From the NCBI GenBank assembly GCA_016931615.1, contig JAFGEL010000065.1, positions 61,718-125,717 on the forward strand: a stretch of DNA of 64,000 bases. Direction: 5' to 3'. Below the pieces are notes generated by a model, which was not told the origin of the DNA, searched no databases, and saw nothing but the letters and a program-made list of their open reading frames with translations. Of this stretch, positions 1-64,000 are shown one piece after another (the first letter of the stretch is position 1; the number at the start of each line of letters is the position of its first letter). The DNA is from Desulfuromonadales bacterium (GTDB taxonomy: Bacteria; Desulfobacterota; Desulfuromonadia; Desulfuromonadales; Geopsychrobacteraceae). The translations under genes and the position numbers were made by a program.

Positions 1-86
1 TGGTCTGACCAGATTATAGAGTTGTTCACAGTCTGTCAATTCCCGGCTATGTACGGTTGTAAAAAATCTGATCGGAGTGCTGTGGT

Positions 87-359
87 ATGTCTCTGAAAAA
101 GCTCCAGGCTGACGAATGGGAGCGCATCTGTGAGCGTTGTGGTCGTTGCTGTTATGAAAAGTACGCTTACCGGGGGAAGATATTTTATTCCAAGACGCCG
201 TGTCCCCATCTTGATACAAAAACTCAGCTGTGCAAAATCTATCATCAACGAGCCAAACTTCACCCGGAGTGTGTGCAGTTGACCCCGGAGCTGGTTCGTG
301 CCGGAATATTGCCGGATGATTGTCCTTATGTAAGACTTATCAGCGGTGAAGATGATTAG
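87..359 (+). CDS. YkgJ-type cysteine-cluster protein (small)
   Basis: CERCGRCCYEKYAYRG...CPHLDTKTQLCKIYHQR...C pattern typical of the YkgJ/UPF0260 cysteine cluster; ATG at 87. Confidence 0.8.
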   Translation: MSLKKLQADEWERICERCGRCCYEKYAYRGKIFYSKTPCPHLDTKTQLCKIYHQRAKLHPECVQLTPELVRAGILPDDCPYVRLISGEDD

Positions 360-433
360 ATTTTCCGGACGAAATTTAACTCTGTGCTATCATTATGTAT
401 TGAAACTTTATAGACCTATTGAGAGGGAGAGTT

Positions 434-1855
434 ATGACCCAAATAAAATTTGGTACTTCAGGCTGGCGCGGCATTGTTTGTGATGAATTTACTCTGGCGA
501 ATGTTCGTGTGGTCACTCAGGCAATTGCTGATTATCTGCACGATCAGAAGCTGGCTGAAAAGGGCGTCGTTGTAGGCTATGACGCCCGTTTTATGGGTAA
601 GGACTTTGCCCGCGAGACGGTGCGTGTGCTTGCCGGTGCGGGGATCAAGGCTTTTCTCTGCAATCGCGATACACCGACACCGGTTATTTCTCATGAATTG
701 ATCCACCGTCAGGCTGCGGGGGCGATTAATTTCACCGCCAGCCACAATCCTTATGACTATAACGGGATTAAATTTTCCCCGGCATGGGGTGGACCGGCCC
801 TGCCCGAAACAACCGGAGATATCGAAAAACGCGCCAATGCGATGCTGGGTGAAATCGTATTTAAAGATATGCCGCTGGACGAAGCGGAAAGCATGGGACT
901 TTTTGAAGAAATTGACCCGCGCGAAGAGTATTTTTCGACCATGCGCGGCCTCATTGATTTCAAGGCAATCGCCCAATCGGGGATCAGGATTGCCGTCAAT
1001 CCCCTGTTCGGCTCAGGGCGAGGTTATCTGGATCGCCTGCTGAGCGAGGCCGGTGTCGATATCGTAACGATGAACGACCACACGGATCCCTACTTTGGTG
1101 GGGAACCCCCGGAGCCTGCCGAGGCTCATATTCAGGATTTCATCAACCTGATCAAGTCGGACGCTGATATCCGTTTGGGCCTGGCGACGGATGGTGATGC
1201 CGACCGCTTCGGCATCGTTGATGGTGACGGGAGCTATATTGAGCCCAATTACATTCTCGCCCTGCTGTTCGATTACATGATCCGCAGCAAGGGTCTGAAG
1301 GGTAATGCGGCGCGGAGTGTTGCGACTTCCCACTTGATCGATGCCGTCGCTGAATACCATGGTGTCGAAGTTCTTGAGACCCCGGTCGGGTTCAAATTTA
1401 TCGGTGAATATATCAGTGAAAACCGGATTCTGATTGGTGGTGAGGAGAGCGCAGGGCTGAGTATTCAGGGTCATGTTCCGGAGAAGGACGGCATTCTGGC
1501 CTGTCTGATGGTTGCAGAGATGGTCGCCGTTGAGAAAAAGTCGCTGCAGCAATTACTCGACGACCTTTATGCCCGGGTTGGTGAAATTCATACCAAGAGG
1601 ATTAATATTCGACTGTCGCCAGAAGTCGAAACCAGGCTGCCTGCCAAGTTTGCCAATCCGCCAAAACAGATCGGCGGGCATGATGTCATCCAGGTTATTC
1701 GGGTTGACGGAAACAAATACCTGTTTGACGATGGCTCCTGGATGTTATTCCGCAAATCGGGAACCGAACCGGTCGTCAGGTTGTATTCCGAGGCTAAAAC
1801 GGCTGGAAGGATGAGGGAGTTGCTGGATTTGGGGCAGCGCTTTATTTTGGAGTAG
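434..1855 (+). CDS. phosphoglucomutase/phosphomannomutase family protein
   Basis: Active-site TASHNPYDYNGIKFS, metal loop GDADRFG, C-terminal RKSGTEPVVRLYSEA; GAGGGAGA ribosome-binding site before ATG at 434 (ORF track starts at 419). Confidence 0.92.
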   Translation: MTQIKFGTSGWRGIVCDEFTLANVRVVTQAIADYLHDQKLAEKGVVVGYDARFMGKDFARETVRVLAGAGIKAFLCNRDTPTPVISHELIHRQAAGAINFTASHNPYDYNGIKFSPAWGGPALPETTGDIEKRANAMLGEIVFKDMPLDEAESMGLFEEIDPREEYFSTMRGLIDFKAIAQSGIRIAVNPLFGSGRGYLDRLLSEAGVDIVTMNDHTDPYFGGEPPEPAEAHIQDFINLIKSDADIRLGLATDGDADRFGIVDGDGSYIEPNYILALLFDYMIRSKGLKGNAARSVATSHLIDAVAEYHGVEVLETPVGFKFIGEYISENRILIGGEESAGLSIQGHVPEKDGILACLMVAEMVAVEKKSLQQLLDDLYARVGEIHTKRINIRLSPEVETRLPAKFANPPKQIGGHDVIQVIRVDGNKYLFDDGSWMLFRKSGTEPVVRLYSEAKTAGRMRELLDLGQRFILE

Positions 1856-1868
1856 TCACTGGTGTCCA

Positions 1869-1890
1869 GGGAAGGCTTGACAGCCTTCCC
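1869..1890. terminator. hairpin between convergent genes
   Basis: GGGAAGGCT-tgac-AGCCTTCCC perfect 9-bp stem; weak T-tract. Confidence 0.6.
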
Positions 1891-1902
1891 TCGACCTCTC
1901 TT

Positions 1903-2478
1903 TCAGTGGGCCGCGAGTTCTTCCGCAATTTCATGGCTGAAGATATCAAGACCGCGACTCAATTCTAAAGCCAGGTTGCTGTAGCCCTGGCCAAGCGGAT
2001 GCTGATAGCTGAAGTTCCCGCGATCAATTGTGCTTCCAGCCTTTCTGACCAGCCAGTTTATGTCGATATTTACCTGATCCCCGAATCTCCCGGAAAAATC
2101 ATTGATCAGCAACTTCACCTGCAGTGCTTCAGCCGGCCTTTGTTCCCAGGGGCTGACGGTCACTGTTGCTTCGGGAAGCAGCTGATAAAGGTTTCTTCGC
2201 AGAACCCGCATCAGACTATCAGGCAGAGGGTCTGCCCAGCGTGCCGCTGAAGCTATTTTTATACTGTTGTCCCGGTTTCTGGTGACCATGTTTTTTTGTT
2301 TTAAATAATCTGGAAAATCAATAACTTTAATATCTATAGTTAAGTTGTCAGATGAAACTGATGGAGTGTCCGGGCTCAGGCCGGTAAGAAGAAAGTGATG
2401 CGTTGCAGCAGGCTCTCCGCCCAGTTGAATGCAGGATGTACAGATCAGCAACACTAACGGCAACAACAGGCGCATCAT
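1903..2478 (-). CDS. ABC-type transport auxiliary lipoprotein (PqiC/Mla-associated)
   Basis: Lipoprotein signal LLICTSC; adjacent to MlaD-like gene with 1-nt overlap. Confidence 0.7.
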   Translation of the reverse strand: MMRLLLPLVLLICTSCIQLGGEPAATHHFLLTGLSPDTPSVSSDNLTIDIKVIDFPDYLKQKNMVTRNRDNSIKIASAARWADPLPDSLMRVLRRNLYQLLPEATVTVSPWEQRPAEALQVKLLINDFSGRFGDQVNIDINWLVRKAGSTIDRGNFSYQHPLGQGYSNLALELSRGLDIFSHEIAEELAAH

Positions 2479-3563
2479 TATTCATCTCCCTTTATCCGGC
2501 CGCGGATCAGCATCTGCGGGTCACGCTCAATTTCAGCGGACAATAACCCCAGGCTGCGCGCGGTACGATTGACTTCCTGAAGGGTTGTACTGAGCTGTTC
2601 CAGCAGGTGTGAATCACTCGCTGACAAATTGTTGATTTGCGTGATCGCTGCCCCGGCTTTGAGCGCAGTGCCATTGAAGTTATGAAGCGTCTGGTTAACC
2701 TGCTCAGAGAGGGGATCGATCTTGGCATCAATGTGTCTGATCGTCTTCTGTACCTGGTTTAGGGTGTCTTCGAAATGCTCTGCCACGGGGTCGATTTTCC
2801 CCTCGAGGCGGCTTACTGCCTGATGGCTTGTTGACAGGGTTTCCCGCAACGTTGCAGCCAGGGGTAGCAGCTGCTGATTGAGGTTTTTGAGCAACTGGTT
2901 CAGTTGGGTCGTCGTATCGTCGAACTGCGCCAGGGCATTGTGCAAATCGGGAGAGGTGATGATTTTTTCAAACCCTTCGGCTGACCGGATCATTTTTTGG
3001 GCCAGTTCCTTTAACGGCAGATCCTCAAAGGTTTTCGTCAGCTCTTCAAGGCTGGAACTGATTGACGGCAGCTCAGGATAATCACTGGTGTTTTCGGTCA
3101 GGATCAGAGGCGCCTCCGGGATCATGTCAAAATTGACGTAAAGCTGCCCGGTGACCAGGCTGTCCAGTTGCAGTTGTGCCCGCAGGCCTTTATCAACCAG
3201 TGAGATCATCGGATCCTCACCCTGAACCGTGGTTTTCAAGGCATCAAGCAGGCCCTGTTTTGTCCCTTCCGCCTTGATGCGCGACGGCTCGATTTCGATA
3301 ACGACAGGAATATTGAAGGCAAAGTCGCTCGGCCGGACACGGACGTTAATTTCTTTAACCTGGCCGATTTTAACCCCACGAAAGCGTACCGGCGAACCGA
3401 CATTCAGACCCTTGACCGAACTGTCAAAATAGATCACGTAGCTGCGGGTTTCCGAGAGAAACCCTCCCGGGCCGAAAAACAGCAGGCCGGCAACGCTCAG
3501 AATAACCGCTCCAACAACAAAGCTGCCGATAACTCTCGGATCAACCCGTTTGCGTGTATGCAT
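2478..3563 (-). CDS. mlaD: MlaD family (MCE domain) protein
   Basis: N-terminal TM then MCE signature VKGLNVGSPVRFRGVKIGQV; long coiled-coil C-terminus. Confidence 0.88.
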   Translation of the reverse strand: MHTRKRVDPRVIGSFVVGAVILSVAGLLFFGPGGFLSETRSYVIYFDSSVKGLNVGSPVRFRGVKIGQVKEINVRVRPSDFAFNIPVVIEIEPSRIKAEGTKQGLLDALKTTVQGEDPMISLVDKGLRAQLQLDSLVTGQLYVNFDMIPEAPLILTENTSDYPELPSISSSLEELTKTFEDLPLKELAQKMIRSAEGFEKIITSPDLHNALAQFDDTTTQLNQLLKNLNQQLLPLAATLRETLSTSHQAVSRLEGKIDPVAEHFEDTLNQVQKTIRHIDAKIDPLSEQVNQTLHNFNGTALKAGAAITQINNLSASDSHLLEQLSTTLQEVNRTARSLGLLSAEIERDPQMLIRGRIKGDE

Positions 3564-3604
3564 AAAAACCTCTTGTCCGTTTTTGACCTGTGAGTATTAG
3601 CATA

Positions 3605-4360
3605 TCATTTCATTCTGGTTAAGAACTGAATGACCCGGGGATCCGATGAGGTTTCAAGCAGATCCTTGGGGGAACCGGATGCGATGATGGTTTTTTCAGT
3701 GGGATCGAGAAAGATCGAATTATCCCCGACGGCAAAAATACTGGCGAGTTCATGGCTGACGATGACGATGGTCGCCCCGAGGCTGTCTCTTAATTCGAGG
3801 ATCAGGTCATCGAGGCGTCTTGAACTGATCGGATCGAGCCCGGCTGATGGTTCGTCAAAGAACAGGATGTCGGGATCCAGCGCCATAGCCCTGGCAAGAC
3901 CGGCTCTTTTGCGCATGCCGCCACTGATCTCAGAAGGGTAGTAGTCGGCATAACGCGACAGCCCGACAAGCGATAGTTTATAAGCAATAACGTCCTGAAT
4001 CTGTTTGGGAGTCAGCTGGGTATGCTCTTTCAGGAGCAGTTCGATATTTTCACCCAGGGTCATTGAACTCCATAACGCTCCTCCCTGAAAAAGCACTCCG
4101 CTGCGGCTGATGATCCGTTGCTGTTGCTCAGGGTCGGCCTGCCATAGATCGACACCATGGTAAAGGACCTCTCCTTGTGCCGGTTTCATGAGTCCGATGA
4201 GATGTCTGAGCAGGGTGCTTTTGCCGCATCCGCTGCCCCCCATGATGATAAAGATCTCTCCCTGGCTGACGGAAAAGTTGAGCTTTTCCTGAATGATCGA
4301 CTCACCATAGGCCATGGTCAGCTGCCGGACCTCAAGATGCGGAGTCGCGGTACTCATCAT
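3605..4360 (-). CDS. mlaF: ABC transporter ATP-binding protein (MlaF-like)
   Basis: Walker A GGSGCGKSTLLRHL, signature SGGMRKRAGLARA, Walker B DILFFDEP; likely ATG at 4357 or 4360, so the upstream part of the 354-aa ORF is spurious. Confidence 0.9.
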   Translation of the reverse strand: MMSTATPHLEVRQLTMAYGESIIQEKLNFSVSQGEIFIIMGGSGCGKSTLLRHLIGLMKPAQGEVLYHGVDLWQADPEQQQRIISRSGVLFQGGALWSSMTLGENIELLLKEHTQLTPKQIQDVIAYKLSLVGLSRYADYYPSEISGGMRKRAGLARAMALDPDILFFDEPSAGLDPISSRRLDDLILELRDSLGATIVIVSHELASIFAVGDNSIFLDPTEKTIIASGSPKDLLETSSDPRVIQFLTRMK

Positions 4361-5490
4361 ATTCCCAGTACCTGGCAGAGAACCGTGATGATCGCATCGG
4401 CAACGATAATCAGGACGATCGAGGTGACCACCGCGCTGGTGGCGGCAAATCCGACGGCTGATGCACTGCGCCCGCACTGCAGGCCGCGAAAACATCCTGC
4501 CATGGCGATCAGAATACCGAAAACAGCGGCTTTGAACACCCCGATGAAAAAGTGGGACAGGCCGACAAATCCCTGAATCTGCTGAAAATACTGAAAAAAT
4601 GATATGTCCAGCATGGTGGCGCTGACGATGGCACCGCCGATAATTCCCATGAAATCCGAATAGATACAAAGCAACGGCATGGTCAATAAGAGTGCAATCA
4701 CGCGGGGCAGGACCAGAAATTCCACCGGCGAAACGGCAATCGTTTTGAGAGCATCTATCTCTTCGTTGACCTGCATTGTGCCGAGTAAGGCGGCATAGGC
4801 CGCCCCCGTTCGTCCGGCCATGATAATGGCTGTCATCATGGCTCCCATTTCCCGTGCCATACCCAATCCTACGAGGTTGGCGATGAAAATTTCGGCACCG
4901 AACAAACGCAATTGTACGGCTCCGACGAAGGCTAAAATCATACCGACCAGAACGCTGATCAGGGTGACAATGAAAAGCGCCGAAGGGCCTGCTGCTTCAA
5001 TTTGAAAAAACAGATCCGACAGGCGAAACTGGGCCTTGCGACGGAAAAAATTTATAAAGGCGGAAAATACTTCACCGATAAAGCCCAGCATATCTGACCA
5101 GTTGCGGTGCATTTCTATGGTCACGTTGCCTATTTTGGTCAGAACCGGCTGGCCCAGGACTGCTCGCCGCTGACTGCGTCGTTCAGTGACTGTAAAGGCC
5201 AGTTTGAGCAAGGTCTGAATCCCGTCCGGTAATGATTCTCTGTTGACGTGAATATCATGTTCATCACAGAGTCTAAGCAGATCGGTCAGGAAAATCATCA
5301 GGCCGGTGTCCCATTTTTCGAGATGCCGGCAATCAAAGCTGAGAGTTGTTGGTTGAAGGGAGAGTAGGTTGTGAAAAAGCTGAGCGCTGTCGGGTATGCT
5401 GCTGGAAAACGACCAGCTTCCGAATAATTGAAGACAGGCCCCAGCATCACTGGCGACAAGATGATATTGATCAGAAACGGAAACCATCAT
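4357..5490 (-). CDS. mlaE: MlaE family permease with N-terminal STAS-like domain
   Basis: C-terminal MlaE permease (GMAREMGAMMTAIIMAGRTGAAYAALLGTMQVNEEIDAL); N-terminal about 110 aa resembles STAS. Confidence 0.88.
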   Translation of the reverse strand: MMVSVSDQYHLVASDAGACLQLFGSWSFSSSIPDSAQLFHNLLSLQPTTLSFDCRHLEKWDTGLMIFLTDLLRLCDEHDIHVNRESLPDGIQTLLKLAFTVTERRSQRRAVLGQPVLTKIGNVTIEMHRNWSDMLGFIGEVFSAFINFFRRKAQFRLSDLFFQIEAAGPSALFIVTLISVLVGMILAFVGAVQLRLFGAEIFIANLVGLGMAREMGAMMTAIIMAGRTGAAYAALLGTMQVNEEIDALKTIAVSPVEFLVLPRVIALLLTMPLLCIYSDFMGIIGGAIVSATMLDISFFQYFQQIQGFVGLSHFFIGVFKAAVFGILIAMAGCFRGLQCGRSASAVGFAATSAVVTSIVLIIVADAIITVLCQVLGI

Positions 5491-5605
5491 GTGAAATCAA
5501 TCACCCCTCAATGGACGAATCACATAAATATCACGTCAATCTTAATGAATCCAGAAGATGATACCTGATCATCGTTTAAAGGCGGATAATCGCTGTTAAC
5601 GGCGC

Positions 5606-7147
5606 TTATTCTTCGGAGGGTTCTAGCTCAAGAACGGTGACCTGGTTGCGGCCATTCTGTTTCGATGTATAAAGACCGCGATCAGCTGTATCAATCAAGA
5701 TGTCTTTCGTGGCGCGTGGTGTCGTATGTGTAAAAGTTGTGGCCCCCGAACTGATCGTGACGTAAATAAGCTGCCCGTCAACCAGGGTTGCAATACCTTC
5801 GACGCAGCGTCTCAGGCGGGCGGCAAACACTTTGACGCCGGCGGCATTGGTTTCCGGAAGGATGACGGCAAATTCCTCGCCGCCGTAACGTGCGACAATA
5901 TCACTTGGGCGTACAGCGCTGCTGACGGCTCTGGAAATATTCATCAGCACCATGTCTCCGGCAGGGTGTCCGTGAGTATCATTAACCTGCTTGAAATGAT
6001 CAATATCGAAAAGAATCAATGAGATCGATGACTGGTAGCGATTGGCTCTGGCCAGCTCTTTGGACAACGCTTCCTGAAAATAACGATGATTATAAAGCCC
6101 GGTGAGACCATCACGATAAACCAGTTCTTTCAGACGTGCATTGGCATCTTCCAATTCGTGAGCGATCCGCTCAGCTTTTTCTTTTGCTTCCTTCATCTCG
6201 AGCATCAGCTGCTCATTGCTGAGATGCAGTTTCGCCAGTTCGTTGTTGGCTTCCTGCAAAAGTACCGAGTAAGGTTTAATCTCTTCAGGGGCCATTTCAA
6301 ACGTCGTCAGCATCGCTTGACTCTGTGTTGCTGCATCGTCCAGTAATCTTAACGCCTGAGCCTGGTCAAGCTGATAGCGCTCCGTCAGCTCCTGCTGGAG
6401 CAGTCGAGCTTTTTCCGCCTGTTCGCTGGAATGATAGATTGCTGCAATCTGGTGAGCAAAGTAGAGGACCGCCGCCGACTGGCGAGATTCTTCGTTCGCT
6501 TTGTCCGGCTGGTGATGAAAAAGAATCGGTTCTGTGATTGATTCCGGCAGTTTCCAATCGGCCAGTAATGCGTAACCGACCTGTTGATGGTGATAACCAT
6601 ATTTGGTTAATTCCAGTTCAGTCAGGCAGCGTCCGGATGCCAGGCTTTCGCTGACAAGGTTTTTGTATTCTTCCCCTTTGGTCTGAAGGATGACCAGCAT
6701 GCCGATATTCTGTAAAAGGGAGGCGACAAAAAGGTCATCATCCTGAAGACCGATCTCTTTGGCGATCAACTCGGCAGCTACTGCTGCCGTGACTGAATGA
6801 TGCCAGAAATATTTGTAATCGTACCCGCAGTGACCGTTGCTGTTGAAATTTTCGGCAATGACGAAGGAGAGCGCGATGTTCTTGATAATGTTGGTACCAA
6901 GAATCATCAAGGCACGATTGATACTGGCGATTTCACCGTTGCAGGTAAAAATTCCTGAATTGGCCACTTTCAGCATCTTTGCGGTTAAGGCGGGATCAGC
7001 GGAAATGATTTCCGCCAACTCGGTCAGTGCGGACTCATCTTTCTGTACGGCATCAAGAATTTTGACGGCGACTGCCGGAGGAGAAGGAAACTGAAGGTCT
7101 TCCCCGATCAGATTCAATATTTGATGATAATTTTCATTTGACTGCAT
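5606..7147 (-). CDS. HDOD domain-GGDEF diguanylate cyclase
   Basis: N-terminal HDOD (LPSPPAVAVKIL-like, ISADPALTAKMLKVANS) and C-terminal GLTGLYNHRYF...ARYGGEEFAVILP. Confidence 0.88.
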   Translation of the reverse strand: MQSNENYHQILNLIGEDLQFPSPPAVAVKILDAVQKDESALTELAEIISADPALTAKMLKVANSGIFTCNGEIASINRALMILGTNIIKNIALSFVIAENFNSNGHCGYDYKYFWHHSVTAAVAAELIAKEIGLQDDDLFVASLLQNIGMLVILQTKGEEYKNLVSESLASGRCLTELELTKYGYHHQQVGYALLADWKLPESITEPILFHHQPDKANEESRQSAAVLYFAHQIAAIYHSSEQAEKARLLQQELTERYQLDQAQALRLLDDAATQSQAMLTTFEMAPEEIKPYSVLLQEANNELAKLHLSNEQLMLEMKEAKEKAERIAHELEDANARLKELVYRDGLTGLYNHRYFQEALSKELARANRYQSSISLILFDIDHFKQVNDTHGHPAGDMVLMNISRAVSSAVRPSDIVARYGGEEFAVILPETNAAGVKVFAARLRRCVEGIATLVDGQLIYVTISSGATTFTHTTPRATKDILIDTADRGLYTSKQNGRNQVTVLELEPSEE

Positions 7148-7168
7148 GGCTGTTCCGTTTCACTGTAT

Positions 7169-8701
7169 TCAAGGCGCAGGAGCGTTTTCCGTTGCCAGAA
7201 TGGTGACCTGATTACGGCCGTTGTCTTTGGACATGTACAATCCCCGGTCGGCGGTTCTGAACAGGACTTCTTTGGTTACTTCAGGCTGTTCCGGGTCGAA
7301 GGTGGTTCCGCCGACGCTGATTGTGACTTTGATTTTTTCAGACTCATAATAGGTTATCAAGCCTTCCACGCAACGGCGCAGACGGGCCGCAAAAACTTTC
7401 ACCCCGGAAATATTTGTTTCCGGAAGGATAACCGCGAATTCTTCACCACCGTACCTTGCCAGAATATCGCTCGGACGAATGGTCTGGTTAATCGCTTTGG
7501 CAATATTGATCAGAACCTGGTCGCCTGCTGGATGGCCGTAAGTGTCGTTGACCTTTTTAAAGTGGTCGATATCAAACAGAATCAGAGAAACCGGTGATTT
7601 GTAGCGCGCTGAGCGATCGAGTTCCTTTTTAAGTTGATCCTGGAAATAGCGGTGATTGTACAAACCGGTCAGGCCGTCGGTGTTGACCAGGTCATTCAAC
7701 CGTAAATTGGCATCAATGAGCTCTTTCGCCAGGCGTTCAGATTTTTCCTTGGCTTCTTTCAGTTCAATGACCAGCTGCTCATAGGACAGATTCAGACGCC
7801 CCAATTCCTCATTGGCTTCCTGAAGCATTTGCGAATAGGGTTTCATATTCCCCGGATCAATTTCAAAGGCCTTGAGGATGCCGATGCTCTTTTCGACAAC
7901 CAGATCCAGCAGTGTTCGAATCTGCTCCGGACTGAGAGAATAATGTTGAGCCAGGTCTTTCTGTAGCAGACGGACCTGTTCAGCACATTCGTTTGCCGTA
8001 TAAATGCCGGCCATACGATCAGCAAAATGGAGTAAATAGGCCGTTGCTTGAAATTCTTCGGCGGCATCTTCTGGGTTATGATGGTAAGAGATCGGTTCGG
8101 TAATATGTCGCGGCAGCCCCCAATTTTCAACTGTGACGGAGCCGACTTGCTGATGGTCAAAACTGAAAAGATTTTTTTCAGACTGGGTCAGCTGGTTCTG
8201 TCTCAGGTGTCTGTCTTCGATAAGCTTCAAGTACTCGTTTCTCTTCTGCTGATAGATGACCAGCATGCCGATATTATGCAGCAAAGCCGTGACAAAAATG
8301 TCTTCATCCTTAATTCCAAGCTGCTGAATAAGAAGCTCGGCAGAAACAGCTGCGGTGACGGAATTTCTCCAGTAGCCATCAAAGTCAAAATCATCCCGGC
8401 CTTTGTCATGGAAGTCCGTTGCGATGACGAAAGACAGGGCAATGTTTTTGACGAGATTTGTTCCCAGCACAGAGAGAGCACGATCAATATTTGTGACTTT
8501 GCTGCTCAGGGCATAAAACCCTGAATTGGCGATCTGAAGCATTTTTCCCGTTAAAGCCGGGTCAGTAGCAATAATATCAGCCAGCTCTTTCATGCCGGTT
8601 TTGTCTTTTTGTACGGTATTAAGAATCTGCACTGCAACCGCAGGGGGGGAGGGGAGGCTGATGTTCGTGCCGATCAATTCTTTTAAGCCACTTTTCACCA
8701 T
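7169..8701 (-). CDS. HDOD domain-GGDEF diguanylate cyclase (paralogue of neighbour)
   Basis: Same architecture and strong similarity to 5606..7147: ATDPALTGKMLQIANSGFY; ARYGGEEFAVILP. Confidence 0.88.
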   Translation of the reverse strand: MVKSGLKELIGTNISLPSPPAVAVQILNTVQKDKTGMKELADIIATDPALTGKMLQIANSGFYALSSKVTNIDRALSVLGTNLVKNIALSFVIATDFHDKGRDDFDFDGYWRNSVTAAVSAELLIQQLGIKDEDIFVTALLHNIGMLVIYQQKRNEYLKLIEDRHLRQNQLTQSEKNLFSFDHQQVGSVTVENWGLPRHITEPISYHHNPEDAAEEFQATAYLLHFADRMAGIYTANECAEQVRLLQKDLAQHYSLSPEQIRTLLDLVVEKSIGILKAFEIDPGNMKPYSQMLQEANEELGRLNLSYEQLVIELKEAKEKSERLAKELIDANLRLNDLVNTDGLTGLYNHRYFQDQLKKELDRSARYKSPVSLILFDIDHFKKVNDTYGHPAGDQVLINIAKAINQTIRPSDILARYGGEEFAVILPETNISGVKVFAARLRRCVEGLITYYESEKIKVTISVGGTTFDPEQPEVTKEVLFRTADRGLYMSKDNGRNQVTILATENAPAP

Positions 8702-8825
8702 AATAGCCGATCAAAATTATAAATAAAATTAGTGATAATAATTTAATTATCAATAATAGACTAATTTAAAAACAAATCAAGAAATAATTAATAAGTTGTC
8801 ATGTTTGTGCGTCAATAAGTGAAAC

Positions 8826-10595
8826 TCAGATGAGGGAAATATTTCGTTCGATCATTGATGGAAAATCTTGAGATGAAACGGCTGGGCTGAACAAAAAACC
8901 CTGTCCGTAATCACATCCCATCTCCTGCAATAGAACCAGTTGTTCCCGCTCTTCGATCCCCTCGGCAATGACTTGCATCTCCATGCTGTGAGCCATAGCG
9001 ATAATGGCTTTGACGATGGACGCATCCTGGGAGCTGGTGAGAATGTCTTTGATAAAGAAACGGTCAATTTTCACAATGTCGATCGGAAAAGTTTTCAGAT
9101 AAACCATGGATGAGTATCCGGTCCCGAAATCATCGATCGATATGGACATGTTCATCTCTTTGATCTGACGCAGAATATCGAGGGTTTCGTCGTTCTGTTG
9201 AGCCAGAACTGATTCAGTCAGTTCCAGTTCGAGAAAATCAGGGCTCAAGTTGAATTCCGCCAAAGTTCTGGTGATCTTTTCCGGGATATTTTGCTGAACA
9301 AAATGTTTGCTTGAAATGTTAATGGCGATCCTTTTGGGAGGAAGCTTAAGCTCTTTCCAGTCCAGCTGTTGTTTACAGCTTGTGCGGATGACCCAGTCGG
9401 TAAAGGGAATGATCAATCCCAATTCTTCGATAGCGGGAATAAATTCGCTCGGAGGGATTGTTCCCCGTTGCTGGTGCTGCCAGCGTGTCAGTGCCTCAGC
9501 TCCGATGATGGACCCGTCTTTAAGGTTGACTTGAGGTTGGTAATAAAGTTCAAACTCTTCGCCCTGTACAGCTTTACGGACATCATTTTCAAAATCGAGC
9601 CTTTGTCGAGCCTTGATGTTGAGGGTTTTTTTATAGAACTGAAAATTGTTTTTTCCGCTCTCTTTAGCATGATACATGGCCAGGTCGGCGTGTTTCATCA
9701 ATTCTTCAACTTCGGTTCCATCCAGCGGGAAAACACTGATTCCGATGCTGGCTGAGATGAAAATCTCGGTTCCGTCCAGGTTGAAAGGTTCAGCCAGGAT
9801 CTGATTGATTCTTTGTGCGACTCGGCCGGCGAATTCAGCATTTTTCAACCGCGGCAACATTACAGTGAATTCATCTCCGCCAAGGCGTGAAATATAGTGT
9901 TTCGCCTTTCTTTTGTTCAAGCGGCTGAAGGCATCACTGTCGCGAATGCACGAGCTGACCCGGTCGGCGACATGTTTGAGCAGATAATCACCGATATGAT
10001 GACCAAGCGTGTCGTTGATGGTTTTGAAGCGATCCAGATCCATGAACAGGATCCCCAGCATCGATTCTTCCTTGGCCGCTTCAGCAATAGCGATCTCCAG
10101 CGTATCTTTGAACAGGGTGCGATTGGCCAGTCCGGTCAGATGATCGAAGAATGCGAGTTCCCGGATCTGTTTCTGCTTGTCTATAACATCGTAAAAAGCT
10201 TCACTGGCTCGCAGCATGTACTTGACGCGGTAGTTCAGTACGGCCCAGTTGATCGGTTTGGTAATGAAGTCGGTCGCTCCTGAATCGAATGCCTTGTGAA
10301 TGGCCTCGATATCATCCAGCCCGGTGACCATCAGGATTGGAGCGTTTTCTCCACCCTTCAGTTTGCGGATGGCACGACAGGTGTCAAAGCCGTCCAGCTT
10401 CGGCATCATGACGTCAAGCAGTACGGCGTCCGGTACGATATTCTCAAATTCTTTCAAGGCGATCAGGCCATTTTCCGCCTCAGCTATGCGAAAGCCGATT
10501 TTTTCAAGGCTGGCACGCATCAAAAGTCTTGATGGCAGGTCATCATCGACAATGAGAATCAATGGCGCATTAGGATTTTTATCGGTCATATTCAT
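8826..10595 (-). CDS. response regulator with GGDEF and EAL domains
   Basis: REC (LILIVDDD, VLLDVMMP, TKP), SRLGGDEF, EALTRW, DDFGTGYSSM, AEGIE. Confidence 0.92.
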   Translation of the reverse strand: MNMTDKNPNAPLILIVDDDLPSRLLMRASLEKIGFRIAEAENGLIALKEFENIVPDAVLLDVMMPKLDGFDTCRAIRKLKGGENAPILMVTGLDDIEAIHKAFDSGATDFITKPINWAVLNYRVKYMLRASEAFYDVIDKQKQIRELAFFDHLTGLANRTLFKDTLEIAIAEAAKEESMLGILFMDLDRFKTINDTLGHHIGDYLLKHVADRVSSCIRDSDAFSRLNKRKAKHYISRLGGDEFTVMLPRLKNAEFAGRVAQRINQILAEPFNLDGTEIFISASIGISVFPLDGTEVEELMKHADLAMYHAKESGKNNFQFYKKTLNIKARQRLDFENDVRKAVQGEEFELYYQPQVNLKDGSIIGAEALTRWQHQQRGTIPPSEFIPAIEELGLIIPFTDWVIRTSCKQQLDWKELKLPPKRIAINISSKHFVQQNIPEKITRTLAEFNLSPDFLELELTESVLAQQNDETLDILRQIKEMNMSISIDDFGTGYSSMVYLKTFPIDIVKIDRFFIKDILTSSQDASIVKAIIAMAHSMEMQVIAEGIEEREQLVLLQEMGCDYGQGFLFSPAVSSQDFPSMIERNISLI

Positions 10596-11170
10596 ATATT
10601 GATGTCCTGTTTCAGCTCATGGGCGACAAGTTCATAGACATGGCGGATACGGCTGACGATTTCCGTCGTTCCCATGAGAGAATTGTGTCGGGCTTTCTCT
10701 TCCAGGTCTTTGCATAATGCGGACAGCTGCATGGCCCCCAGGTTGGCACTGCTCGATTTGAGGTTATGGGCGATGTTGCGTAGGGTTACGGCGTCTTGTG
10801 TGTCCAAGGCTCGCTGGAGTTTGGTTAATTGTTCAGGGGTGTTTTCAAGATATAAGTTGACGATGCGCGCCAGAATATCCGGGTTGCCTTCGCTCTGCAA
10901 ATTGCGGATCGCTTCCAGGGCCGTTCGGTTGATCATCCCTTTTGGGGTCTCCTCATCATGGTCCGTCTGGGTGGTTTTCGCTGGGTTGCCGCTGCCGGTT
11001 TGTCGCTGTTGTAAAGTTTTGGGGAGCCATTGTTCAAGAACACGGGCAATCCGTTCCTGCCCAAACGGCTTGCTGACATAATCATCCATTCCGGCGGCCA
11101 GGCAATCCTCCCGATCCCCTTTCATGGCGTTGGCCGTCATGGCAATAACCGGAACAGATCTCCGCGACAA
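10592..11170 (-). pseudogene. truncated REC (C-terminal third) plus HPt domain; probable remnant of a hybrid histidine kinase
   Basis: Starts at REC beta-4 (PVIAMTANAMKGDREDCLAAGMDDYVSKPF); HPt motif AHNLKSSSANLGA; in-frame stop just upstream at 11180-11182; no kinase or REC N-terminus upstream. Confidence 0.7.
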
Positions 11171-11201
11171 TGAACCGGGTCATGAAAAGATTTAAACCCG
11201 C

Positions 11202-11993
11202 TTAAACAGCTCCCCTTTTCTTCAACTCCCGATCGATCAGACGTTTTCTGGTCGGCAGCGTTTTAAACGTCAATTGAAGCTGCTTCAGCAGAGGAAGATT
11301 CAACTGCGGTAGCCATAAAGTCAGCCATATTTCAGGTGTGCGGGGGTTTTTAAGCACGGCCATTCTGATGTTGCTTCTTTGCTTCCAACGGTTGTGGCGG
11401 GCAATCATGGAGATGGTTTCCCCGTTAGCCGTCGAACCCCTGAGAAACTGAAAAACCGCTGCTTCCTTCAGATGTGGGCTGCTCAGACAGGCCTCACAAA
11501 TCTGTGGATGTCCTTCTTTGAGAAGTTCTCCAACGATGGTGGCTGTACCGCGCCGGGCCAGGGTGATCTTATTACCCAGGGGGGTGGTCGCCAGGCGCTG
11601 AAGTATAGCGCGTTCAGCGGCAAGTTTCTGATCAGGAGTCGAACCGGGAAGGATACACAGGTCGAGAAGTTCAAACAGTCTCAGGTGAGGAAGCAGGCTG
11701 CGAATCAGCGGACCCGGTGTCGCCGGATTTTTAACGATAGCCAGCTGCAGGCGGTGGGTTAGAAGTGGTCTCTTGAGACGGTAAATGTGGCTCAGTAGCT
11801 CTTCCGACAAATCTCTGCGTTTCAGCAGTGTCAGCAGATGATCTTCGCCGAAAAAGGGGTTTTTGAGCACGACCTTAAGGACGCCCATATCCTGATCGAG
11901 CAGCAGCTGAAAAAGCTCTTCAACGCCTGCACTGAGAGCGCGTCGATATTTCTGTGTCGTTTGCTGGTCAAGGTTGTCGGCCGCAGAGTCCAT
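11202..11993 (-). CDS. HEAT/ARM-like repeat protein, function unknown
   Basis: Helical repeats with recurring (A/V)(V/I)(L/V)KNP: VVLKNPFF, AIVKNPATP, AVLKNPRTP. Confidence 0.55.
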   Translation of the reverse strand: MDSAADNLDQQTTQKYRRALSAGVEELFQLLLDQDMGVLKVVLKNPFFGEDHLLTLLKRRDLSEELLSHIYRLKRPLLTHRLQLAIVKNPATPGPLIRSLLPHLRLFELLDLCILPGSTPDQKLAAERAILQRLATTPLGNKITLARRGTATIVGELLKEGHPQICEACLSSPHLKEAAVFQFLRGSTANGETISMIARHNRWKQRSNIRMAVLKNPRTPEIWLTLWLPQLNLPLLKQLQLTFKTLPTRKRLIDRELKKRGAV

Positions 11994-12000
11994 GAGCTGA

Positions 12001-13197
12001 TCAGGAACTGAGAATCTTATTTTTCAGTATCAGTAGTTTGAAGGCCATTTCTGCTTTACCGACAATATATTGAATTTCAGCGAAGTACTGTTCCAGTTTT
12101 TCCAGTGGTCCTTGAACATAAAGAATGCTGACCAGGCGATCCCGGACCCTCAGTGGGACGGTCAGGCAATTTTGTGGAGGAGAGGTTTTGAAAAAATCCA
12201 GAATTTTGCGGTTTTGATCAGACTCTCTCACTGGGCCGAGATAATAAGGCCCTTGGGATGCAACCAGTCTGAAGATCGAATCTTCCGCCAGCGGGACGGA
12301 GAGATGATCAAATTCCTGCCGGGGATGGGAGCCTGCCGCCAGCCACCCGGAGACCATGTCGCCGCGAACCATGAATAATCCACAATGAGGGAAATTCACT
12401 TCAAAATAACGGATAATTGCAGATGCGATGTCATCACGTTGCTGGGCTTCCGCGAGCAGGTGAAGGATATCGATTTCTGGTTCTTTGCCGGAAGAGGGTG
12501 CAGCGACATAGGTGTCTTCGATTTGTTCCTCCGGACCGAGTTCGACATCCCCGAGTAAGGGCCAGGCTGTTTCATCGTCAATCTTGGCCTGATCGGTATT
12601 TTCAGCTGTGGCGACAGCTGCAGGCTGTACGGTAGCCCCGGGTTCCTCCGCGGTTTTTTCGGGTGCTTTTTTTTGCGCGGCGAGATTACGTCGGTTCAGC
12701 TGTACGGCGAGGGTTTCGTACCGGGGTGACAGCAGCATGCCGTAATGTTTTTTCAGGGCCATCATCAGGCGGATTTCCGGGATGGCAAGGGGGACGATGA
12801 TATGATTGAGCTGGAACGCGAGGTCATCGAGAATTTTCAGGTTGGCCACATCGTTGATGGCAACGTAGAGCTTCTTGCCTTCCTCATGGTAAGGAACGAT
12901 CTGATGTTTGAGGGCCACTTTGTCGGGGATCAGATTGAGGACAGCACCGGGAACGTTCATCAGCAGCTCCGGCTTGATATAATGAAGACGCAGCTGCTGG
13001 CTGAGAATTCGGGCCATCTGGTCCTCTTCGATCAGGCCGAGTTCAATCAGGCTGGTACCCAGCTTACCACCATAAATGCACTGATATTCAATCGCCTCAT
13101 CAAGCTGATGGGCATCGATGATTCCTTCGGCAAGAAGACATTCGCCCAGACGCCGTCGGGGAGCTCCGGATCTGTTCTGATGCTCTGGTAAATTCAC
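12001..13197 (-). CDS. MshEN (GspE N-terminal)-domain protein with GAF-like C-terminus, no ATPase domain
   Basis: Tandem RLGxxLxxxGxIxxxxLxxAIxxQ motif (RLGECLLAEGIIDAHQLDEAIEYQ / KLGTSLIELGLIEEDQMARILSQQ); no Walker motifs. Confidence 0.75.
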   Translation of the reverse strand: MNLPEHQNRSGAPRRRLGECLLAEGIIDAHQLDEAIEYQCIYGGKLGTSLIELGLIEEDQMARILSQQLRLHYIKPELLMNVPGAVLNLIPDKVALKHQIVPYHEEGKKLYVAINDVANLKILDDLAFQLNHIIVPLAIPEIRLMMALKKHYGMLLSPRYETLAVQLNRRNLAAQKKAPEKTAEEPGATVQPAAVATAENTDQAKIDDETAWPLLGDVELGPEEQIEDTYVAAPSSGKEPEIDILHLLAEAQQRDDIASAIIRYFEVNFPHCGLFMVRGDMVSGWLAAGSHPRQEFDHLSVPLAEDSIFRLVASQGPYYLGPVRESDQNRKILDFFKTSPPQNCLTVPLRVRDRLVSILYVQGPLEKLEQYFAEIQYIVGKAEMAFKLLILKNKILSS

Positions 13198-13364
13198 ATC
13201 ACCCTCCTGTGAAAATGAATTTTAGCAAATATTTTTTATAAAAGGGAAAAACTTTCCGAACTCACCTCTGGACAGGCCTTTTTTGAGTCGGTAAAGTAAC
13301 CTGCTTGGAACTTTTTATCGAACAGGACGAACTTATACACAGTTTTTAAGGATAATGACCAATC

Positions 13365-14288
13365 ATGACTTTCTCTGAACAACCTCTGCTGATTTTTGAC
13401 GGAGCCTGCGGAACCAATCTGCAGCTTGTCGATATCGGTGAAAAAGACTGGGATGGCTGCGAAGGCTGTAATGAAATTCTCAACCTGACGGCGCCCCGGT
13501 ATATCGTTGATCTGCATCGTTCGATGCTTGAGGCCGGGGCAATGGTGCTTGAAACCGATACGTTCGGCGCTTCACGGATTGTCCTGGCTGAGTATGGTCT
13601 TGAGGACCGGGTCCAGGAAATCAACCGCCGGGCCGTTGCCAATGCCCGTCAAGCGATCGGGGATCTGCCCGATAAATATGTTGCCGGATCGGTGGGACCC
13701 GGAACCAAACTGCCTTCACTCGGGCATATCGAAGTGAGGGCGCTCGCGGCGGCAACTCGTGAACAGGTTGAAGCCCTCGTCGATGCCGGTGTTGATTGTC
13801 TGATGATCGAGACCTGTCAGGACCTGCTGCAAGTCAAGACCGCCCTGGTTGCCGCCTTTGACGTGCTGAACAGCGCGAAACTTGACTTGCCGGTCATGGT
13901 TTCCGTGACCATAGAGCAGCAGGGGACAATGCTGGTTGGATCGGATATCGCCGCGATTGTCGCAACCCTTGAACCTTACCCGCTGTTTTCCCTCGGGTTG
14001 AATTGCGCGACCGGGCCGCAGGACATGATGTCGCATGTGCAGTATCTCAGTCAGAACTGGCCACGGCGTATCTCCGTGATTCCGAACCAGGGCCTGCCCG
14101 AAGTTGTGGCTGGTCAAACGCATTATCCGTTGAGTCCCGAAGATTATGCCGAGCAGATGTACGGATTTGTCGTGAACCAGGGCGTCAGTATCGTCGGGGG
14201 GTGCTGCGGGACCAGTCCGAAGCATATCAGGGCTCTGGTGCAGCGTCTTGCAGGGGTTGAAGTGAAAAAGCGGGAGGTGTCGGCATGA
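13365..14288 (+). CDS. homocysteine S-methyltransferase domain protein (N-terminal MetH module)
   Basis: FDGACGTNLQ, LGLNCATGPQDM, Zn-ligand VGGCCGTSPKHIRAL. Confidence 0.88.
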   Translation: MTFSEQPLLIFDGACGTNLQLVDIGEKDWDGCEGCNEILNLTAPRYIVDLHRSMLEAGAMVLETDTFGASRIVLAEYGLEDRVQEINRRAVANARQAIGDLPDKYVAGSVGPGTKLPSLGHIEVRALAAATREQVEALVDAGVDCLMIETCQDLLQVKTALVAAFDVLNSAKLDLPVMVSVTIEQQGTMLVGSDIAAIVATLEPYPLFSLGLNCATGPQDMMSHVQYLSQNWPRRISVIPNQGLPEVVAGQTHYPLSPEDYAEQMYGFVVNQGVSIVGGCCGTSPKHIRALVQRLAGVEVKKREVSA

Positions 14289-16714
14289 AACCATCCGTCG
14301 CCAGTTTGTATCAGTCGGTCGAGCTCAACCAGGAAATTCCCCCGCTGCTGATCGGAGAACGCTGCAACCCCAACGGCTCCAGAGCTTTTCGTGAAGCCCT
14401 GTTGGCGGAGGACTGGGATGCCTGCCTGAAGATTGCTCTTGACCAGGAAGCACGCGGTGCCCAGGTTCTCGATTTATGTGTTGCCTATGCCGGGCGCGAT
14501 GAAGTCACGGATATGGTGCAATTAACCAAGCTTTTCGCCGGATCCTGCAAGGCGCCGTTGGTTTTTGATTCGACCAGTCCTGAGACTCTGGAGCAAGTTC
14601 TGCCGCTTTATCCGGGCCGCGCCATCATCAATTCGATCAACCTGGAGGACGGCGGAGCGAACCTGGAACGGATCTGCAAACTGGCCAAGACCTACGGCGC
14701 TGCAGTGATCGCCCTGACCATCAATCTCGAGGGAATGGCTTTGACCTGCGACAAAAAGGTCGCCGTGGCCAAAGATATTTATGCTCTGGCTGTCGATACT
14801 TACGGTTTGCGGCCGCAGGACCTGCTGTTTGATTTGCTGACTTTTACCGTCGGATCAGGCGATGAAACCATGCGTGACGCCGCGGTAGAGACCCTGAACG
14901 CAATCAAGCGGGTCAAACAGGAATTGCCGGACGTTGGGTTTACGCTGGGGATCAGTAATATCAGTTTCGGTCTGCGCCCTGCCGCGCGCAAAGTTCTGAA
15001 TTCGGTTTTTTTGCATCAGGCTGTCGAGGCCGGGTTAAACACGGCAATCGTCGATGCCGCCAAAGTGCTCCCCTACGCCAATATCAGCGAAGAGGATCGT
15101 GAGGTCTGTCAGGACCTGCTCCTGAATCGCAGCCCTGAAGCGCTGATGATTTTTATCGACCACTTCGAACAAGCAGCTGAGACCACAGATGAACAGGACG
15201 AAGCTGGAATTCTGGCTGAAGAAGCTCTGCGTCACAAGGTTTTGAAAGGTGACAAGGAAGGTCTGGATGATCTGCTGAGCGGCCTGCGCGGCCGCTGGCA
15301 GCCGCTGGATATCATCAACAACCTGTTGGTTCCCGCCATGCGCGAAGTCGGAGACCTGTTCGGGCGCGGTGAGCTGCTGCTGCCTTTCGTTCTGCAGTCT
15401 GCGGAAGTGATGAAACAGAGTGTGGCGTTGCTTGAGCCGTATATGGAAAAACTCTCCGATGAGGGGCGCACGTCAATTCTTCTGGCGACGGTTGCCGGCG
15501 ATGTCCATGATATCGGCAAAAATCTTGTCGACATCATTCTCAGCAATAACGGCTACAAGGTTCATAATATCGGGATCAAGGTTCCGGCTGAAGAAATCAT
15601 TGCTCAGGCCAGGGCCCTGAAGGTTGATGTTGTCGGCCTCTCGGGATTGCTGGTCAAATCGGCCCTGCTGATGAAGGAAAATCTGGCGCAATTTCAGGCG
15701 GCGGGTTTGACCCAACCGGTTCTTCTGGGGGGCGCAGCGCTGACGAAAAAATTTGTCGCTCAGGACTGTGTTCCCAATTATGCCCGTCCGGTGGTTTATT
15801 GTACCGATGCCTTTGCCGGTTTAAAGGCTATCCGCGAATTTGAAGCGGGAAACCTGCAGTCATCGACATGGGAAGAAAAGTCTGTCTCCCCTAATAAGCC
15901 GGGCCCGCAGCAGGACGTTCTTGATCGCTCCCATCCGGTTCCGAAGGTCCCTTTTGTCGGGCGACGACTGGTTGCTGATGTCGATGCGGAAAAGCTTTTT
16001 GCCTACCTCAATGAAGCGGCGTTGTTCCGCGGGCGCTGGGGCTACAGGCGTGGAAAGATGGCCAAAGAGGACTACGATCGTTTAAATCAGGAGACCGTTC
16101 TTCCCCTGTTTAAGCGACTCAAAGAGCAGGCTCTGAACGAAGGCTGGTTGAAGCCTCAAGTGGTTTACGGTTATTTTGATTGCCATAGCCGGGGTGAAGA
16201 CCTGGTGGTTCATTCCGACAGCGAAGACAAAGTGTTCAGCTTCCCCCGCCAGTCCGCTTCTCCCGGGCTGTGTATTGCCGATTATTTCCGTTCCGCTGAT
16301 GAAGGTGGTGATAAAGTCGGCTTTTTTGTCGTGACGATCGGCGATCAACTGGCGCGGATCACTCATGAGCTTTACGCCTCGGACAGTTATCATGATTACC
16401 TGATGCTCCATGGCCTGGGTGTTGAGCTGACCGATGCTCTGGCTGAATACTGGCATGAGCAGATGCGGATTGAAATGGGGATCCAGCAGGAACGGGGCGA
16501 TATGGCGGCTTATGTGGCCCAGGGCTATCAGGGTTCGCGCTACGGCTTTGGTTATCCTGCGTGTCCTGACCTCGAAGCCCATGTGCCGATTTTTGCCCTC
16601 TTGCGTCCTGAGGATATTCAGGTAAGCTTGACGGAGTCCTACGAAATGGTCCCTGAAATGACGACCTCGGCCATTGTTGCTCATCATCCTCAGGCCAAAT
16701 ATTTTGCGGTCTGA
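14285..16714 (+). CDS. metH: methionine synthase: pterin-binding, B12-binding and AdoMet-activation domains
   Basis: GERCNPNGSRAFR pterin domain; B12 motif VAGDVHDIGKNLVDIIL; activation domain with HAKYFAV-like C-terminus; ATGA overlap with upstream gene. Confidence 0.9.
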   Translation: MKPSVASLYQSVELNQEIPPLLIGERCNPNGSRAFREALLAEDWDACLKIALDQEARGAQVLDLCVAYAGRDEVTDMVQLTKLFAGSCKAPLVFDSTSPETLEQVLPLYPGRAIINSINLEDGGANLERICKLAKTYGAAVIALTINLEGMALTCDKKVAVAKDIYALAVDTYGLRPQDLLFDLLTFTVGSGDETMRDAAVETLNAIKRVKQELPDVGFTLGISNISFGLRPAARKVLNSVFLHQAVEAGLNTAIVDAAKVLPYANISEEDREVCQDLLLNRSPEALMIFIDHFEQAAETTDEQDEAGILAEEALRHKVLKGDKEGLDDLLSGLRGRWQPLDIINNLLVPAMREVGDLFGRGELLLPFVLQSAEVMKQSVALLEPYMEKLSDEGRTSILLATVAGDVHDIGKNLVDIILSNNGYKVHNIGIKVPAEEIIAQARALKVDVVGLSGLLVKSALLMKENLAQFQAAGLTQPVLLGGAALTKKFVAQDCVPNYARPVVYCTDAFAGLKAIREFEAGNLQSSTWEEKSVSPNKPGPQQDVLDRSHPVPKVPFVGRRLVADVDAEKLFAYLNEAALFRGRWGYRRGKMAKEDYDRLNQETVLPLFKRLKEQALNEGWLKPQVVYGYFDCHSRGEDLVVHSDSEDKVFSFPRQSASPGLCIADYFRSADEGGDKVGFFVVTIGDQLARITHELYASDSYHDYLMLHGLGVELTDALAEYWHEQMRIEMGIQQERGDMAAYVAQGYQGSRYGFGYPACPDLEAHVPIFALLRPEDIQVSLTESYEMVPEMTTSAIVAHHPQAKYFAV

Positions 16715-16740
16715 ACTTTCCTTTAAGGGGGGAATACTCG

Positions 16741-16899
16741 ATGCGTTATATCTGTACCTGCTGCGGCTATGTCTATGATCCTGAAAAAGGGGATCCGTTG
16801 AATAATGTCTCCCCGGGAGTCGAATTTGAAGACCTTCCTCAAGGCTGGGTCTGCCCCCTCTGTTATGCCGAAACTGATCAGTTTGATCCTCTGGATTGA
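16741..16899 (+). CDS. rubredoxin (52 aa; absent from the ORF track)
   Basis: MRYICTCCGYVYDPEKGDPLNNVSPGVEFEDLPQGWVCPLCYAETDQFDPLD; two CxxC-type Fe sites. Confidence 0.93.
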   Translation: MRYICTCCGYVYDPEKGDPLNNVSPGVEFEDLPQGWVCPLCYAETDQFDPLD

Positions 16900-16913
16900 C
16901 CAGGCTCACTGTT

Positions 16914-18152
16914 ATGACCGCTTTTGATATTCAAGCTGTGACCACGACCCTGGATAAGATGAAGATGCTTTTCTGGCGTCTCGATCTGTCAAAGCGGTCA
17001 TTTATGAATCTGAATGAATGTAGTGCCGGGGTCCTTGGTCTTGAAAACTACCGCTTTTTTAAAGATCGGGATTATCGCGAGAAAATACTTTTCCCGGATG
17101 ACCGTATTCTGATGGATCGCACCATGGCCAGCATTAAAGAGCGCATGCCGGTCCGCACGGTTTTTCGCGTTCAGTCCGAGAATGCCATTTCATGGTTCAA
17201 GTTGACCGGTTGGCCAACTGCCGACTATCGTTACTACGAGGGGGCCGTTGAGGAAATTACTGAACATGTCGCCTGGCTGAAAAATATTTTCAATCAGCAG
17301 GATAAGCGTTTGTTAAGTATCGACGCTGACTACCCTGTTGCTCTCTTTAATGATCACACCCAGAAACTGTTGAAAGCCAATGATGCTTTTTGTCGGTTAC
17401 TTGAAATCGACACCAAGCACGGTGCGCGTTATCGTCTGGCGGATTTCATTCTTGGCGATATCAAGTTGCCGCAGATTCTTGAGACCCTGTTTATGGAGCG
17501 GCGCCTCAGTCTCGAACTCGTTTTAGCAACGCAGAACCAGGGTAAAGCCAGAGCTTTTTGCCAGTTTGAATACTTTTCTCATGGCGGCGAAGGCTATATC
17601 CGCCTGGCGGTTATTGATCAAACCGTTCAAAAACCTGCGGTCGTTGAGAAAAAGCCGCTTCAGAAAGTGGAGGTGTCGGCCCTTTGTGACGATCTGTCTC
17701 AATGCCAGTCTGTTGAGGCCATGCTTGAGCGCATTTATCAGGAAAGAATTCTTTTTCCCGATATGGATGTCGTGATGTTTTCCGATATTTACGCGCGCAA
17801 GAATAAGGTTATCGTTTATTCGCGTGGCGAGATGGATGAGCCTTTGGAGCCGGGCAGCCAATTCCCTTATGCCGGAACGATTGCGGAAAACATTGAAAAG
17901 GAAAAACTGGAATACCTGATCGTCGATGATACTCAAAGCAGCATCAAAGCCATCGACTGGATGCTTTTTGTTCCCAAAGGACTCTATTCCTACGTGGCAA
18001 AAGCTCTTTATGTGCGTGGCGCGATGAGGACGGTGCTGATTTTGTGTTCCAGAAAAAAACACGCCTTCAGCGAAGATGATATTGCCGATGTGACGGCAAT
18101 AGCCACGGCTTTTCATCAGCAGTTGAAAAAAATCAGGAGAATAAAAACTTAA
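16914..18152 (+). CDS. PAS-like sensory protein, uncharacterised
   Basis: Two PAS-like segments followed by a possible GAF-like region; start chosen at MTAFDIQ. Confidence 0.45.
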   Translation: MTAFDIQAVTTTLDKMKMLFWRLDLSKRSFMNLNECSAGVLGLENYRFFKDRDYREKILFPDDRILMDRTMASIKERMPVRTVFRVQSENAISWFKLTGWPTADYRYYEGAVEEITEHVAWLKNIFNQQDKRLLSIDADYPVALFNDHTQKLLKANDAFCRLLEIDTKHGARYRLADFILGDIKLPQILETLFMERRLSLELVLATQNQGKARAFCQFEYFSHGGEGYIRLAVIDQTVQKPAVVEKKPLQKVEVSALCDDLSQCQSVEAMLERIYQERILFPDMDVVMFSDIYARKNKVIVYSRGEMDEPLEPGSQFPYAGTIAENIEKEKLEYLIVDDTQSSIKAIDWMLFVPKGLYSYVAKALYVRGAMRTVLILCSRKKHAFSEDDIADVTAIATAFHQQLKKIRRIKT

Positions 18153-18187
18153 TCGGAACAACCGTTGATGATGTTTCAATAACCGGG

Positions 18188-18221
18188 TCGCAGATGCCAG
18201 TCTGCGGCCTTTTTTGTTTTT
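18188..18221 (+). terminator. rho-independent terminator
   Basis: CGCAGA-tgccag-TCTGCG stem followed by ggccTTTTTTgTTTTT. Confidence 0.75.
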
Positions 18222-18276
18222 GAAATAGCGTTATATCTAAAATTCCAATTCATAAAGTAACTAAATAGGTTGTTAA

Positions 18277-18287
18277 TGGTTATACCA
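18277..18287. promoter_or_regulatory. candidate FadR-family (GntR) operator
   Basis: TGGTTATACCA matches TNGTNNNACNA; lies upstream of a FadR-type regulator gene. Confidence 0.5.
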
Positions 18288-18421
18288 ATCTTAAGATGGC
18301 TATTTATCAGAAGTGATAATATTTGCGAATCTGTTCTTTCAAAACATGATTCTATTTTTAAGTTGCTTAAAAGTTTAGATTGGTTTATACAATCTTTATT
18401 ATTGTTAGAAGGAAACCGAGC

Positions 18422-19099
18422 ATGTCTGTTGTTGATACGGTGATGTTGAAAATTGAGGAGTTGAATCTTTCTGTTGGTGATAGGCTGCCCTCAGAACGGA
18501 GTTTGGCTGAGTATTGCGATATCAGCCGCTCCAGCGTCAGAAATGCTTTGAAAGAGCTGCAGTCCAAGCGTGTTCTCAACGTCAAGCAGGGGAGCGGATA
18601 TTTTCTCTCTTCCGACTTTGCTTTGAAACAGGCTCTTGATAAGCAGGACACCGAATGGTCAATGACCAGAATTAGTCAGGTTTTTCAGGCGCGCATGCTG
18701 GTGGCTGCTCATGTGACGGCTATGGGATCTCAGCAGATGACGGCTGATGCGTTGCTTGACCTGGAAAACTGCCTGGTTGACCTTGGCAAGGCGGTGATCA
18801 ATGTTGATATCTCGGCCATGGAGATCCTGCACAACCGCTTCATCAATATTATCTTTGAAAGCAGTTCCAACCCTGAGTTTATTCGCATGCTGAATGAAGT
18901 CCGAATACCGACGCATTACGTCAGTAAGGTTTTGCAATTGGCGGAAGGGGATGAAAGAAACGCTTACTTTTCGGAGCACGTTAATTTATTTCAGGCGATT
19001 AAAAAGCGTGATCATGAGCTGGCTAAACAGATTTGTGTGCGGATGAGTGAGTACTTATCTGCCTTGTTTGAACGTTATTCGCAAATGATCTTTCAGTGA
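18422..19099 (+). CDS. FadR-type GntR family transcriptional regulator
   Basis: wHTH VGDRLPSERSLAEYCDISRSSVRNALKELQSKRVLNVKQGSGYFL plus all-helical FCD-like C-terminus; ATG at 422 after GAAGGAAA. Confidence 0.9.
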   Translation: MSVVDTVMLKIEELNLSVGDRLPSERSLAEYCDISRSSVRNALKELQSKRVLNVKQGSGYFLSSDFALKQALDKQDTEWSMTRISQVFQARMLVAAHVTAMGSQQMTADALLDLENCLVDLGKAVINVDISAMEILHNRFINIIFESSSNPEFIRMLNEVRIPTHYVSKVLQLAEGDERNAYFSEHVNLFQAIKKRDHELAKQICVRMSEYLSALFERYSQMIFQ

Positions 19100-19172
19100 T
19101 TTCAACGCCATCTTGAGTTGTTGGCACAACCTCTGAGAGAGGATTCATCAACCCCAAATGAAGGAGGAAGGA

Positions 19173-20237
19173 ATGGAAAGACGCAGTTTTCTTAAGGCAA
19201 TGGGGGCAACAGCTGCCGGTGTTGGTGCCGCGGCGACTATCGGGGCTCCAAGTAAGGCTTTTGCCCGTGGTAAGGAAGACATTGGTGAGTGCAAAAGTTT
19301 GAAGATCACCGTTCTGACCGAAACCAGCTGGTTCGATAATGATCAGTTCAAAAAGGACATCGTTGATTATGGCGGTGCCAGCAGTAACCAGTACGATACC
19401 CCCTGGGATCCGAAGAATGCCGGTGGCTACTCCACCCTGCTCGAAATTGAGCAATTGGATGGAACCGTCAATAAGCTGCTGCTCGATACCGGCTGGAGCA
19501 ACGAATGGATGGACTATGTCTATGATCGCCACGGCATTGACAAGATGATTGCCAGCAAAGAGATCGATACCATGGTCATCAGCCACTGGCATCTTGATCA
19601 CTTCTGGGGTATCGAGTCCACGCTGAAGCACAACGACAAGATCAAAATCTATGGACCGGAAACCATGTTTCCGGAAGATGAAAAACTGCTCTATGGTGGC
19701 AGACTGGAGGCCAAAGGTCAGCTGATATGTAAGAATGATGTTCCATTTAAAGGGGAACTGGTGAAGACTAACCCGAAGGAGTATTACAAACTCTATCCAG
19801 GCGTTGCCGTCAAGGAATTTGATGTGCCGATTCTGCTGCGGGTCCGTGGTGAAAACATCATTTACGTCAATGTTAAGGATAAGGGGATCGTCACGGTTAC
19901 CGGTTGCTGCCACCCCGGTCTGTTGACCCTTTACTCTACCGCCAGACGTGAGATCAAGGGTGGTGAAAATATTTATGGGTGTTACGGTGGCTTGCACATC
20001 TCCCTGTTCGAAAACTGGGATCCCAAGATGGACGATATCATCAAGGGCGCCAAGGCCTTCAACCCGAAGAAGATGGGTTGTAATCACTGCACCGGTTGGG
20101 TCTGGGCTGAAAACGCCGCCAAGGCAGGGCTGCCGATCGTCAAGGGAACGGATACCTTTAAGACCTACCCGAGACAATCTGCCGTGGCCAAGGATAACAA
20201 CGTGTTCCTGACCAACGGAGACACGGTCGTCTTCTGA
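19173..20237 (+). CDS. Tat-exported MBL-fold metallo-hydrolase (COG1237-like)
   Basis: Tat signal MERRSFLKAMGATAAG; metal motif SHWHLDHFWG; VTGCCHPGLL; GCNHCTGW near C-terminus. Confidence 0.85.
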   Translation: MERRSFLKAMGATAAGVGAAATIGAPSKAFARGKEDIGECKSLKITVLTETSWFDNDQFKKDIVDYGGASSNQYDTPWDPKNAGGYSTLLEIEQLDGTVNKLLLDTGWSNEWMDYVYDRHGIDKMIASKEIDTMVISHWHLDHFWGIESTLKHNDKIKIYGPETMFPEDEKLLYGGRLEAKGQLICKNDVPFKGELVKTNPKEYYKLYPGVAVKEFDVPILLRVRGENIIYVNVKDKGIVTVTGCCHPGLLTLYSTARREIKGGENIYGCYGGLHISLFENWDPKMDDIIKGAKAFNPKKMGCNHCTGWVWAENAAKAGLPIVKGTDTFKTYPRQSAVAKDNNVFLTNGDTVVF

Positions 20238-20249
20238 TTTTATCTGCAT

Positions 20250-20286
20250 GGGTGCAGCATCAGTAATGCTGCACCCTTATTTGTTT
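20250..20286 (+). terminator. intra-operon hairpin/terminator
   Basis: GGGTGCAGCAT-cagta-ATGCTGCACCC perfect 11-bp stem then TTATTTGTTTG. Confidence 0.65.
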
Positions 20287-20305
20287 GATCTTGAGAGGTT
20301 ACGAA

Positions 20306-21499
20306 ATGACTACAACAAAAAATAATTACCTCTTCGGCCTGATTGCGTTTGTCGTCATGATCGTGGTTAATTTTGGCCTGTGGCGTTTGTTTTTTGCCCC
20401 GAGTAACGGCGTGTTCAAGCTGTTTACGCCCATGTATGGTTTGTCGTTGGCCGCTTTCTACTTTTATGCTGTGATCCTGGTGGCTGATGTGTTCGGGTGG
20501 AAGAATGACACGGGGAATGTGGCAAAGGGTATTGCGCCATTGATTACTTCCGGCGTGGTTTTTCTGGTGCTCTATTATGTGTTTTTCTGGAATATTCTCG
20601 GCACTTACGGAATTACTTATTTCAGTCCGCAGGCCCAGATCGCAACCGGCGGAACCGGCCTGGAAATCTGGAATGCCCGGGAAAACTCATCTCTGGCGAT
20701 TCTGTTCGTTGTCACCGCATTGATCTGGGTGACCATGATCTGGAATGTCGGTTTCGGTGATTCTCCCTGGGATGGCCTGAAGAAATCCACCGTCGGTTTC
20801 AGTAAATTTTTTGCCACCGCGTTTATCAGTATTATTTTTTACGCGATCTTTTTCCATCCGAATATCACCGCGCTCTTCCTGCCCAAGCAGATCTTTGCCG
20901 GTGTATTGCCATGGTGGGAGGGGATGGCGATGACCGCCAGTTCTTTCTATCATCTCGGCTGGATGTTTGCCGGTCTGTTCGTCATCATGTTCCTCAATGA
21001 CTGTGTTGACGGTTTTCCTTTCAATCTCTTCCGCAATGAAGAGCGAAGCGGTTCCTGGATCGGTGCGATTGTCGCTCTGGTAGTTTCCGTGGTCGGTGGC
21101 TATATTCTCATGTATATCGCCGAGGCGGTCATGTCCTATTACTGGTTTGAGCCGTTCACCGGCGGGAACTACACCGATGATCCACGTTTCCGTCATGTAC
21201 ATACCGCCGAAATAGCAGCGTTCTTCATGCTGGCTTTGATGATTGTCAAAGTGTTTTTCAATAACGTTTTCCAGCCTGCCAACCGCTGGTTGGCGGCGAT
21301 TGTCAGGCTCGTAGTTGTCAGTGCCGTCGGGATGTTGATCTATTTCTTTTACTATTCCGAGACGTTGGGGCCGAAGTTTGTTGATCGTGTTCCGGGAATC
21401 GGTAATCTCGACGATACCTCGCTGTGCTGGACGATCATGTCGATGGCGATCATCCTGGCGTATGATAAATTTTTTAACGCTTTTCCGATTCGTAAGTAA
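20306..21499 (+). CDS. polytopic membrane protein of unknown function
   Basis: Many hydrophobic segments across about 397 aa; no family recognised by eye; start MTTTKNNYLFG. Confidence 0.7.
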   Translation: MTTTKNNYLFGLIAFVVMIVVNFGLWRLFFAPSNGVFKLFTPMYGLSLAAFYFYAVILVADVFGWKNDTGNVAKGIAPLITSGVVFLVLYYVFFWNILGTYGITYFSPQAQIATGGTGLEIWNARENSSLAILFVVTALIWVTMIWNVGFGDSPWDGLKKSTVGFSKFFATAFISIIFYAIFFHPNITALFLPKQIFAGVLPWWEGMAMTASSFYHLGWMFAGLFVIMFLNDCVDGFPFNLFRNEERSGSWIGAIVALVVSVVGGYILMYIAEAVMSYYWFEPFTGGNYTDDPRFRHVHTAEIAAFFMLALMIVKVFFNNVFQPANRWLAAIVRLVVVSAVGMLIYFFYYSETLGPKFVDRVPGIGNLDDTSLCWTIMSMAIILAYDKFFNAFPIRK

Positions 21500-21501
21500 C
21501 C

Positions 21502-21798
21502 ATGAAAAGGCGTGAATTTTTCAGAGAAGCCTTTGAAGAGTCGATTCGGGCCGCTCAGAAAAGTTTTTTGACCCTGCAGGAGACCTTTACCGAGGTGAAT
21601 ACCTCTGTTCAGGATGCCATGGATGGTTCAACGCCCGGAAAGGGAGATTTTTTTGACTCCTATGAAATGAGTTATTCCCTGACTCTGGCCTACCCGCGTG
21701 AATTTTTCGAGCAGATGGCCAGAGAACAGGGGATGCCCTATGAAGATGTTGAAACCATTACGTTGGCGGCTGAATTACACAGAAGGGGAGTGATATGA
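21502..21798 (+). CDS. small hypothetical protein (98 aa)
   Basis: Starts MKRREFFREAFEESIRAAQ; 2 nt after upstream stop and overlapping the next gene (ATGA). Confidence 0.6.
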   Translation: MKRREFFREAFEESIRAAQKSFLTLQETFTEVNTSVQDAMDGSTPGKGDFFDSYEMSYSLTLAYPREFFEQMAREQGMPYEDVETITLAAELHRRGVI

Positions 21799-22523
21799 GA
21801 GGGCTTGATGCCTATCACGCGACAAGAAATCTGATTGAGAGTTCATTCAGCCATCTCACCTGGTATGAGGATGTATGTACCACTTGTGGTTTTAAAGGGA
21901 TCAGCCAGATATGGAAAGTGGATCCGGCCTGGTATTTCTGGATGAATCAGGTTGCGGGGGCTTTTCTGCTGCGTCTGCATGCCGATGAAGCTGTCGGTGA
22001 AAATCAGTACGTCAGCTTGTCTCTGCATTATTTTCCTGCAGCGGATGAGACTCTTTACCAGGCTCTGAGTGCCGGGGAAAAGTGGCTCCTCAGCGATGAG
22101 CAGGTGTTTGATCGGCAGACCAATACCCCGAAGTTTGAGTCCTACGAGCAGTTTGTTTCATTATTTGTCGTTGCTGAAATCGGGTTGATTATTGATCCGG
22201 ATAACCAGCTCAAGGTCCTGCTTTTCAGTGCGGAACTGCCCTCGGAGCATCCGGCCAGGGCTTTTCTTGACCTGTTGGTGACTGCGTTGAACTTTCAATC
22301 CAAGCTTCATCACCAGCGCGTTCTTTCTCTTCAGGATGGGGGGGTTAGAACCCTGATGCTTGATTACTCGACCCCGGTTTTTGAAAATTTTCTCAGTGAA
22401 TTTCATCTGAATGCCGAACAGTTGGAGGATGTCTCTTCACAGGAAAACTTTGCCGAATGGAAGCAGGTTGCGCATCTGGACGCCGTATGCACTATGAGCG
22501 GGGCCTGCAGCTGTCATCACTAA
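21795..22523 (+). CDS. hypothetical protein with N-terminal CTTCG and C-terminal CTMSGACSCHH
   Basis: Overlapping start with upstream gene; Cys/His-rich ends. Confidence 0.6.
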   Translation: MRGLDAYHATRNLIESSFSHLTWYEDVCTTCGFKGISQIWKVDPAWYFWMNQVAGAFLLRLHADEAVGENQYVSLSLHYFPAADETLYQALSAGEKWLLSDEQVFDRQTNTPKFESYEQFVSLFVVAEIGLIIDPDNQLKVLLFSAELPSEHPARAFLDLLVTALNFQSKLHHQRVLSLQDGGVRTLMLDYSTPVFENFLSEFHLNAEQLEDVSSQENFAEWKQVAHLDAVCTMSGACSCHH

Positions 22524-22540
22524 TTCTCAAGGGAGGAAAC

Positions 22541-22837
22541 ATGAAAAAAGTATTTATTCTGGTGCTTATCGTTTTGGCCTTTTGCGTTTCCGGTGTTTCC
22601 GCGATGGACGCGAAAGGGCTGATGGAGAGCTACGCGCTGCACAACCAGCATTGTCTGGCCTGTCACGATTCGGTTGCCGATCCGGAAAAACCCGGCTTTA
22701 CCCAGGATACCTGGTTCCTGATTCTCAACATTATGCATGACAAGTACGGGATGGAGAGTCTGTCGGTGGAGGATAAAGGCAAGTTGACCGATTATCTCTA
22801 CACGATTCGCAAGGGGATTGAGCGTGAAGCGGGTTAA
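22541..22837 (+). CDS. monoheme c-type cytochrome, periplasmic
   Basis: Signal peptide MKKVFILVLIVLAFCVSGVSAM; heme motif CLACH. Confidence 0.8.
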   Translation: MKKVFILVLIVLAFCVSGVSAMDAKGLMESYALHNQHCLACHDSVADPEKPGFTQDTWFLILNIMHDKYGMESLSVEDKGKLTDYLYTIRKGIEREAG

Positions 22838-22870
22838 TTGAAGACCAGTTACGATCATTGATGTGTATTG

Positions 22871-22900
22871 AAATAGCCTGCCTCGTTGCAGGCTATTTTT
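22871..22900. terminator. bidirectional terminator between convergent operons
   Basis: AAATAGCCTGC-ctcgtt-GCAGGCTATTT with flanking A/T tracts. Confidence 0.85.
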
Positions 22901-22904
22901 TGAC

Positions 22905-23645
22905 TTACAGAATGCCGTCAAGATAGTCGGCAATATTCGTTCGAATCGGCATGAAATAGAGGTTGCCGTTACAGCTTGTGGCAAAATCGAGCGCTTGTTC
23001 GGCAAAGCGGCGGTTCCATTCCAGGGTTGGAACAAAATCCGGAGGAAAGACGGCATTGTTTTTATTTTCCCAATAATTGCGACTGTTCTCTGTCAGGACG
23101 GGGGAAACTCCCCAGTAGATGGTGAAATCCTGAAGAAACCCCTGGTAAATGTCCATCAGCCTCAAGTCGAAAAAGGGCTGAGTGAAAAATGCTTCAGCCC
23201 CGGCATCGCGCTTGGCCAGAACATAGTCGATCTCTTCCTTGATGCCGCTGCGATACGGATCCATACCGGCAAAAATTTTTAAGTGCGGCAGTTCCCGTTT
23301 AAGCCGTCGGATCATTTCGAGACAACTGGTCCGATAACATTTATGACTCATATCCTGTGGGGGATCACCGGTAATTACCAGGACCGCTTCCACTTCCTTG
23401 CGGGAAATTTCTGCGATGATATGGAGAGGCGCGTCCGGGTTGAAGTCGATTGCCCGCAGGTGGGGGATGGTTTTGGGAAAATATTCCCCGGCGATACGGC
23501 ATCCATCCCAACTGTGCAGATCAAACCGCAGAATATCAGGTATGTTGATTCTTTGAACCGCTGGAAAACGTTGACGCACCAGTTCGAGTTCTCTGCGCAG
23601 GGAGGTTTCGCTTCTTGGAACAAGTTCTATTGATATCTCAGTCAT
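22905..23645 (-). CDS. metF: methylenetetrahydrofolate reductase
   Basis: ISIELVPR N-terminus, LVITGDPP, GAEAFFTQPFFD. Confidence 0.82.
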   Translation of the reverse strand: MTEISIELVPRSETSLRRELELVRQRFPAVQRINIPDILRFDLHSWDGCRIAGEYFPKTIPHLRAIDFNPDAPLHIIAEISRKEVEAVLVITGDPPQDMSHKCYRTSCLEMIRRLKRELPHLKIFAGMDPYRSGIKEEIDYVLAKRDAGAEAFFTQPFFDLRLMDIYQGFLQDFTIYWGVSPVLTENSRNYWENKNNAVFPPDFVPTLEWNRRFAEQALDFATSCNGNLYFMPIRTNIADYLDGIL

Positions 23646-23652
23646 TTATAAC

Positions 23653-24216
23653 TCATAAATAAGAATCAGGATAAGATTTTTCAGAGATGATCTGACCGCT
23701 GAAAATATAAATTTCTGCGTCAGGAGCCTGCCAGGCATCGGTCGGCAGCCCGGCCTTCAGACAGGTTTGTTGTAAAAAGGTCAACTTGTCCCAACCCTGT
23801 TCCGTCGCCACCTGTGGCAGCAGCACCCCGCGACGGAAGCCTTTCTCGATATAGATTCCATGACGGCCGATTTCGATCTGGTCTGTGTCGAGGATTTTTT
23901 CAAGCGGGGAGAGTACGGTTATCTCAAGGCTGAAATCTTTCAGATCTTCAGCTGTCATCGGTGCGAAGCGCGGATCCTGAGTGGCCGACGCGACAGCTAT
24001 CTGAGCGACTTCGCGGTACAAAGGCTGCTGAGATTGAAAATTGCCGATACAACCGCGCAGACGACCATGCTGTTTGATGGTTACAAAGCAGCCGGAGCGT
24101 TCATTCAAGGCTTTTTCTTCCCGCGGAGCTGGTGCATAATCGCCATTATTGACGCCATGAACGATTGCGTCACGGGCTATTTCAAGCAGAATTGAGGCAT
24201 CGCTGGAAGAAAGCAT
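23653..24216 (-). CDS. AMMECR1 family protein
   Basis: GCFVTIKQHGRLRGCIGNF; DPRFAPMTAEDL; IYIEKGFRRGVLLPQVA. Confidence 0.88.
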   Translation of the reverse strand: MLSSSDASILLEIARDAIVHGVNNGDYAPAPREEKALNERSGCFVTIKQHGRLRGCIGNFQSQQPLYREVAQIAVASATQDPRFAPMTAEDLKDFSLEITVLSPLEKILDTDQIEIGRHGIYIEKGFRRGVLLPQVATEQGWDKLTFLQQTCLKAGLPTDAWQAPDAEIYIFSGQIISEKSYPDSYL

Positions 24217-24326
24217 TGCGGGATTCCCATACCGGTGGATTGTTGTCAGCGGACACTGTCTTCCTTTATAGTTGCTGAGTTGATCTTTCGCAACTGTTTT
24301 AACTTTTTCCGTTCTGGAGGTTTATA

Positions 24327-25619
24327 GTGAAAAGCCTGACAGTTCTGGTGGCGATCCTCGTCGGGGTATTGATCTCCGGTTGTGCCGTCAACCCGGTGAC
24401 CGGAAAAAATGAACTGGCATTGATGAATGTGTCGGTTGAACAGGAAATTCAACTGGGCGGTCAGGCCTATACTCAGGCGCTTCAGAAAATGGGTGGCGAG
24501 TATCCCGACCCTGTGCTGGGCAACTATGTCGAGCGGGTTGGCCAGAGAGTGGCGCGCGTCAGTCACCGTCCTGAGCTGAAATATCAGTTCAAAGTCGTCA
24601 ACGATTCATCACCCAACGCCTTTGCCCTGCCGGGAGGCTACATCGCCATTACCCGGGGGCTGTTGATCACCATGGAAAACGAAGCTCAGTTGGCTGCGGT
24701 TCTTGCTCACGAGGTCGGTCATGTGACTGCTCGTCACAGTGTACAGGAGCTGCAACGCAGTTCGCTGATCGGTACTACGGTGGGGCTGTTGAGCGCCCTT
24801 GCGGGTGGAACCGGTTATGGTGAACTGCTGACCCAGGTCGGTGGCTTAACCGCTGATCTTTTAAGTAAAAGCTACAGTCGCGACCAGGAATACGAAGCGG
24901 ACAGCTTAAGCGTCGATTATCTGATCAGGGCCGGTTATTCTGCGCAGGGGGCTGTTCAGCTGCAGAATATTTTTATAACGAAATTTGAAAACGGGAACAA
25001 TGCCGACTGGCTCAATAACATGTTCAGGACCCACCCCTTTTCGCGCGATCGTCTGGCCGCTATTCAGAACCGGATTGCGACCCGCTATGCCGGTAACCGC
25101 AACAGTTTCGGCTTGGATGCAGTCGACTACCGGAACAATCTGGGAAACCTGAATGATACTGTCGCGGCATATGAACTTTATGATCGTGCTCAGGAGGCTG
25201 AAGTCAATGGGCAACTTGATGCAGCGATCGAGCTTTACCATAAGGCGATGCAGAGCGCTCCGGATCATGGCCTGCTGTTAACCAGTTTAGGAATGGCTTA
25301 TCTGCGCAAGGAAGATAAGGTGCCGGCACGCCGCTATCTGCTGAAAGCGGTTAACGCCGATTCCGGTTATTTCAAGTCGCGCATGGGGCTGGGTTATATC
25401 TATCTGGAGAATCACCAGGCTGCCGAGGCCGCGGAGCAACTGGAAACATCGATCAAGTTGTTGCCGACCGTCGAGGGGACTTATCTTCTGGCTGAGGCGG
25501 AAGAACAGCAGGGGCATCTGCCCAGAGCACGAGATCTCTATCAAACCGTTGTGCAGGCGGATCGGGATGGCAAGCTCGGTCAATCAGCTGCCGTCCGCCT
25601 GAGGAGTATGTCCAAATGA
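24327..25619 (+). CDS. M48 family metallopeptidase with TPR-like repeats, lipoprotein
   Basis: Lipobox ISGCAVNPVTGK; HEVGHVTARHS; C-terminal TPR-like repeats. Confidence 0.9.
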   Translation: MKSLTVLVAILVGVLISGCAVNPVTGKNELALMNVSVEQEIQLGGQAYTQALQKMGGEYPDPVLGNYVERVGQRVARVSHRPELKYQFKVVNDSSPNAFALPGGYIAITRGLLITMENEAQLAAVLAHEVGHVTARHSVQELQRSSLIGTTVGLLSALAGGTGYGELLTQVGGLTADLLSKSYSRDQEYEADSLSVDYLIRAGYSAQGAVQLQNIFITKFENGNNADWLNNMFRTHPFSRDRLAAIQNRIATRYAGNRNSFGLDAVDYRNNLGNLNDTVAAYELYDRAQEAEVNGQLDAAIELYHKAMQSAPDHGLLLTSLGMAYLRKEDKVPARRYLLKAVNADSGYFKSRMGLGYIYLENHQAAEAAEQLETSIKLLPTVEGTYLLAEAEEQQGHLPRARDLYQTVVQADRDGKLGQSAAVRLRSMSK

Positions 25620-26119
25620 ATGACAGATTGAGTTGGCAGCTGAAAGATACAGAAGTTCTGCTCTGGCAGGGTCGTCCGGCACCGCGCTGTTATACCTTTC
25701 GGCACTGGTTGCAGGCAGCGCTCGGGACGCTCATCTTTTTGGCCAGCAGCTTCTGGTTGATGGTGGGTATGCAGCTGATCAAAGACCGGAATTATTCCTG
25801 GTGGCTGCTGGTTGTTCCGCTGATTCTGGTTGCCGGATCTTTTCTGGTGGGTCCCGGACAGTTGATTTTGGCGCGGTTGAAATGGGAAAAAATCTATTAT
25901 GCGTTAACTGATCAGCGGCTCCTGGTGCGTCAAGGTGGGTTTGGAAACAAAACCTCAAGTTATGAGATGACCGACTACAGACATTATAAATCGAAACCCT
26001 ATGGTCGGCAGCTGCTCAGCATTAAACTTTTTTTCCATCAGAAAACTCCCGTTGTGCTTGAATGTCTCGAACATCCGGCTGCTCTTATGCGGCTTCTGGA
26101 TGACGTCAATCCTTCCTGA
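25616..26119 (+). CDS. PH-domain-like membrane protein
   Basis: Two TM segments then YYALTDQRLLVRQGGFG (bacterial PH-like). Confidence 0.6.
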   Translation: MNDRLSWQLKDTEVLLWQGRPAPRCYTFRHWLQAALGTLIFLASSFWLMVGMQLIKDRNYSWWLLVVPLILVAGSFLVGPGQLILARLKWEKIYYALTDQRLLVRQGGFGNKTSSYEMTDYRHYKSKPYGRQLLSIKLFFHQKTPVVLECLEHPAALMRLLDDVNPS

Positions 26120-26203
26120 ATGGGGCGGCAACTATTGACTTGCTGCTTTTCGCGCCGGTATGATGCGCAACTTTCCCGTAAACCTGGACATGGTGTTTGA
26201 ATA

Positions 26204-27532
26204 ATGAAAAAAGCTTTTTATCTGGAAACCTTCGGCTGCCAGATGAATGTTGTCGATTCCGAGCAGATCGTCGATCTGCTCCACCAGATCGGTTATGCCC
26301 AGGTCCCATCGGCTGAGCTGGCTGATCTGGTGCTGCTGAATACCTGTTCAGTTCGCGATAAAGCCGAACGCAAAGTTTATGGTCATCTCGGCCGCTTCAA
26401 GCCGATCAAGGATCTGCGACCTGAACTGATTATCGCTGTCGGAGGTTGCGTTGCTCAGCAGGAAGGGGAGAGGATGCTTGACAAAGTCCCCTACCTTGAC
26501 CTGGTTTTCGGAACCCATAATATTCATCGTCTGCCGGAGCTGGTCCAGCAGGTTGAAGAGCGGCGCAGACGGGGAGTAGAAACTGATTTTCTCGACCGAG
26601 AGACCCGTTTGAACCTGTTCCCTGAACGAACTCAGCGGGATTCGGTCACCCGTTTTGTAACGGTTATGCAGGGCTGCGATAACTTCTGTTCCTACTGCAT
26701 TGTTCCTCATGTTCGTGGTCGTGAAATCAGTCGGCCAAGCGCGGATATTATTGCTGAAGTTCGGCATCTCGTCGCCCATGGCGCCCGCGAAGTGACCCTG
26801 TTGGGACAGAATGTCAATTCCTACGGCATCAGAGATCACGGGGAGTTGTCCTTTGCCCAACTTCTTGAGCAGGTCAATGCCATTGATGGGTTGCAGCGCC
26901 TGCGTTTTGCAACCTCACACCCCAAAGATCTGACCGATGAACTGATCAGTTGTTTCGGGCGTCTTGACAAACTCTGTAAGCATATCCACCTGCCGATGCA
27001 AAGTGGTTCGGATCGTATTCTCAGGTTGATGAACCGCGGCTATAGCGCCGGGGATTATCTGGGAAAAGTTGAGCAGCTGAAAAAAAACTGCCCGGAAATT
27101 CTTTTTACCACCGATATTATCGTCGGGTTTCCCGGCGAGACGGAAGACGACTTTCAGGCGACCCTCGACCTGGTCGAACAGGTCGGTTATGCTGATGCCT
27201 ACACGTTTCTTTATTCCCCCCGAATTGAGACGGCTGCGGCAAGAATGCCGGATGATCAACCCCCTCATCAGAAACAGCAACGCTTCGATCGTCTGCTTGA
27301 ACTTCAGCGCCGGATCAGTGCGGATATCTGGAAGAAAGACGCCGAGCAGGTTCTTCCGGTTCTGGTCGAAGGAGTAAGCAAGCAGGGGCAGGGACAGCTC
27401 TTTGGCCGTACTGATTGGAACCGGATTGTCAATTTTAACGGCACAGCGGAGCTTATCGGCTCAATTGTTCCCGTTCGCATTGTCAAGGTCTTTAGAAATT
27501 CTCATCTTGGCGAACTCGCGGCGCCGCAATAA
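26204..27532 (+). CDS. miaB: tRNA-2-methylthio-N6-dimethylallyladenosine synthase
   Basis: ETFGCQMNVVDSE; radical SAM CDNFCSYCIVPHVRGRE; SGSDRILRLMNRGY. Confidence 0.95.
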   Translation: MKKAFYLETFGCQMNVVDSEQIVDLLHQIGYAQVPSAELADLVLLNTCSVRDKAERKVYGHLGRFKPIKDLRPELIIAVGGCVAQQEGERMLDKVPYLDLVFGTHNIHRLPELVQQVEERRRRGVETDFLDRETRLNLFPERTQRDSVTRFVTVMQGCDNFCSYCIVPHVRGREISRPSADIIAEVRHLVAHGAREVTLLGQNVNSYGIRDHGELSFAQLLEQVNAIDGLQRLRFATSHPKDLTDELISCFGRLDKLCKHIHLPMQSGSDRILRLMNRGYSAGDYLGKVEQLKKNCPEILFTTDIIVGFPGETEDDFQATLDLVEQVGYADAYTFLYSPRIETAAARMPDDQPPHQKQQRFDRLLELQRRISADIWKKDAEQVLPVLVEGVSKQGQGQLFGRTDWNRIVNFNGTAELIGSIVPVRIVKVFRNSHLGELAAPQ

Positions 27533-27548
27533 GATCGGAGGACGATCA

Positions 27549-28199
27549 ATGATTGATCTGCATACCCATACATTTTTCAGTGATGGAGAACTCGTGCCCG
27601 CAGAGCTGGTCAGACGGGCGGCGGTTGCCGGATACAGTGCCATGGCCATTACCGATCACGCCGATAAGACCAATACCGCCTGGTTGCTGGCAAACATTGT
27701 TGAGGTTGTCGATGAGCTGGGTGCTGCCAATCAGATGCAGGTTCTGGCCGGCGTTGAATTGACCCACGTTCCTCCCGGGGGGATGAACGACGCCATTCAA
27801 TTGGCCCGGGATAACGGGGCCGAGCTGGTTGTTGTTCATGGTGAGACCATCGTCGAACCGGTCATGGCGGGCACTAACCTGGCGGCCATCAATGGCGGTG
27901 CCGACATCCTCGCCCATCCCGGGTTGATTTCGGCTGAGGAGGTTCAGCTTGCTGCCGAAAAAGGCGTCTGTCTGGAAATCACCACGCGCAAAGGTCACTC
28001 ACTGACTAATGGTCATGTGGTGAAAATGGCCCGCTTGTTCGGGGCCAAACTGGTGATCAACAATGATGCTCATGCACCTGGGGATCTGGTTTCTCCCGAG
28101 CTGGCAAAAAAGATCGCGTTCGGAGCCGGCATGACGGAAGAGGAATATCAACGGGCCTGTCAAAATTCGGCAGAGCTGGTAAAAAAAGCCAAAGGTTAA
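27549..28199 (+). CDS. PHP domain (histidinol phosphatase-type) protein
   Basis: MIDLHTHTFFSDGELVPAELVRRA; ATG at 27549 with upstream GGAGGA. Confidence 0.85.
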   Translation: MIDLHTHTFFSDGELVPAELVRRAAVAGYSAMAITDHADKTNTAWLLANIVEVVDELGAANQMQVLAGVELTHVPPGGMNDAIQLARDNGAELVVVHGETIVEPVMAGTNLAAINGGADILAHPGLISAEEVQLAAEKGVCLEITTRKGHSLTNGHVVKMARLFGAKLVINNDAHAPGDLVSPELAKKIAFGAGMTEEEYQRACQNSAELVKKAKG

Positions 28200-28200
28200 A

Positions 28201-29271
28201 ATGATGAATAAAGAAGATTTTGGTTTTCTTAAAGAGTTAGTTGAAATTCCCAGCCCTTCCGGCTATGAACAACCCGCTCAACGTGTGATCACAAAACAGC
28301 TTGAATCTGTAGCCGACAGTCTCCAAACAGATGTTATGGGTAACCTGATAGCCCGCCTGAAATCATCCCCTGGTCCGCGCGTCATGTTAGCCGGTCACTG
28401 TGATGAAATCGGTTTTATGGTGCAGTTTGTTGATGATCGGGGTTTTATCTATTTCGGGGCGATCGGCGGTGTTGACCCGCATCTGTCGCCCGGACAGAGA
28501 GTTCTCATTCATACCAAGGACGGCGATGTTCCGGGAGTGATCGGCAAGAAAGCAATTCATCTGATTGAGCCGAAAGATCGCGATACCGTTATTAAGCTCA
28601 AGCAGCAGTTTATCGATATCGGCTGCAGTTCGCGTGAGGAAGTTGAAAAACTGATCCGGATCGGCGATCCAGTGACCTTCGCTGTCGGTGTTCAGAAACT
28701 TCAGGGGGACAGGGTCACTTCGCGGGCTTTTGATGACAAGATGGGCGCTTTTATTGTTGCTGAGGTGATGAAAAGAATTAAGCAGTCGCCCGCAGAATGT
28801 CGCTGTGATTTTTATGCCGTTTCAACCGTCCAGGAAGAAATTGGTCTGCGGGGAGGCGCGACAAGCAGCTATGGTGTTGATCCCGATGTCGGAATCGTTG
28901 TCGAAGTGACCCATGCGACCGATTATCCTGATGTCGAACAGTCTGCCATCGGCCGTGTCGAATTGGGCAAAGGTCCGGTTATCGCCAGGGGCGCGAATAT
29001 CAACCCCGTGTTATTTGAGCTGATCACAGATACGGCCAGGCAGCAGAACATACCGATCCAGGTTATCGGTGTGCCTCGTGCGACCGGGACTGATGCCAAC
29101 GTCATGCAGTTGTCGCGCGGTGGGGTTGCAACAGCACTCTTGGGAATTCCTCTACGTTATATGCATACCCCGGTTGAAACCCTTTCCCTGTCAGACCTGG
29201 AGGCTGCGATTGCCCTGTTGACGGCTGTCGTCCTGAGGATTGATGAGAACAGCTCTTTTATTCCGCGTTGA
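28201..29271 (+). CDS. M42 family metallopeptidase
   Basis: AGHCDEIGFMV; DDKMGAF; VQEEIGLRGG; PLRYMHTPVE. Confidence 0.93.
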   Translation: MMNKEDFGFLKELVEIPSPSGYEQPAQRVITKQLESVADSLQTDVMGNLIARLKSSPGPRVMLAGHCDEIGFMVQFVDDRGFIYFGAIGGVDPHLSPGQRVLIHTKDGDVPGVIGKKAIHLIEPKDRDTVIKLKQQFIDIGCSSREEVEKLIRIGDPVTFAVGVQKLQGDRVTSRAFDDKMGAFIVAEVMKRIKQSPAECRCDFYAVSTVQEEIGLRGGATSSYGVDPDVGIVVEVTHATDYPDVEQSAIGRVELGKGPVIARGANINPVLFELITDTARQQNIPIQVIGVPRATGTDANVMQLSRGGVATALLGIPLRYMHTPVETLSLSDLEAAIALLTAVVLRIDENSSFIPR

Positions 29272-29480
29272 AAGGTGCCGCGCCATAGGTTCGGTTCTGA
29301 GGACCTTTACTTGACAATTCATTAAATATATCGTAACCATTTGAATTATAGAGTCTAATTTTCTGTTTTTCTTGTGAGGTCAAAGGCAGTATCTGCTCTT
29401 CTCACGGGAGGGACCGGTTTATGCTCTCGTTCTCTCTCGTGCCTGTGATGCAGCAACCGTCGTGTGTTCAGGAGGTCGGG

Positions 29481-30599
29481 ATGACAGAAACCAGTCTTCG
29501 CAAACGGACTGAGGCCATGTTGCGTCACGCGGACGTGGTGATTAACGGTGGCCGTCCCTGGGATATTCAGGTCAAAAACAACCGCCTTTATCGCCGGGTC
29601 TTTGCCCAGGGCAGCCTGGGATTCGGTGAATCATATATGGATGGCTGGTGGGACACAGAATCCCTTGACCAGTTGATTACCCGCCTGATTAAAGCCCGTC
29701 TCGATGAAAGATTCAAATCCTTTGTTGTGCTGATGTCCGCCCTCAAGGCCAAACTGCTCAATTGCCAGTCGGTCAGACGGGCCTACCAGGTGGGGGAAAA
29801 ACACTACAATATCGGCAATGATCTTTATCAGCGCATGCTTGACTCGCGCATGATTTACAGCTGCGGGTATTGGAAAAATGCCCAAAACCTGGATGAAGCG
29901 CAATATGACAAACTCGACCTGACCTGCCGCAAGCTGCATTTGCAGGCAGGACAGAAGGTGCTTGATATCGGTTGCGGTTGGGGAGGGACCGCCCGCTTCA
30001 TGGCTGAAAATTACGGCGTTGAAGTGGTCGGTGTGACCATATCGACTTCCCAGGCTGAGTTAGCCAGAGAGCGCTGCCGGGGGTTGCCGATAGAGATTCG
30101 TGTTCAGGATTATCGTGATCTGGAAGGTCAATTCGATCGTATTGTCTCAATCGGCATGTTTGAGCACGTGGGCTACAAAAATTACCGGACCTATTTTCAA
30201 AAGGTCGCTGATTTGTTGAAAGAGGACGGTCTCTTTCTCCTGCACACGATCGGGGGCAACGTTCCCGCCGATCGTACCGACCCCTGGATTGATAAATACA
30301 TTTTCCCCAACGGCATGATTCCCTCGGCACAACAGATCAGTACTTCTTTTGAGGGTTTTCTGGTCCTGGAAGACTGGCACAACTTCGGGCTTGATTACGA
30401 CAAGACCCTGATGGCCTGGTACAACAACTTTGAATCCGCCTGGCCGGAGCTGAAAGACAACTACGACGAGCGTTTCAGACGCATGTGGACCTACTACCTG
30501 TTGTCTTGCGCCGGTTCATTTCGAGCTCGGGATAATCAGCTCTGGCAGATCGTACTGTCCAAACAGGGATTGCCTGAGGGGTATCATTTCCCCCGTTAG
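29481..30599 (+). CDS. cfa: cyclopropane-fatty-acyl-phospholipid synthase
   Basis: VLDIGCGWGGTARFMAENYGVEVVGVTIS; GMFEHVGYKNY; AGGAGG before ATG at 29481. Confidence 0.93.
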   Translation: MTETSLRKRTEAMLRHADVVINGGRPWDIQVKNNRLYRRVFAQGSLGFGESYMDGWWDTESLDQLITRLIKARLDERFKSFVVLMSALKAKLLNCQSVRRAYQVGEKHYNIGNDLYQRMLDSRMIYSCGYWKNAQNLDEAQYDKLDLTCRKLHLQAGQKVLDIGCGWGGTARFMAENYGVEVVGVTISTSQAELARERCRGLPIEIRVQDYRDLEGQFDRIVSIGMFEHVGYKNYRTYFQKVADLLKEDGLFLLHTIGGNVPADRTDPWIDKYIFPNGMIPSAQQISTSFEGFLVLEDWHNFGLDYDKTLMAWYNNFESAWPELKDNYDERFRRMWTYYLLSCAGSFRARDNQLWQIVLSKQGLPEGYHFPR

Positions 30600-32374
30600 C
30601 TGCCGGATAAATTTTTGACCGGTTTTTTACCCCGGCGGGGATTTTTTACTGCGCTTCTTGTCTTTGTTTGCTGAGCGGAACCCGCAGTTTTTCCAGCTCC
30701 GAAGCGTTGACGCCGGGACGATCTTTTCGCTATCGATGGGGCGTTTCCGGAATCCGGACTGATCTGCAATTGTTCATCGCAGACCCAGACGCTTTTCAGT
30801 TTGTGTAATTTGTCTGCGCTGATATTTTCAGGCAGATCAACCAGGCTGAAGTTGTCGAAAATGCGGATTCTGCCGATATCTCCACTGTTTATTTTGCCTT
30901 CGTTGCTGATGGCACCAACGATGTTTCCCGGTTCGACGCCGTGGATGCGCCCGACTTCAATACGGTAGCTCTGTTTGTCAGCATCCCCCCCTCGATTGTC
31001 ACGTCTCGAACGGGATTTCTCTGGTGCTCCTTCCGCCTGTATCTCTTCAGCTACCTGTTCGTCCATCTGCAAGGGGCGGTCTTTCTGGAGCAAAAAAGCG
31101 AGGGCCGCGGCTATCCGGCGATGTCCCGTGTCGTATTCCGACTGGTAACTGTCGATGAGCTCTTCAAAAAATTCCAGGTCTTCAGATTCCATAGCTGCGG
31201 CAATCTGTTCCTTGAACTGATTGATCCGCCGGTTGGTGATGTCTTTACGACTGGGAAGAGCCATCGCCTTGATTGGCTGTTTGGTGGCTCTTTCAATGGC
31301 GCTGAGCATTCTTTTTTCCCGCGGGGCAACGAACAGGATCGCTTTACCCTCACGACCGGCCCGGCCGGTTCGACCAATTCTGTGAATGTAGGCTTCAATG
31401 TCATAGGGAATATCATAGTTGACGACGTGGCTGATGCGTTTAACATCAAGGCCTCTTGCGGCAACATCGGTAGCAACGACGATATCCAGAGAACCGTCCT
31501 TGAGGCGTTCGACGGTTTTCTCGCGCAACATCTGACTCATGTCCCCATTGAGGGCGGCACTCGAAAACCCCCGGGCTTCAAGTTTTTCGGCGAGTTCGAC
31601 AGTGGCGACTTTGGTGCGTACGAAGATGATCATACCGTCGATCTCTTCGGCTTCAAGGATGCGTGTGAGAGCATCAAGCTTGTGCAACCCCTTGACCTGC
31701 CAGAAGTGTTGTGAAATTTTCTCAACTGTAGAGGTTTTTCCCTTGATTCTTATTTCTACCGGGTCTTTGAGATGTTTACGGGCGATGGTGAGAACTTCTT
31801 TGGGCATTGTCGCTGAAAACAGAGCCGTCTGGTGGTCTTCTGCAGCAAGCGCAAGGATTTCTTCAACATCATCGATAAACCCCATTTTTAACATTTCATC
31901 GGCTTCATCAATGACGACGGATGCAACTTTATCGAGTTTCAGGGTTTTACGCTGAAGATGATCTTTGATCCGGCCCGGTGTTCCCACGACGACCTGAACA
32001 CCGCGTTGCAGCTGGCGTAATTGCTGCACCATATTCTGTCCACCATAAACCGGTAAAACCTGAAAATTAGGTAAGTGACGGGAATAGGTCTGCATCGCTT
32101 CGGCGACCTGCAACGCCAATTCCCGGGTCGGGGTCAGAACCAGGATCTGCGGGACTTTCAGCCGGGGCTGCAGGCGACTGAGCAGGGGCAGGGCAAAGGC
32201 TGCTGTTTTTCCCGTGCCGGTCTGGGCCTGTCCAAGAAGATCGCGTCCTTCCAGTAAAGGAGGGATACTGCGACTTTGAATCGGGGTCGGGGTTTCATAG
32301 CCGACTTCATCAATGACTTTGTAAATAGCCGGGGACAGAGAGAAGTTTTCAAATGAGGTTATATCGTCGGACAT
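30596..32374 (-). CDS. DEAD-box RNA helicase with DbpA-type RNA-binding C-terminus
   Basis: AQTGTGKT, PTRELALQ, VIDEADEML, HRIGRTGRAG; C-terminal VGAISNEGKINSGDIGRIRIF. Confidence 0.94.
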   Translation of the reverse strand: MSDDITSFENFSLSPAIYKVIDEVGYETPTPIQSRSIPPLLEGRDLLGQAQTGTGKTAAFALPLLSRLQPRLKVPQILVLTPTRELALQVAEAMQTYSRHLPNFQVLPVYGGQNMVQQLRQLQRGVQVVVGTPGRIKDHLQRKTLKLDKVASVVIDEADEMLKMGFIDDVEEILALAAEDHQTALFSATMPKEVLTIARKHLKDPVEIRIKGKTSTVEKISQHFWQVKGLHKLDALTRILEAEEIDGMIIFVRTKVATVELAEKLEARGFSSAALNGDMSQMLREKTVERLKDGSLDIVVATDVAARGLDVKRISHVVNYDIPYDIEAYIHRIGRTGRAGREGKAILFVAPREKRMLSAIERATKQPIKAMALPSRKDITNRRINQFKEQIAAAMESEDLEFFEELIDSYQSEYDTGHRRIAAALAFLLQKDRPLQMDEQVAEEIQAEGAPEKSRSRRDNRGGDADKQSYRIEVGRIHGVEPGNIVGAISNEGKINSGDIGRIRIFDNFSLVDLPENISADKLHKLKSVWVCDEQLQISPDSGNAPSIAKRSSRRQRFGAGKTAGSAQQTKTRSAVKNPRRGKKPVKNLSGS

Positions 32375-32487
32375 AAGGCGGTAATCACTTTCCGTGGGGA
32401 AGGGTTAGGCAAAAGACGCGCACCATAGCCTATTTACGGATTCAGCGCCAGTGAAATTAATCGTGACAATCAACCGGTTCCGGAAAT

Positions 32488-35022
32488 TTACTTTTGGGCT
32501 GACAGGTTATGTCTGGTAGAGGGGGTCGGGCGTGCCGGCCACATCATCAGTAACAGTGCGAGCAGGGTCAAGTTGGCGAACATGGCCACGAGCATGGCGA
32601 GCCCGGTAAACAGCCCGAAATAAATGGTCGGAATGAAGTTTGACAGGGCAAGAATGGAAAACCCGCAGATAATTGTCACTGAGGTGTAATACATAGCCCG
32701 GCCGACACTGTCGTGGCTGCGTTTCATCGCCGCCAGATAGTTTCCGTCAAGGCGCAATTCTTCATTGAAGCGGTGTACATAGTGAATCGTGTCATCGACC
32801 GCTATGCCGATGGTGATCGCTGCAATGGTAATGGTCATGATGTCGAGAGGAATATGCAGCAGACCCATCAGCCCGAGAACTGTCGCCGCCGAGATCAGGT
32901 TTGGAATGATGGCAATGATCGCCAGACGCAGAGAGCGGAACTGGACGATAAACATCACCATAATCACCAGAAAAACCACTCCGATGGTCATGATCTGTGA
33001 GCTGAACAGACTCTGCAGGACATTGTTGTAGAGGACGAACATCCCGGTCAATTTGAGTTGTTCGGGTTTGATGCCGAGGTTGAGAGTCAGGTCAGAGCGG
33101 ATTTTCTTCAGCAGGGCATCGCGGCGCAGGTTGGGGTCGGAATCGATCACTCGAAGAGAGAACCTGACCTGGTTCCCATCGGCAGACATATAAGGCTTGA
33201 ACAGGGCGTTTTCTATCACCTTAGGAAGCTTCTTATGAATGACGGCGAGGGAGATATTATCCAGAGGCACATCCCCGTTGAGCTGTTGCATCAGGCTCAT
33301 GGTTGTCCACATGGACAGCACCTTGCCCGTCTCAGGCAGCGCGTCGAGGTAATGATGAATTTTGTGTAATGTGTCGATCTGGTAACTGTTATACCAATAA
33401 CTGCTGCCGGAAAGCCCTGCGTCGGCCTTTTCCTGGTCAAAAAAATCATCGGCGAAAGGATCAGCTTCTGGATTTGAATCATTCTGCTTTTGAGCAGTTA
33501 AAAAATCCGGATCGGCATCGATGATGATATCGAGAGGCGTTGTGCCGCCCAGTTTTTTGTCGATCAACTCCATGCCCTGATAAATTTCAGTTGTCGGCTT
33601 GAAATAATCGATAAAACGGTTTTCGACGGTCAGTTTGGAGATTCCGATACCGCTGCCGACAGTAATAATGGCGAAGATCAGGAGGGTTTTCTTGGCGTGG
33701 TGTTCTACCCAATGGGCGCATCCGTGCGTGATGAAACCAGTGATGTCAAAGCGGGGGGTAAAATGGACCGGCTTTTTACACAGCATTAATCCTGCTGGAA
33801 ACAGGGCAAAAGACAATATCAGCGCGAAGCTGATGCCGATGGCCATCATCCAGCCAAAATCGATTACCGGCCGAATGTCACTGGTGAGTAAAGAGACAAA
33901 GGCAACGATGGTTGTCAACGCGGTGTAGATGCTGGGAACGGCCTTGCTGCGAATCATCTCTTTGACCATAGTAGCATGGTCGGCCCCGGGGATTTCATCA
34001 TGCAGTTCGTTGTAACGAACAATCAGGTGGACACACAAAGACAGGGTGATGATCAGTAGTAACGAAGTAAAGTTGGAGGAAACGACGGTGACTTTCCATC
34101 CGATCAGCCCGAGAAAACCGAACATGAAGAAAACCGAAGCAAAACAGCAGAGCATCGGCAGGACCACCCAGCGGGGCTTACGGAAGATCAGGATCAGCAT
34201 CGAAACAAGAAAGACGAGCACACCCAGCCCGAAAGTGGTGAGATCATAACGGATAAAATCGATCATGTCGGCAACGATCATCGGTACGCCGCCGAGAAAG
34301 AGCGCGGCTTGTCGGCGATGTTGCTCCATGATCGAGCGAACCTGGGCGATATCCCTGGCTTCGCGTTCGGCAACCTGCCGATTATAGTCATCAAACTTCC
34401 GGATAGCCTGATCCAGGGCGTGTTTTTCTGCTGATGACAGTGAGCGCTGAAGCTGAAGCTCTCTGAGGCTGTTCCGGGCCTCCAGAAGGTCGTGATAAGT
34501 CTGATCTCGTTTAAAAAGGACCTGAAGAGCCGTGGTTTTTTCATCCGGGCTGACGAGCAGATTCTTATACAGCGGACTGGTCTGGAATTCCCTGCGCGCC
34601 AGGTCGGTATCGATGCCGGGAGTTTCCAGGGTGGGAACGCTCTGGCTCAAATCGCTCAGGGACAGCCGCGGACTGTCAATCAGCGGGACATCGAGGATAC
34701 TGAGGACCGATTCGACCCGCTCCATCTTCAGGAGACTGTCACTTAGCCGGCGAAGATCCGCTAGTGTTTCAGGGGCATAAAGATCTTTTTGCGGGGAATA
34801 GCTGATGACCAGGAAGTCTGCGCTGCCGTATTTGGCGTTAATTGAACGAAAATACTTAAGGTCTTGATCATTCTCCAGCAACAGAGAATCGGCGGATGCG
34901 TCGAGGTGGAAATCTTTGGCATAGCTGCCAATGCCGGAAACAATGATCACCATCGCCAGAATCGTCAGGAGCGGGTGGCGTAAGACGCTACGTTCGTAGA
35001 GTTTGAAAAACAATTCCGTCAT
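32488..35022 (-). CDS. MMPL/RND superfamily membrane exporter
   Basis: 12-TM RND layout with two large extracytoplasmic loops; GIAVDDTIHYVHRFNEEL. Confidence 0.85.
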   Translation of the reverse strand: MTELFFKLYERSVLRHPLLTILAMVIIVSGIGSYAKDFHLDASADSLLLENDQDLKYFRSINAKYGSADFLVISYSPQKDLYAPETLADLRRLSDSLLKMERVESVLSILDVPLIDSPRLSLSDLSQSVPTLETPGIDTDLARREFQTSPLYKNLLVSPDEKTTALQVLFKRDQTYHDLLEARNSLRELQLQRSLSSAEKHALDQAIRKFDDYNRQVAEREARDIAQVRSIMEQHRRQAALFLGGVPMIVADMIDFIRYDLTTFGLGVLVFLVSMLILIFRKPRWVVLPMLCCFASVFFMFGFLGLIGWKVTVVSSNFTSLLLIITLSLCVHLIVRYNELHDEIPGADHATMVKEMIRSKAVPSIYTALTTIVAFVSLLTSDIRPVIDFGWMMAIGISFALILSFALFPAGLMLCKKPVHFTPRFDITGFITHGCAHWVEHHAKKTLLIFAIITVGSGIGISKLTVENRFIDYFKPTTEIYQGMELIDKKLGGTTPLDIIIDADPDFLTAQKQNDSNPEADPFADDFFDQEKADAGLSGSSYWYNSYQIDTLHKIHHYLDALPETGKVLSMWTTMSLMQQLNGDVPLDNISLAVIHKKLPKVIENALFKPYMSADGNQVRFSLRVIDSDPNLRRDALLKKIRSDLTLNLGIKPEQLKLTGMFVLYNNVLQSLFSSQIMTIGVVFLVIMVMFIVQFRSLRLAIIAIIPNLISAATVLGLMGLLHIPLDIMTITIAAITIGIAVDDTIHYVHRFNEELRLDGNYLAAMKRSHDSVGRAMYYTSVTIICGFSILALSNFIPTIYFGLFTGLAMLVAMFANLTLLALLLMMWPARPTPSTRHNLSAQK

Positions 35023-35093
35023 GAAGTCCCTGTCGGCAAAATTTAGACAGAGGTCATTATAGCCGGTTTATCTGTCCAAGGGAATCGCTTCAT

Positions 35094-35119
35094 GAAAAAA
35101 GCCCCGGTTGCCCGGGGCT
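35094..35119 (-). terminator. terminator downstream of fumarase
   Basis: AGCCCCGG-ttgc-CCGGGGCT with T-tract on the minus strand. Confidence 0.8.
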
Positions 35120-35167
35120 CAAGAAAAAAGTGATTAAATCATGTACTTAATTAAATATGTCCCCGGA

Positions 35168-36787
35168 TTAAAGACCGAGTTTTTTGAAGAAGTCGTTGCC
35201 TTTGTCATCAACCAGGATGAATGCCGGGAAGTTTTCAACTTCGATCTTCCATACGGCTTCCATTCCCAGTTCCGGGAAGTCAATGCATTCGACCTTCTTG
35301 ATGTTTTCTTCAGCCAGAACGGCTGCCGGTCCACCGATTGAGCCGAGGTAGAAGCCTTTATGCTTGGCACAGGCATCGGTGACCTGCTGGCTGCGGTTCC
35401 CCTTGGCGATCATGATCATTGACCCGCCGTTGCTCTGCAACAGGTCCACATAGCTGTCCATCCGTCCTGCCGTCGTCGGACCGAAAGATCCTGAAGGCTT
35501 TCCGGCTGGGGTTTTAGCCGGACCGGCATAATAGATCGGATGGTTTTTCAGGTAGTCCGGCAGCGGTTTGCCGCTGTCAAGGATTTCCTTGAATTTGGCG
35601 TGAGCGATATCACGGCCGACAACAATCGTCCCGTTCAGCCGCAGGGGAGCGCCAACTTCGAGCTTGGTCAGGTCGGCAAGGACTTCGCTCATCGGGCGAT
35701 TCAGATTGATTTCGGTGGCGACACTTCCTTTGCCGCGCAATTCACTCGGGATCAGGCGGCCCGGATTGCGGTCCATCTCTTCGATAAACAATCCGTCCTT
35801 GGTGATCTTGGCCTTGATGTTGCGGTCAGCCGAGCAGGACACAGCCATGCCTACGGGGCAGGATGCTCCATGGCGGGGCAGGCGAATGACACGCACGTCG
35901 TGAGCAAAGTACTTGCCTCCGAATTGAGCACCGATGCCGAGTTCCTGAGCGGCTTTGAGGAGTTTTGCTTCCAGTTCGAGATCGCGGAATGCCTGGCCGT
36001 GCTCATTGCCTTCGGTCGGCAGCTCGTCAAGGTAGCGGGCGGTGGCCAGTTTAACGGTTTTCATACAGGCGTCTGCCGAGGTGCCACCGATAACGAAGGC
36101 CAGATGGTAGGGCGGGCAGGCAGCCGTACCGATGGTTTTCATTTTTTGAATCAGGAAAGATTCCAGTTTCTCCGGATTGAGCAGGGCTTTGGTTTCCTGA
36201 AACAGCATGGTTTTATTGGCTGAACCACCGCCTTTGGCGATAAACAGAAACTTGTAGGCATCGCCTTCGGTCGCATAAAGGTCGATCTGGGCGGGAAGAT
36301 TGGTGCCGGTATTCTTTTCCTTGTACATGTCTAGAGCGACAGTCTGACTGTAACGCAGGTTTTCCTCAGTGTACGTTTTGAAAACCCCCTCAGAAATGCG
36401 TTCCGCATCGTTGCCCCCGGTCCAGACCTGTTGACCTTTTTTGCCGATAACCGTGGCGGTACCCGTGTCCTGACAGAAGGGCAGCTCAAAATTGGCGGCT
36501 ATTTCAGCATTACGCAGAAATGCCATGGCGACAGTGCGATCGTTGTCGGAAGCCTCAGGGTCACTGAGGATTTTGGCAACCTGTTCATTGTGATCCGGCC
36601 GTAACAGGAAAGAGACATCGCGCATGGCGGTGTTGGAGAGAACCGTCAACGCCTGGGGATCGACTTTGAGGACATTCTGGCCATCAAAATTCACGACGCT
36701 GACGAACTGTTCGGATCCTTCAATCTTGTAGTACTTGGTCGATTCTGCACCTAAGGGCATTGGATCCTGATACTTGAAATCTGGCAT
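35168..36787 (-). CDS. class I (Fe-S) fumarate hydratase
   Basis: [27 protein letters not shown]; fused alpha and beta regions ([30 protein letters not shown]); start MPDFKYQ after AAGGAG. Confidence 0.93.
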
Positions 36788-36965
36788 CTTCTCACTCCTT
36801 ATGCATTGGGATAGACATCCGGGACATTTGACCCGCACAAAACTCATGCATTATAGGTGATTTTTATACAGTTGTCGACTGATAAGAACGCTCCGAGGGT
36901 ATCAATATCACGACATTTAAAGGGTGCTTTCCGGTTGCGCCCTGATGCCTGGGCAAGGTCTTATA

Positions 36966-37013
36966 ATACCTGACTAAAATGTTTGAAAAAAATTGACAGA
37001 AATAGTCGGGTAT
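36966..37013. promoter_or_regulatory. two adjacent IscR type-1-like sites overlapping a promoter
   Basis: ATACCTGACTAAAAT (36966-36980) and AAAATTGACAGAAATAGTCGGGTAT (36989-37013); -35 TTGACA at 36993. Confidence 0.65.
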
Positions 37014-37135
37014 GCTAGTAAATTGCTAGATTTTGGATGGTAAATGTAAAAAAATATCATTCGGTGTTTGAAACTTTACATCTTTTATCTGGTATCGAAT
37101 CTGTGGGATAATGTAATCGCTGGAGGTAAGCCGGA

Positions 37136-37837
37136 ATGTTTTCTCATCTAAAAGAAGATTTACGAGTTGTTTTTGACCGTGACCCGGCCGTCAGAAGTGT
37201 TTTTGAGATTGTTCTCTGCTATCCAGGCTTCCACGCGATGATTTTTTATCGCTTGTCCCACTGGTTGTGGGTCAACAATTTAAAACTCGCCGGACGTTTC
37301 ATCTCCCATGTCGGACGCTTTTTGACCGGCATCGAGATTCATCCGGGAGCGACCATCGGGCGAGGCTTTTTTATCGATCATGGCATGGGTGTCGTGATCG
37401 GTGAGACGGCAGAGATCGGTGATAACTGTACCCTTTACCACGGCGTCACTCTGGGTGGCACGTCCTGGGCAAAAGAGAAAAGGCATCCGACTCTGGGTAA
37501 CAACGTGATTATCGGTTCGGGAGCAAAAATTCTGGGTCCTTTTACTCTTGGGGACAACTGTAAAGTCGGTTCCAATTCGGTCGTGGTGAAAGAAGTCCCT
37601 GAAAATGCCACCGTGGTGGGTATTCCCGGGCGCGTTGTGATGTCGGGTGAAAAGCGGGTTGGTGTCGACCTGGAGCATGACAAACTGCCCGATCCGGTTG
37701 CCAAAGCGGTCAGTTGTGTCTTTGATCAGCTCCATCGTCTCGAAGACCAGGTCGAAGAATTGCAAAAAGAGCAAAAAAGGTTGCAGTCCGAGCTGGCGGA
37801 ATATGAAAGAAACGCTCAGCAGAGAGAAGTCGTCTGA
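37136..37837 (+). CDS. cysE: serine O-acetyltransferase
   Basis: Hexapeptide repeats, [30 protein letters not shown]. Confidence 0.95.
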
Positions 37838-38274
37838 TGCGCATGTCAACCAAAGCACAGTACGCAGTGCGGGCACTGGTCAGCCTGAACCTGACCAGCG
37901 ACGGGGCGCCTGTGACGATTAAGGCGATTTCCGAGCAGGAGAAGATTTCCCTGAATTACCTTGAGCAGCTCTTTGTCAAGCTGCGTCGTGGCGAGATCGT
38001 TCAGAGTGTCAGGGGCCCGGGCGGCGGTTATGTTCTGGCGCGTCATCCCGCGGACATAACGATAGATCAGATCATCGATACGGTTGAAGAAGCGATTATG
38101 CCGTTGTCCTGTATGAATGATGACGGCAGCTGCAGTTGCGGTCTTGAGTGCACGACCCAGGCCGTCTGGCAGGGACTGGGACAGCAAATCCGCAGTTTCC
38201 TGGCATCGATGACTCTTGAAGATTTAACCAATGACGGGCGACAGCGGCTGACGGGCTGCGTGTCGAACAGTTAA
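37837..38274 (+). CDS. iscR: Rrf2 family regulator IscR
   Basis: [48 protein letters not shown]; Cys ligands in CMNDDGSCSCGLEC. Confidence 0.93.
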   Translation: MRMSTKAQYAVRALVSLNLTSDGAPVTIKAISEQEKISLNYLEQLFVKLRRGEIVQSVRGPGGGYVLARHPADITIDQIIDTVEEAIMPLSCMNDDGSCSCGLECTTQAVWQGLGQQIRSFLASMTLEDLTNDGRQRLTGCVSNS

Positions 38275-38304
38275 ACCCATTTTTCGTTAAACCGGAGGTT
38301 TTTT

Positions 38305-39522
38305 GTGAACAAGATTTACCTGGACAACAATGCGACTACCGCTGTGAAAGAAGAAGTTCTTGACGCGATGTTGCCCTATTTTCGTGAGCAGTTCGGTAAC
38401 CCTTCAAGTGTCCACTGGGCCGGCCGGATGGTCAGCAGTGCCATAGAAAAAGCCCGTGAGCAGGTGGCTGAGCTGTTGAATTGCTCACCAGCGGAAGTGA
38501 TATTTCTCTCCTGCGGCAGTGAAGGTGATAACTATGCCATCAAAGGGACCGCCGAGGCTTTGAAGCATAAAGGGAACCATATCATCACCACAGCGGTGGA
38601 ACATCCTGCCGTGCTGGAAACCTGTGAAGCTCTTGAAAAGGATGGCTTTGAGGTCACCTACCTGGGTGTTGATCGCGACGGTATGCTGGATCTAAAGGAA
38701 CTCGAAGCAGCCATCACCCCTCAGACCATACTGATTTCGGTCATGTGGGCCAACAATGAAACAGGGAATATCTTTCCGATCAGCGAAATCGGCGCGATCG
38801 CCAAAAAACATCGGGTCAGATTTCACACCGATGCCGTCCAGGCGGCGGGGAAGATCCCGGTGGACGTGCGGGCAGCCAATGTCGACATGGCAGTCATTTC
38901 AGGGCACAAGATCGGGGCTCCGAAGGGGGTCGGGGCCATGTATCTGAAACGTGGAACTAAAATCAACCGCTTCATGCACGGTGGTCATCAGGAACGCAAT
39001 CGTCGTGCCGGAACCCATAATGTCGCCGGCATTGTCGGGCTGGGAGTGGCCTGTGAACTGGCCCTGAGAGATCTTGACAGCAATTATGCCTATGTCCGTC
39101 AACTGCGGGACAAACTGGAGCAGGGGATTCTGGAGACCATTCCCGAGGTCAAGCTCAATGGGCACCCCGATGCTGATCTGAGGTTGCCGAACACCCTGAA
39201 TGTCAGTTTCAATTATATTGAAGGTGAGTCGCTGCTGCTGTTCTTTGACATGAAAGGGATCGCTGCATCCTCAGGTTCAGCCTGTACTTCCGGTTCGTTG
39301 GAGCCTTCGCATGTTATGGGAGCCATGGGCGTTGATATCGTTCTTGCTCATTCCAGCACCCGCTTCAGTCTGGGGCCGGACAACACCGAAGAAGAGATTG
39401 ACTATGTTTTAAATGAACTGCCCCCGATCGTTCAACGGTTGCGGGAAATGAGTCCGTTATATAATCGGGAAGAGCCGACGCCTCTGTCTTGTGATGAGTG
39501 TCGTATGGTTCATCGTGCCTGA
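38305..39522 (+). CDS. cysteine desulfurase (NifS/IscS-type)
   Basis: IYLDNNATT, SGHKIGAPKGVGAMY, SSGSACTSG. Confidence 0.95.
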   Translation: MNKIYLDNNATTAVKEEVLDAMLPYFREQFGNPSSVHWAGRMVSSAIEKAREQVAELLNCSPAEVIFLSCGSEGDNYAIKGTAEALKHKGNHIITTAVEHPAVLETCEALEKDGFEVTYLGVDRDGMLDLKELEAAITPQTILISVMWANNETGNIFPISEIGAIAKKHRVRFHTDAVQAAGKIPVDVRAANVDMAVISGHKIGAPKGVGAMYLKRGTKINRFMHGGHQERNRRAGTHNVAGIVGLGVACELALRDLDSNYAYVRQLRDKLEQGILETIPEVKLNGHPDADLRLPNTLNVSFNYIEGESLLLFFDMKGIAASSGSACTSGSLEPSHVMGAMGVDIVLAHSSTRFSLGPDNTEEEIDYVLNELPPIVQRLREMSPLYNREEPTPLSCDECRMVHRA

Positions 39523-39551
39523 AAATAGCTGAAATAACAGGGAGAATAATT

Positions 39552-39923
39552 ATGTATACAGAAAAAGTCATGGATCACTTTTCCAACCCGCGCAATGTCG
39601 GTGAAATAGCTAACGCCAATGGTGTCGGAGAGGTGGGTAACGCCTCTTGCGGCGATATCATGAAAATTTATCTGAAAGTCGAAGGGGACGTCATTCAGGA
39701 TGTCAAATTCAAAACTTTTGGCTGCGGCGCGGCTATTGCGACCTCGTCAATGGTGACGGAACTGGCGATCGGCAAGACCATTGATGAGGCTTTGGTTCTC
39801 ACCAATCAGGCTGTTGCCGAAGCCCTGGACGGTCTGCCGCCGGCCAAGATGCACTGTTCTAATCTTGCTGCCGACGCCTTGCATGAAGCGATCAAGGATT
39901 ATCGGGAAAAGCATCCGGCTTAA
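39552..39923 (+). CDS. iscU: Fe-S cluster scaffold protein, IscU/NifU N-terminal type
   Basis: MYTEKVMDHFSNPRNVGE; NASCGD; FKTFGCGAAIATSS; MHCSNLA. Confidence 0.95.
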   Translation: MYTEKVMDHFSNPRNVGEIANANGVGEVGNASCGDIMKIYLKVEGDVIQDVKFKTFGCGAAIATSSMVTELAIGKTIDEALVLTNQAVAEALDGLPPAKMHCSNLAADALHEAIKDYREKHPA

Positions 39924-39998
39924 TTTTAAAAAGATTGAAATATCGACAAGAGGAGGGCTCTGCAGTTGCGGAGCCCTTCTTTGTCAATTGAGGCTGTT

Positions 39999-41042
39999 TT
40001 GAAAAAAAAAGTCGTTGTTGCCATGAGTGGAGGTGTCGATTCCTCAGTTGCGGCATTGCTGTTGAAGGAAGAGGGCTACGAGGTCATCGGGGTTACGCTG
40101 CATTTGTGGGCTGAACAGAATCTGAACGGGCAGTCAGAGGTTGTGGCTGCGGCGGAAGAGATGGCTTCCCGTCTTGATATCCCGTTTCATGCCTATGATC
40201 TGATGTCAAGGTTTCGCCAAAAGGTTGTCGATCCTTTTTGTCATGATTATCTCGCCGGCCGCACACCCAATCCCTGTATCCTGTGTAATCAATTTCTTAA
40301 ATTTGGAGAGCTTCAGGTCATCACGCAGGAACTGGGAGCCGATTACCTGGCAACCGGGCATTATGCCGCCCGGACGCTGATAGACGGTCACTACCAGGTG
40401 CGAAAGGGGCGGGATGCAATAAAGGATCAGAGCTATTTTCTGTTCACTCTGCAACATAACCAACTGCGACACTGTTTATTTCCTCTGGGAGACCTGACCA
40501 AACAGCAGGTGAGGGATTACGCCTCCCGGCTGGATCTGGAACTCAGCGAAAAAAAGGAAAGCCAGGATATCTGTTTTATCCCGGATGGTGATTATGCCGC
40601 TTTCCTCTCGAGAGAAAAAGACACTGACCATCTGGCCGGTGAGATTGTTCATGTTTCCGGTAAGGTCCTGGCAAAGCATCAGGGGACCTTTCATTATACC
40701 GTCGGGCAACGCAAAGGCCTGGGGATCGGTTGGAGTGAACCTCTTTATGTTATTGCTCTGGATGCTGCAAATCAGCGGGTCATCGTCGGGGAGCGAGACT
40801 GTCTGCAGGGCAGGGAACTGAGCCTCAATCGCTGTTGCCTGAATATGGGTCGGCCTGAACCGGTGTTTTCCTGTTCGTGTCGTATCCGCTATCGGCACAG
40901 GGAAGCCCCTGCACGGGTTGAACTGCTTGATAATGGAAAGGCGCGCGTGGTTTTCGAGCAGCCGCAGGAAGGCATCACCCCGGGTCAGGCAGCTGTTTTC
41001 TATGAAGATGATCGGGTTATTGGCGGAGGCTGGATTCAATGA
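39999..41042 (+). CDS. mnmA: tRNA-specific 2-thiouridylase
   Basis: VVVAMSGGVDSSVAALLL; TPNPCILCNQFLKF; HYTVGQRKGLGIG; likely TTG start at 39999. Confidence 0.94.
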   Translation: MKKKVVVAMSGGVDSSVAALLLKEEGYEVIGVTLHLWAEQNLNGQSEVVAAAEEMASRLDIPFHAYDLMSRFRQKVVDPFCHDYLAGRTPNPCILCNQFLKFGELQVITQELGADYLATGHYAARTLIDGHYQVRKGRDAIKDQSYFLFTLQHNQLRHCLFPLGDLTKQQVRDYASRLDLELSEKKESQDICFIPDGDYAAFLSREKDTDHLAGEIVHVSGKVLAKHQGTFHYTVGQRKGLGIGWSEPLYVIALDAANQRVIVGERDCLQGRELSLNRCCLNMGRPEPVFSCSCRIRYRHREAPARVELLDNGKARVVFEQPQEGITPGQAAVFYEDDRVIGGGWIQ

Positions 41043-42343
41043 CTGCAACCTATGCGATCGTCACTCTGGGTTGCAAAACTAATCAGTTTGAATCGGCGGC
41101 CATGGGAGAACAGTTGCAGTATGCCGGTTATCGGCCGGTCGATTTTTCCAGTGGCGCTGACCTGGTGATTGTCAATACCTGTACAGTGACGGCGGCGACG
41201 GATGCACAATCAAGAAATTTAATCCGTCGGGCCAAACGGTTCAATCCGGCAAGCCGTATTATCGTGACAGGATGCTATGCGCAGATTGATCCTCAGAGCT
41301 TGAAACGGCTTCCAGGCGTGACCCTGGTTCTGGGCAACCGAGAAAAAACGGAACTTCTAAAGCATCTCCACGCTGCAAAATCAAACGCGATGATCAGGGT
41401 TTCCGATATTCGTGAACAGCACAGCATCGAACCCCTCAGCCTGACCGGCTTTGAGCAGCGCAGCCGGGCTTTTGTCCAGATTCAAAACGGCTGTGATGCC
41501 TTCTGCTCGTATTGCATTATTCCCTATGCGCGTGGTCGAAGCCGCTCGGTTCCAATAAACGCTGTGGTCAGGCAGATTGAAGAGTTGTCGACCAACGGCT
41601 ACCCCGAAGTGGTCCTCACCGGTATTCACATCGGCCAATACGGTCTTGATCTTGACCCATCAACCAATCTGTTGACCTTGCTGCAGGAGATAGAAAAATC
41701 GGACTTTCAGGGGCGGCTGCGTTTAGGATCCATCGAACCTACGGAACTGAGCCTTGATCTGCTGGATTATGTCGCCGACAGTTCCTGGATCTGTCCCCAC
41801 TTGCATATCCCGCTACAGGCAGGTTCCAACAGGGTGCTTGAGCGGATGAACCGCCATTATAAGACGGCTTTTTATCGAAATCTGCTACTCGCAATTCGAC
41901 AACGTCATGCTGATGCAGCGATCGGACTCGATATTATTGCCGGTTTTCCCGGTGAAACGGATAAGGATTTTATCGAGACCCTTGAACTGCTCGATGAATT
42001 ACCTTTTACCCACATGCACGTTTTCCCTTACAGCCGCCGTCCCGGGACTCCTGCTGCGGAGATGTCAGGCCAATTGCCGGGGGATGTCATCAAATCTCGT
42101 GCTGCCCGTTTACGTCAAGTCGGGACAGATAAATTGACCGCGTATTCTAACTCATTTATTGGCCGGATACTTAATGTTGTCGTTGAAGGTAAGGTTAGTA
42201 ATAATCTGAAAAAAGGACTTTCTGAGTTTTATCTTCCAGTCAATTTTGAGGCAGACGAGGGTGTAGCAGGCACCCTGATTCCTGTCACTATCGCTGAGGC
42301 CAACGGTGAAACCCTTAAGGGCAAAATCTATGTATCCTCATGA
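41039..42343 (+). CDS. mtaB: tRNA t6A37 methylthiotransferase
   Basis: TLGCKTNQFESA; CDAFCSYCIIPYARGRSRS; HIPLQAGSNRVLERMNRHY. Confidence 0.93.
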   Translation: MTATYAIVTLGCKTNQFESAAMGEQLQYAGYRPVDFSSGADLVIVNTCTVTAATDAQSRNLIRRAKRFNPASRIIVTGCYAQIDPQSLKRLPGVTLVLGNREKTELLKHLHAAKSNAMIRVSDIREQHSIEPLSLTGFEQRSRAFVQIQNGCDAFCSYCIIPYARGRSRSVPINAVVRQIEELSTNGYPEVVLTGIHIGQYGLDLDPSTNLLTLLQEIEKSDFQGRLRLGSIEPTELSLDLLDYVADSSWICPHLHIPLQAGSNRVLERMNRHYKTAFYRNLLLAIRQRHADAAIGLDIIAGFPGETDKDFIETLELLDELPFTHMHVFPYSRRPGTPAAEMSGQLPGDVIKSRAARLRQVGTDKLTAYSNSFIGRILNVVVEGKVSNNLKKGLSEFYLPVNFEADEGVAGTLIPVTIAEANGETLKGKIYVSS

Positions 42344-42481
42344 GCCTTGTGGCGATTAACGACTGTTTTTCACGTGGTTGACATTCCTTTCAAGTCTGTT
42401 TGAATTATTAAACAACAAGTTTTCTGTGCTGAAGTGATTCAGAAATCATCTCCAGGACCTGTTATCTTTCTGGGAGGTCCT

Positions 42482-43562
42482 ATAAAAAGATTCTTTCTAT
42501 CAATCCTTTTTCTTGCCGTTTGCCCTGTTCAATTTTCTATTGCATCATCATGTGAAAAATCCTTTTCTGCTGCATTCAACGATGTCTCTCCGCTGGTTGT
42601 GAGGGTTGTCGCCATCAGCATTGATCCTTACAGTGCGTTGTGCAGAGTAAATCGATGTATCGGATCTGGTCTGGTGATCGATTATGAAGGCCATGTTTTG
42701 ACCAATGCGCATGTTGTTTATGGTTCCGCTCAAGTGCTGGTCTCATATGTTGATGAAGGTCCTCTCCTCGAGGCGGAAAGTCATTGGAATGGACTTGATT
42801 TCTGACCTGGCAGTCATCAGGATTCCGCCGAATTCAGCACTTCCCGAAATTAAATTTGCAAAGAAATGGTCCTATGCTGTCGGGGATCAGGTGATGGCTA
42901 TCGGTTATCCGTTGGGTATCGGAAAAACTGCCTCCAGCGGCATCGTTTCCGCCCTTGAACGAGTCATTCCACTGTCAACTTTCAGTTGGATGATGCCTTA
43001 TATTCAAACCGATGCGCCGATAAGTCCGGGAAATTCAGGAGGTCCTCTGGTTAATCTCTGTGGTGAAATAATCGGCATCAATACCCTTCACCTGATTAAC
43101 GGTCAAAATATAAACTTCGCCATTCCTGTCGGGTTGATAGAGGAACTGGTCCCGCAATTAATTGATTCAGGGCACGTTTCACGCACCTGGTATGGTATTT
43201 ATGGACAGATAATTTCATTTCCTATGGCGATGAGCCTCAATATTTCACCAGGTTTTCTGGTTGAAACAATAGAACCGGGGAGTCCAGCTGAAAAAATAGG
43301 TTTGCGAGGAGGGACTTATCCTGCCAGGTTCGGTTTCAGGGAATTTCTGTTGGGTGGCGATGTGTTGACCAGCGTCAATGGTGTTTCTCTGGATGATCTG
43401 GAAACCGTTGCAGAGGTCGTCCGTTCTTTCAATGTCGGGGATTGTGTCGAGGTTGAGTACTGGCGAAACGGCAAGATCGCTAAGGTTGAAGTTTTGCTGC
43501 CTGAGCGGCCGGAGTTGCCCGGAGATGCGCGGTGGCTTTTTTCACGTCAAGCAGATAAGTGA
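42482..43562 (+). pseudogene. HtrA/DegP-like S1C serine protease with PDZ domain, interrupted by a frameshift near 42784
   Basis: Catalytic His region TNAHVV in frame 1 (ORF 42434-42805); Asp region SDLAVIRI and Ser region GNSGGPL plus PDZ in another frame (ORF 42705-43562). Confidence 0.8.
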
Positions 43563-43572
43563 TTTGCTCACT

Positions 43573-44892
43573 TCATTTGATATCGATACTTTCATTGAAA
43601 GGCTCTGTAGAGGTTTTCGCAAGATTTCTTCCCCGCTGAACATTTACCAGCAGCAGTAAGCCTCCGCCGATTATAAAAAAGCTTCCGAGAGCCACAATTG
43701 AGTTCCGCGAGCTGCCGCTGACATCCGCGATCAACGCGAACAGCAGCGGACCAAAGATCGCAGCAAAGCGCGAGCTGATAGTAAAAAAACCGAAAAATTC
43801 AGCACTTTTTTCTCGTGGAACCATACTGGCGTAGAGTGAACGGCTGAGGGCCTGACTGCCCCCCAGAACCAGGGCGATCACACTGCCGAGAATCCAGAAC
43901 TCGATAGCCGTCTGGATTCGATAGGCGTAAAAACAGACCGCGAGGAAGATGATCAGACTCACCAGAATGGCTTGTGCCGTGCCGACTTTTTCACTGAGAC
44001 GGGCAAAAACCAGAGAACCCGGCATGGCCATGAATTGAATCATCAGAAAACAGCCGATAATAGTTCCCTGCCCGAGCTGCAATTCATCACGCGCAAAGAC
44101 CGCTGAGACACTGATGATGGTCTGAATGCCGTCGTTGTAGCACAGGAACGCGACTAGAAAAATACTCAGATCGCGGTAACGCAGCAACTGTCTGAACTGG
44201 CTCAGGTAGCTCTGGCGGGGTTGCGGAGCTTCCCGGCTGAAAGTTGATTGTGTTCGGGGCAGATAAAAAAATGTCGGCAGGGCAAAAACAAACCACCAGA
44301 AAGCAGTCAGAAAAAAACCGCAACGGGTGGCTGCCGCCCGGTCGGAAAATCCGAGGTTTTCCGCCAGCATGATGATTGTAAAGACGATGGCCAGCAGTAG
44401 GCCGCCACCGATATAACCGTAAGCAAACCCCCGGGCGGAAAGACGGTCGGCCTGATGTGATGGAACGAGAAGAGGCAGGTAGGAATTGTAGAATATATTG
44501 GCTCCGGCAAAGCCCAGGTTGCCGATAATAAACAGCCCCGAGACCAGGAGATAATCTTCGGGACCACTGAAGGCCAGGGCCGCCGTTGCCGCGCACCCAC
44601 CCAGCCAGAATATCATCATCAACGATTTATGCCGGGCATGGCGATCCGCTAATGCTCCGAGGAACGGAGCTGCCACTGCCAGCAGGATCATCGACAATGA
44701 AACACTGTAGCCCCATAAGCTCGCGGCAGAGGACGTATGGCCGATAAAAGGCAGCCTGGCGCCATCTTCAGGAACCAGGGACACGAAATATACCGGCAGA
44801 ACCGCGGCAAGGATGACAGTGGCAAAACCAGAATTAGCCCAATCGTAGAGGCACCAGGAAAAAAGTACTTTGGGTTGAGCATGGCGCATCAT
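43573..44892 (-). CDS. MFS transporter, UMF1/Atg22-like
   Basis: WCLYDWANSGFATVILAAVLPVYF; 12-TM profile; GGSQALSRSLYASMVP. Confidence 0.88.
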   Translation of the reverse strand: MMRHAQPKVLFSWCLYDWANSGFATVILAAVLPVYFVSLVPEDGARLPFIGHTSSAASLWGYSVSLSMILLAVAAPFLGALADRHARHKSLMMIFWLGGCAATAALAFSGPEDYLLVSGLFIIGNLGFAGANIFYNSYLPLLVPSHQADRLSARGFAYGYIGGGLLLAIVFTIIMLAENLGFSDRAAATRCGFFLTAFWWFVFALPTFFYLPRTQSTFSREAPQPRQSYLSQFRQLLRYRDLSIFLVAFLCYNDGIQTIISVSAVFARDELQLGQGTIIGCFLMIQFMAMPGSLVFARLSEKVGTAQAILVSLIIFLAVCFYAYRIQTAIEFWILGSVIALVLGGSQALSRSLYASMVPREKSAEFFGFFTISSRFAAIFGPLLFALIADVSGSSRNSIVALGSFFIIGGGLLLLVNVQRGRNLAKTSTEPFNESIDIK

Positions 44893-44969
44893 CTGCGAGG
44901 ACCTCTACAGGTACGGTCAAATGTTGACGTCAGCATAGTTTTGAATGGAGCTGTTAAAGCCGGGTTCGC

Positions 44970-45014
44970 AAAAAAAAGACCCCGAGCCTTGGAGGGGGGG
45001 GAAGGCTCGGGGTC
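44970..45014 (-). terminator. strong terminator downstream of nrdJ/YkgJ operon
   Basis: GACCCCGAGCCTT ... AAGGCTCGGGGTC perfect 13-bp stem; 7-nt T-tract on minus strand. Confidence 0.85.
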
Positions 45015-45137
45015 AATAGCAAAAAAAGCATTTTGACCGATTCGAAAATTTTTGTCCATATATTTAATTGCAATATTGCAATAAATCGTTTTTGTTATTT
45101 TTTCTGTTTCTCGTCATCGAATTATAACAAATATTTT

Positions 45138-45404
45138 TTACGAATCACCCTGCGCTGGAAGATATTGCCGATAGGCGCATTCCTGTGGCAGCCATTTCAG
45201 GGTGGAGATGTTGTCCGGTGTCAGTTGGATACAGTCCGGCATGACCTGAAAACGTTGTTCATAGGCCGTACACAAGCGTTCATGAATATCTAGAAAACGG
45301 CAAGGAACAGATGTTGTCAGAACCGTTCCCCGCCGATCGATCTTCTTTTCAAAGCAACAGGCACCACAGCGTCGGCAGATTGCATCCCAGGAACTCTGCT
45401 TCAC
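45138..45404 (-). CDS. YkgJ-type cysteine-cluster protein (second copy)
   Basis: CRRCGACCFEKKIDRRG...PCRFLDIHERLCTAYEQR...DCIQLTPDN; parallel to 87..359. Confidence 0.82.
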   Translation of the reverse strand: MKQSSWDAICRRCGACCFEKKIDRRGTVLTTSVPCRFLDIHERLCTAYEQRFQVMPDCIQLTPDNISTLKWLPQECAYRQYLPAQGDS

Positions 45405-45407
45405 GGT

Positions 45408-47636
45408 TCAGGCGCATTCAGAATAGCCGCAGGCATGGCAGACGCAGCATCCCCCCTCATGTTCGACCGGGCCGCCGCAATCAGGGCAGGCTCCGCCATT
45501 ACTGACAAAGCGGGTCGGCATGTCCTCATCGTTGAGCATGTGCAGTTCGATCGCTTTGGCGACAGCGTCAGCACAGGAGGTGATACGATTGTTGCCAAAC
45601 CCGGCAGGTTTGTGACAGGTGATGCCGATCAGTTGTTTAACCGTCTGTCGGGCCTGGACGCCACTGCGCCAGGACAGCGAGACGAGACGGCCGATGGCTT
45701 CACATTGAGAAGCGGCACAGCCACCGGCTTTACCCATGGTGGTGAAAAGTTCGAAAAGACCGTTTTCATCCTGATTGATGGTAATATACAGCGGTCCGCA
45801 CCCGGTCTCCATCTGGTAAGTTGAGCCGGTCAGGGCACGCGGGCGCTCACGTTTGCGCGATGGTTTTTTGCTTTCCATCGGAATAACACTGTCAACTTTC
45901 TTTTCCTCATCCCCTTTGCCGGCAACAGAGAGAACCTGCATATCCCGGGAGCCGTCACGGTAAATGGTGACCCCTTTGCATCCTTCCTTGTAAGCCAGGC
46001 GATAGACCGTTGCGACATCATCACGGGTGGCGTCATGACAGAAATTAACGGTTTTAGATACTGCGTTGTCCGTATGTTTCTGGAAGACCGCCTGCATCCG
46101 GACATGATCTTCGGGGGTAATGTCATGTGACGTGACAAATATCTTGCGGATATCCTCAGGGACTGCATCAATCCCCTGAACGGTCCCTTTCTCAGCGATC
46201 TCCTGCATCAACTCCGCGCTGTAAAAACCGTGTTTTCTGGCAATCTGTTCAAACAGGGGGTGAACCTCTATCAACTTGTTATTATCCAGAACCTGGCGCA
46301 CATAGGAGACTGCGAACAACGGTTCCACGCCGCTGGAACAGTTGGCAATAATCGATATGGTGCCGGTCGGGGCAATTGTCGTGCAGGTGGCATTGCGCAT
46401 CGGTCCCGACCCGCTCTGGTCATAGATACTTCCGGGGAAATTGGGGAAAACTCCCCGTTCCACCGCCAGTTGTGCAGATTGCTCATGGGCTTTGTCGTTG
46501 ATGAAAGCCATGACCTTTTCACCCAGAGCAAGAGCTTCGCTGCTGTTATAGGGGATGTTCATAAGAATCAGCATGTCCGCCCAGCCCATCACGCCCAGGC
46601 CGATTTTGCGGTTTGCCCGGGTCATTTCGTCGATTTCAGGCAGAGGATAGCGATTGGCTTCAATAACGTTGTCGAGAAACCGGGTCGAAAGCCGCACAGC
46701 GTTCTCCAGCCTTGCCCAGTCGATTTCGCCGTCGTTGACCATGTTGGCCAGGTTCAGAGAACCGAGATTGCAGGATTCGTACGGCAGCAAAGGTTGTTCG
46801 CCGCAGGGGTTGGTGCTTTCGATCTCGCCGACGTGAGGGGTCGGGTTGTCGCGGTTCAGACGGTCGAGAAACACGATTCCCGGTTCGCCGTTGGTCCAAG
46901 CCATGTCAACGATCTGGTTAAAGACTTTCGTCGCGTTGAGTTGTTTGACCACCCGCCCGTCACGCGGGTTGATGATATCGTAATCATGTCCATTCTCGAC
47001 CGCTTCCATGAATTCTTCGGTGATACCGACGGAAATATTGAAATTGGTCAGGATCGTCTGATCCCTTTTGGCCATGATAAAATCCATGATGTCGGGATGG
47101 TCGATACGTAGAATCCCCATGTTGGCCCCACGCCGTGTGCCACCCTGTTTGATCGTTTCCGTCGCTGCGTCAAAGACCTGCATGAATGAAATTGGGCCCG
47201 ACGATACCCCGCTGGTCGAGTTGACGGTATCATTTGCCGGTCTGATGCGCGAAAAGGAGAACCCGGTGCCACCGCCACTCTTATGGATCAAGGCGGTATT
47301 TTTGATTGCTTCAAAGATGCTTTCCATGGAATCGCCAACCGGCAACACGAAGCAGGCTGAGAGCTGACCCAATTCACGTCCCGCGTTCATTAACGTGGGA
47401 GAGTTTGGGAGAAAGTCAAGACGGGTCATCATCTGGTAGTATTGTTCTTCAAAATTTTCACTTTGTGCTGATCCGGATGGTTCGGCTGCACTGATTGTTT
47501 GCGCCACGCGGCGAAACATATCTTCAGGTTGTTCAATGGGATTGCCCTGGCTGTCGCGTTTCAGGTAACGTTTGGCGAGGACTGTCATGGCGTTTTTTGA
47601 CAGTTTCAGGGGGGCGGGTTGGTTCGTGTTGGTCAT
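45408..47636 (-). CDS. nrdJ: vitamin B12-dependent (class II) ribonucleotide reductase
   Basis: NSPTLMNAG; FSFSRIRP; STNPCGEQPLLPYESCNLGSLNLA; C-terminal CPDCGG...CHACGYSEC. Confidence 0.95.
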   Translation of the reverse strand: MTNTNQPAPLKLSKNAMTVLAKRYLKRDSQGNPIEQPEDMFRRVAQTISAAEPSGSAQSENFEEQYYQMMTRLDFLPNSPTLMNAGRELGQLSACFVLPVGDSMESIFEAIKNTALIHKSGGGTGFSFSRIRPANDTVNSTSGVSSGPISFMQVFDAATETIKQGGTRRGANMGILRIDHPDIMDFIMAKRDQTILTNFNISVGITEEFMEAVENGHDYDIINPRDGRVVKQLNATKVFNQIVDMAWTNGEPGIVFLDRLNRDNPTPHVGEIESTNPCGEQPLLPYESCNLGSLNLANMVNDGEIDWARLENAVRLSTRFLDNVIEANRYPLPEIDEMTRANRKIGLGVMGWADMLILMNIPYNSSEALALGEKVMAFINDKAHEQSAQLAVERGVFPNFPGSIYDQSGSGPMRNATCTTIAPTGTISIIANCSSGVEPLFAVSYVRQVLDNNKLIEVHPLFEQIARKHGFYSAELMQEIAEKGTVQGIDAVPEDIRKIFVTSHDITPEDHVRMQAVFQKHTDNAVSKTVNFCHDATRDDVATVYRLAYKEGCKGVTIYRDGSRDMQVLSVAGKGDEEKKVDSVIPMESKKPSRKRERPRALTGSTYQMETGCGPLYITINQDENGLFELFTTMGKAGGCAASQCEAIGRLVSLSWRSGVQARQTVKQLIGITCHKPAGFGNNRITSCADAVAKAIELHMLNDEDMPTRFVSNGGACPDCGGPVEHEGGCCVCHACGYSECA

Positions 47637-47696
47637 GGCTGGGCCTCCGTTTTTACATTTGCTGAATCAAGAGAATAGACTTTTATGTCGACTTGA

Positions 47697-47742
47697 ATAC
47701 AATATTTTGTAGCGAGAGAATATAGACCACTACATCTAGTGT
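47697..47742 (-). promoter_or_regulatory. paired NrdR-like boxes flanking the nrdJ promoter
   Basis: Minus strand: ACACTAGATGTAGTGG and CTACAAAATATTGTAT, centres about 30 bp apart; TTGACA immediately upstream. Confidence 0.65.
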
Positions 47743-47923
47743 GTGTCAAGTTTGAATGCTCCAATGATCGGCGTCGGTTTTTTGAACCTCCCGACGCGAG
47801 ACTGGGGGAACATGATGGAATTCTAAATAGTCATGACAGTTGTCGCCGGCTTTGAGGTTGTGCTTGTCGTAAAGAATAAATTTAAGTATCCTTCACAATC
47901 CTTTAAATCCACGGGGCCATGGA

Positions 47924-49072
47924 GTGAAACGAATTTACCTGGATAATGCCGCGACCAGTTTTCCCAAGCCTGATTCTGTTTACCAGGCCGTCATGGAAAC
48001 ACTTCAGGGAGGCGGCAGCGCGGGACGGGGCAGTCACCAACAGGCCTTGGCGGTTGACCGTCTGCTGTTTGACACCCGCGAACTGCTGGCCGAGCGGTTC
48101 AATGCCGAAAATTCACATCATTTTGTTTTTACCGCCAGCGCGACAATGGCGATCAACTTGGCTCTGTTTGGTTTGTTAACCGCGGGAGACCGGGTTGTCA
48201 CGACCAGTATGGAGCATAATGCCGTTATGCGTCCTTTAAGGGCCTTGCGTGAGCGTGGTGTTGATGTCGTCCAGGTGAATTCTGATCCCGTCAGCGGTAT
48301 ACTGGATGTAGCAGCGGTGAAACAAGCCTGCCTTGCTCAGCCGACACGCCTGTTGTGTGTCAGCCATTGTTCCAATGTCAGCGGTTCGCTTCAGCCGATT
48401 GATCAATTGGGGCCCTGGTGTCATCAACAGGGGATCATTTTTATGCTCGACGCCGCACAGAGTGCCGGAACCATTCCGATTGATATTCAGGCTGACGGCA
48501 TCGACCTGCTGGCCGCCCCCGGCCACAAAGGATTGTTCGGGCCCCAGGGAACCGGATTTCTCTACTTCAGCAAAGGCCTCGAATTAATCCCGCTGATGTA
48601 TGGGGGGACCGGAACTCAATCCGGCTCTGATCGTCAGCCGGAACAGAGCCCCGAGCGCTACGAGTCCGGTACTCAAAATTCTCCTGGCCTGGCCGGTTTG
48701 AAAGCAGGACTCGAATTTGTTCGGCAGATCGGAATCGACGCGATTCGGGAGCGTGATCGGCTGCACGGTGAAAAGCTCTTGAGTGGCTTGCAGAGCATTG
48801 ACCGGGTTCAGGTTTACGGGCCTGGAGACCCTGAACAGCGCTGTGGTGCCCTGTCGTTCAACATCAGCGGACGTGATCCCGCTGAAATAGGTTTCATTCT
48901 TGATCGTGACTTTTGCATCGCCGTCCGTGTGGGCCTCCACTGTGCTCCTAATGCCCACAGAACCATCGGAACTTACCCGGGTGGCACTGTGAGAGTCAGT
49001 CCCGGTTGGCTGAGCACGGATGATGAAATCGATACTTTTATTGATGCTATCAAGCGAATAAGTCAAACCTGA
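47924..49072 (+). CDS. cysteine desulfurase family protein (class V aminotransferase)
   Basis: IYLDNAATSFPKP; APGHKGLFGPQGTGFLY; GLHCAPNAHRTIGTYPGGTVRVSPG; GTG start. Confidence 0.9.
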   Translation: MKRIYLDNAATSFPKPDSVYQAVMETLQGGGSAGRGSHQQALAVDRLLFDTRELLAERFNAENSHHFVFTASATMAINLALFGLLTAGDRVVTTSMEHNAVMRPLRALRERGVDVVQVNSDPVSGILDVAAVKQACLAQPTRLLCVSHCSNVSGSLQPIDQLGPWCHQQGIIFMLDAAQSAGTIPIDIQADGIDLLAAPGHKGLFGPQGTGFLYFSKGLELIPLMYGGTGTQSGSDRQPEQSPERYESGTQNSPGLAGLKAGLEFVRQIGIDAIRERDRLHGEKLLSGLQSIDRVQVYGPGDPEQRCGALSFNISGRDPAEIGFILDRDFCIAVRVGLHCAPNAHRTIGTYPGGTVRVSPGWLSTDDEIDTFIDAIKRISQT

Positions 49073-49106
49073 TGAATGTGCTGATGAGATATGAAATGGA
49101 TTCGCC

Positions 49107-50423
49107 ATGAAAACTTATGTTCTTGATACCAATGTCCTGCTGCATGATCCGCAGGCGATCCTAAAATTTTCCGATAATACCGTTGTGCTTCCCCTGACGG
49201 TCATCGAAGAAATCGACCGTTTCAAGAAAGATCAGAGTGAAACCGGCCGCAATGCCCGCCAGATTTCCCGAATGATCGACGCTTTTCGTCTGCAATATAA
49301 GCTCGTGGAAGGAGTGCCGTTGGAGAATGGCGGGGTTCTCAAGGTTGCCATTTACAAGGAAGAGTTCCTGCAAAAGTTGCCTCCGGAACTCCGCGTCGAC
49401 CGGGGCGACAACCGGATTCTGGCGGTCGCCCGGGATCTGCAAGAGAACTCGCCTCAAGGGACGGTTTTCTTCGTCACCAAAGATATCAACCTGCGGATCA
49501 AGGCCGATACCATCGGCATGTTTGCCGAAGATTATCAGAATGACAAAGTTCCGGTGGAAGACCTGTACACCGGGTGCAGTGAAATATATCTGCCCAAGGA
49601 TGATATCGATCGATTCTTTGAGCAGGGATCCCTGGCGGTAGAAGGTGATTTCTTTGCCAACCAGGGGCTCACACTGATTGATGAAACCAATATTTCGCAC
49701 ACCGCAATTGGGCGCTACAACGCGCTGAGCAAAGAGGTGGTGGCCTTGTTGAAAACTCCCAAGGAAGGAATCTGGGGCATTCATCCGCGCAACCGTGAAC
49801 AGCAGTTTGCTTTTGATCTGCTCCTCAATGATGATGTTCAACTGGTTTCCCTGGTGGGCAAGGCCGGCACCGGGAAAACCCTGATTGCCATTGCGGCGGG
49901 GCTGTTGAAGACCGCAGATGAGAGTACTTACAACCGTTTGCTTGTGTCACGTCCGGTTTTCCCGATGGGCCGGGACCTGGGTTTTTTGCCCGGAGATGTT
50001 GAAGAAAAACTGTCCCCCTGGATGCAGCCCATCTTTGATAACGTTGAGTTATTGCTTTCTTCCTACGATGAAGGAGGGAAGCGCAAACGCGGTTATCGGG
50101 AACTGATCGATCTCGGCCTGATGGAAATCGAACCCCTGACATATATTCGTGGACGTTCGATTCCTCGCCAGTACATGATTGTCGACGAAGCACAGAACCT
50201 CACACCACATGAGATTAAAACCATTATTACGCGGGCCGGGGAAGGGACCAAAATTGTTCTGACCGGTGATCCCTATCAGATTGACAATCCCTATGTTGAT
50301 TCCGCCAGTAACGGTCTCTCTTATTCGGTCGAACGCTTTAAGGGCCAGGATATTGCCGGACATATGACCTTAAGCAAGGGAGAGCGCTCGCTGCTCGCCG
50401 AGCTGGCGGCTAATTTACTTTAG
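49107..50423 (+). CDS. PhoH family protein with N-terminal PIN domain
   Basis: YVLDTNVLLHDP; VGKAGTGKTLIAIAAGL; IVDEAQNLTPHEIKTIITRAGEGTKIVLTGD. Confidence 0.94.
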   Translation: MKTYVLDTNVLLHDPQAILKFSDNTVVLPLTVIEEIDRFKKDQSETGRNARQISRMIDAFRLQYKLVEGVPLENGGVLKVAIYKEEFLQKLPPELRVDRGDNRILAVARDLQENSPQGTVFFVTKDINLRIKADTIGMFAEDYQNDKVPVEDLYTGCSEIYLPKDDIDRFFEQGSLAVEGDFFANQGLTLIDETNISHTAIGRYNALSKEVVALLKTPKEGIWGIHPRNREQQFAFDLLLNDDVQLVSLVGKAGTGKTLIAIAAGLLKTADESTYNRLLVSRPVFPMGRDLGFLPGDVEEKLSPWMQPIFDNVELLLSSYDEGGKRKRGYRELIDLGLMEIEPLTYIRGRSIPRQYMIVDEAQNLTPHEIKTIITRAGEGTKIVLTGDPYQIDNPYVDSASNGLSYSVERFKGQDIAGHMTLSKGERSLLAELAANLL

Positions 50424-50439
50424 AGTGCAGAGTTGATCA

Positions 50440-51456
50440 ATGCTTTTACTGGCTCTTGAAAGTTCCTGTGACGAGACGGCTGCCGCAGTCGTCAAAGACG
50501 GTCGGCAGATCCGTTCCAATCTGATCGCCTCACAGGTTGAACTGCATGCAGTTTACGGCGGAGTCGTGCCTGAACTGGCGTCCAGACGGCATCTTGAAGT
50601 AATTAATCCGTTAGTTGAAGAAGCCCTGTCTAAGGCATCAGTAAACAAGGCCGAACTTGAAGGTATCGTTGTCACGCGTGGTCCCGGGCTGGTCGGAGCT
50701 CTGCTGGTCGGAGTTTCCTTCGCCAAGGCTTTTGCTTATGCCCTGGGTATTCCGCTCATCGGCGTGCATCACATCGAAGGTCATATTCTGGCCATTCAAT
50801 TGGAGCAACAGGTTGATTTTCCTTTTCTCGCCGCGGCGGTGTCGGGTGGTCACACCCATCTTTACCGGGTTGAAGGCATTGGCCGTTATCGCCTTTTGGG
50901 TCGGACGGTTGATGATGCTGCGGGTGAAGCTTTTGACAAGGTCGCAAAAATGCTCGGTCTTGGTTATCCGGGTGGGCCGATTATCGATAAACTGGCGGCA
51001 ACCCATGATGATGGAGGCATTGTTTTTCCCCGGCCTCTGTTGAAAAAAAACACCCTTGATTTCAGCTTCTCAGGGGTCAAGACAGCCGTGCTCAACTATC
51101 TCCATCGACTCGAAAACCCGCCTGGTGAAGAGCTGATCGGTCGAATCGCTTGTGCTTTTCAGACCGCTGTGGTTGACGTTCTGACCCAGAAGATTCTGCG
51201 TGCGGCAGAAGCAGAGAATCTTGAGCGCATTGTGGTCGCCGGCGGGGTCGCCTGTAATTCAGGATTACGCCAACATCTTTCCCGACTGACGGAGGGTTCG
51301 GAACGCACGGTTTATTTTCCTTCCCCGGTCCTCTGTGCTGACAACGCCGCCATGCTGGCGGTTGCGGGTGATTATTACCTGTCGCGGGGAGCGTCGTCCG
51401 GGTTCGATCTCAATGCTGTGTCCAGCTGGCCGCTGGAACAAGTCGTCTGGGGATAG
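50440..51456 (+). CDS. tsaD: tRNA t6A37 threonylcarbamoyltransferase
   Basis: LALESSCDETAAAVV; GVHHIEGHILA; VSGGHTHLY; GGVACNSGLR. Confidence 0.96.
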   Translation: MLLLALESSCDETAAAVVKDGRQIRSNLIASQVELHAVYGGVVPELASRRHLEVINPLVEEALSKASVNKAELEGIVVTRGPGLVGALLVGVSFAKAFAYALGIPLIGVHHIEGHILAIQLEQQVDFPFLAAAVSGGHTHLYRVEGIGRYRLLGRTVDDAAGEAFDKVAKMLGLGYPGGPIIDKLAATHDDGGIVFPRPLLKKNTLDFSFSGVKTAVLNYLHRLENPPGEELIGRIACAFQTAVVDVLTQKILRAAEAENLERIVVAGGVACNSGLRQHLSRLTEGSERTVYFPSPVLCADNAAMLAVAGDYYLSRGASSGFDLNAVSSWPLEQVVWG

Positions 51457-51467
51457 TTGCAGCTTAT

Positions 51468-51953
51468 ATGTGGCGACGCTGGGGTTTTTTCAGACAGTCC
51501 AAACTGAACGTGATCCGCCTGGCGCGAATACGTTCTGATCCCGATGCGATCGGGCGGGGGATGGCTCTTGGCCTGTTTCTCGGTTTTACCCCGACTTTTG
51601 GTTTTCAGCTGTTGCTGGCTATCCTTTTTGCTTTTCTTTTACGCCAGAATAAGATCGCCACCTTTATCGGGGTCTGGGTCACCAACCCTGTAACCGCACC
51701 GCTGATCTACGGGCTTGAATATCAGATTGGCCGGCTGATTCTCGGTCATCCGCCTCTGGCCCCGGATCAGTTGTCCTACGAACTGAGCTGGTCAATCGGC
51801 ATGCAGGTCGGTGCTCCTCTTCTGGTCGGAAGTTTGGTTCTGGGCATTCCTGCGGCGATCATCGGTTATTCACTGACCGTGCGTTTTGTTCCCAGTTTAC
51901 GTCATATGAAAATAGCCCGGTGGCCGCGTAAACGGGCCTACGAGGAAGATTAG
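51468..51953 (+). CDS. DUF2062 domain membrane protein
   Basis: AIGRGMALGLFLGFTPTFGFQLLLA; WVTNPVTAPLIYGLEYQIG. Confidence 0.85.
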   Translation: MWRRWGFFRQSKLNVIRLARIRSDPDAIGRGMALGLFLGFTPTFGFQLLLAILFAFLLRQNKIATFIGVWVTNPVTAPLIYGLEYQIGRLILGHPPLAPDQLSYELSWSIGMQVGAPLLVGSLVLGIPAAIIGYSLTVRFVPSLRHMKIARWPRKRAYEED

Positions 51954-51956
51954 CCG

Positions 51957-52751
51957 GTGACATACAGAACCAAAAAGCGTTTTGGCCAGCATTTTCTGCA
52001 TGACCCTGCGGTGATCGATAAAATCATTGCTGCGGCCCAACTGGATCCAGATCAGCGGGTCATTGAAATCGGTCCCGGGCTTGGGGTTCTCACCGACCGA
52101 CTTTTGCCGGCCGCTGAGCAGGTTCAGGTGGTGGAGATCGACCGGGATCTGATCGAGCGCCTTGAGCAGCGTGGCGATGCAAACTTAATCGTGCATGCCG
52201 GTGATGTGCTCAAACTTCCCTGGCGGACGCTTTTTACCCGGCCACCCTATACCCTGGTGGCCAACCTTCCTTACAATATTTCTTCCCAGATCGTTTTCCG
52301 TCTGCTTGATCACCGCGACCTCTTTCAACGCCTGGTGCTGATGTTTCAACGCGAGGTAGGGGAGCGTCTGGTGGCCTCACCCGGAAGCAAGGATTATGGC
52401 ATCCTCTCGGTGCTCTGCCAGCTCTGGTTCGATATCGATAAAGTCGCGTTGGTCAGACCGGGGGCTTTCAGGCCGCCGCCGAAAGTTGACTCCGTGGTTC
52501 TGCATTTCAAACCACTCTCTTCTCCAAGGGTCGATCCGATTGATGCCGAGCTGTTCAAAAAAGTGGTCAAAGGAGCGTTCACCCAAAGACGTAAAACGAT
52601 CAAAAATAGCCTGCGTGCCGCCGGATTCGATCCCGATACGGTCGATACCGCTCTTTCTCATGCGGGAATCTCTCCATCCACTCGAGGCGAAACCCTGACC
52701 CTGAAAAATTTCTCCGATCTCACCAGAGAATTTATCACTCAAGACAATTAA
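51957..52751 (+). CDS. rsmA: 16S rRNA dimethyladenosine transferase
   Basis: KKRFGQHFLHDPAVIDKI; EIGPGLGVLTDRL; NLPYNISSQI; GTG start at 51957. Confidence 0.96.
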   Translation: MTYRTKKRFGQHFLHDPAVIDKIIAAAQLDPDQRVIEIGPGLGVLTDRLLPAAEQVQVVEIDRDLIERLEQRGDANLIVHAGDVLKLPWRTLFTRPPYTLVANLPYNISSQIVFRLLDHRDLFQRLVLMFQREVGERLVASPGSKDYGILSVLCQLWFDIDKVALVRPGAFRPPPKVDSVVLHFKPLSSPRVDPIDAELFKKVVKGAFTQRRKTIKNSLRAAGFDPDTVDTALSHAGISPSTRGETLTLKNFSDLTREFITQDN

Positions 52752-52871
52752 ACATTTATAAAACTATGCTTGATAAGGCGTTACTCGTGATCTATGATTC
52801 TTTAGTTGTGACTGATTTTTCTGTGACAATGTTGAATTTTATCCTTTTTTCCGAGTTTACGGGAGTTTTGT

Positions 52872-55800
52872 ATGAAGGTGACGGTCGTAAGACGTGGACA
52901 AACCTCAGCAGATCGGGTTGATATTTATCAGCCTGAGTTAATTGAACAGGAACTGATCCGTCAGGGGCAGGCGAGTGGCTTGCCGGTCTACCTGAAACTG
53001 GCCACCATTCTGCGCCAGGAAATTCCAGAAACACTGCTGTTGCCGTTCAGCCTGTCTGATCTGGTCGAAAACTTGCGTCAGGCCGGGGATTTTCTGTTTC
53101 AGGCTGAGGATGAGATTGAAGTCGAAATCAAGGCTCTGAAAGAGCCGGGGCATTATTATCTTTTTACTCATTCGCCTGATGCGAATCACATCTTCTTTTC
53201 GTTGCAGGAATATCTTCATCGACGCTCCTTGCACTTTCGTGTCATCTGCCATCCGATCCTGTCCGTCAAACGGGAAAATGGCCTCATTCAGCAAGTTGAT
53301 GAAGGGGCCAGTGACCTGCCTCGAGAGTCTTTTGTCTGGATGGAACTGGAGCGTTTTCCGGCCAGAATGATCGATGGACTGAAACAGGCGATCAAAACAA
53401 TTCTGTCAGCCGCCGTGACGGCTTATCGGGACCGGCCGAAAATGTTACAGAAAATCGCTGCCCTGGGTGCGGTAAAAGGCCTCGAGCAGCATCAGGCCCT
53501 GTATGACTGGTTACAGGAGGAAAATTTTATCCCTGTTGCGACGCGCAGCTATGTCTATGCAAAGGATGCTGACGTGTCGGGATTCAAAGAAGAAAGCGAA
53601 CAGTCTCTCGGCCTTAAGGAATTCTACCGTCAGCCTTTCCACAAGGCGGACCATGCGGTTACTCTGACCCCCGAGACGGTTTTCCCACTGTTGGGTCATG
53701 GCAAAAATGTGGACCTGGAAAAAACCGATCTGCGCTGTCCCCTGCATCGCTTTGAACGTTTGACTTATCTGGGTTTCCGTGAACAGTTGGACGAGGGCCG
53801 GTTTCGTGAACACTGCTTCTTCGGGTTCTACACGCAAAAAAGCATCGATGAAAATACCTTTACCATTCCGACCCTGAAGAAAAAAATCGAACAGGCCCAG
53901 CTCGAACTGAAAATACCCCATGACAGCCACAATTATCGCAAAACTGTACAGATCATTAACAGTTTTCCGAAAATCGAGTTGTTTTTGATGGGTGCCGAAG
54001 ACCTGCGCCGCATGATCCGCTCATTTACCCAGATGCATCGCCAGGCCGGTGTCAAGGTGGTCATCGCTCCGAGTGCCTCGGAAACCGGTATTACCCTGCT
54101 GTTGATCATGCCGAAAGACTACTATCTGCCCGAGCATATCGAGCGTATGGAAGTTTATCTGCGGCGCTATTTCAAAGCCGTCAGTGTCGAAACGCGGCTG
54201 ATCCACCTGGCTTCAGACTATCTCAGTCTGCATGCGAATATTCAGCTGCAGAAAAAGGCAATTCAGATCGACCTGACCCAGCTTGAGCAGGGGCTGACGC
54301 GTCTGGCCATGCCGTGGAAACTGAAATTCAGGGAATTGCTGGAAAAACACTTTGCCGACGATTCCTTCAGTCTGTGGGAGCGCTACATCAAGACATTCCA
54401 TGTTGATTACCGCGCCAGAACCCATCCCCGCTTTGCCGTACGGGATGTGAAAAACCTTGAATCCCTGTTGCGCAACAAACAGGACGCTTTTGATTTGTGG
54501 GGACCTTTTCACGAGCAGGATGATTACTACCGGCTGCAGTATTACAGTCTCAGGCGCAGTTATCTGAATGACCTGATGCCGTTTCTTCAAAACCTCGATT
54601 TGTGTGTCCTCCATGAGGTCGATTCCGACCTGCAGATCGATGGTGAATCGGTTTATATCAAGAGCTTCGCCATCAGGCTCAACAGTGCCAAAAGCCTGCC
54701 TTTCAAGCAGATCAAGGGCCTGCTGCTCGAAGCCCTGCTGGCCCTGCGGAATAACGAAGTCGAAAATGATTATCTCCACCGGCTGTTACCGTTGACCGGT
54801 CTGTCCTGGCGTGAAATCGATGTCTTCCGCGGCTACCGTAATTACTATTTCCAGCTTGGCAGCCCGTTTACCAAAAAGCGGGTCGCCGATGCCCTGATCA
54901 ACAACGCCAAGGTTTCACACCTGCTTTATCGCTATTTCGAGGGTCGTTTCAAGCCGTCCGCCGATTGGACCGATCCGATGACCCGCGAAATCGAAGTCTT
55001 ATCTCCGATTCGTCAGGAACTTGCTGCGGCACTGGAAGAGGTCAGTGATCCCAACGAGGACAGAATTTTACGCACGCTGTTCAACCTGATCGACTCGACG
55101 ATCAGAACCAATTTTTACCTGCGTTATCAGCAGGACGATTATTTCTTCTCGTTCAAGGTCAGCTCACTGGGCATCATCGACATGCCTTCGCCCCGGCCGC
55201 TTTATGAAGTTTATGTGCATTCGGCGAAAATGGAGGGCGTTCATCTGCGTGGCGGCAAGGTTGCGCGGGGTGGAATCCGCTGGTCGGATCGTCCCGATGA
55301 TTTCAGAACTGAAGTGCTTGGTCTGGTGAAAGCTCAAATGACCAAGAATGCAGTGATCGTCCCCGAGGGTTCAAAGGGCGGTTTCATCACTAAGGAATTC
55401 AGCCCTGACCGTGAGCAGATGGGGGAAATTGTCAAAACAGCCTACCAGACTCTGATGCGCGGATTGCTTGATCTGACGGATAATCGCACCGCCGATGATA
55501 TTGTGCGGCCGGAAGGCATTATCGCTTATGATGACCAGGACCCCTACCTGGTTGTGGCTGCAGATAAGGGAACCGCACATTTGCCTGATACGGCCAATGC
55601 GGTCAGCGACTCCTACGGTTTCTGGCTGGGTGACGCCTTTGCCAGCGGGGGATCGCACGGCTATGATCACAAAAAGCTGGGGATTACTGCTCGTGGGGCC
55701 TGGGAAAGCGTCAAGCGCCTGTTCCGTGAAATGGGCCATAATATCCAGGAAGAGCCCTTCACAGTAATCGGCATCGGTGACATGAGCGGCGATGTGTTCG

Positions 55801-57638
55801 GCAACGGCATGCTCCTTTCCCGTCAAACCAAGTTGCTCGGGGCCTTTGACCATCGGCATATTTTCCTTGATCCGAATCCTGATCCGGAAACCTCTTACCA
55901 GGAACGCCAGCGGCTCTTTAACCTGCCGCGTTCAAGCTGGGAAGACTACAACAAAGACCTGATCTCTGCCGGCGGCGGCGTCTTTTCACGACAGCTGAAG
56001 GAGATCCCGCTGTCGCCTGAAGTGGCCGGCTGGCTGGGGATAAAATCGCAGAGTATTGACGTCCCCGGTCTGATCAAGCTGCTGCTGACCGCTCAGGTTG
56101 ATCTGCTCTGGAACGGCGGTATCGGGACCTATGTCAAGGCATCGACTCAGAGTAATGAAGATGCCGGTGACCGGGCCAACGACGCCGTGCGGGTCGATGC
56201 TACGGCACTGCGGGCTAAAGTTGTCGGTGAAGGAGGCAACCTGGGGCTGACCCAACTTGGGCGGATTGAATATGCCCTTAATGGCGGAAAGATCAATACC
56301 GACGCCATCGATAACTCCGCCGGAGTGGACAGCTCGGACCATGAAGTGAACCTGAAAATTCTTCTGCGCCAGTTGCGCCATGAAGGGCGGGTGAAAGATC
56401 TGGATGAGGGCTATGCTCTCCTTGAAGAGATGGAGGAAACCGTCTGCCAGGATGTGCTGGCCAACAATTACGGCCAGACGCTGTCCCTGTCTCTCGATGA
56501 ACTGCGCTGTGCAAAAGACGTTGAACCGTTCCTCGACCTGATGGATCGTCTCGGCCGTTCCGGACTGCTGGATCGGCGTGGCGAGTTTCTCCCCAGTCGC
56601 AAGGAGGTGTCGGCGCGTCAACCCAACCGTCTGCTGAGACCGGAACTCTCGGTGTTGCTGGCGTACAGCAAGATGTTCCTCTTCAAAGCACTGCTTGATA
56701 CCGACCTGCCTGACAACAAGGTTATTCGGCAGCTGCTGTTCGACTATTTCCCTCAGCAGGTGATCGACCGTTACAATGATTCACTGCCGCGTCACCCGTT
56801 GGCGAAAGAAATCACGGCGACGATGTTGACGAACCGGGTGATCGATCAGGCCGGGAGTGCTTTTTTACAGACCATCAGTCGGCTGACCGACAGCACTCAG
56901 GTCGAAGTAGCCAACGCCTACCTGATTTTTGACAGTCTGTTGACCGGGGAAGAGCTGCGCAAAGCAGTTTTTGCTCTTGATAACAAGATGTCTTCAGATC
57001 GGCAGTACGAGCTGTTGATGACGCTGGAGGACCTGCTCAGTTCATTCTGCTCCTATGCGTTGAGCAACAACATGGTGATACCGTCCTCTGAAGAGGAACT
57101 GGCAAGAATTAACCAGCAGCTACTCGATTATGCGCAGATGTTGCCGAAAGTTCTCCCCGCTGCGGCTTGGGAACGTTGTAAACAACGTACAGCCCAGCTC
57201 AAGGAAGAAGGGCTTGAACATGAAATCGCCTTCAAATTTGCCGTGCTCGATTTCCTCGTCGATTTCCTTCCCCTGATCTGCATGGTCAAAAGCTCCGGAC
57301 AAAATCTTGAAGATCTGGCCGCGATCAGGGTGCTGGTGGAAAATAAAGTCAACAGCCGGAAAATTCTGGCCCTGCTTGAAAAGGTTACGATACGCGACAA
57401 TTGGGATCGTCGGGCACGGGAATCGCTGGTCAGCTCGCTGCATGCCGTCAATGTTCGCCTTGTGCAGCAGGTTGCCCAGGAATCACCAGGCAATCCGGAG
57501 AATTACTTTTCCCAACGGCGTCAGAAAATGCGCAACTACGATAGTCTGCTGCAGACATTGATGGCCGAAAAACCCAGTAACTTCCATCCCTTCACCGTGG
57601 TGTTGAGAACCCTGGAGAGTCTTTTAATCAGCCACTGA
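52872..57638 (+). CDS. large NAD-dependent glutamate dehydrogenase (about 1588 aa)
   Basis: RGGIRWSDRPDDFRTEVLGLVKAQMTKNAVIVPEGSKGGF; GIGDMSGDVFGNGMLLS; GGVDSSDHEVNLKI-like. Confidence 0.94.
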   Translation: MKVTVVRRGQTSADRVDIYQPELIEQELIRQGQASGLPVYLKLATILRQEIPETLLLPFSLSDLVENLRQAGDFLFQAEDEIEVEIKALKEPGHYYLFTHSPDANHIFFSLQEYLHRRSLHFRVICHPILSVKRENGLIQQVDEGASDLPRESFVWMELERFPARMIDGLKQAIKTILSAAVTAYRDRPKMLQKIAALGAVKGLEQHQALYDWLQEENFIPVATRSYVYAKDADVSGFKEESEQSLGLKEFYRQPFHKADHAVTLTPETVFPLLGHGKNVDLEKTDLRCPLHRFERLTYLGFREQLDEGRFREHCFFGFYTQKSIDENTFTIPTLKKKIEQAQLELKIPHDSHNYRKTVQIINSFPKIELFLMGAEDLRRMIRSFTQMHRQAGVKVVIAPSASETGITLLLIMPKDYYLPEHIERMEVYLRRYFKAVSVETRLIHLASDYLSLHANIQLQKKAIQIDLTQLEQGLTRLAMPWKLKFRELLEKHFADDSFSLWERYIKTFHVDYRARTHPRFAVRDVKNLESLLRNKQDAFDLWGPFHEQDDYYRLQYYSLRRSYLNDLMPFLQNLDLCVLHEVDSDLQIDGESVYIKSFAIRLNSAKSLPFKQIKGLLLEALLALRNNEVENDYLHRLLPLTGLSWREIDVFRGYRNYYFQLGSPFTKKRVADALINNAKVSHLLYRYFEGRFKPSADWTDPMTREIEVLSPIRQELAAALEEVSDPNEDRILRTLFNLIDSTIRTNFYLRYQQDDYFFSFKVSSLGIIDMPSPRPLYEVYVHSAKMEGVHLRGGKVARGGIRWSDRPDDFRTEVLGLVKAQMTKNAVIVPEGSKGGFITKEFSPDREQMGEIVKTAYQTLMRGLLDLTDNRTADDIVRPEGIIAYDDQDPYLVVAADKGTAHLPDTANAVSDSYGFWLGDAFASGGSHGYDHKKLGITARGAWESVKRLFREMGHNIQEEPFTVIGIGDMSGDVFGNGMLLSRQTKLLGAFDHRHIFLDPNPDPETSYQERQRLFNLPRSSWEDYNKDLISAGGGVFSRQLKEIPLSPEVAGWLGIKSQSIDVPGLIKLLLTAQVDLLWNGGIGTYVKASTQSNEDAGDRANDAVRVDATALRAKVVGEGGNLGLTQLGRIEYALNGGKINTDAIDNSAGVDSSDHEVNLKILLRQLRHEGRVKDLDEGYALLEEMEETVCQDVLANNYGQTLSLSLDELRCAKDVEPFLDLMDRLGRSGLLDRRGEFLPSRKEVSARQPNRLLRPELSVLLAYSKMFLFKALLDTDLPDNKVIRQLLFDYFPQQVIDRYNDSLPRHPLAKEITATMLTNRVIDQAGSAFLQTISRLTDSTQVEVANAYLIFDSLLTGEELRKAVFALDNKMSSDRQYELLMTLEDLLSSFCSYALSNNMVIPSSEEELARINQQLLDYAQMLPKVLPAAAWERCKQRTAQLKEEGLEHEIAFKFAVLDFLVDFLPLICMVKSSGQNLEDLAAIRVLVENKVNSRKILALLEKVTIRDNWDRRARESLVSSLHAVNVRLVQQVAQESPGNPENYFSQRRQKMRNYDSLLQTLMAEKPSNFHPFTVVLRTLESLLISH

Positions 57639-57660
57639 GCTGATAAGCACTATGCTTGTT

Positions 57661-57695
57661 TACAAGGGCGGACCGGTTCCGCCCTTGTTTCTTTG
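57661..57695 (+). terminator. terminator downstream of NAD-GDH
   Basis: ACAAGGGCGGA-ccggt-TCCGCCCTTGT then TTTCTTT. Confidence 0.88.
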
Positions 57696-57701
57696 CACCG
57701 G

Positions 57702-57978
57702 TGTCTTTGTCGGCAGAATGGCGGAGGTAAACAAGGTTTCAGGGCTGATCTCGGGGCGAAAAGTGACTGGACAGAGAAATAACGCCTATGTTATATCGAG
57801 AACGCCTTTCACAGGGGAGCAGGTTGGCCCGGGACACGTACCGGAGCCGCTTTTGCTTGCCCCCCGTGGCATAACATACCGCCTGGATCGAATGACGACC
57901 GGGACGGAAGGTTTTACAGCTCATGCCGAAGACATTTTTTGTCTTACGCCTTTCGTTTCGATGAAGGGCTTTTTTTTT
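57702..57978 (+). ncRNA. candidate structured RNA or leader upstream of panB
   Basis: Long-range pairing TGTCT-ttg-TCGGCA (57702-57715) with TGCCGA-AGACA (57924-57934); terminator GCCTTTC-loop-GAAGGGC-T9 (57948-57978); no convincing ORF. Confidence 0.4.
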
Positions 57979-57992
57979 GAATAGGGATTGCT

Positions 57993-58796
57993 GTGGTTGC
58001 GAGAAAAACAATTCTTCAGATAATGGCCATGAAGGAGCGGCAGGAGAAAATTACTGTTCTGACTGCCTATGATTATCCCTTTGCCAAACTCATGGACGAA
58101 GCTGGAATCGACATGATTCTGGTTGGTGACTCGGTCGGTTCAGTGGTCTCCGGCTATGAGAATACCCTGCCGGTGACTCTTGATGAGATGATCTACCATA
58201 CCCGGGCTGTTGTCAGAGGCAGCCGACAGGCGCTTATTGTCACTGATATGCCGTTCATGTCCTATCAGGCTGATATTCGCGATGCCCGTCTCAATGCCGG
58301 CAGGCTGATCAAGGAAGCCGGAGCTCAAGCGATCAAGCTTGAAGGTGGGGAACACATGGCAGCGACGATTCGTGCCATCGTTGATATTGACATCCCGGTT
58401 GTCGGTCATATCGGTTTGACACCGCAATCGGTTCACCGCATGGGGGGCTTTCGCGTTCAGGGGCGCGAAGAAGAACAGGCCCGCAAGATAATCGCTGATG
58501 CCAAAGCGGTTGAAGCGGCCGGCGCCTTTGCCATGGTTCTGGAAGGGATTCCGCGTGATCTGGCTCGTCAGGTGACTGAAACTGTGACGATTCCGACAAT
58601 CGGAATCGGTGCCGGAGTCGACTGTGACGGACAGGTTCTGGTCATCCATGATATTCTTGGGCTGTGTGATAAATACTCACCAAAATTCGTCAAACGCTAT
58701 GCCGATGTCTCGGGTATAATTACCGAAGGCATTGAAGCCTATATCAAAGACGTCAAAGAACAAAAATTCCCGACGCCGAAACATTCTTTCAAATAA
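57993..58796 (+). CDS. panB: 3-methyl-2-oxobutanoate hydroxymethyltransferase
   Basis: VLTAYDYPFAKLMDEAGIDMILVGDSVG; GHIGLTPQSVHRMGGFRVQGR; GTG start. Confidence 0.96.
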   Translation: MVARKTILQIMAMKERQEKITVLTAYDYPFAKLMDEAGIDMILVGDSVGSVVSGYENTLPVTLDEMIYHTRAVVRGSRQALIVTDMPFMSYQADIRDARLNAGRLIKEAGAQAIKLEGGEHMAATIRAIVDIDIPVVGHIGLTPQSVHRMGGFRVQGREEEQARKIIADAKAVEAAGAFAMVLEGIPRDLARQVTETVTIPTIGIGAGVDCDGQVLVIHDILGLCDKYSPKFVKRYADVSGIITEGIEAYIKDVKEQKFPTPKHSFK

Positions 58797-58798
58797 TC

Positions 58799-59650
58799 AT
58801 GGATATCATCAATCAACCACTCCAGATGCAGCAGCGCGCTCTGGCGGAAAAACGCGCTGGAAGAACCATCAGTTTTGTGCCGACGATGGGTTATCTCCAC
58901 GCCGGACACCTGTCTTTACTGGAAGAAGGACGGCGCAGGGGAGATGTGCTGGTTCTGTCGATTTTTGTCAATCCGACCCAGTTCGGCCAGGGAGAAGATT
59001 TCGAAGACTACCCGCGTGATCTGGAGCGTGATCAGGCACTGGCGGCTCAGGCCGGGGTGGATATCATCTTCGCCCCCGGTGCACGGGAGATGTACCCTTC
59101 GGGCTATGCCACCTATGTCGATGTCGAGGGGATCACCGAGACGCTCTGCGGTGCCAGCAGACCCGGACATTTCAGGGGGGTGACGACGGTTGTCACCAAA
59201 CTTTTCACCATTGTCCAGCCCGATGTCGCCATTTTCGGTGAGAAGGACTTTCAGCAGTTGGCGGTGATCAGAAGAATGACTGCTGATCTTAACCTTCCGG
59301 TCAAGATTGTTGGTATGCCCATCTATCGCGAAGTCGATGGCCTGGCGATGAGTTCGCGCAATGTTTATTTAACCCCCGACCAACGCCGGCAGGCGCTGGT
59401 CTTGTCCCAATCACTGCATGAAGCTCGGACCATGGTTGCCTCGGGTCACAATGATGCTGCGATGATCATTCGGCAGGTACAGATAAGGATTTCTGCCCAG
59501 CCTGATGCACGGGTTGACTATGTACGTATCTGTCATTGCCTGACGCTTGAGGATCAGTCCGTGGTTGATGAGAACTCGGTTCTGCTGCTGGCCGTGTTTG
59601 TCGGCCAGACCCGGCTGATTGACAATGCTGTTTTGGTGGCCGCTCAATGA
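58799..59650 (+). CDS. panC: pantothenate synthetase
   Basis: FVPTMGYLHAGHLSLL; VNPTQFGQGEDFEDYPR; FGEKDFQQLAVIRRM. Confidence 0.96.
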   Translation: MDIINQPLQMQQRALAEKRAGRTISFVPTMGYLHAGHLSLLEEGRRRGDVLVLSIFVNPTQFGQGEDFEDYPRDLERDQALAAQAGVDIIFAPGAREMYPSGYATYVDVEGITETLCGASRPGHFRGVTTVVTKLFTIVQPDVAIFGEKDFQQLAVIRRMTADLNLPVKIVGMPIYREVDGLAMSSRNVYLTPDQRRQALVLSQSLHEARTMVASGHNDAAMIIRQVQIRISAQPDARVDYVRICHCLTLEDQSVVDENSVLLLAVFVGQTRLIDNAVLVAAQ

Positions 59651-61296
59651 CTGAAGCTGCATTAGCCAATCTGAAAAACCTGTACCGTATCTTTACCGTC
59701 CCCGAGGCTCCCGATTCAACTCTCGGCCGGGTTGACCAGGCGATCAGCCAGGATGTGGCGACTTTTCTGCAGAAACACATTGTTGCCCTCGAGCGTAGCC
59801 TTGAAGACATAGAGAAAGATTTCTCCGCCTGCAGCGTTCCGGAAGACCCGACCTTCGTTTCGGATTATACGGAATTTCTCAAAAATAAGCTCGTCGCGCA
59901 ATCGGTCCATACCGCAGCCCCCGGCTTCGTCGGTCATATGACTTCGGCCTTGCCCTATTTCATGCTGCCGCTGTCGCGGATTATGACTGCTCTGAACCAG
60001 AATCTGGTCAAGGTGGAAACCTCAAAAGCCTTTACACCATTGGAGCGCCAGGTTCTGGCGATGATGCACAACCTGATTTACCGGGAAAGTGAAGATTTTT
60101 ATCGGACCTGGATTCATGATAGTCGGCATGCTCTCGGAGCCTTCTGTTCCGGGGGGACGATTGCCAACACCACAGCTCTCTGGGCCGCACGTAATCAGCT
60201 CTTCAAGCCGCAGGGGGGCTTTCGGGGAATCGCTGAAGAGGGTTTGTTCAAGGCTTATCAGTATCTTCAATGCCAGGGCCTGGCCGTACTGGTTTCGCGC
60301 CGCGCACATTATTCCCTGAAGAAAGCCACTGACGTTTTAGGTCTCGGACGCGACAACCTGATTCTGGTCGATACCGATGATGATAACCGTATCGATATGG
60401 AGAAATTGAAAACCGCCTATCTGGGTCTGGTGAAAAACAATATTCGACCTCTGGCTCTCGTCGGTATCGCCGGTACGACGGAAACCGGGCATGTCGATCC
60501 GCTGGAAGCAATGGCCGACTTTGCTGCCGAGATCGGCTGTCATTTTCATGTCGATGCCGCCTGGGGCGGACCGACGCTGTTTTCCACGACTCATCGCGCA
60601 CTGCTCAGCGGCATCGAACGGGCCGATTCCGTTACCGTCGATGCACATAAGCAGCTCTATGTACCGATGGGGGCGGGTATGGTTCTGTTCAAAGATCCGA
60701 AAACGCTTTCAGCAATTGAGCACCATGCCAATTATATTTTGCGTCTCGGTTCAAAGGATCTCGGCAGTCATACCCTGGAAGGGTCCCGTCCGGGAATGGC
60801 CATGCTGGTTCATGCCGGGCTGTCGATTATCGGCCGCAAGGGCTATGAACTGTTGATTGACCTGGGAATTGAACGGGCAAGACAGTTCGCTGAACTGATC
60901 AACGCTCACCCCAACTTTGAACTGATCACCCGTCCTGAGTTGAATATCCTGACCTATCGTTTCAACCCTGAGTGGCTGCAGTCGCGGTTGCCCCGACTGG
61001 TTCCCGAACAGCAGCTGCGGGTAAACCAATTGCTTGACCAGATCGTCCTGGAAGTCCAAAAACGCCAACGCGAAGCAGGCAAGACTTTTGTCTCACGGAC
61101 ACGTTTGCGGGCAAGCAAATACGCTCAGGATGAACAGATTACGGTCTTTCGCTCGGTGCTGGCCAATCCTCTCAGTGATGAAAAGATCTTATCGGCAGTT
61201 CTGGAGGAACAATGTGCTATCGTACGCGAGACCGAGGTACAACGCCTGCTTGATCAGATCAGGATTCTGCTGAAGTCAACTGAAAATTCGTTGTGA
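59647..61296 (+). CDS. panP: PLP-dependent decarboxylase, probable aspartate 1-decarboxylase (PanP-like)
   Basis: Group II decarboxylase features (FHVDAAWGGP, VTVDAHKQLYVPMGAGM), about 549 aa, ATGA overlap with panC. Confidence 0.8.
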   Translation: MTEAALANLKNLYRIFTVPEAPDSTLGRVDQAISQDVATFLQKHIVALERSLEDIEKDFSACSVPEDPTFVSDYTEFLKNKLVAQSVHTAAPGFVGHMTSALPYFMLPLSRIMTALNQNLVKVETSKAFTPLERQVLAMMHNLIYRESEDFYRTWIHDSRHALGAFCSGGTIANTTALWAARNQLFKPQGGFRGIAEEGLFKAYQYLQCQGLAVLVSRRAHYSLKKATDVLGLGRDNLILVDTDDDNRIDMEKLKTAYLGLVKNNIRPLALVGIAGTTETGHVDPLEAMADFAAEIGCHFHVDAAWGGPTLFSTTHRALLSGIERADSVTVDAHKQLYVPMGAGMVLFKDPKTLSAIEHHANYILRLGSKDLGSHTLEGSRPGMAMLVHAGLSIIGRKGYELLIDLGIERARQFAELINAHPNFELITRPELNILTYRFNPEWLQSRLPRLVPEQQLRVNQLLDQIVLEVQKRQREAGKTFVSRTRLRASKYAQDEQITVFRSVLANPLSDEKILSAVLEEQCAIVRETEVQRLLDQIRILLKSTENSL

Positions 61297-62585
61297 ATGG
61301 GTCAGATATGCCTGATTCAGCCCGTATTTATACCTCGCGATTTCTTGTTCCCGGTGACGCCCCACCCATTGAAGGTGGGGCGTTGCTTGCTGTGGATGGC
61401 CGGATCGTCAGCCGTGGGTCGTTTCAGGAGCTTAAAAAAAATCATCCTAGTGTGCAGGTTGTCGATTATGGTGAAGCGATCATCGTTCCGCTTTTCGTCA
61501 ATGCCCATACGCACCTGGAATTGAGCGATTTTTCCGAATGGGCCAACAAATCAGGTGCAACTCAATCGCCCGTCGATTTTGTTGACTGGATCCTTCGCCT
61601 GATCAAGGTCAAAGCGGGTCTGGATAAACATGCTTATGCCAGCTCACTGGCTCATGGCATCGAGTTGTCAATTGCCTCGGGAACCGGCGCTGTCGGCGAT
61701 ATCCTGGCACATCATAGAGCCCGTTCAGTTTATCAAAGCTGCCCTCTTGAAGGCTGGGTTTTTCTTGAAACCCTGGGTCAGGATCCCGCGCTTATTCCGA
61801 AACTTGAAGAGCGCCTGAAGGTGGCATTAGCAGACCAGCGCGTGGAACGGTTGGCCCTCGGGGTTTCTCCGCATTCGCCGTACACCTGCAGCGCCGATTA
61901 TCTGCAGCGGCTTTACGCTCATTGTCGTCGGGAAAAAATCCTCTGTTCTACGCATCTTGCCGAATCACCTGAAGAGACCACGCTGATTGAACAGGGCCGT
62001 GGACCGATGGCGAGCCAATTTTATCCCTTTGTCGGCTGGGAAAACTTTGTCCCCCGGGGCAGTGGATTGCGGCCGGTCGAATATCTGCAGCAGCAGGGGG
62101 GACTGATTTCTGAGAATCTTCTGGTTCACGGCGTTCAGCTTAATGATGATGAGATCGAAGTGCTGGCACGGCACAATATGTCCCTGGTCCTCTGCCCACG
62201 CTCAAATACAAAGCTTAACGTCGGAAAGGCCCCCGCTGGTAAATTATTTGCGGCAGGCGTAAAATTATCGCTGGGGACAGACAGCCTGGCCAGTAACGAC
62301 AGCTTGTCCATCTGGGATGAGATGAATTCTGCCGCCAGCTGTTTTGTCGGCGAACTGGACGCTCCGACCTTGTTTCGCCTCGCGACCCAAGGCGGAGCCG
62401 AGGCGTTGAGAGTGGATGACCGGCTGGGGACCCTGGAGCTCGGAAAACAGGCCGGTTTCCAGGTTCTGAAAGCCGAAACTGAGGTTGCGCAGAAAGATAT
62501 TTTTGATTATTTTGTTGCACCGGGCAGGCAGCAGGACATTGTACAGGTTGTCCTGCATGGTCAACCCTGGTTTAAGATGAAATAA
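61293..62585 (+). CDS. amidohydrolase family deaminase (possibly aminodeoxyfutalosine deaminase-like)
   Basis: VNAHTHLELSDF; STHLAES; SLGTDSLASNDSLSIWDEM. Confidence 0.75.
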   Translation: MNGSDMPDSARIYTSRFLVPGDAPPIEGGALLAVDGRIVSRGSFQELKKNHPSVQVVDYGEAIIVPLFVNAHTHLELSDFSEWANKSGATQSPVDFVDWILRLIKVKAGLDKHAYASSLAHGIELSIASGTGAVGDILAHHRARSVYQSCPLEGWVFLETLGQDPALIPKLEERLKVALADQRVERLALGVSPHSPYTCSADYLQRLYAHCRREKILCSTHLAESPEETTLIEQGRGPMASQFYPFVGWENFVPRGSGLRPVEYLQQQGGLISENLLVHGVQLNDDEIEVLARHNMSLVLCPRSNTKLNVGKAPAGKLFAAGVKLSLGTDSLASNDSLSIWDEMNSAASCFVGELDAPTLFRLATQGGAEALRVDDRLGTLELGKQAGFQVLKAETEVAQKDIFDYFVAPGRQQDIVQVVLHGQPWFKMK

Positions 62586-62605
62586 TCAGCTACAGGCGAA
62601 TCATT

Positions 62606-63070
62606 ATGATCGAAGAATATGGAACCATTATTGAATTGAAAGAACAGCAGATCGCCGTGGTAGAGTGTATCAAGCACAGCGCCTGTCATCATTGTCCTTC
62701 GTCCGGTTCATGCCAACTGGGAGATGACAAGGACTCCATGCGGGTAGAGGCCTTCAACCAGGCCGGGGGAAAACTCAATGACCGGGTTAAGGTCGTCACC
62801 ACGACCAGGAATTTTTTACAGTCGTCTTTTCTACTTTATATCGTGCCGATTATCGGTTTGCTGATCGGTGCTATCCTGGGTCAGACTATTGGTGAACGTT
62901 TCCCGCAGCAGGTTGATCCTTCTCTGCTTTCAGCCCTGAGCGGAGCTTTTTTTCTGGTGGCGACATTTCTGGCCATACGATTTTTTACCCGCAGTCTGAA
63001 ACGCGAAAAATTCATGCCGACCATTGTCGCTATTGATTTCAGACCGTTGGCGGAAAGTGAGACCCTTTAA
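62606..63070 (+). CDS. rseC: SoxR-reducing/RseC-like membrane protein
   Basis: Cys motif CIKHSACHHCPSSGSCQLG then two TM segments. Confidence 0.82.
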   Translation: MIEEYGTIIELKEQQIAVVECIKHSACHHCPSSGSCQLGDDKDSMRVEAFNQAGGKLNDRVKVVTTTRNFLQSSFLLYIVPIIGLLIGAILGQTIGERFPQQVDPSLLSALSGAFFLVATFLAIRFFTRSLKREKFMPTIVAIDFRPLAESETL

Positions 63071-63072
63071 CA

Positions 63073-63528
63073 ATGGGGATAAAAATCATTGCCACCAATA
63101 AAAAGGCTTACCATGACTATTACATCGACGAGACCTTTGAGGCCGGTATTGTTTTGACCGGGACTGAGGTTAAATCAGTCAGGGCCGGCAAGGTGAACCT
63201 TAAGGAATCTTTCTGCCGTATTAAAGATGGCGAAGTTTATATCAACAACATGAATATTGCGGCCTATGACTTCGGTAACCGTGAAAATCATGACCCGACC
63301 CGAATGCGTAAACTGCTGTTGCATCATGCCGAAATCGATAAGCTGATCCGTTTGACGGAACAAAAAGGGCTGGCCCTGGTGCCGACCAAGATCTATTTCA
63401 GCAAGAACTATATCAAACTGGAACTGGGTGTCGGGCCGGGTAAGAAACTGCACGACAAACGGGAATCATTAAAACGTAAAGAGGCGGATCGAGAAATGGC
63501 GAAAGCCATCAAAAATGCCCATCGCTAA
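63073..63528 (+). CDS. smpB: SsrA-binding protein
   Basis: IATNKKAYHDYYIDETFEAGIVLTGTEVKSVRAGKVNLKESF; GKKLHDKRESLKRKEADREM. Confidence 0.97.
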   Translation: MGIKIIATNKKAYHDYYIDETFEAGIVLTGTEVKSVRAGKVNLKESFCRIKDGEVYINNMNIAAYDFGNRENHDPTRMRKLLLHHAEIDKLIRLTEQKGLALVPTKIYFSKNYIKLELGVGPGKKLHDKRESLKRKEADREMAKAIKNAHR

Positions 63529-63599
63529 TTTCTCTGAAATATGCCATAATGACTTGTCAGTGATTGTTTAACTCACTAAAAAACAGACATTTTTCGAAT

Positions 63600-63950
63600 G
63601 GGGGTGTCAAGGTTTCGACGGGGGACGGAAACGAAGGTCGCATGCCGGAGTGGGCTGGCTCCGTAACAAAGCCCAACTTAACTAAACGCAGACTCTGACG
63701 TTAGTTACGCATTAGCAGCTTAATGCTGCTACGTCCTTGTATTCATCGCCTGTGTGGGTGCCGGGACGTTAATTGAGCAGGCTAGTCATGAAGACAGACT
63801 GCGACTTCATGGCGAAACTTTAGCAGACTCGCCTGGTGGATATCCTGTCTGTGGGAGCTTCATCCGGTTAAATTAATTTGCAGACTAAGCATGTAGAAGC
63901 CTTACGTGGAAAGCTTTCGGACGCGGGTTCGATTCCCGCCACCTCCACCA
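63600..63950 (+). ncRNA. ssrA: tmRNA
   Basis: 5' GGGGGTG pairs with 3' CACCTCC; T-arm GGTTCGATTCCCGCC...ACCTCCACCA; tag frame GCA GAC TCT GAC GTT AGT TAC GCA TTA GCA GCT TAA. Confidence 0.96.
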
Positions 63951-64000
63951 TTTAGAAAAGACAAACCCGTCTCTCTGGGGTCATTCTCCGGGGTGACGGG

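Follow-up and report, generated by a model that had tools for sequence, protein, structure and literature searches.

A cluster of six genes occupies the forward strand between positions 18422 and 22837 of the window, the whole 64,000-nucleotide stretch of Desulfuromonadales bacterium DNA that was analysed. The original prediction had described this cluster as an operon with its last four genes tightly packed, inserted between methionine-synthase and methylenetetrahydrofolate reductase (MTHFR) genes, in which a FadR-type regulator controls a Tat-exported MBL-fold hydrolase (MBL), an orphan polytopic membrane protein (MEM), a 98-aa protein (P98), a Cys/His-rich 242-aa protein (P242) and a monoheme cytochrome. 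All six open reading frames are present on the plus strand at the predicted positions, and their packing is as described: MEM and P98 are separated by 2 bp, P98 and P242 overlap by 4 bp, and 17 bp separate P242 from the cytochrome gene. The prediction had passed over a PAS-type gene, a hairpin between the MBL and MEM genes, a fusion of P242 homologues to a CobW GTPase and the COG1237 affiliation of MBL. The PAS-type gene (16896-18152) lies upstream of the predicted region and is part of the same block. The features of the locus are as follows.

13365-16714: homocysteine methyltransferase/B12-type methionine synthase gene, flanking the block
16896-18152, plus strand: PAS-type sensor protein (about 413-418 aa), a separate transcription unit upstream
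18185-18218, plus strand: intrinsic-terminator-like hairpin (11-pair stem and T run) that may close the PAS unit; sites of this kind are also expected by chance
18276-18289, plus strand: operator-like site 1
18363-18394, plus strand: promoter-like sequence
18378-18394: operator-like site 2
18422-19099, plus strand: GntR family regulator of FadR/FCD type
19173-20237, plus strand: MBL, predicted Tat-exported MBL-fold metallohydrolase of COG1237 type (354 aa)
20250-20286, plus strand: terminator- or attenuator-like hairpin in the MBL-MEM gap (-20.8 kcal/mol, z -4.0)
20306-21499, plus strand: MEM, orphan 10-TM membrane protein (397 aa; ten hydrophobic segments)
21502-21798, plus strand: P98, small protein with homologues in class A and examined class B loci
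21795-22523, plus strand: P242, orphan protein, putative metallochaperone or assembly factor
22541-22837, plus strand: secreted monoheme c-type cytochrome (CLACH), accessory
22905-23645, minus strand: MTHFR family protein (PF02219, E=5e-8), flanking the block

Regulatory sequences

The predicted identity of the regulator is borne out by matches above cut-off to PF00392 (52 bits, E=5e-14) and to the FCD domain PF07729 (50.9 bits, E=3e-13); no curated subfamily is matched closely, the best NCBIfam scores lying far under cut-off. The region 5' of its gene is divergent among four related genomes except at two operator-like sites. Site 1, ATGGTTATACCAAT (of the TGGTNNNACCA type), is ATTGGTTATACCAAT-like across genomes, and site 2, GATTGGTTTATACAATC, of which ATTGGTnTATACA is kept in the four genomes, overlies the -10 element of the promoter-like sequence (-35 TTGCTT, -10 TATACA). 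The 17-nucleotide spacing of TTG to TATACA is likewise kept in four related genomes, and a generic sigma-70 promoter scan returned no excess of sites over shuffled sequences. The two conserved sites may be read as operators, and the promoter as autoregulated. Like other members of the FadR/FCD subfamily of GntR proteins, the regulator of the module combines a wHTH with an FCD domain, and its own promoter carries an operator-like site of the TGGTNNNACCA type.

In all four related genomes, the gap between the MBL and MEM genes contains a strong hairpin and, 3' of it, a T-rich stretch; the stem sequences of the three nearest relatives differ, with pairing retained (z -4.9 to -6.1). The retained pairing ahead of the T-rich stretch fits an attenuator through which MBL would be made in excess over the products of the downstream genes.

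Distribution and insertion of the gene cluster

Profile searches covered one phylum, represented by 297 Thermodesulfobacteriota genomes. A search with the single MEM sequence gave good matches in 17 of these; two further matches, with E near 1e-4, are short fragments. A scan of GTDB contigs added four loci (two from Desulfuromusa MAGs, one from Desulfuromonadaceae, one labelled Deltaproteobacteria). With the window included, a homologue of MBL adjoins MEM in 21 of 21 loci, over a range of MEM identity from 86 to 21%, and the 17 genomes that encode MEM are exactly those with an MBL homologue scoring above 530 bits, the next score being 458. The distances of MBL and MEM are correlated (Mantel r 0.907, 0 of 5000 permutations; 0.95 within each class), and the maximum-likelihood trees of the two proteins are broadly congruent. 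Lower scores belong to four genomes with a Tat-MBL (402-458 bits), to thirteen with a related, mostly Tat-less and solitary MBL (283-355 bits), to one genome with fragments and to generic COG1237 proteins (below 67 bits). No recognisable MEM lies near the MBL genes of the four genomes or of the thirteen, which indicates that the enzyme family can work without MEM.

Two architectures were distinguished. In class A (the window and L023-L032), MBL and MEM are followed by P98 and P242, with a cytochrome in a few loci. In class B (L033-L042 and L077), PAS-type and GntR genes are often followed by P98, MEM (about 470-490 aa in most), MBL (about 390 aa) and a protein of 600-650 aa, after which ExbB/ExbD/TonB-type genes are found in L035, L037, L038 and L041. 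An HMM of the PAS-type gene built from class A only (the window and L023-L025) matches genes near MBL-MEM in L033 (E 4e-60) and in L035, L038, L041 and L077 (E 3e-34 or better), and the member from L033 matches PAS_3/PAS_9. Visual inspection of L023 and L025 shows an inverted repeat with a T run at the aligned position 3' of the PAS gene.

The recurrence of gene order and content in many families of the phylum is far beyond chance, and the claim of a co-inherited cluster is upheld, including the expected co-occurrence of MBL and MEM. Its spread is patchy (17 of 297 genomes, 13 families). Among plasmids, a class B MEM used as query had no match, and MBL matched just two COG1237 proteins, both distant (26% and 25% identity); no relative was found among the viral contigs searched. 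A limited search of the open-access literature found no account of the gene cluster, and a gene set for such an exported hydrolase and membrane partner is apparently undescribed.

The proposal that the block is an insertion also agrees with comparison of its flanks. Two genomes from the same order (G225 and G267) have the MTHFR gene 1.5-1.7 kb after the methionine-synthase gene, with no gene of the module between them and with the PAS-type gene missing as well; two from the same family (G178 and G381) also lack the module. Thus the block, including the PAS-type gene, looks to have been inserted in a Desulfuromusa-like lineage, the alternative being its loss elsewhere. A functional link to the flanking methionine and folate genes was rejected because L025 has no MTHFR gene and such flanks occur in no locus of other families.

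The encoded proteins

The preferred start of MBL is the ATG at 19173, which follows a Shine-Dalgarno-like sequence, GGAGGAAGG, and yields MERRSFLK. As predicted, MBL has the features of a Tat substrate (RRxFLK, a hydrophobic core and an AxA-like end): its RRSFLK motif is recognised by TIGR01409 (20.3 bits against a cut-off of 16.7), and the twin arginines are invariant across the 21 loci. The MBL fold is identified by PF00753 (33 bits against a cut-off of 22.7), and the motifs HxHxDH, GCCH, GGLH and CNHCTG are invariant in 21 of 21 proteins, with the metal-ligand motifs intact. Profile comparison with the PDB matched 2p4z (E 3.5e-17), 7dck (2e-16) and 3h3e (1.2e-5). By these motifs and matches MBL is of COG1237 type, and hydrolase activity is predicted. 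It shares with the COG1237 MBL-fold hydrolases (2p4z, 7dck, 3h3e/TM1679) the order HxHxDH, GC-x-H, GG-x-H, HCTG, and differs from them in its Tat signal, its insertions, its obligate MEM neighbour and an extra Cys in GCCH and in CNHC, present in all 21 core module proteins. Module MBL proteins are also separated by score (530 bits or more) from generic COG1237 members (below 67), the orphan groups being intermediate. The MBL domain is weakly similar to LmuA (E 7e-4) in an anti-phage defence library (PADLOC models); these models gave nothing beyond that similarity and so no support for an anti-phage defence system.

MEM, P98 and P242 have no family match above cut-off in Pfam, NCBIfam or PDB. 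MEM, for which the term orphan polytopic protein proved apt, scores 19.2 bits with DUF1129, under the cut-off of 29.1, and has no NCBIfam or PDB sequence match. AlphaFold models of MEM (5 sequences, pLDDT 61) and P242 (4 sequences, pLDDT 68) were too weak for use, and Foldseek comparison of these weak models with the PDB gave no significant fold match. On the assumption of an N-inside topology, based on a weak positive-inside signal and the low-confidence model (pLDDT 61), 32 of the 45 most conserved MEM positions fall in outer loops or outer helix halves, and outer positions are conserved more than inner ones (P = 7e-5); the nearly invariant H184, Q195, W204, R296, H299 and E302 lie on this outer face. 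More distant MEM homologues (class C, L070-L076, 127-146 bits) have no adjoining MBL and are very His-rich (HxHW, WHHYFDD, GNHH), with H299 and E302 kept. Five of the seven class C loci lie near genes of acyl-CoA metabolism (CoA ligase, thiolase, acyl-CoA dehydrogenase, methylmalonyl-CoA mutase); together with the FCD regulator, these neighbours tie the MEM family loosely to carboxylate metabolism.

P98 has an N-terminal RRxFF/L motif and no hydrophobic signal core, and its class A and class B forms are related (hhalign 95.5%). P242 had been called Cys/His-rich, which holds for its conserved tail, C-x5-C-x-C-x-H (C232, C238, C240 and H242 are invariant in class A), but overstates the composition of the protein as a whole. 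The N-terminal 300 or so residues of the class B protein of 600-650 aa are homologous to P242 (hhalign 99.6%); when all open reading frames were searched, the class A P242 HMM matched the N-domain of every such protein (E 4e-31 to 2e-4). The C-terminal half of these proteins is a CobW/COG0523 GTPase (PF02492 and PF07683) with GxxGxGKT, GCVCC and ETTG motifs and a CobW_C domain, so that the P242 homologue is CobW-fused in half of the loci. This half resembles the G3E GTPases YjiA, CobW and ZigA, from which the class B proteins differ in carrying the fused N-domain of about 300 aa, a domain without known relatives. The text of a survey of COG0523 (PMC2770081) makes no mention of Desulfovibrio or of fused N-terminal domains. 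The P242 N-domain occurs in all examined genomes with MEM and in only two others, one of which has its copy at a contig edge; the second, a genome from the same genus as members of the class B group (G235), retains the P242-CobW gene without MBL or MEM. The fusion points to metal delivery or assembly. The P242 of the window consists of the N-domain only, with neither GTPase domain nor CxCC motif, and so falls outside CobW/COG0523; for this protein, a role as a putative metallochaperone or assembly factor is suggested by analogy.

The cytochrome is a protein of 98 aa with a signal peptide, rather than the product of the 126-aa open reading frame from 22457. Its CLACH motif behind a hydrophobic N-terminus is that of a secreted monoheme cytochrome c (CxxCH and signal peptide), and PF13442 is matched below cut-off only. 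Homologues occur in 5 of 21 loci: the gene closes the operon of the window, L024 and L025, and it lies ahead of MBL in L028 and L029. The other 16 loci, which include every class B locus and L023, where the contig stops before the expected position, have no CxxCH protein beside MBL-MEM. The cytochrome is accessory, and the predicted unit of enzyme, membrane protein and cytochrome is not the core of the module.

Function of the module

The best explanation, which we regard as evenly poised between right and wrong, is a co-inherited module with MBL, MEM, P98 and P242 as its core, in which a metal-loaded, Tat-exported MBL works with MEM. MBL and MEM are conserved, adjacent and co-evolving, homologues of P98 and P242 share their loci, the CobW fusion is found in half of these, and PAS-type and FadR-type regulator genes recur. 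MBL would fold and take up its metals in the cytoplasm with the help of P242 and perhaps P98, P242 acting as a metallochaperone or assembly factor that would be GTPase-driven where CobW is fused. Tat would export the folded enzyme, taken to be a binuclear metallohydrolase, which would dock on the conserved face that MEM turns to the periplasm and there hydrolyse a small molecule; an ester, a lactone or another precursor of a carboxylate is the most likely substrate. An organic-acid ligand would be sensed by the FadR-type regulator, which would repress its own promoter, the hairpin after MBL would allow more of the soluble enzyme to be made than of the membrane and helper proteins, and the c-cytochrome would have been added in the lineage of the window and in one other. 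The four Tat-MBLs and the thirteen genomes with related MBLs but no recognisable MEM nearby speak against this explanation, as do the missing GTPase domain in the P242 of the window, the weakly based topology of MEM and the P242-CobW gene that G235 has without MBL-MEM. Tat-exported enzymes with dedicated maturation proteins are similar in that a folded metalloenzyme is exported and has its own helper genes and a membrane partner. The module differs from these in having an MBL fold, rather than a molybdo- or redox enzyme, and a helper of P242/CobW type, rather than TorD/DmsD type.

The most serious rival, though an unlikely one, places the enzyme activity in MEM, which would be a metallo- or heme protein of the membrane whose His/Glu site (H184, H216, H299, E302) faces the periplasm; MBL, P98 and P242 would then serve as accessory or processing factors, and the cytochrome, where present, would exchange electrons with MEM. 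The placement of the nearly invariant H184, H299, E302, R296 and Q195 on one face is in keeping with such a site, as are the persistence of H299 and E302 in the His-rich class C proteins, some beside acyl-CoA dehydrogenase genes, the CobW metallochaperone in the same cluster and the cytochrome of five loci. However, at distant loci MBL is far better conserved relative to the window protein (43-62% identity) than MEM (21-39%), and this suggests MBL as the seat of the chemistry; moreover, MEM has no fold match and most loci have no cytochrome. In a further extension, which we consider doubtful, MEM would be the founding member of a family of metallo- or heme enzymes that face the periplasm from the membrane, act in obligate complex with a Tat-exported MBL and are matured by a metallochaperone of their own, P242 (GTPase-fused in sister lineages). 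This would be a previously undescribed type of membrane-bound catabolic system, with a wide but patchy distribution in Thermodesulfobacteriota.

It is rather improbable that MEM is a permease importing an organic acid freed by MBL in the periplasm, with induction through the FadR-type regulator. The pairing of the exported hydrolase with a polytopic protein, next to an FCD regulator, would suit such a scheme, as would the acyl-CoA synthetase genes adjoining class C MEMs and the ExbB/ExbD/TonB-type genes after P242-CobW in some class B loci, but the conserved polar residues of MEM are placed at the periplasmic surface and not along a translocation path, neither sequence nor fold searches revealed similarity to a transporter family, and P98 and P242-CobW are left unexplained. 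Inducible periplasmic oxidation coupled to the c-cytochrome, the purpose originally proposed, is very improbable: the window and four other loci have the cytochrome, but its absence from most loci weakens the electron-transfer reading, and COG1237-type MBL-fold enzymes have no known redox cofactor. The original prediction is thus supported in its cluster, regulator, hydrolase and insertion, and not in its cytochrome core or electron-transfer purpose.

In at least 13 families of anaerobes, three protein families that lack any assignment (MEM, P98 and P242) are linked with one another and with a single exported enzyme; the study of one mutant, or of one purified complex, would therefore assign a function to all three. 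The CobW fusion gives an orphan metallochaperone a testable client, in terms of which metal and which protein. If MBL is indeed metal-loaded before Tat export, the principle of dedicated maturation would be extended from redox enzymes to MBL-fold hydrolases.

CobW fusions in class B loci

In class B loci of other genomes, P242-CobW, a CobW/COG0523 GTPase with a fused N-terminal domain that has no known relatives, apparently serves as a dedicated partner of the cluster of MBL (the Tat-exported metallo-beta-lactamase-fold hydrolase) and MEM (the 10-TM membrane protein). The same fusion is present in class B loci besides the first three below.

L033: 3323-5152, CobW/COG0523 fusion
L034: 5038-6900, CobW/COG0523 fusion
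L042: 11110-13050, CobW/COG0523 fusion
L035: 13165-13764, ExbB, ExbD and TonB-type genes directly 3' of P242-CobW
L037: 3750-4687, ExbB, ExbD and TonB-type genes directly 3' of P242-CobW
L104: 9408-11375, P242-CobW without MBL or MEM

The ExbB, ExbD and TonB-type genes hint at an outer-membrane uptake step in the L035 and L037 lineages. The L104 gene, in a 2.2-Mb genome of a genus that otherwise bears class B clusters, is possibly a relict or serves a different client.

Flanking gene and MBL relatives

Convergent with the operon is a short MTHFR family gene:

Window 22905-23645, 246 aa

Relatives lacking the module have its homologue near a methionine-synthase gene; at L025 it is missing from the corresponding place. 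Tat-exported MBL-subfamily members at L080-L083 have no recognisable adjacent MEM. Solitary, Tat-less members of about 300 aa (L084-L094) have differing gene neighbourhoods; selD-like, selA-like or DoxX-like genes lie close to some of them.

Class C relatives of MEM

L070: 8681-9964
L071: 5566-6810
L072: 8436-9719
L074: 8247-9491
L073, L075, L076: further loci

No MBL accompanies these membrane proteins (L070-L076), which are unassigned and very rich in histidine (motifs HxHW, WHHYFDD and GNHH). Several adjoin genes for CoA ligase, thiolase, acyl-CoA dehydrogenase or methylmalonyl-CoA mutase, and the class C proteins may function in electron transfer or as metal proteins of the membrane in acyl-CoA catabolism.
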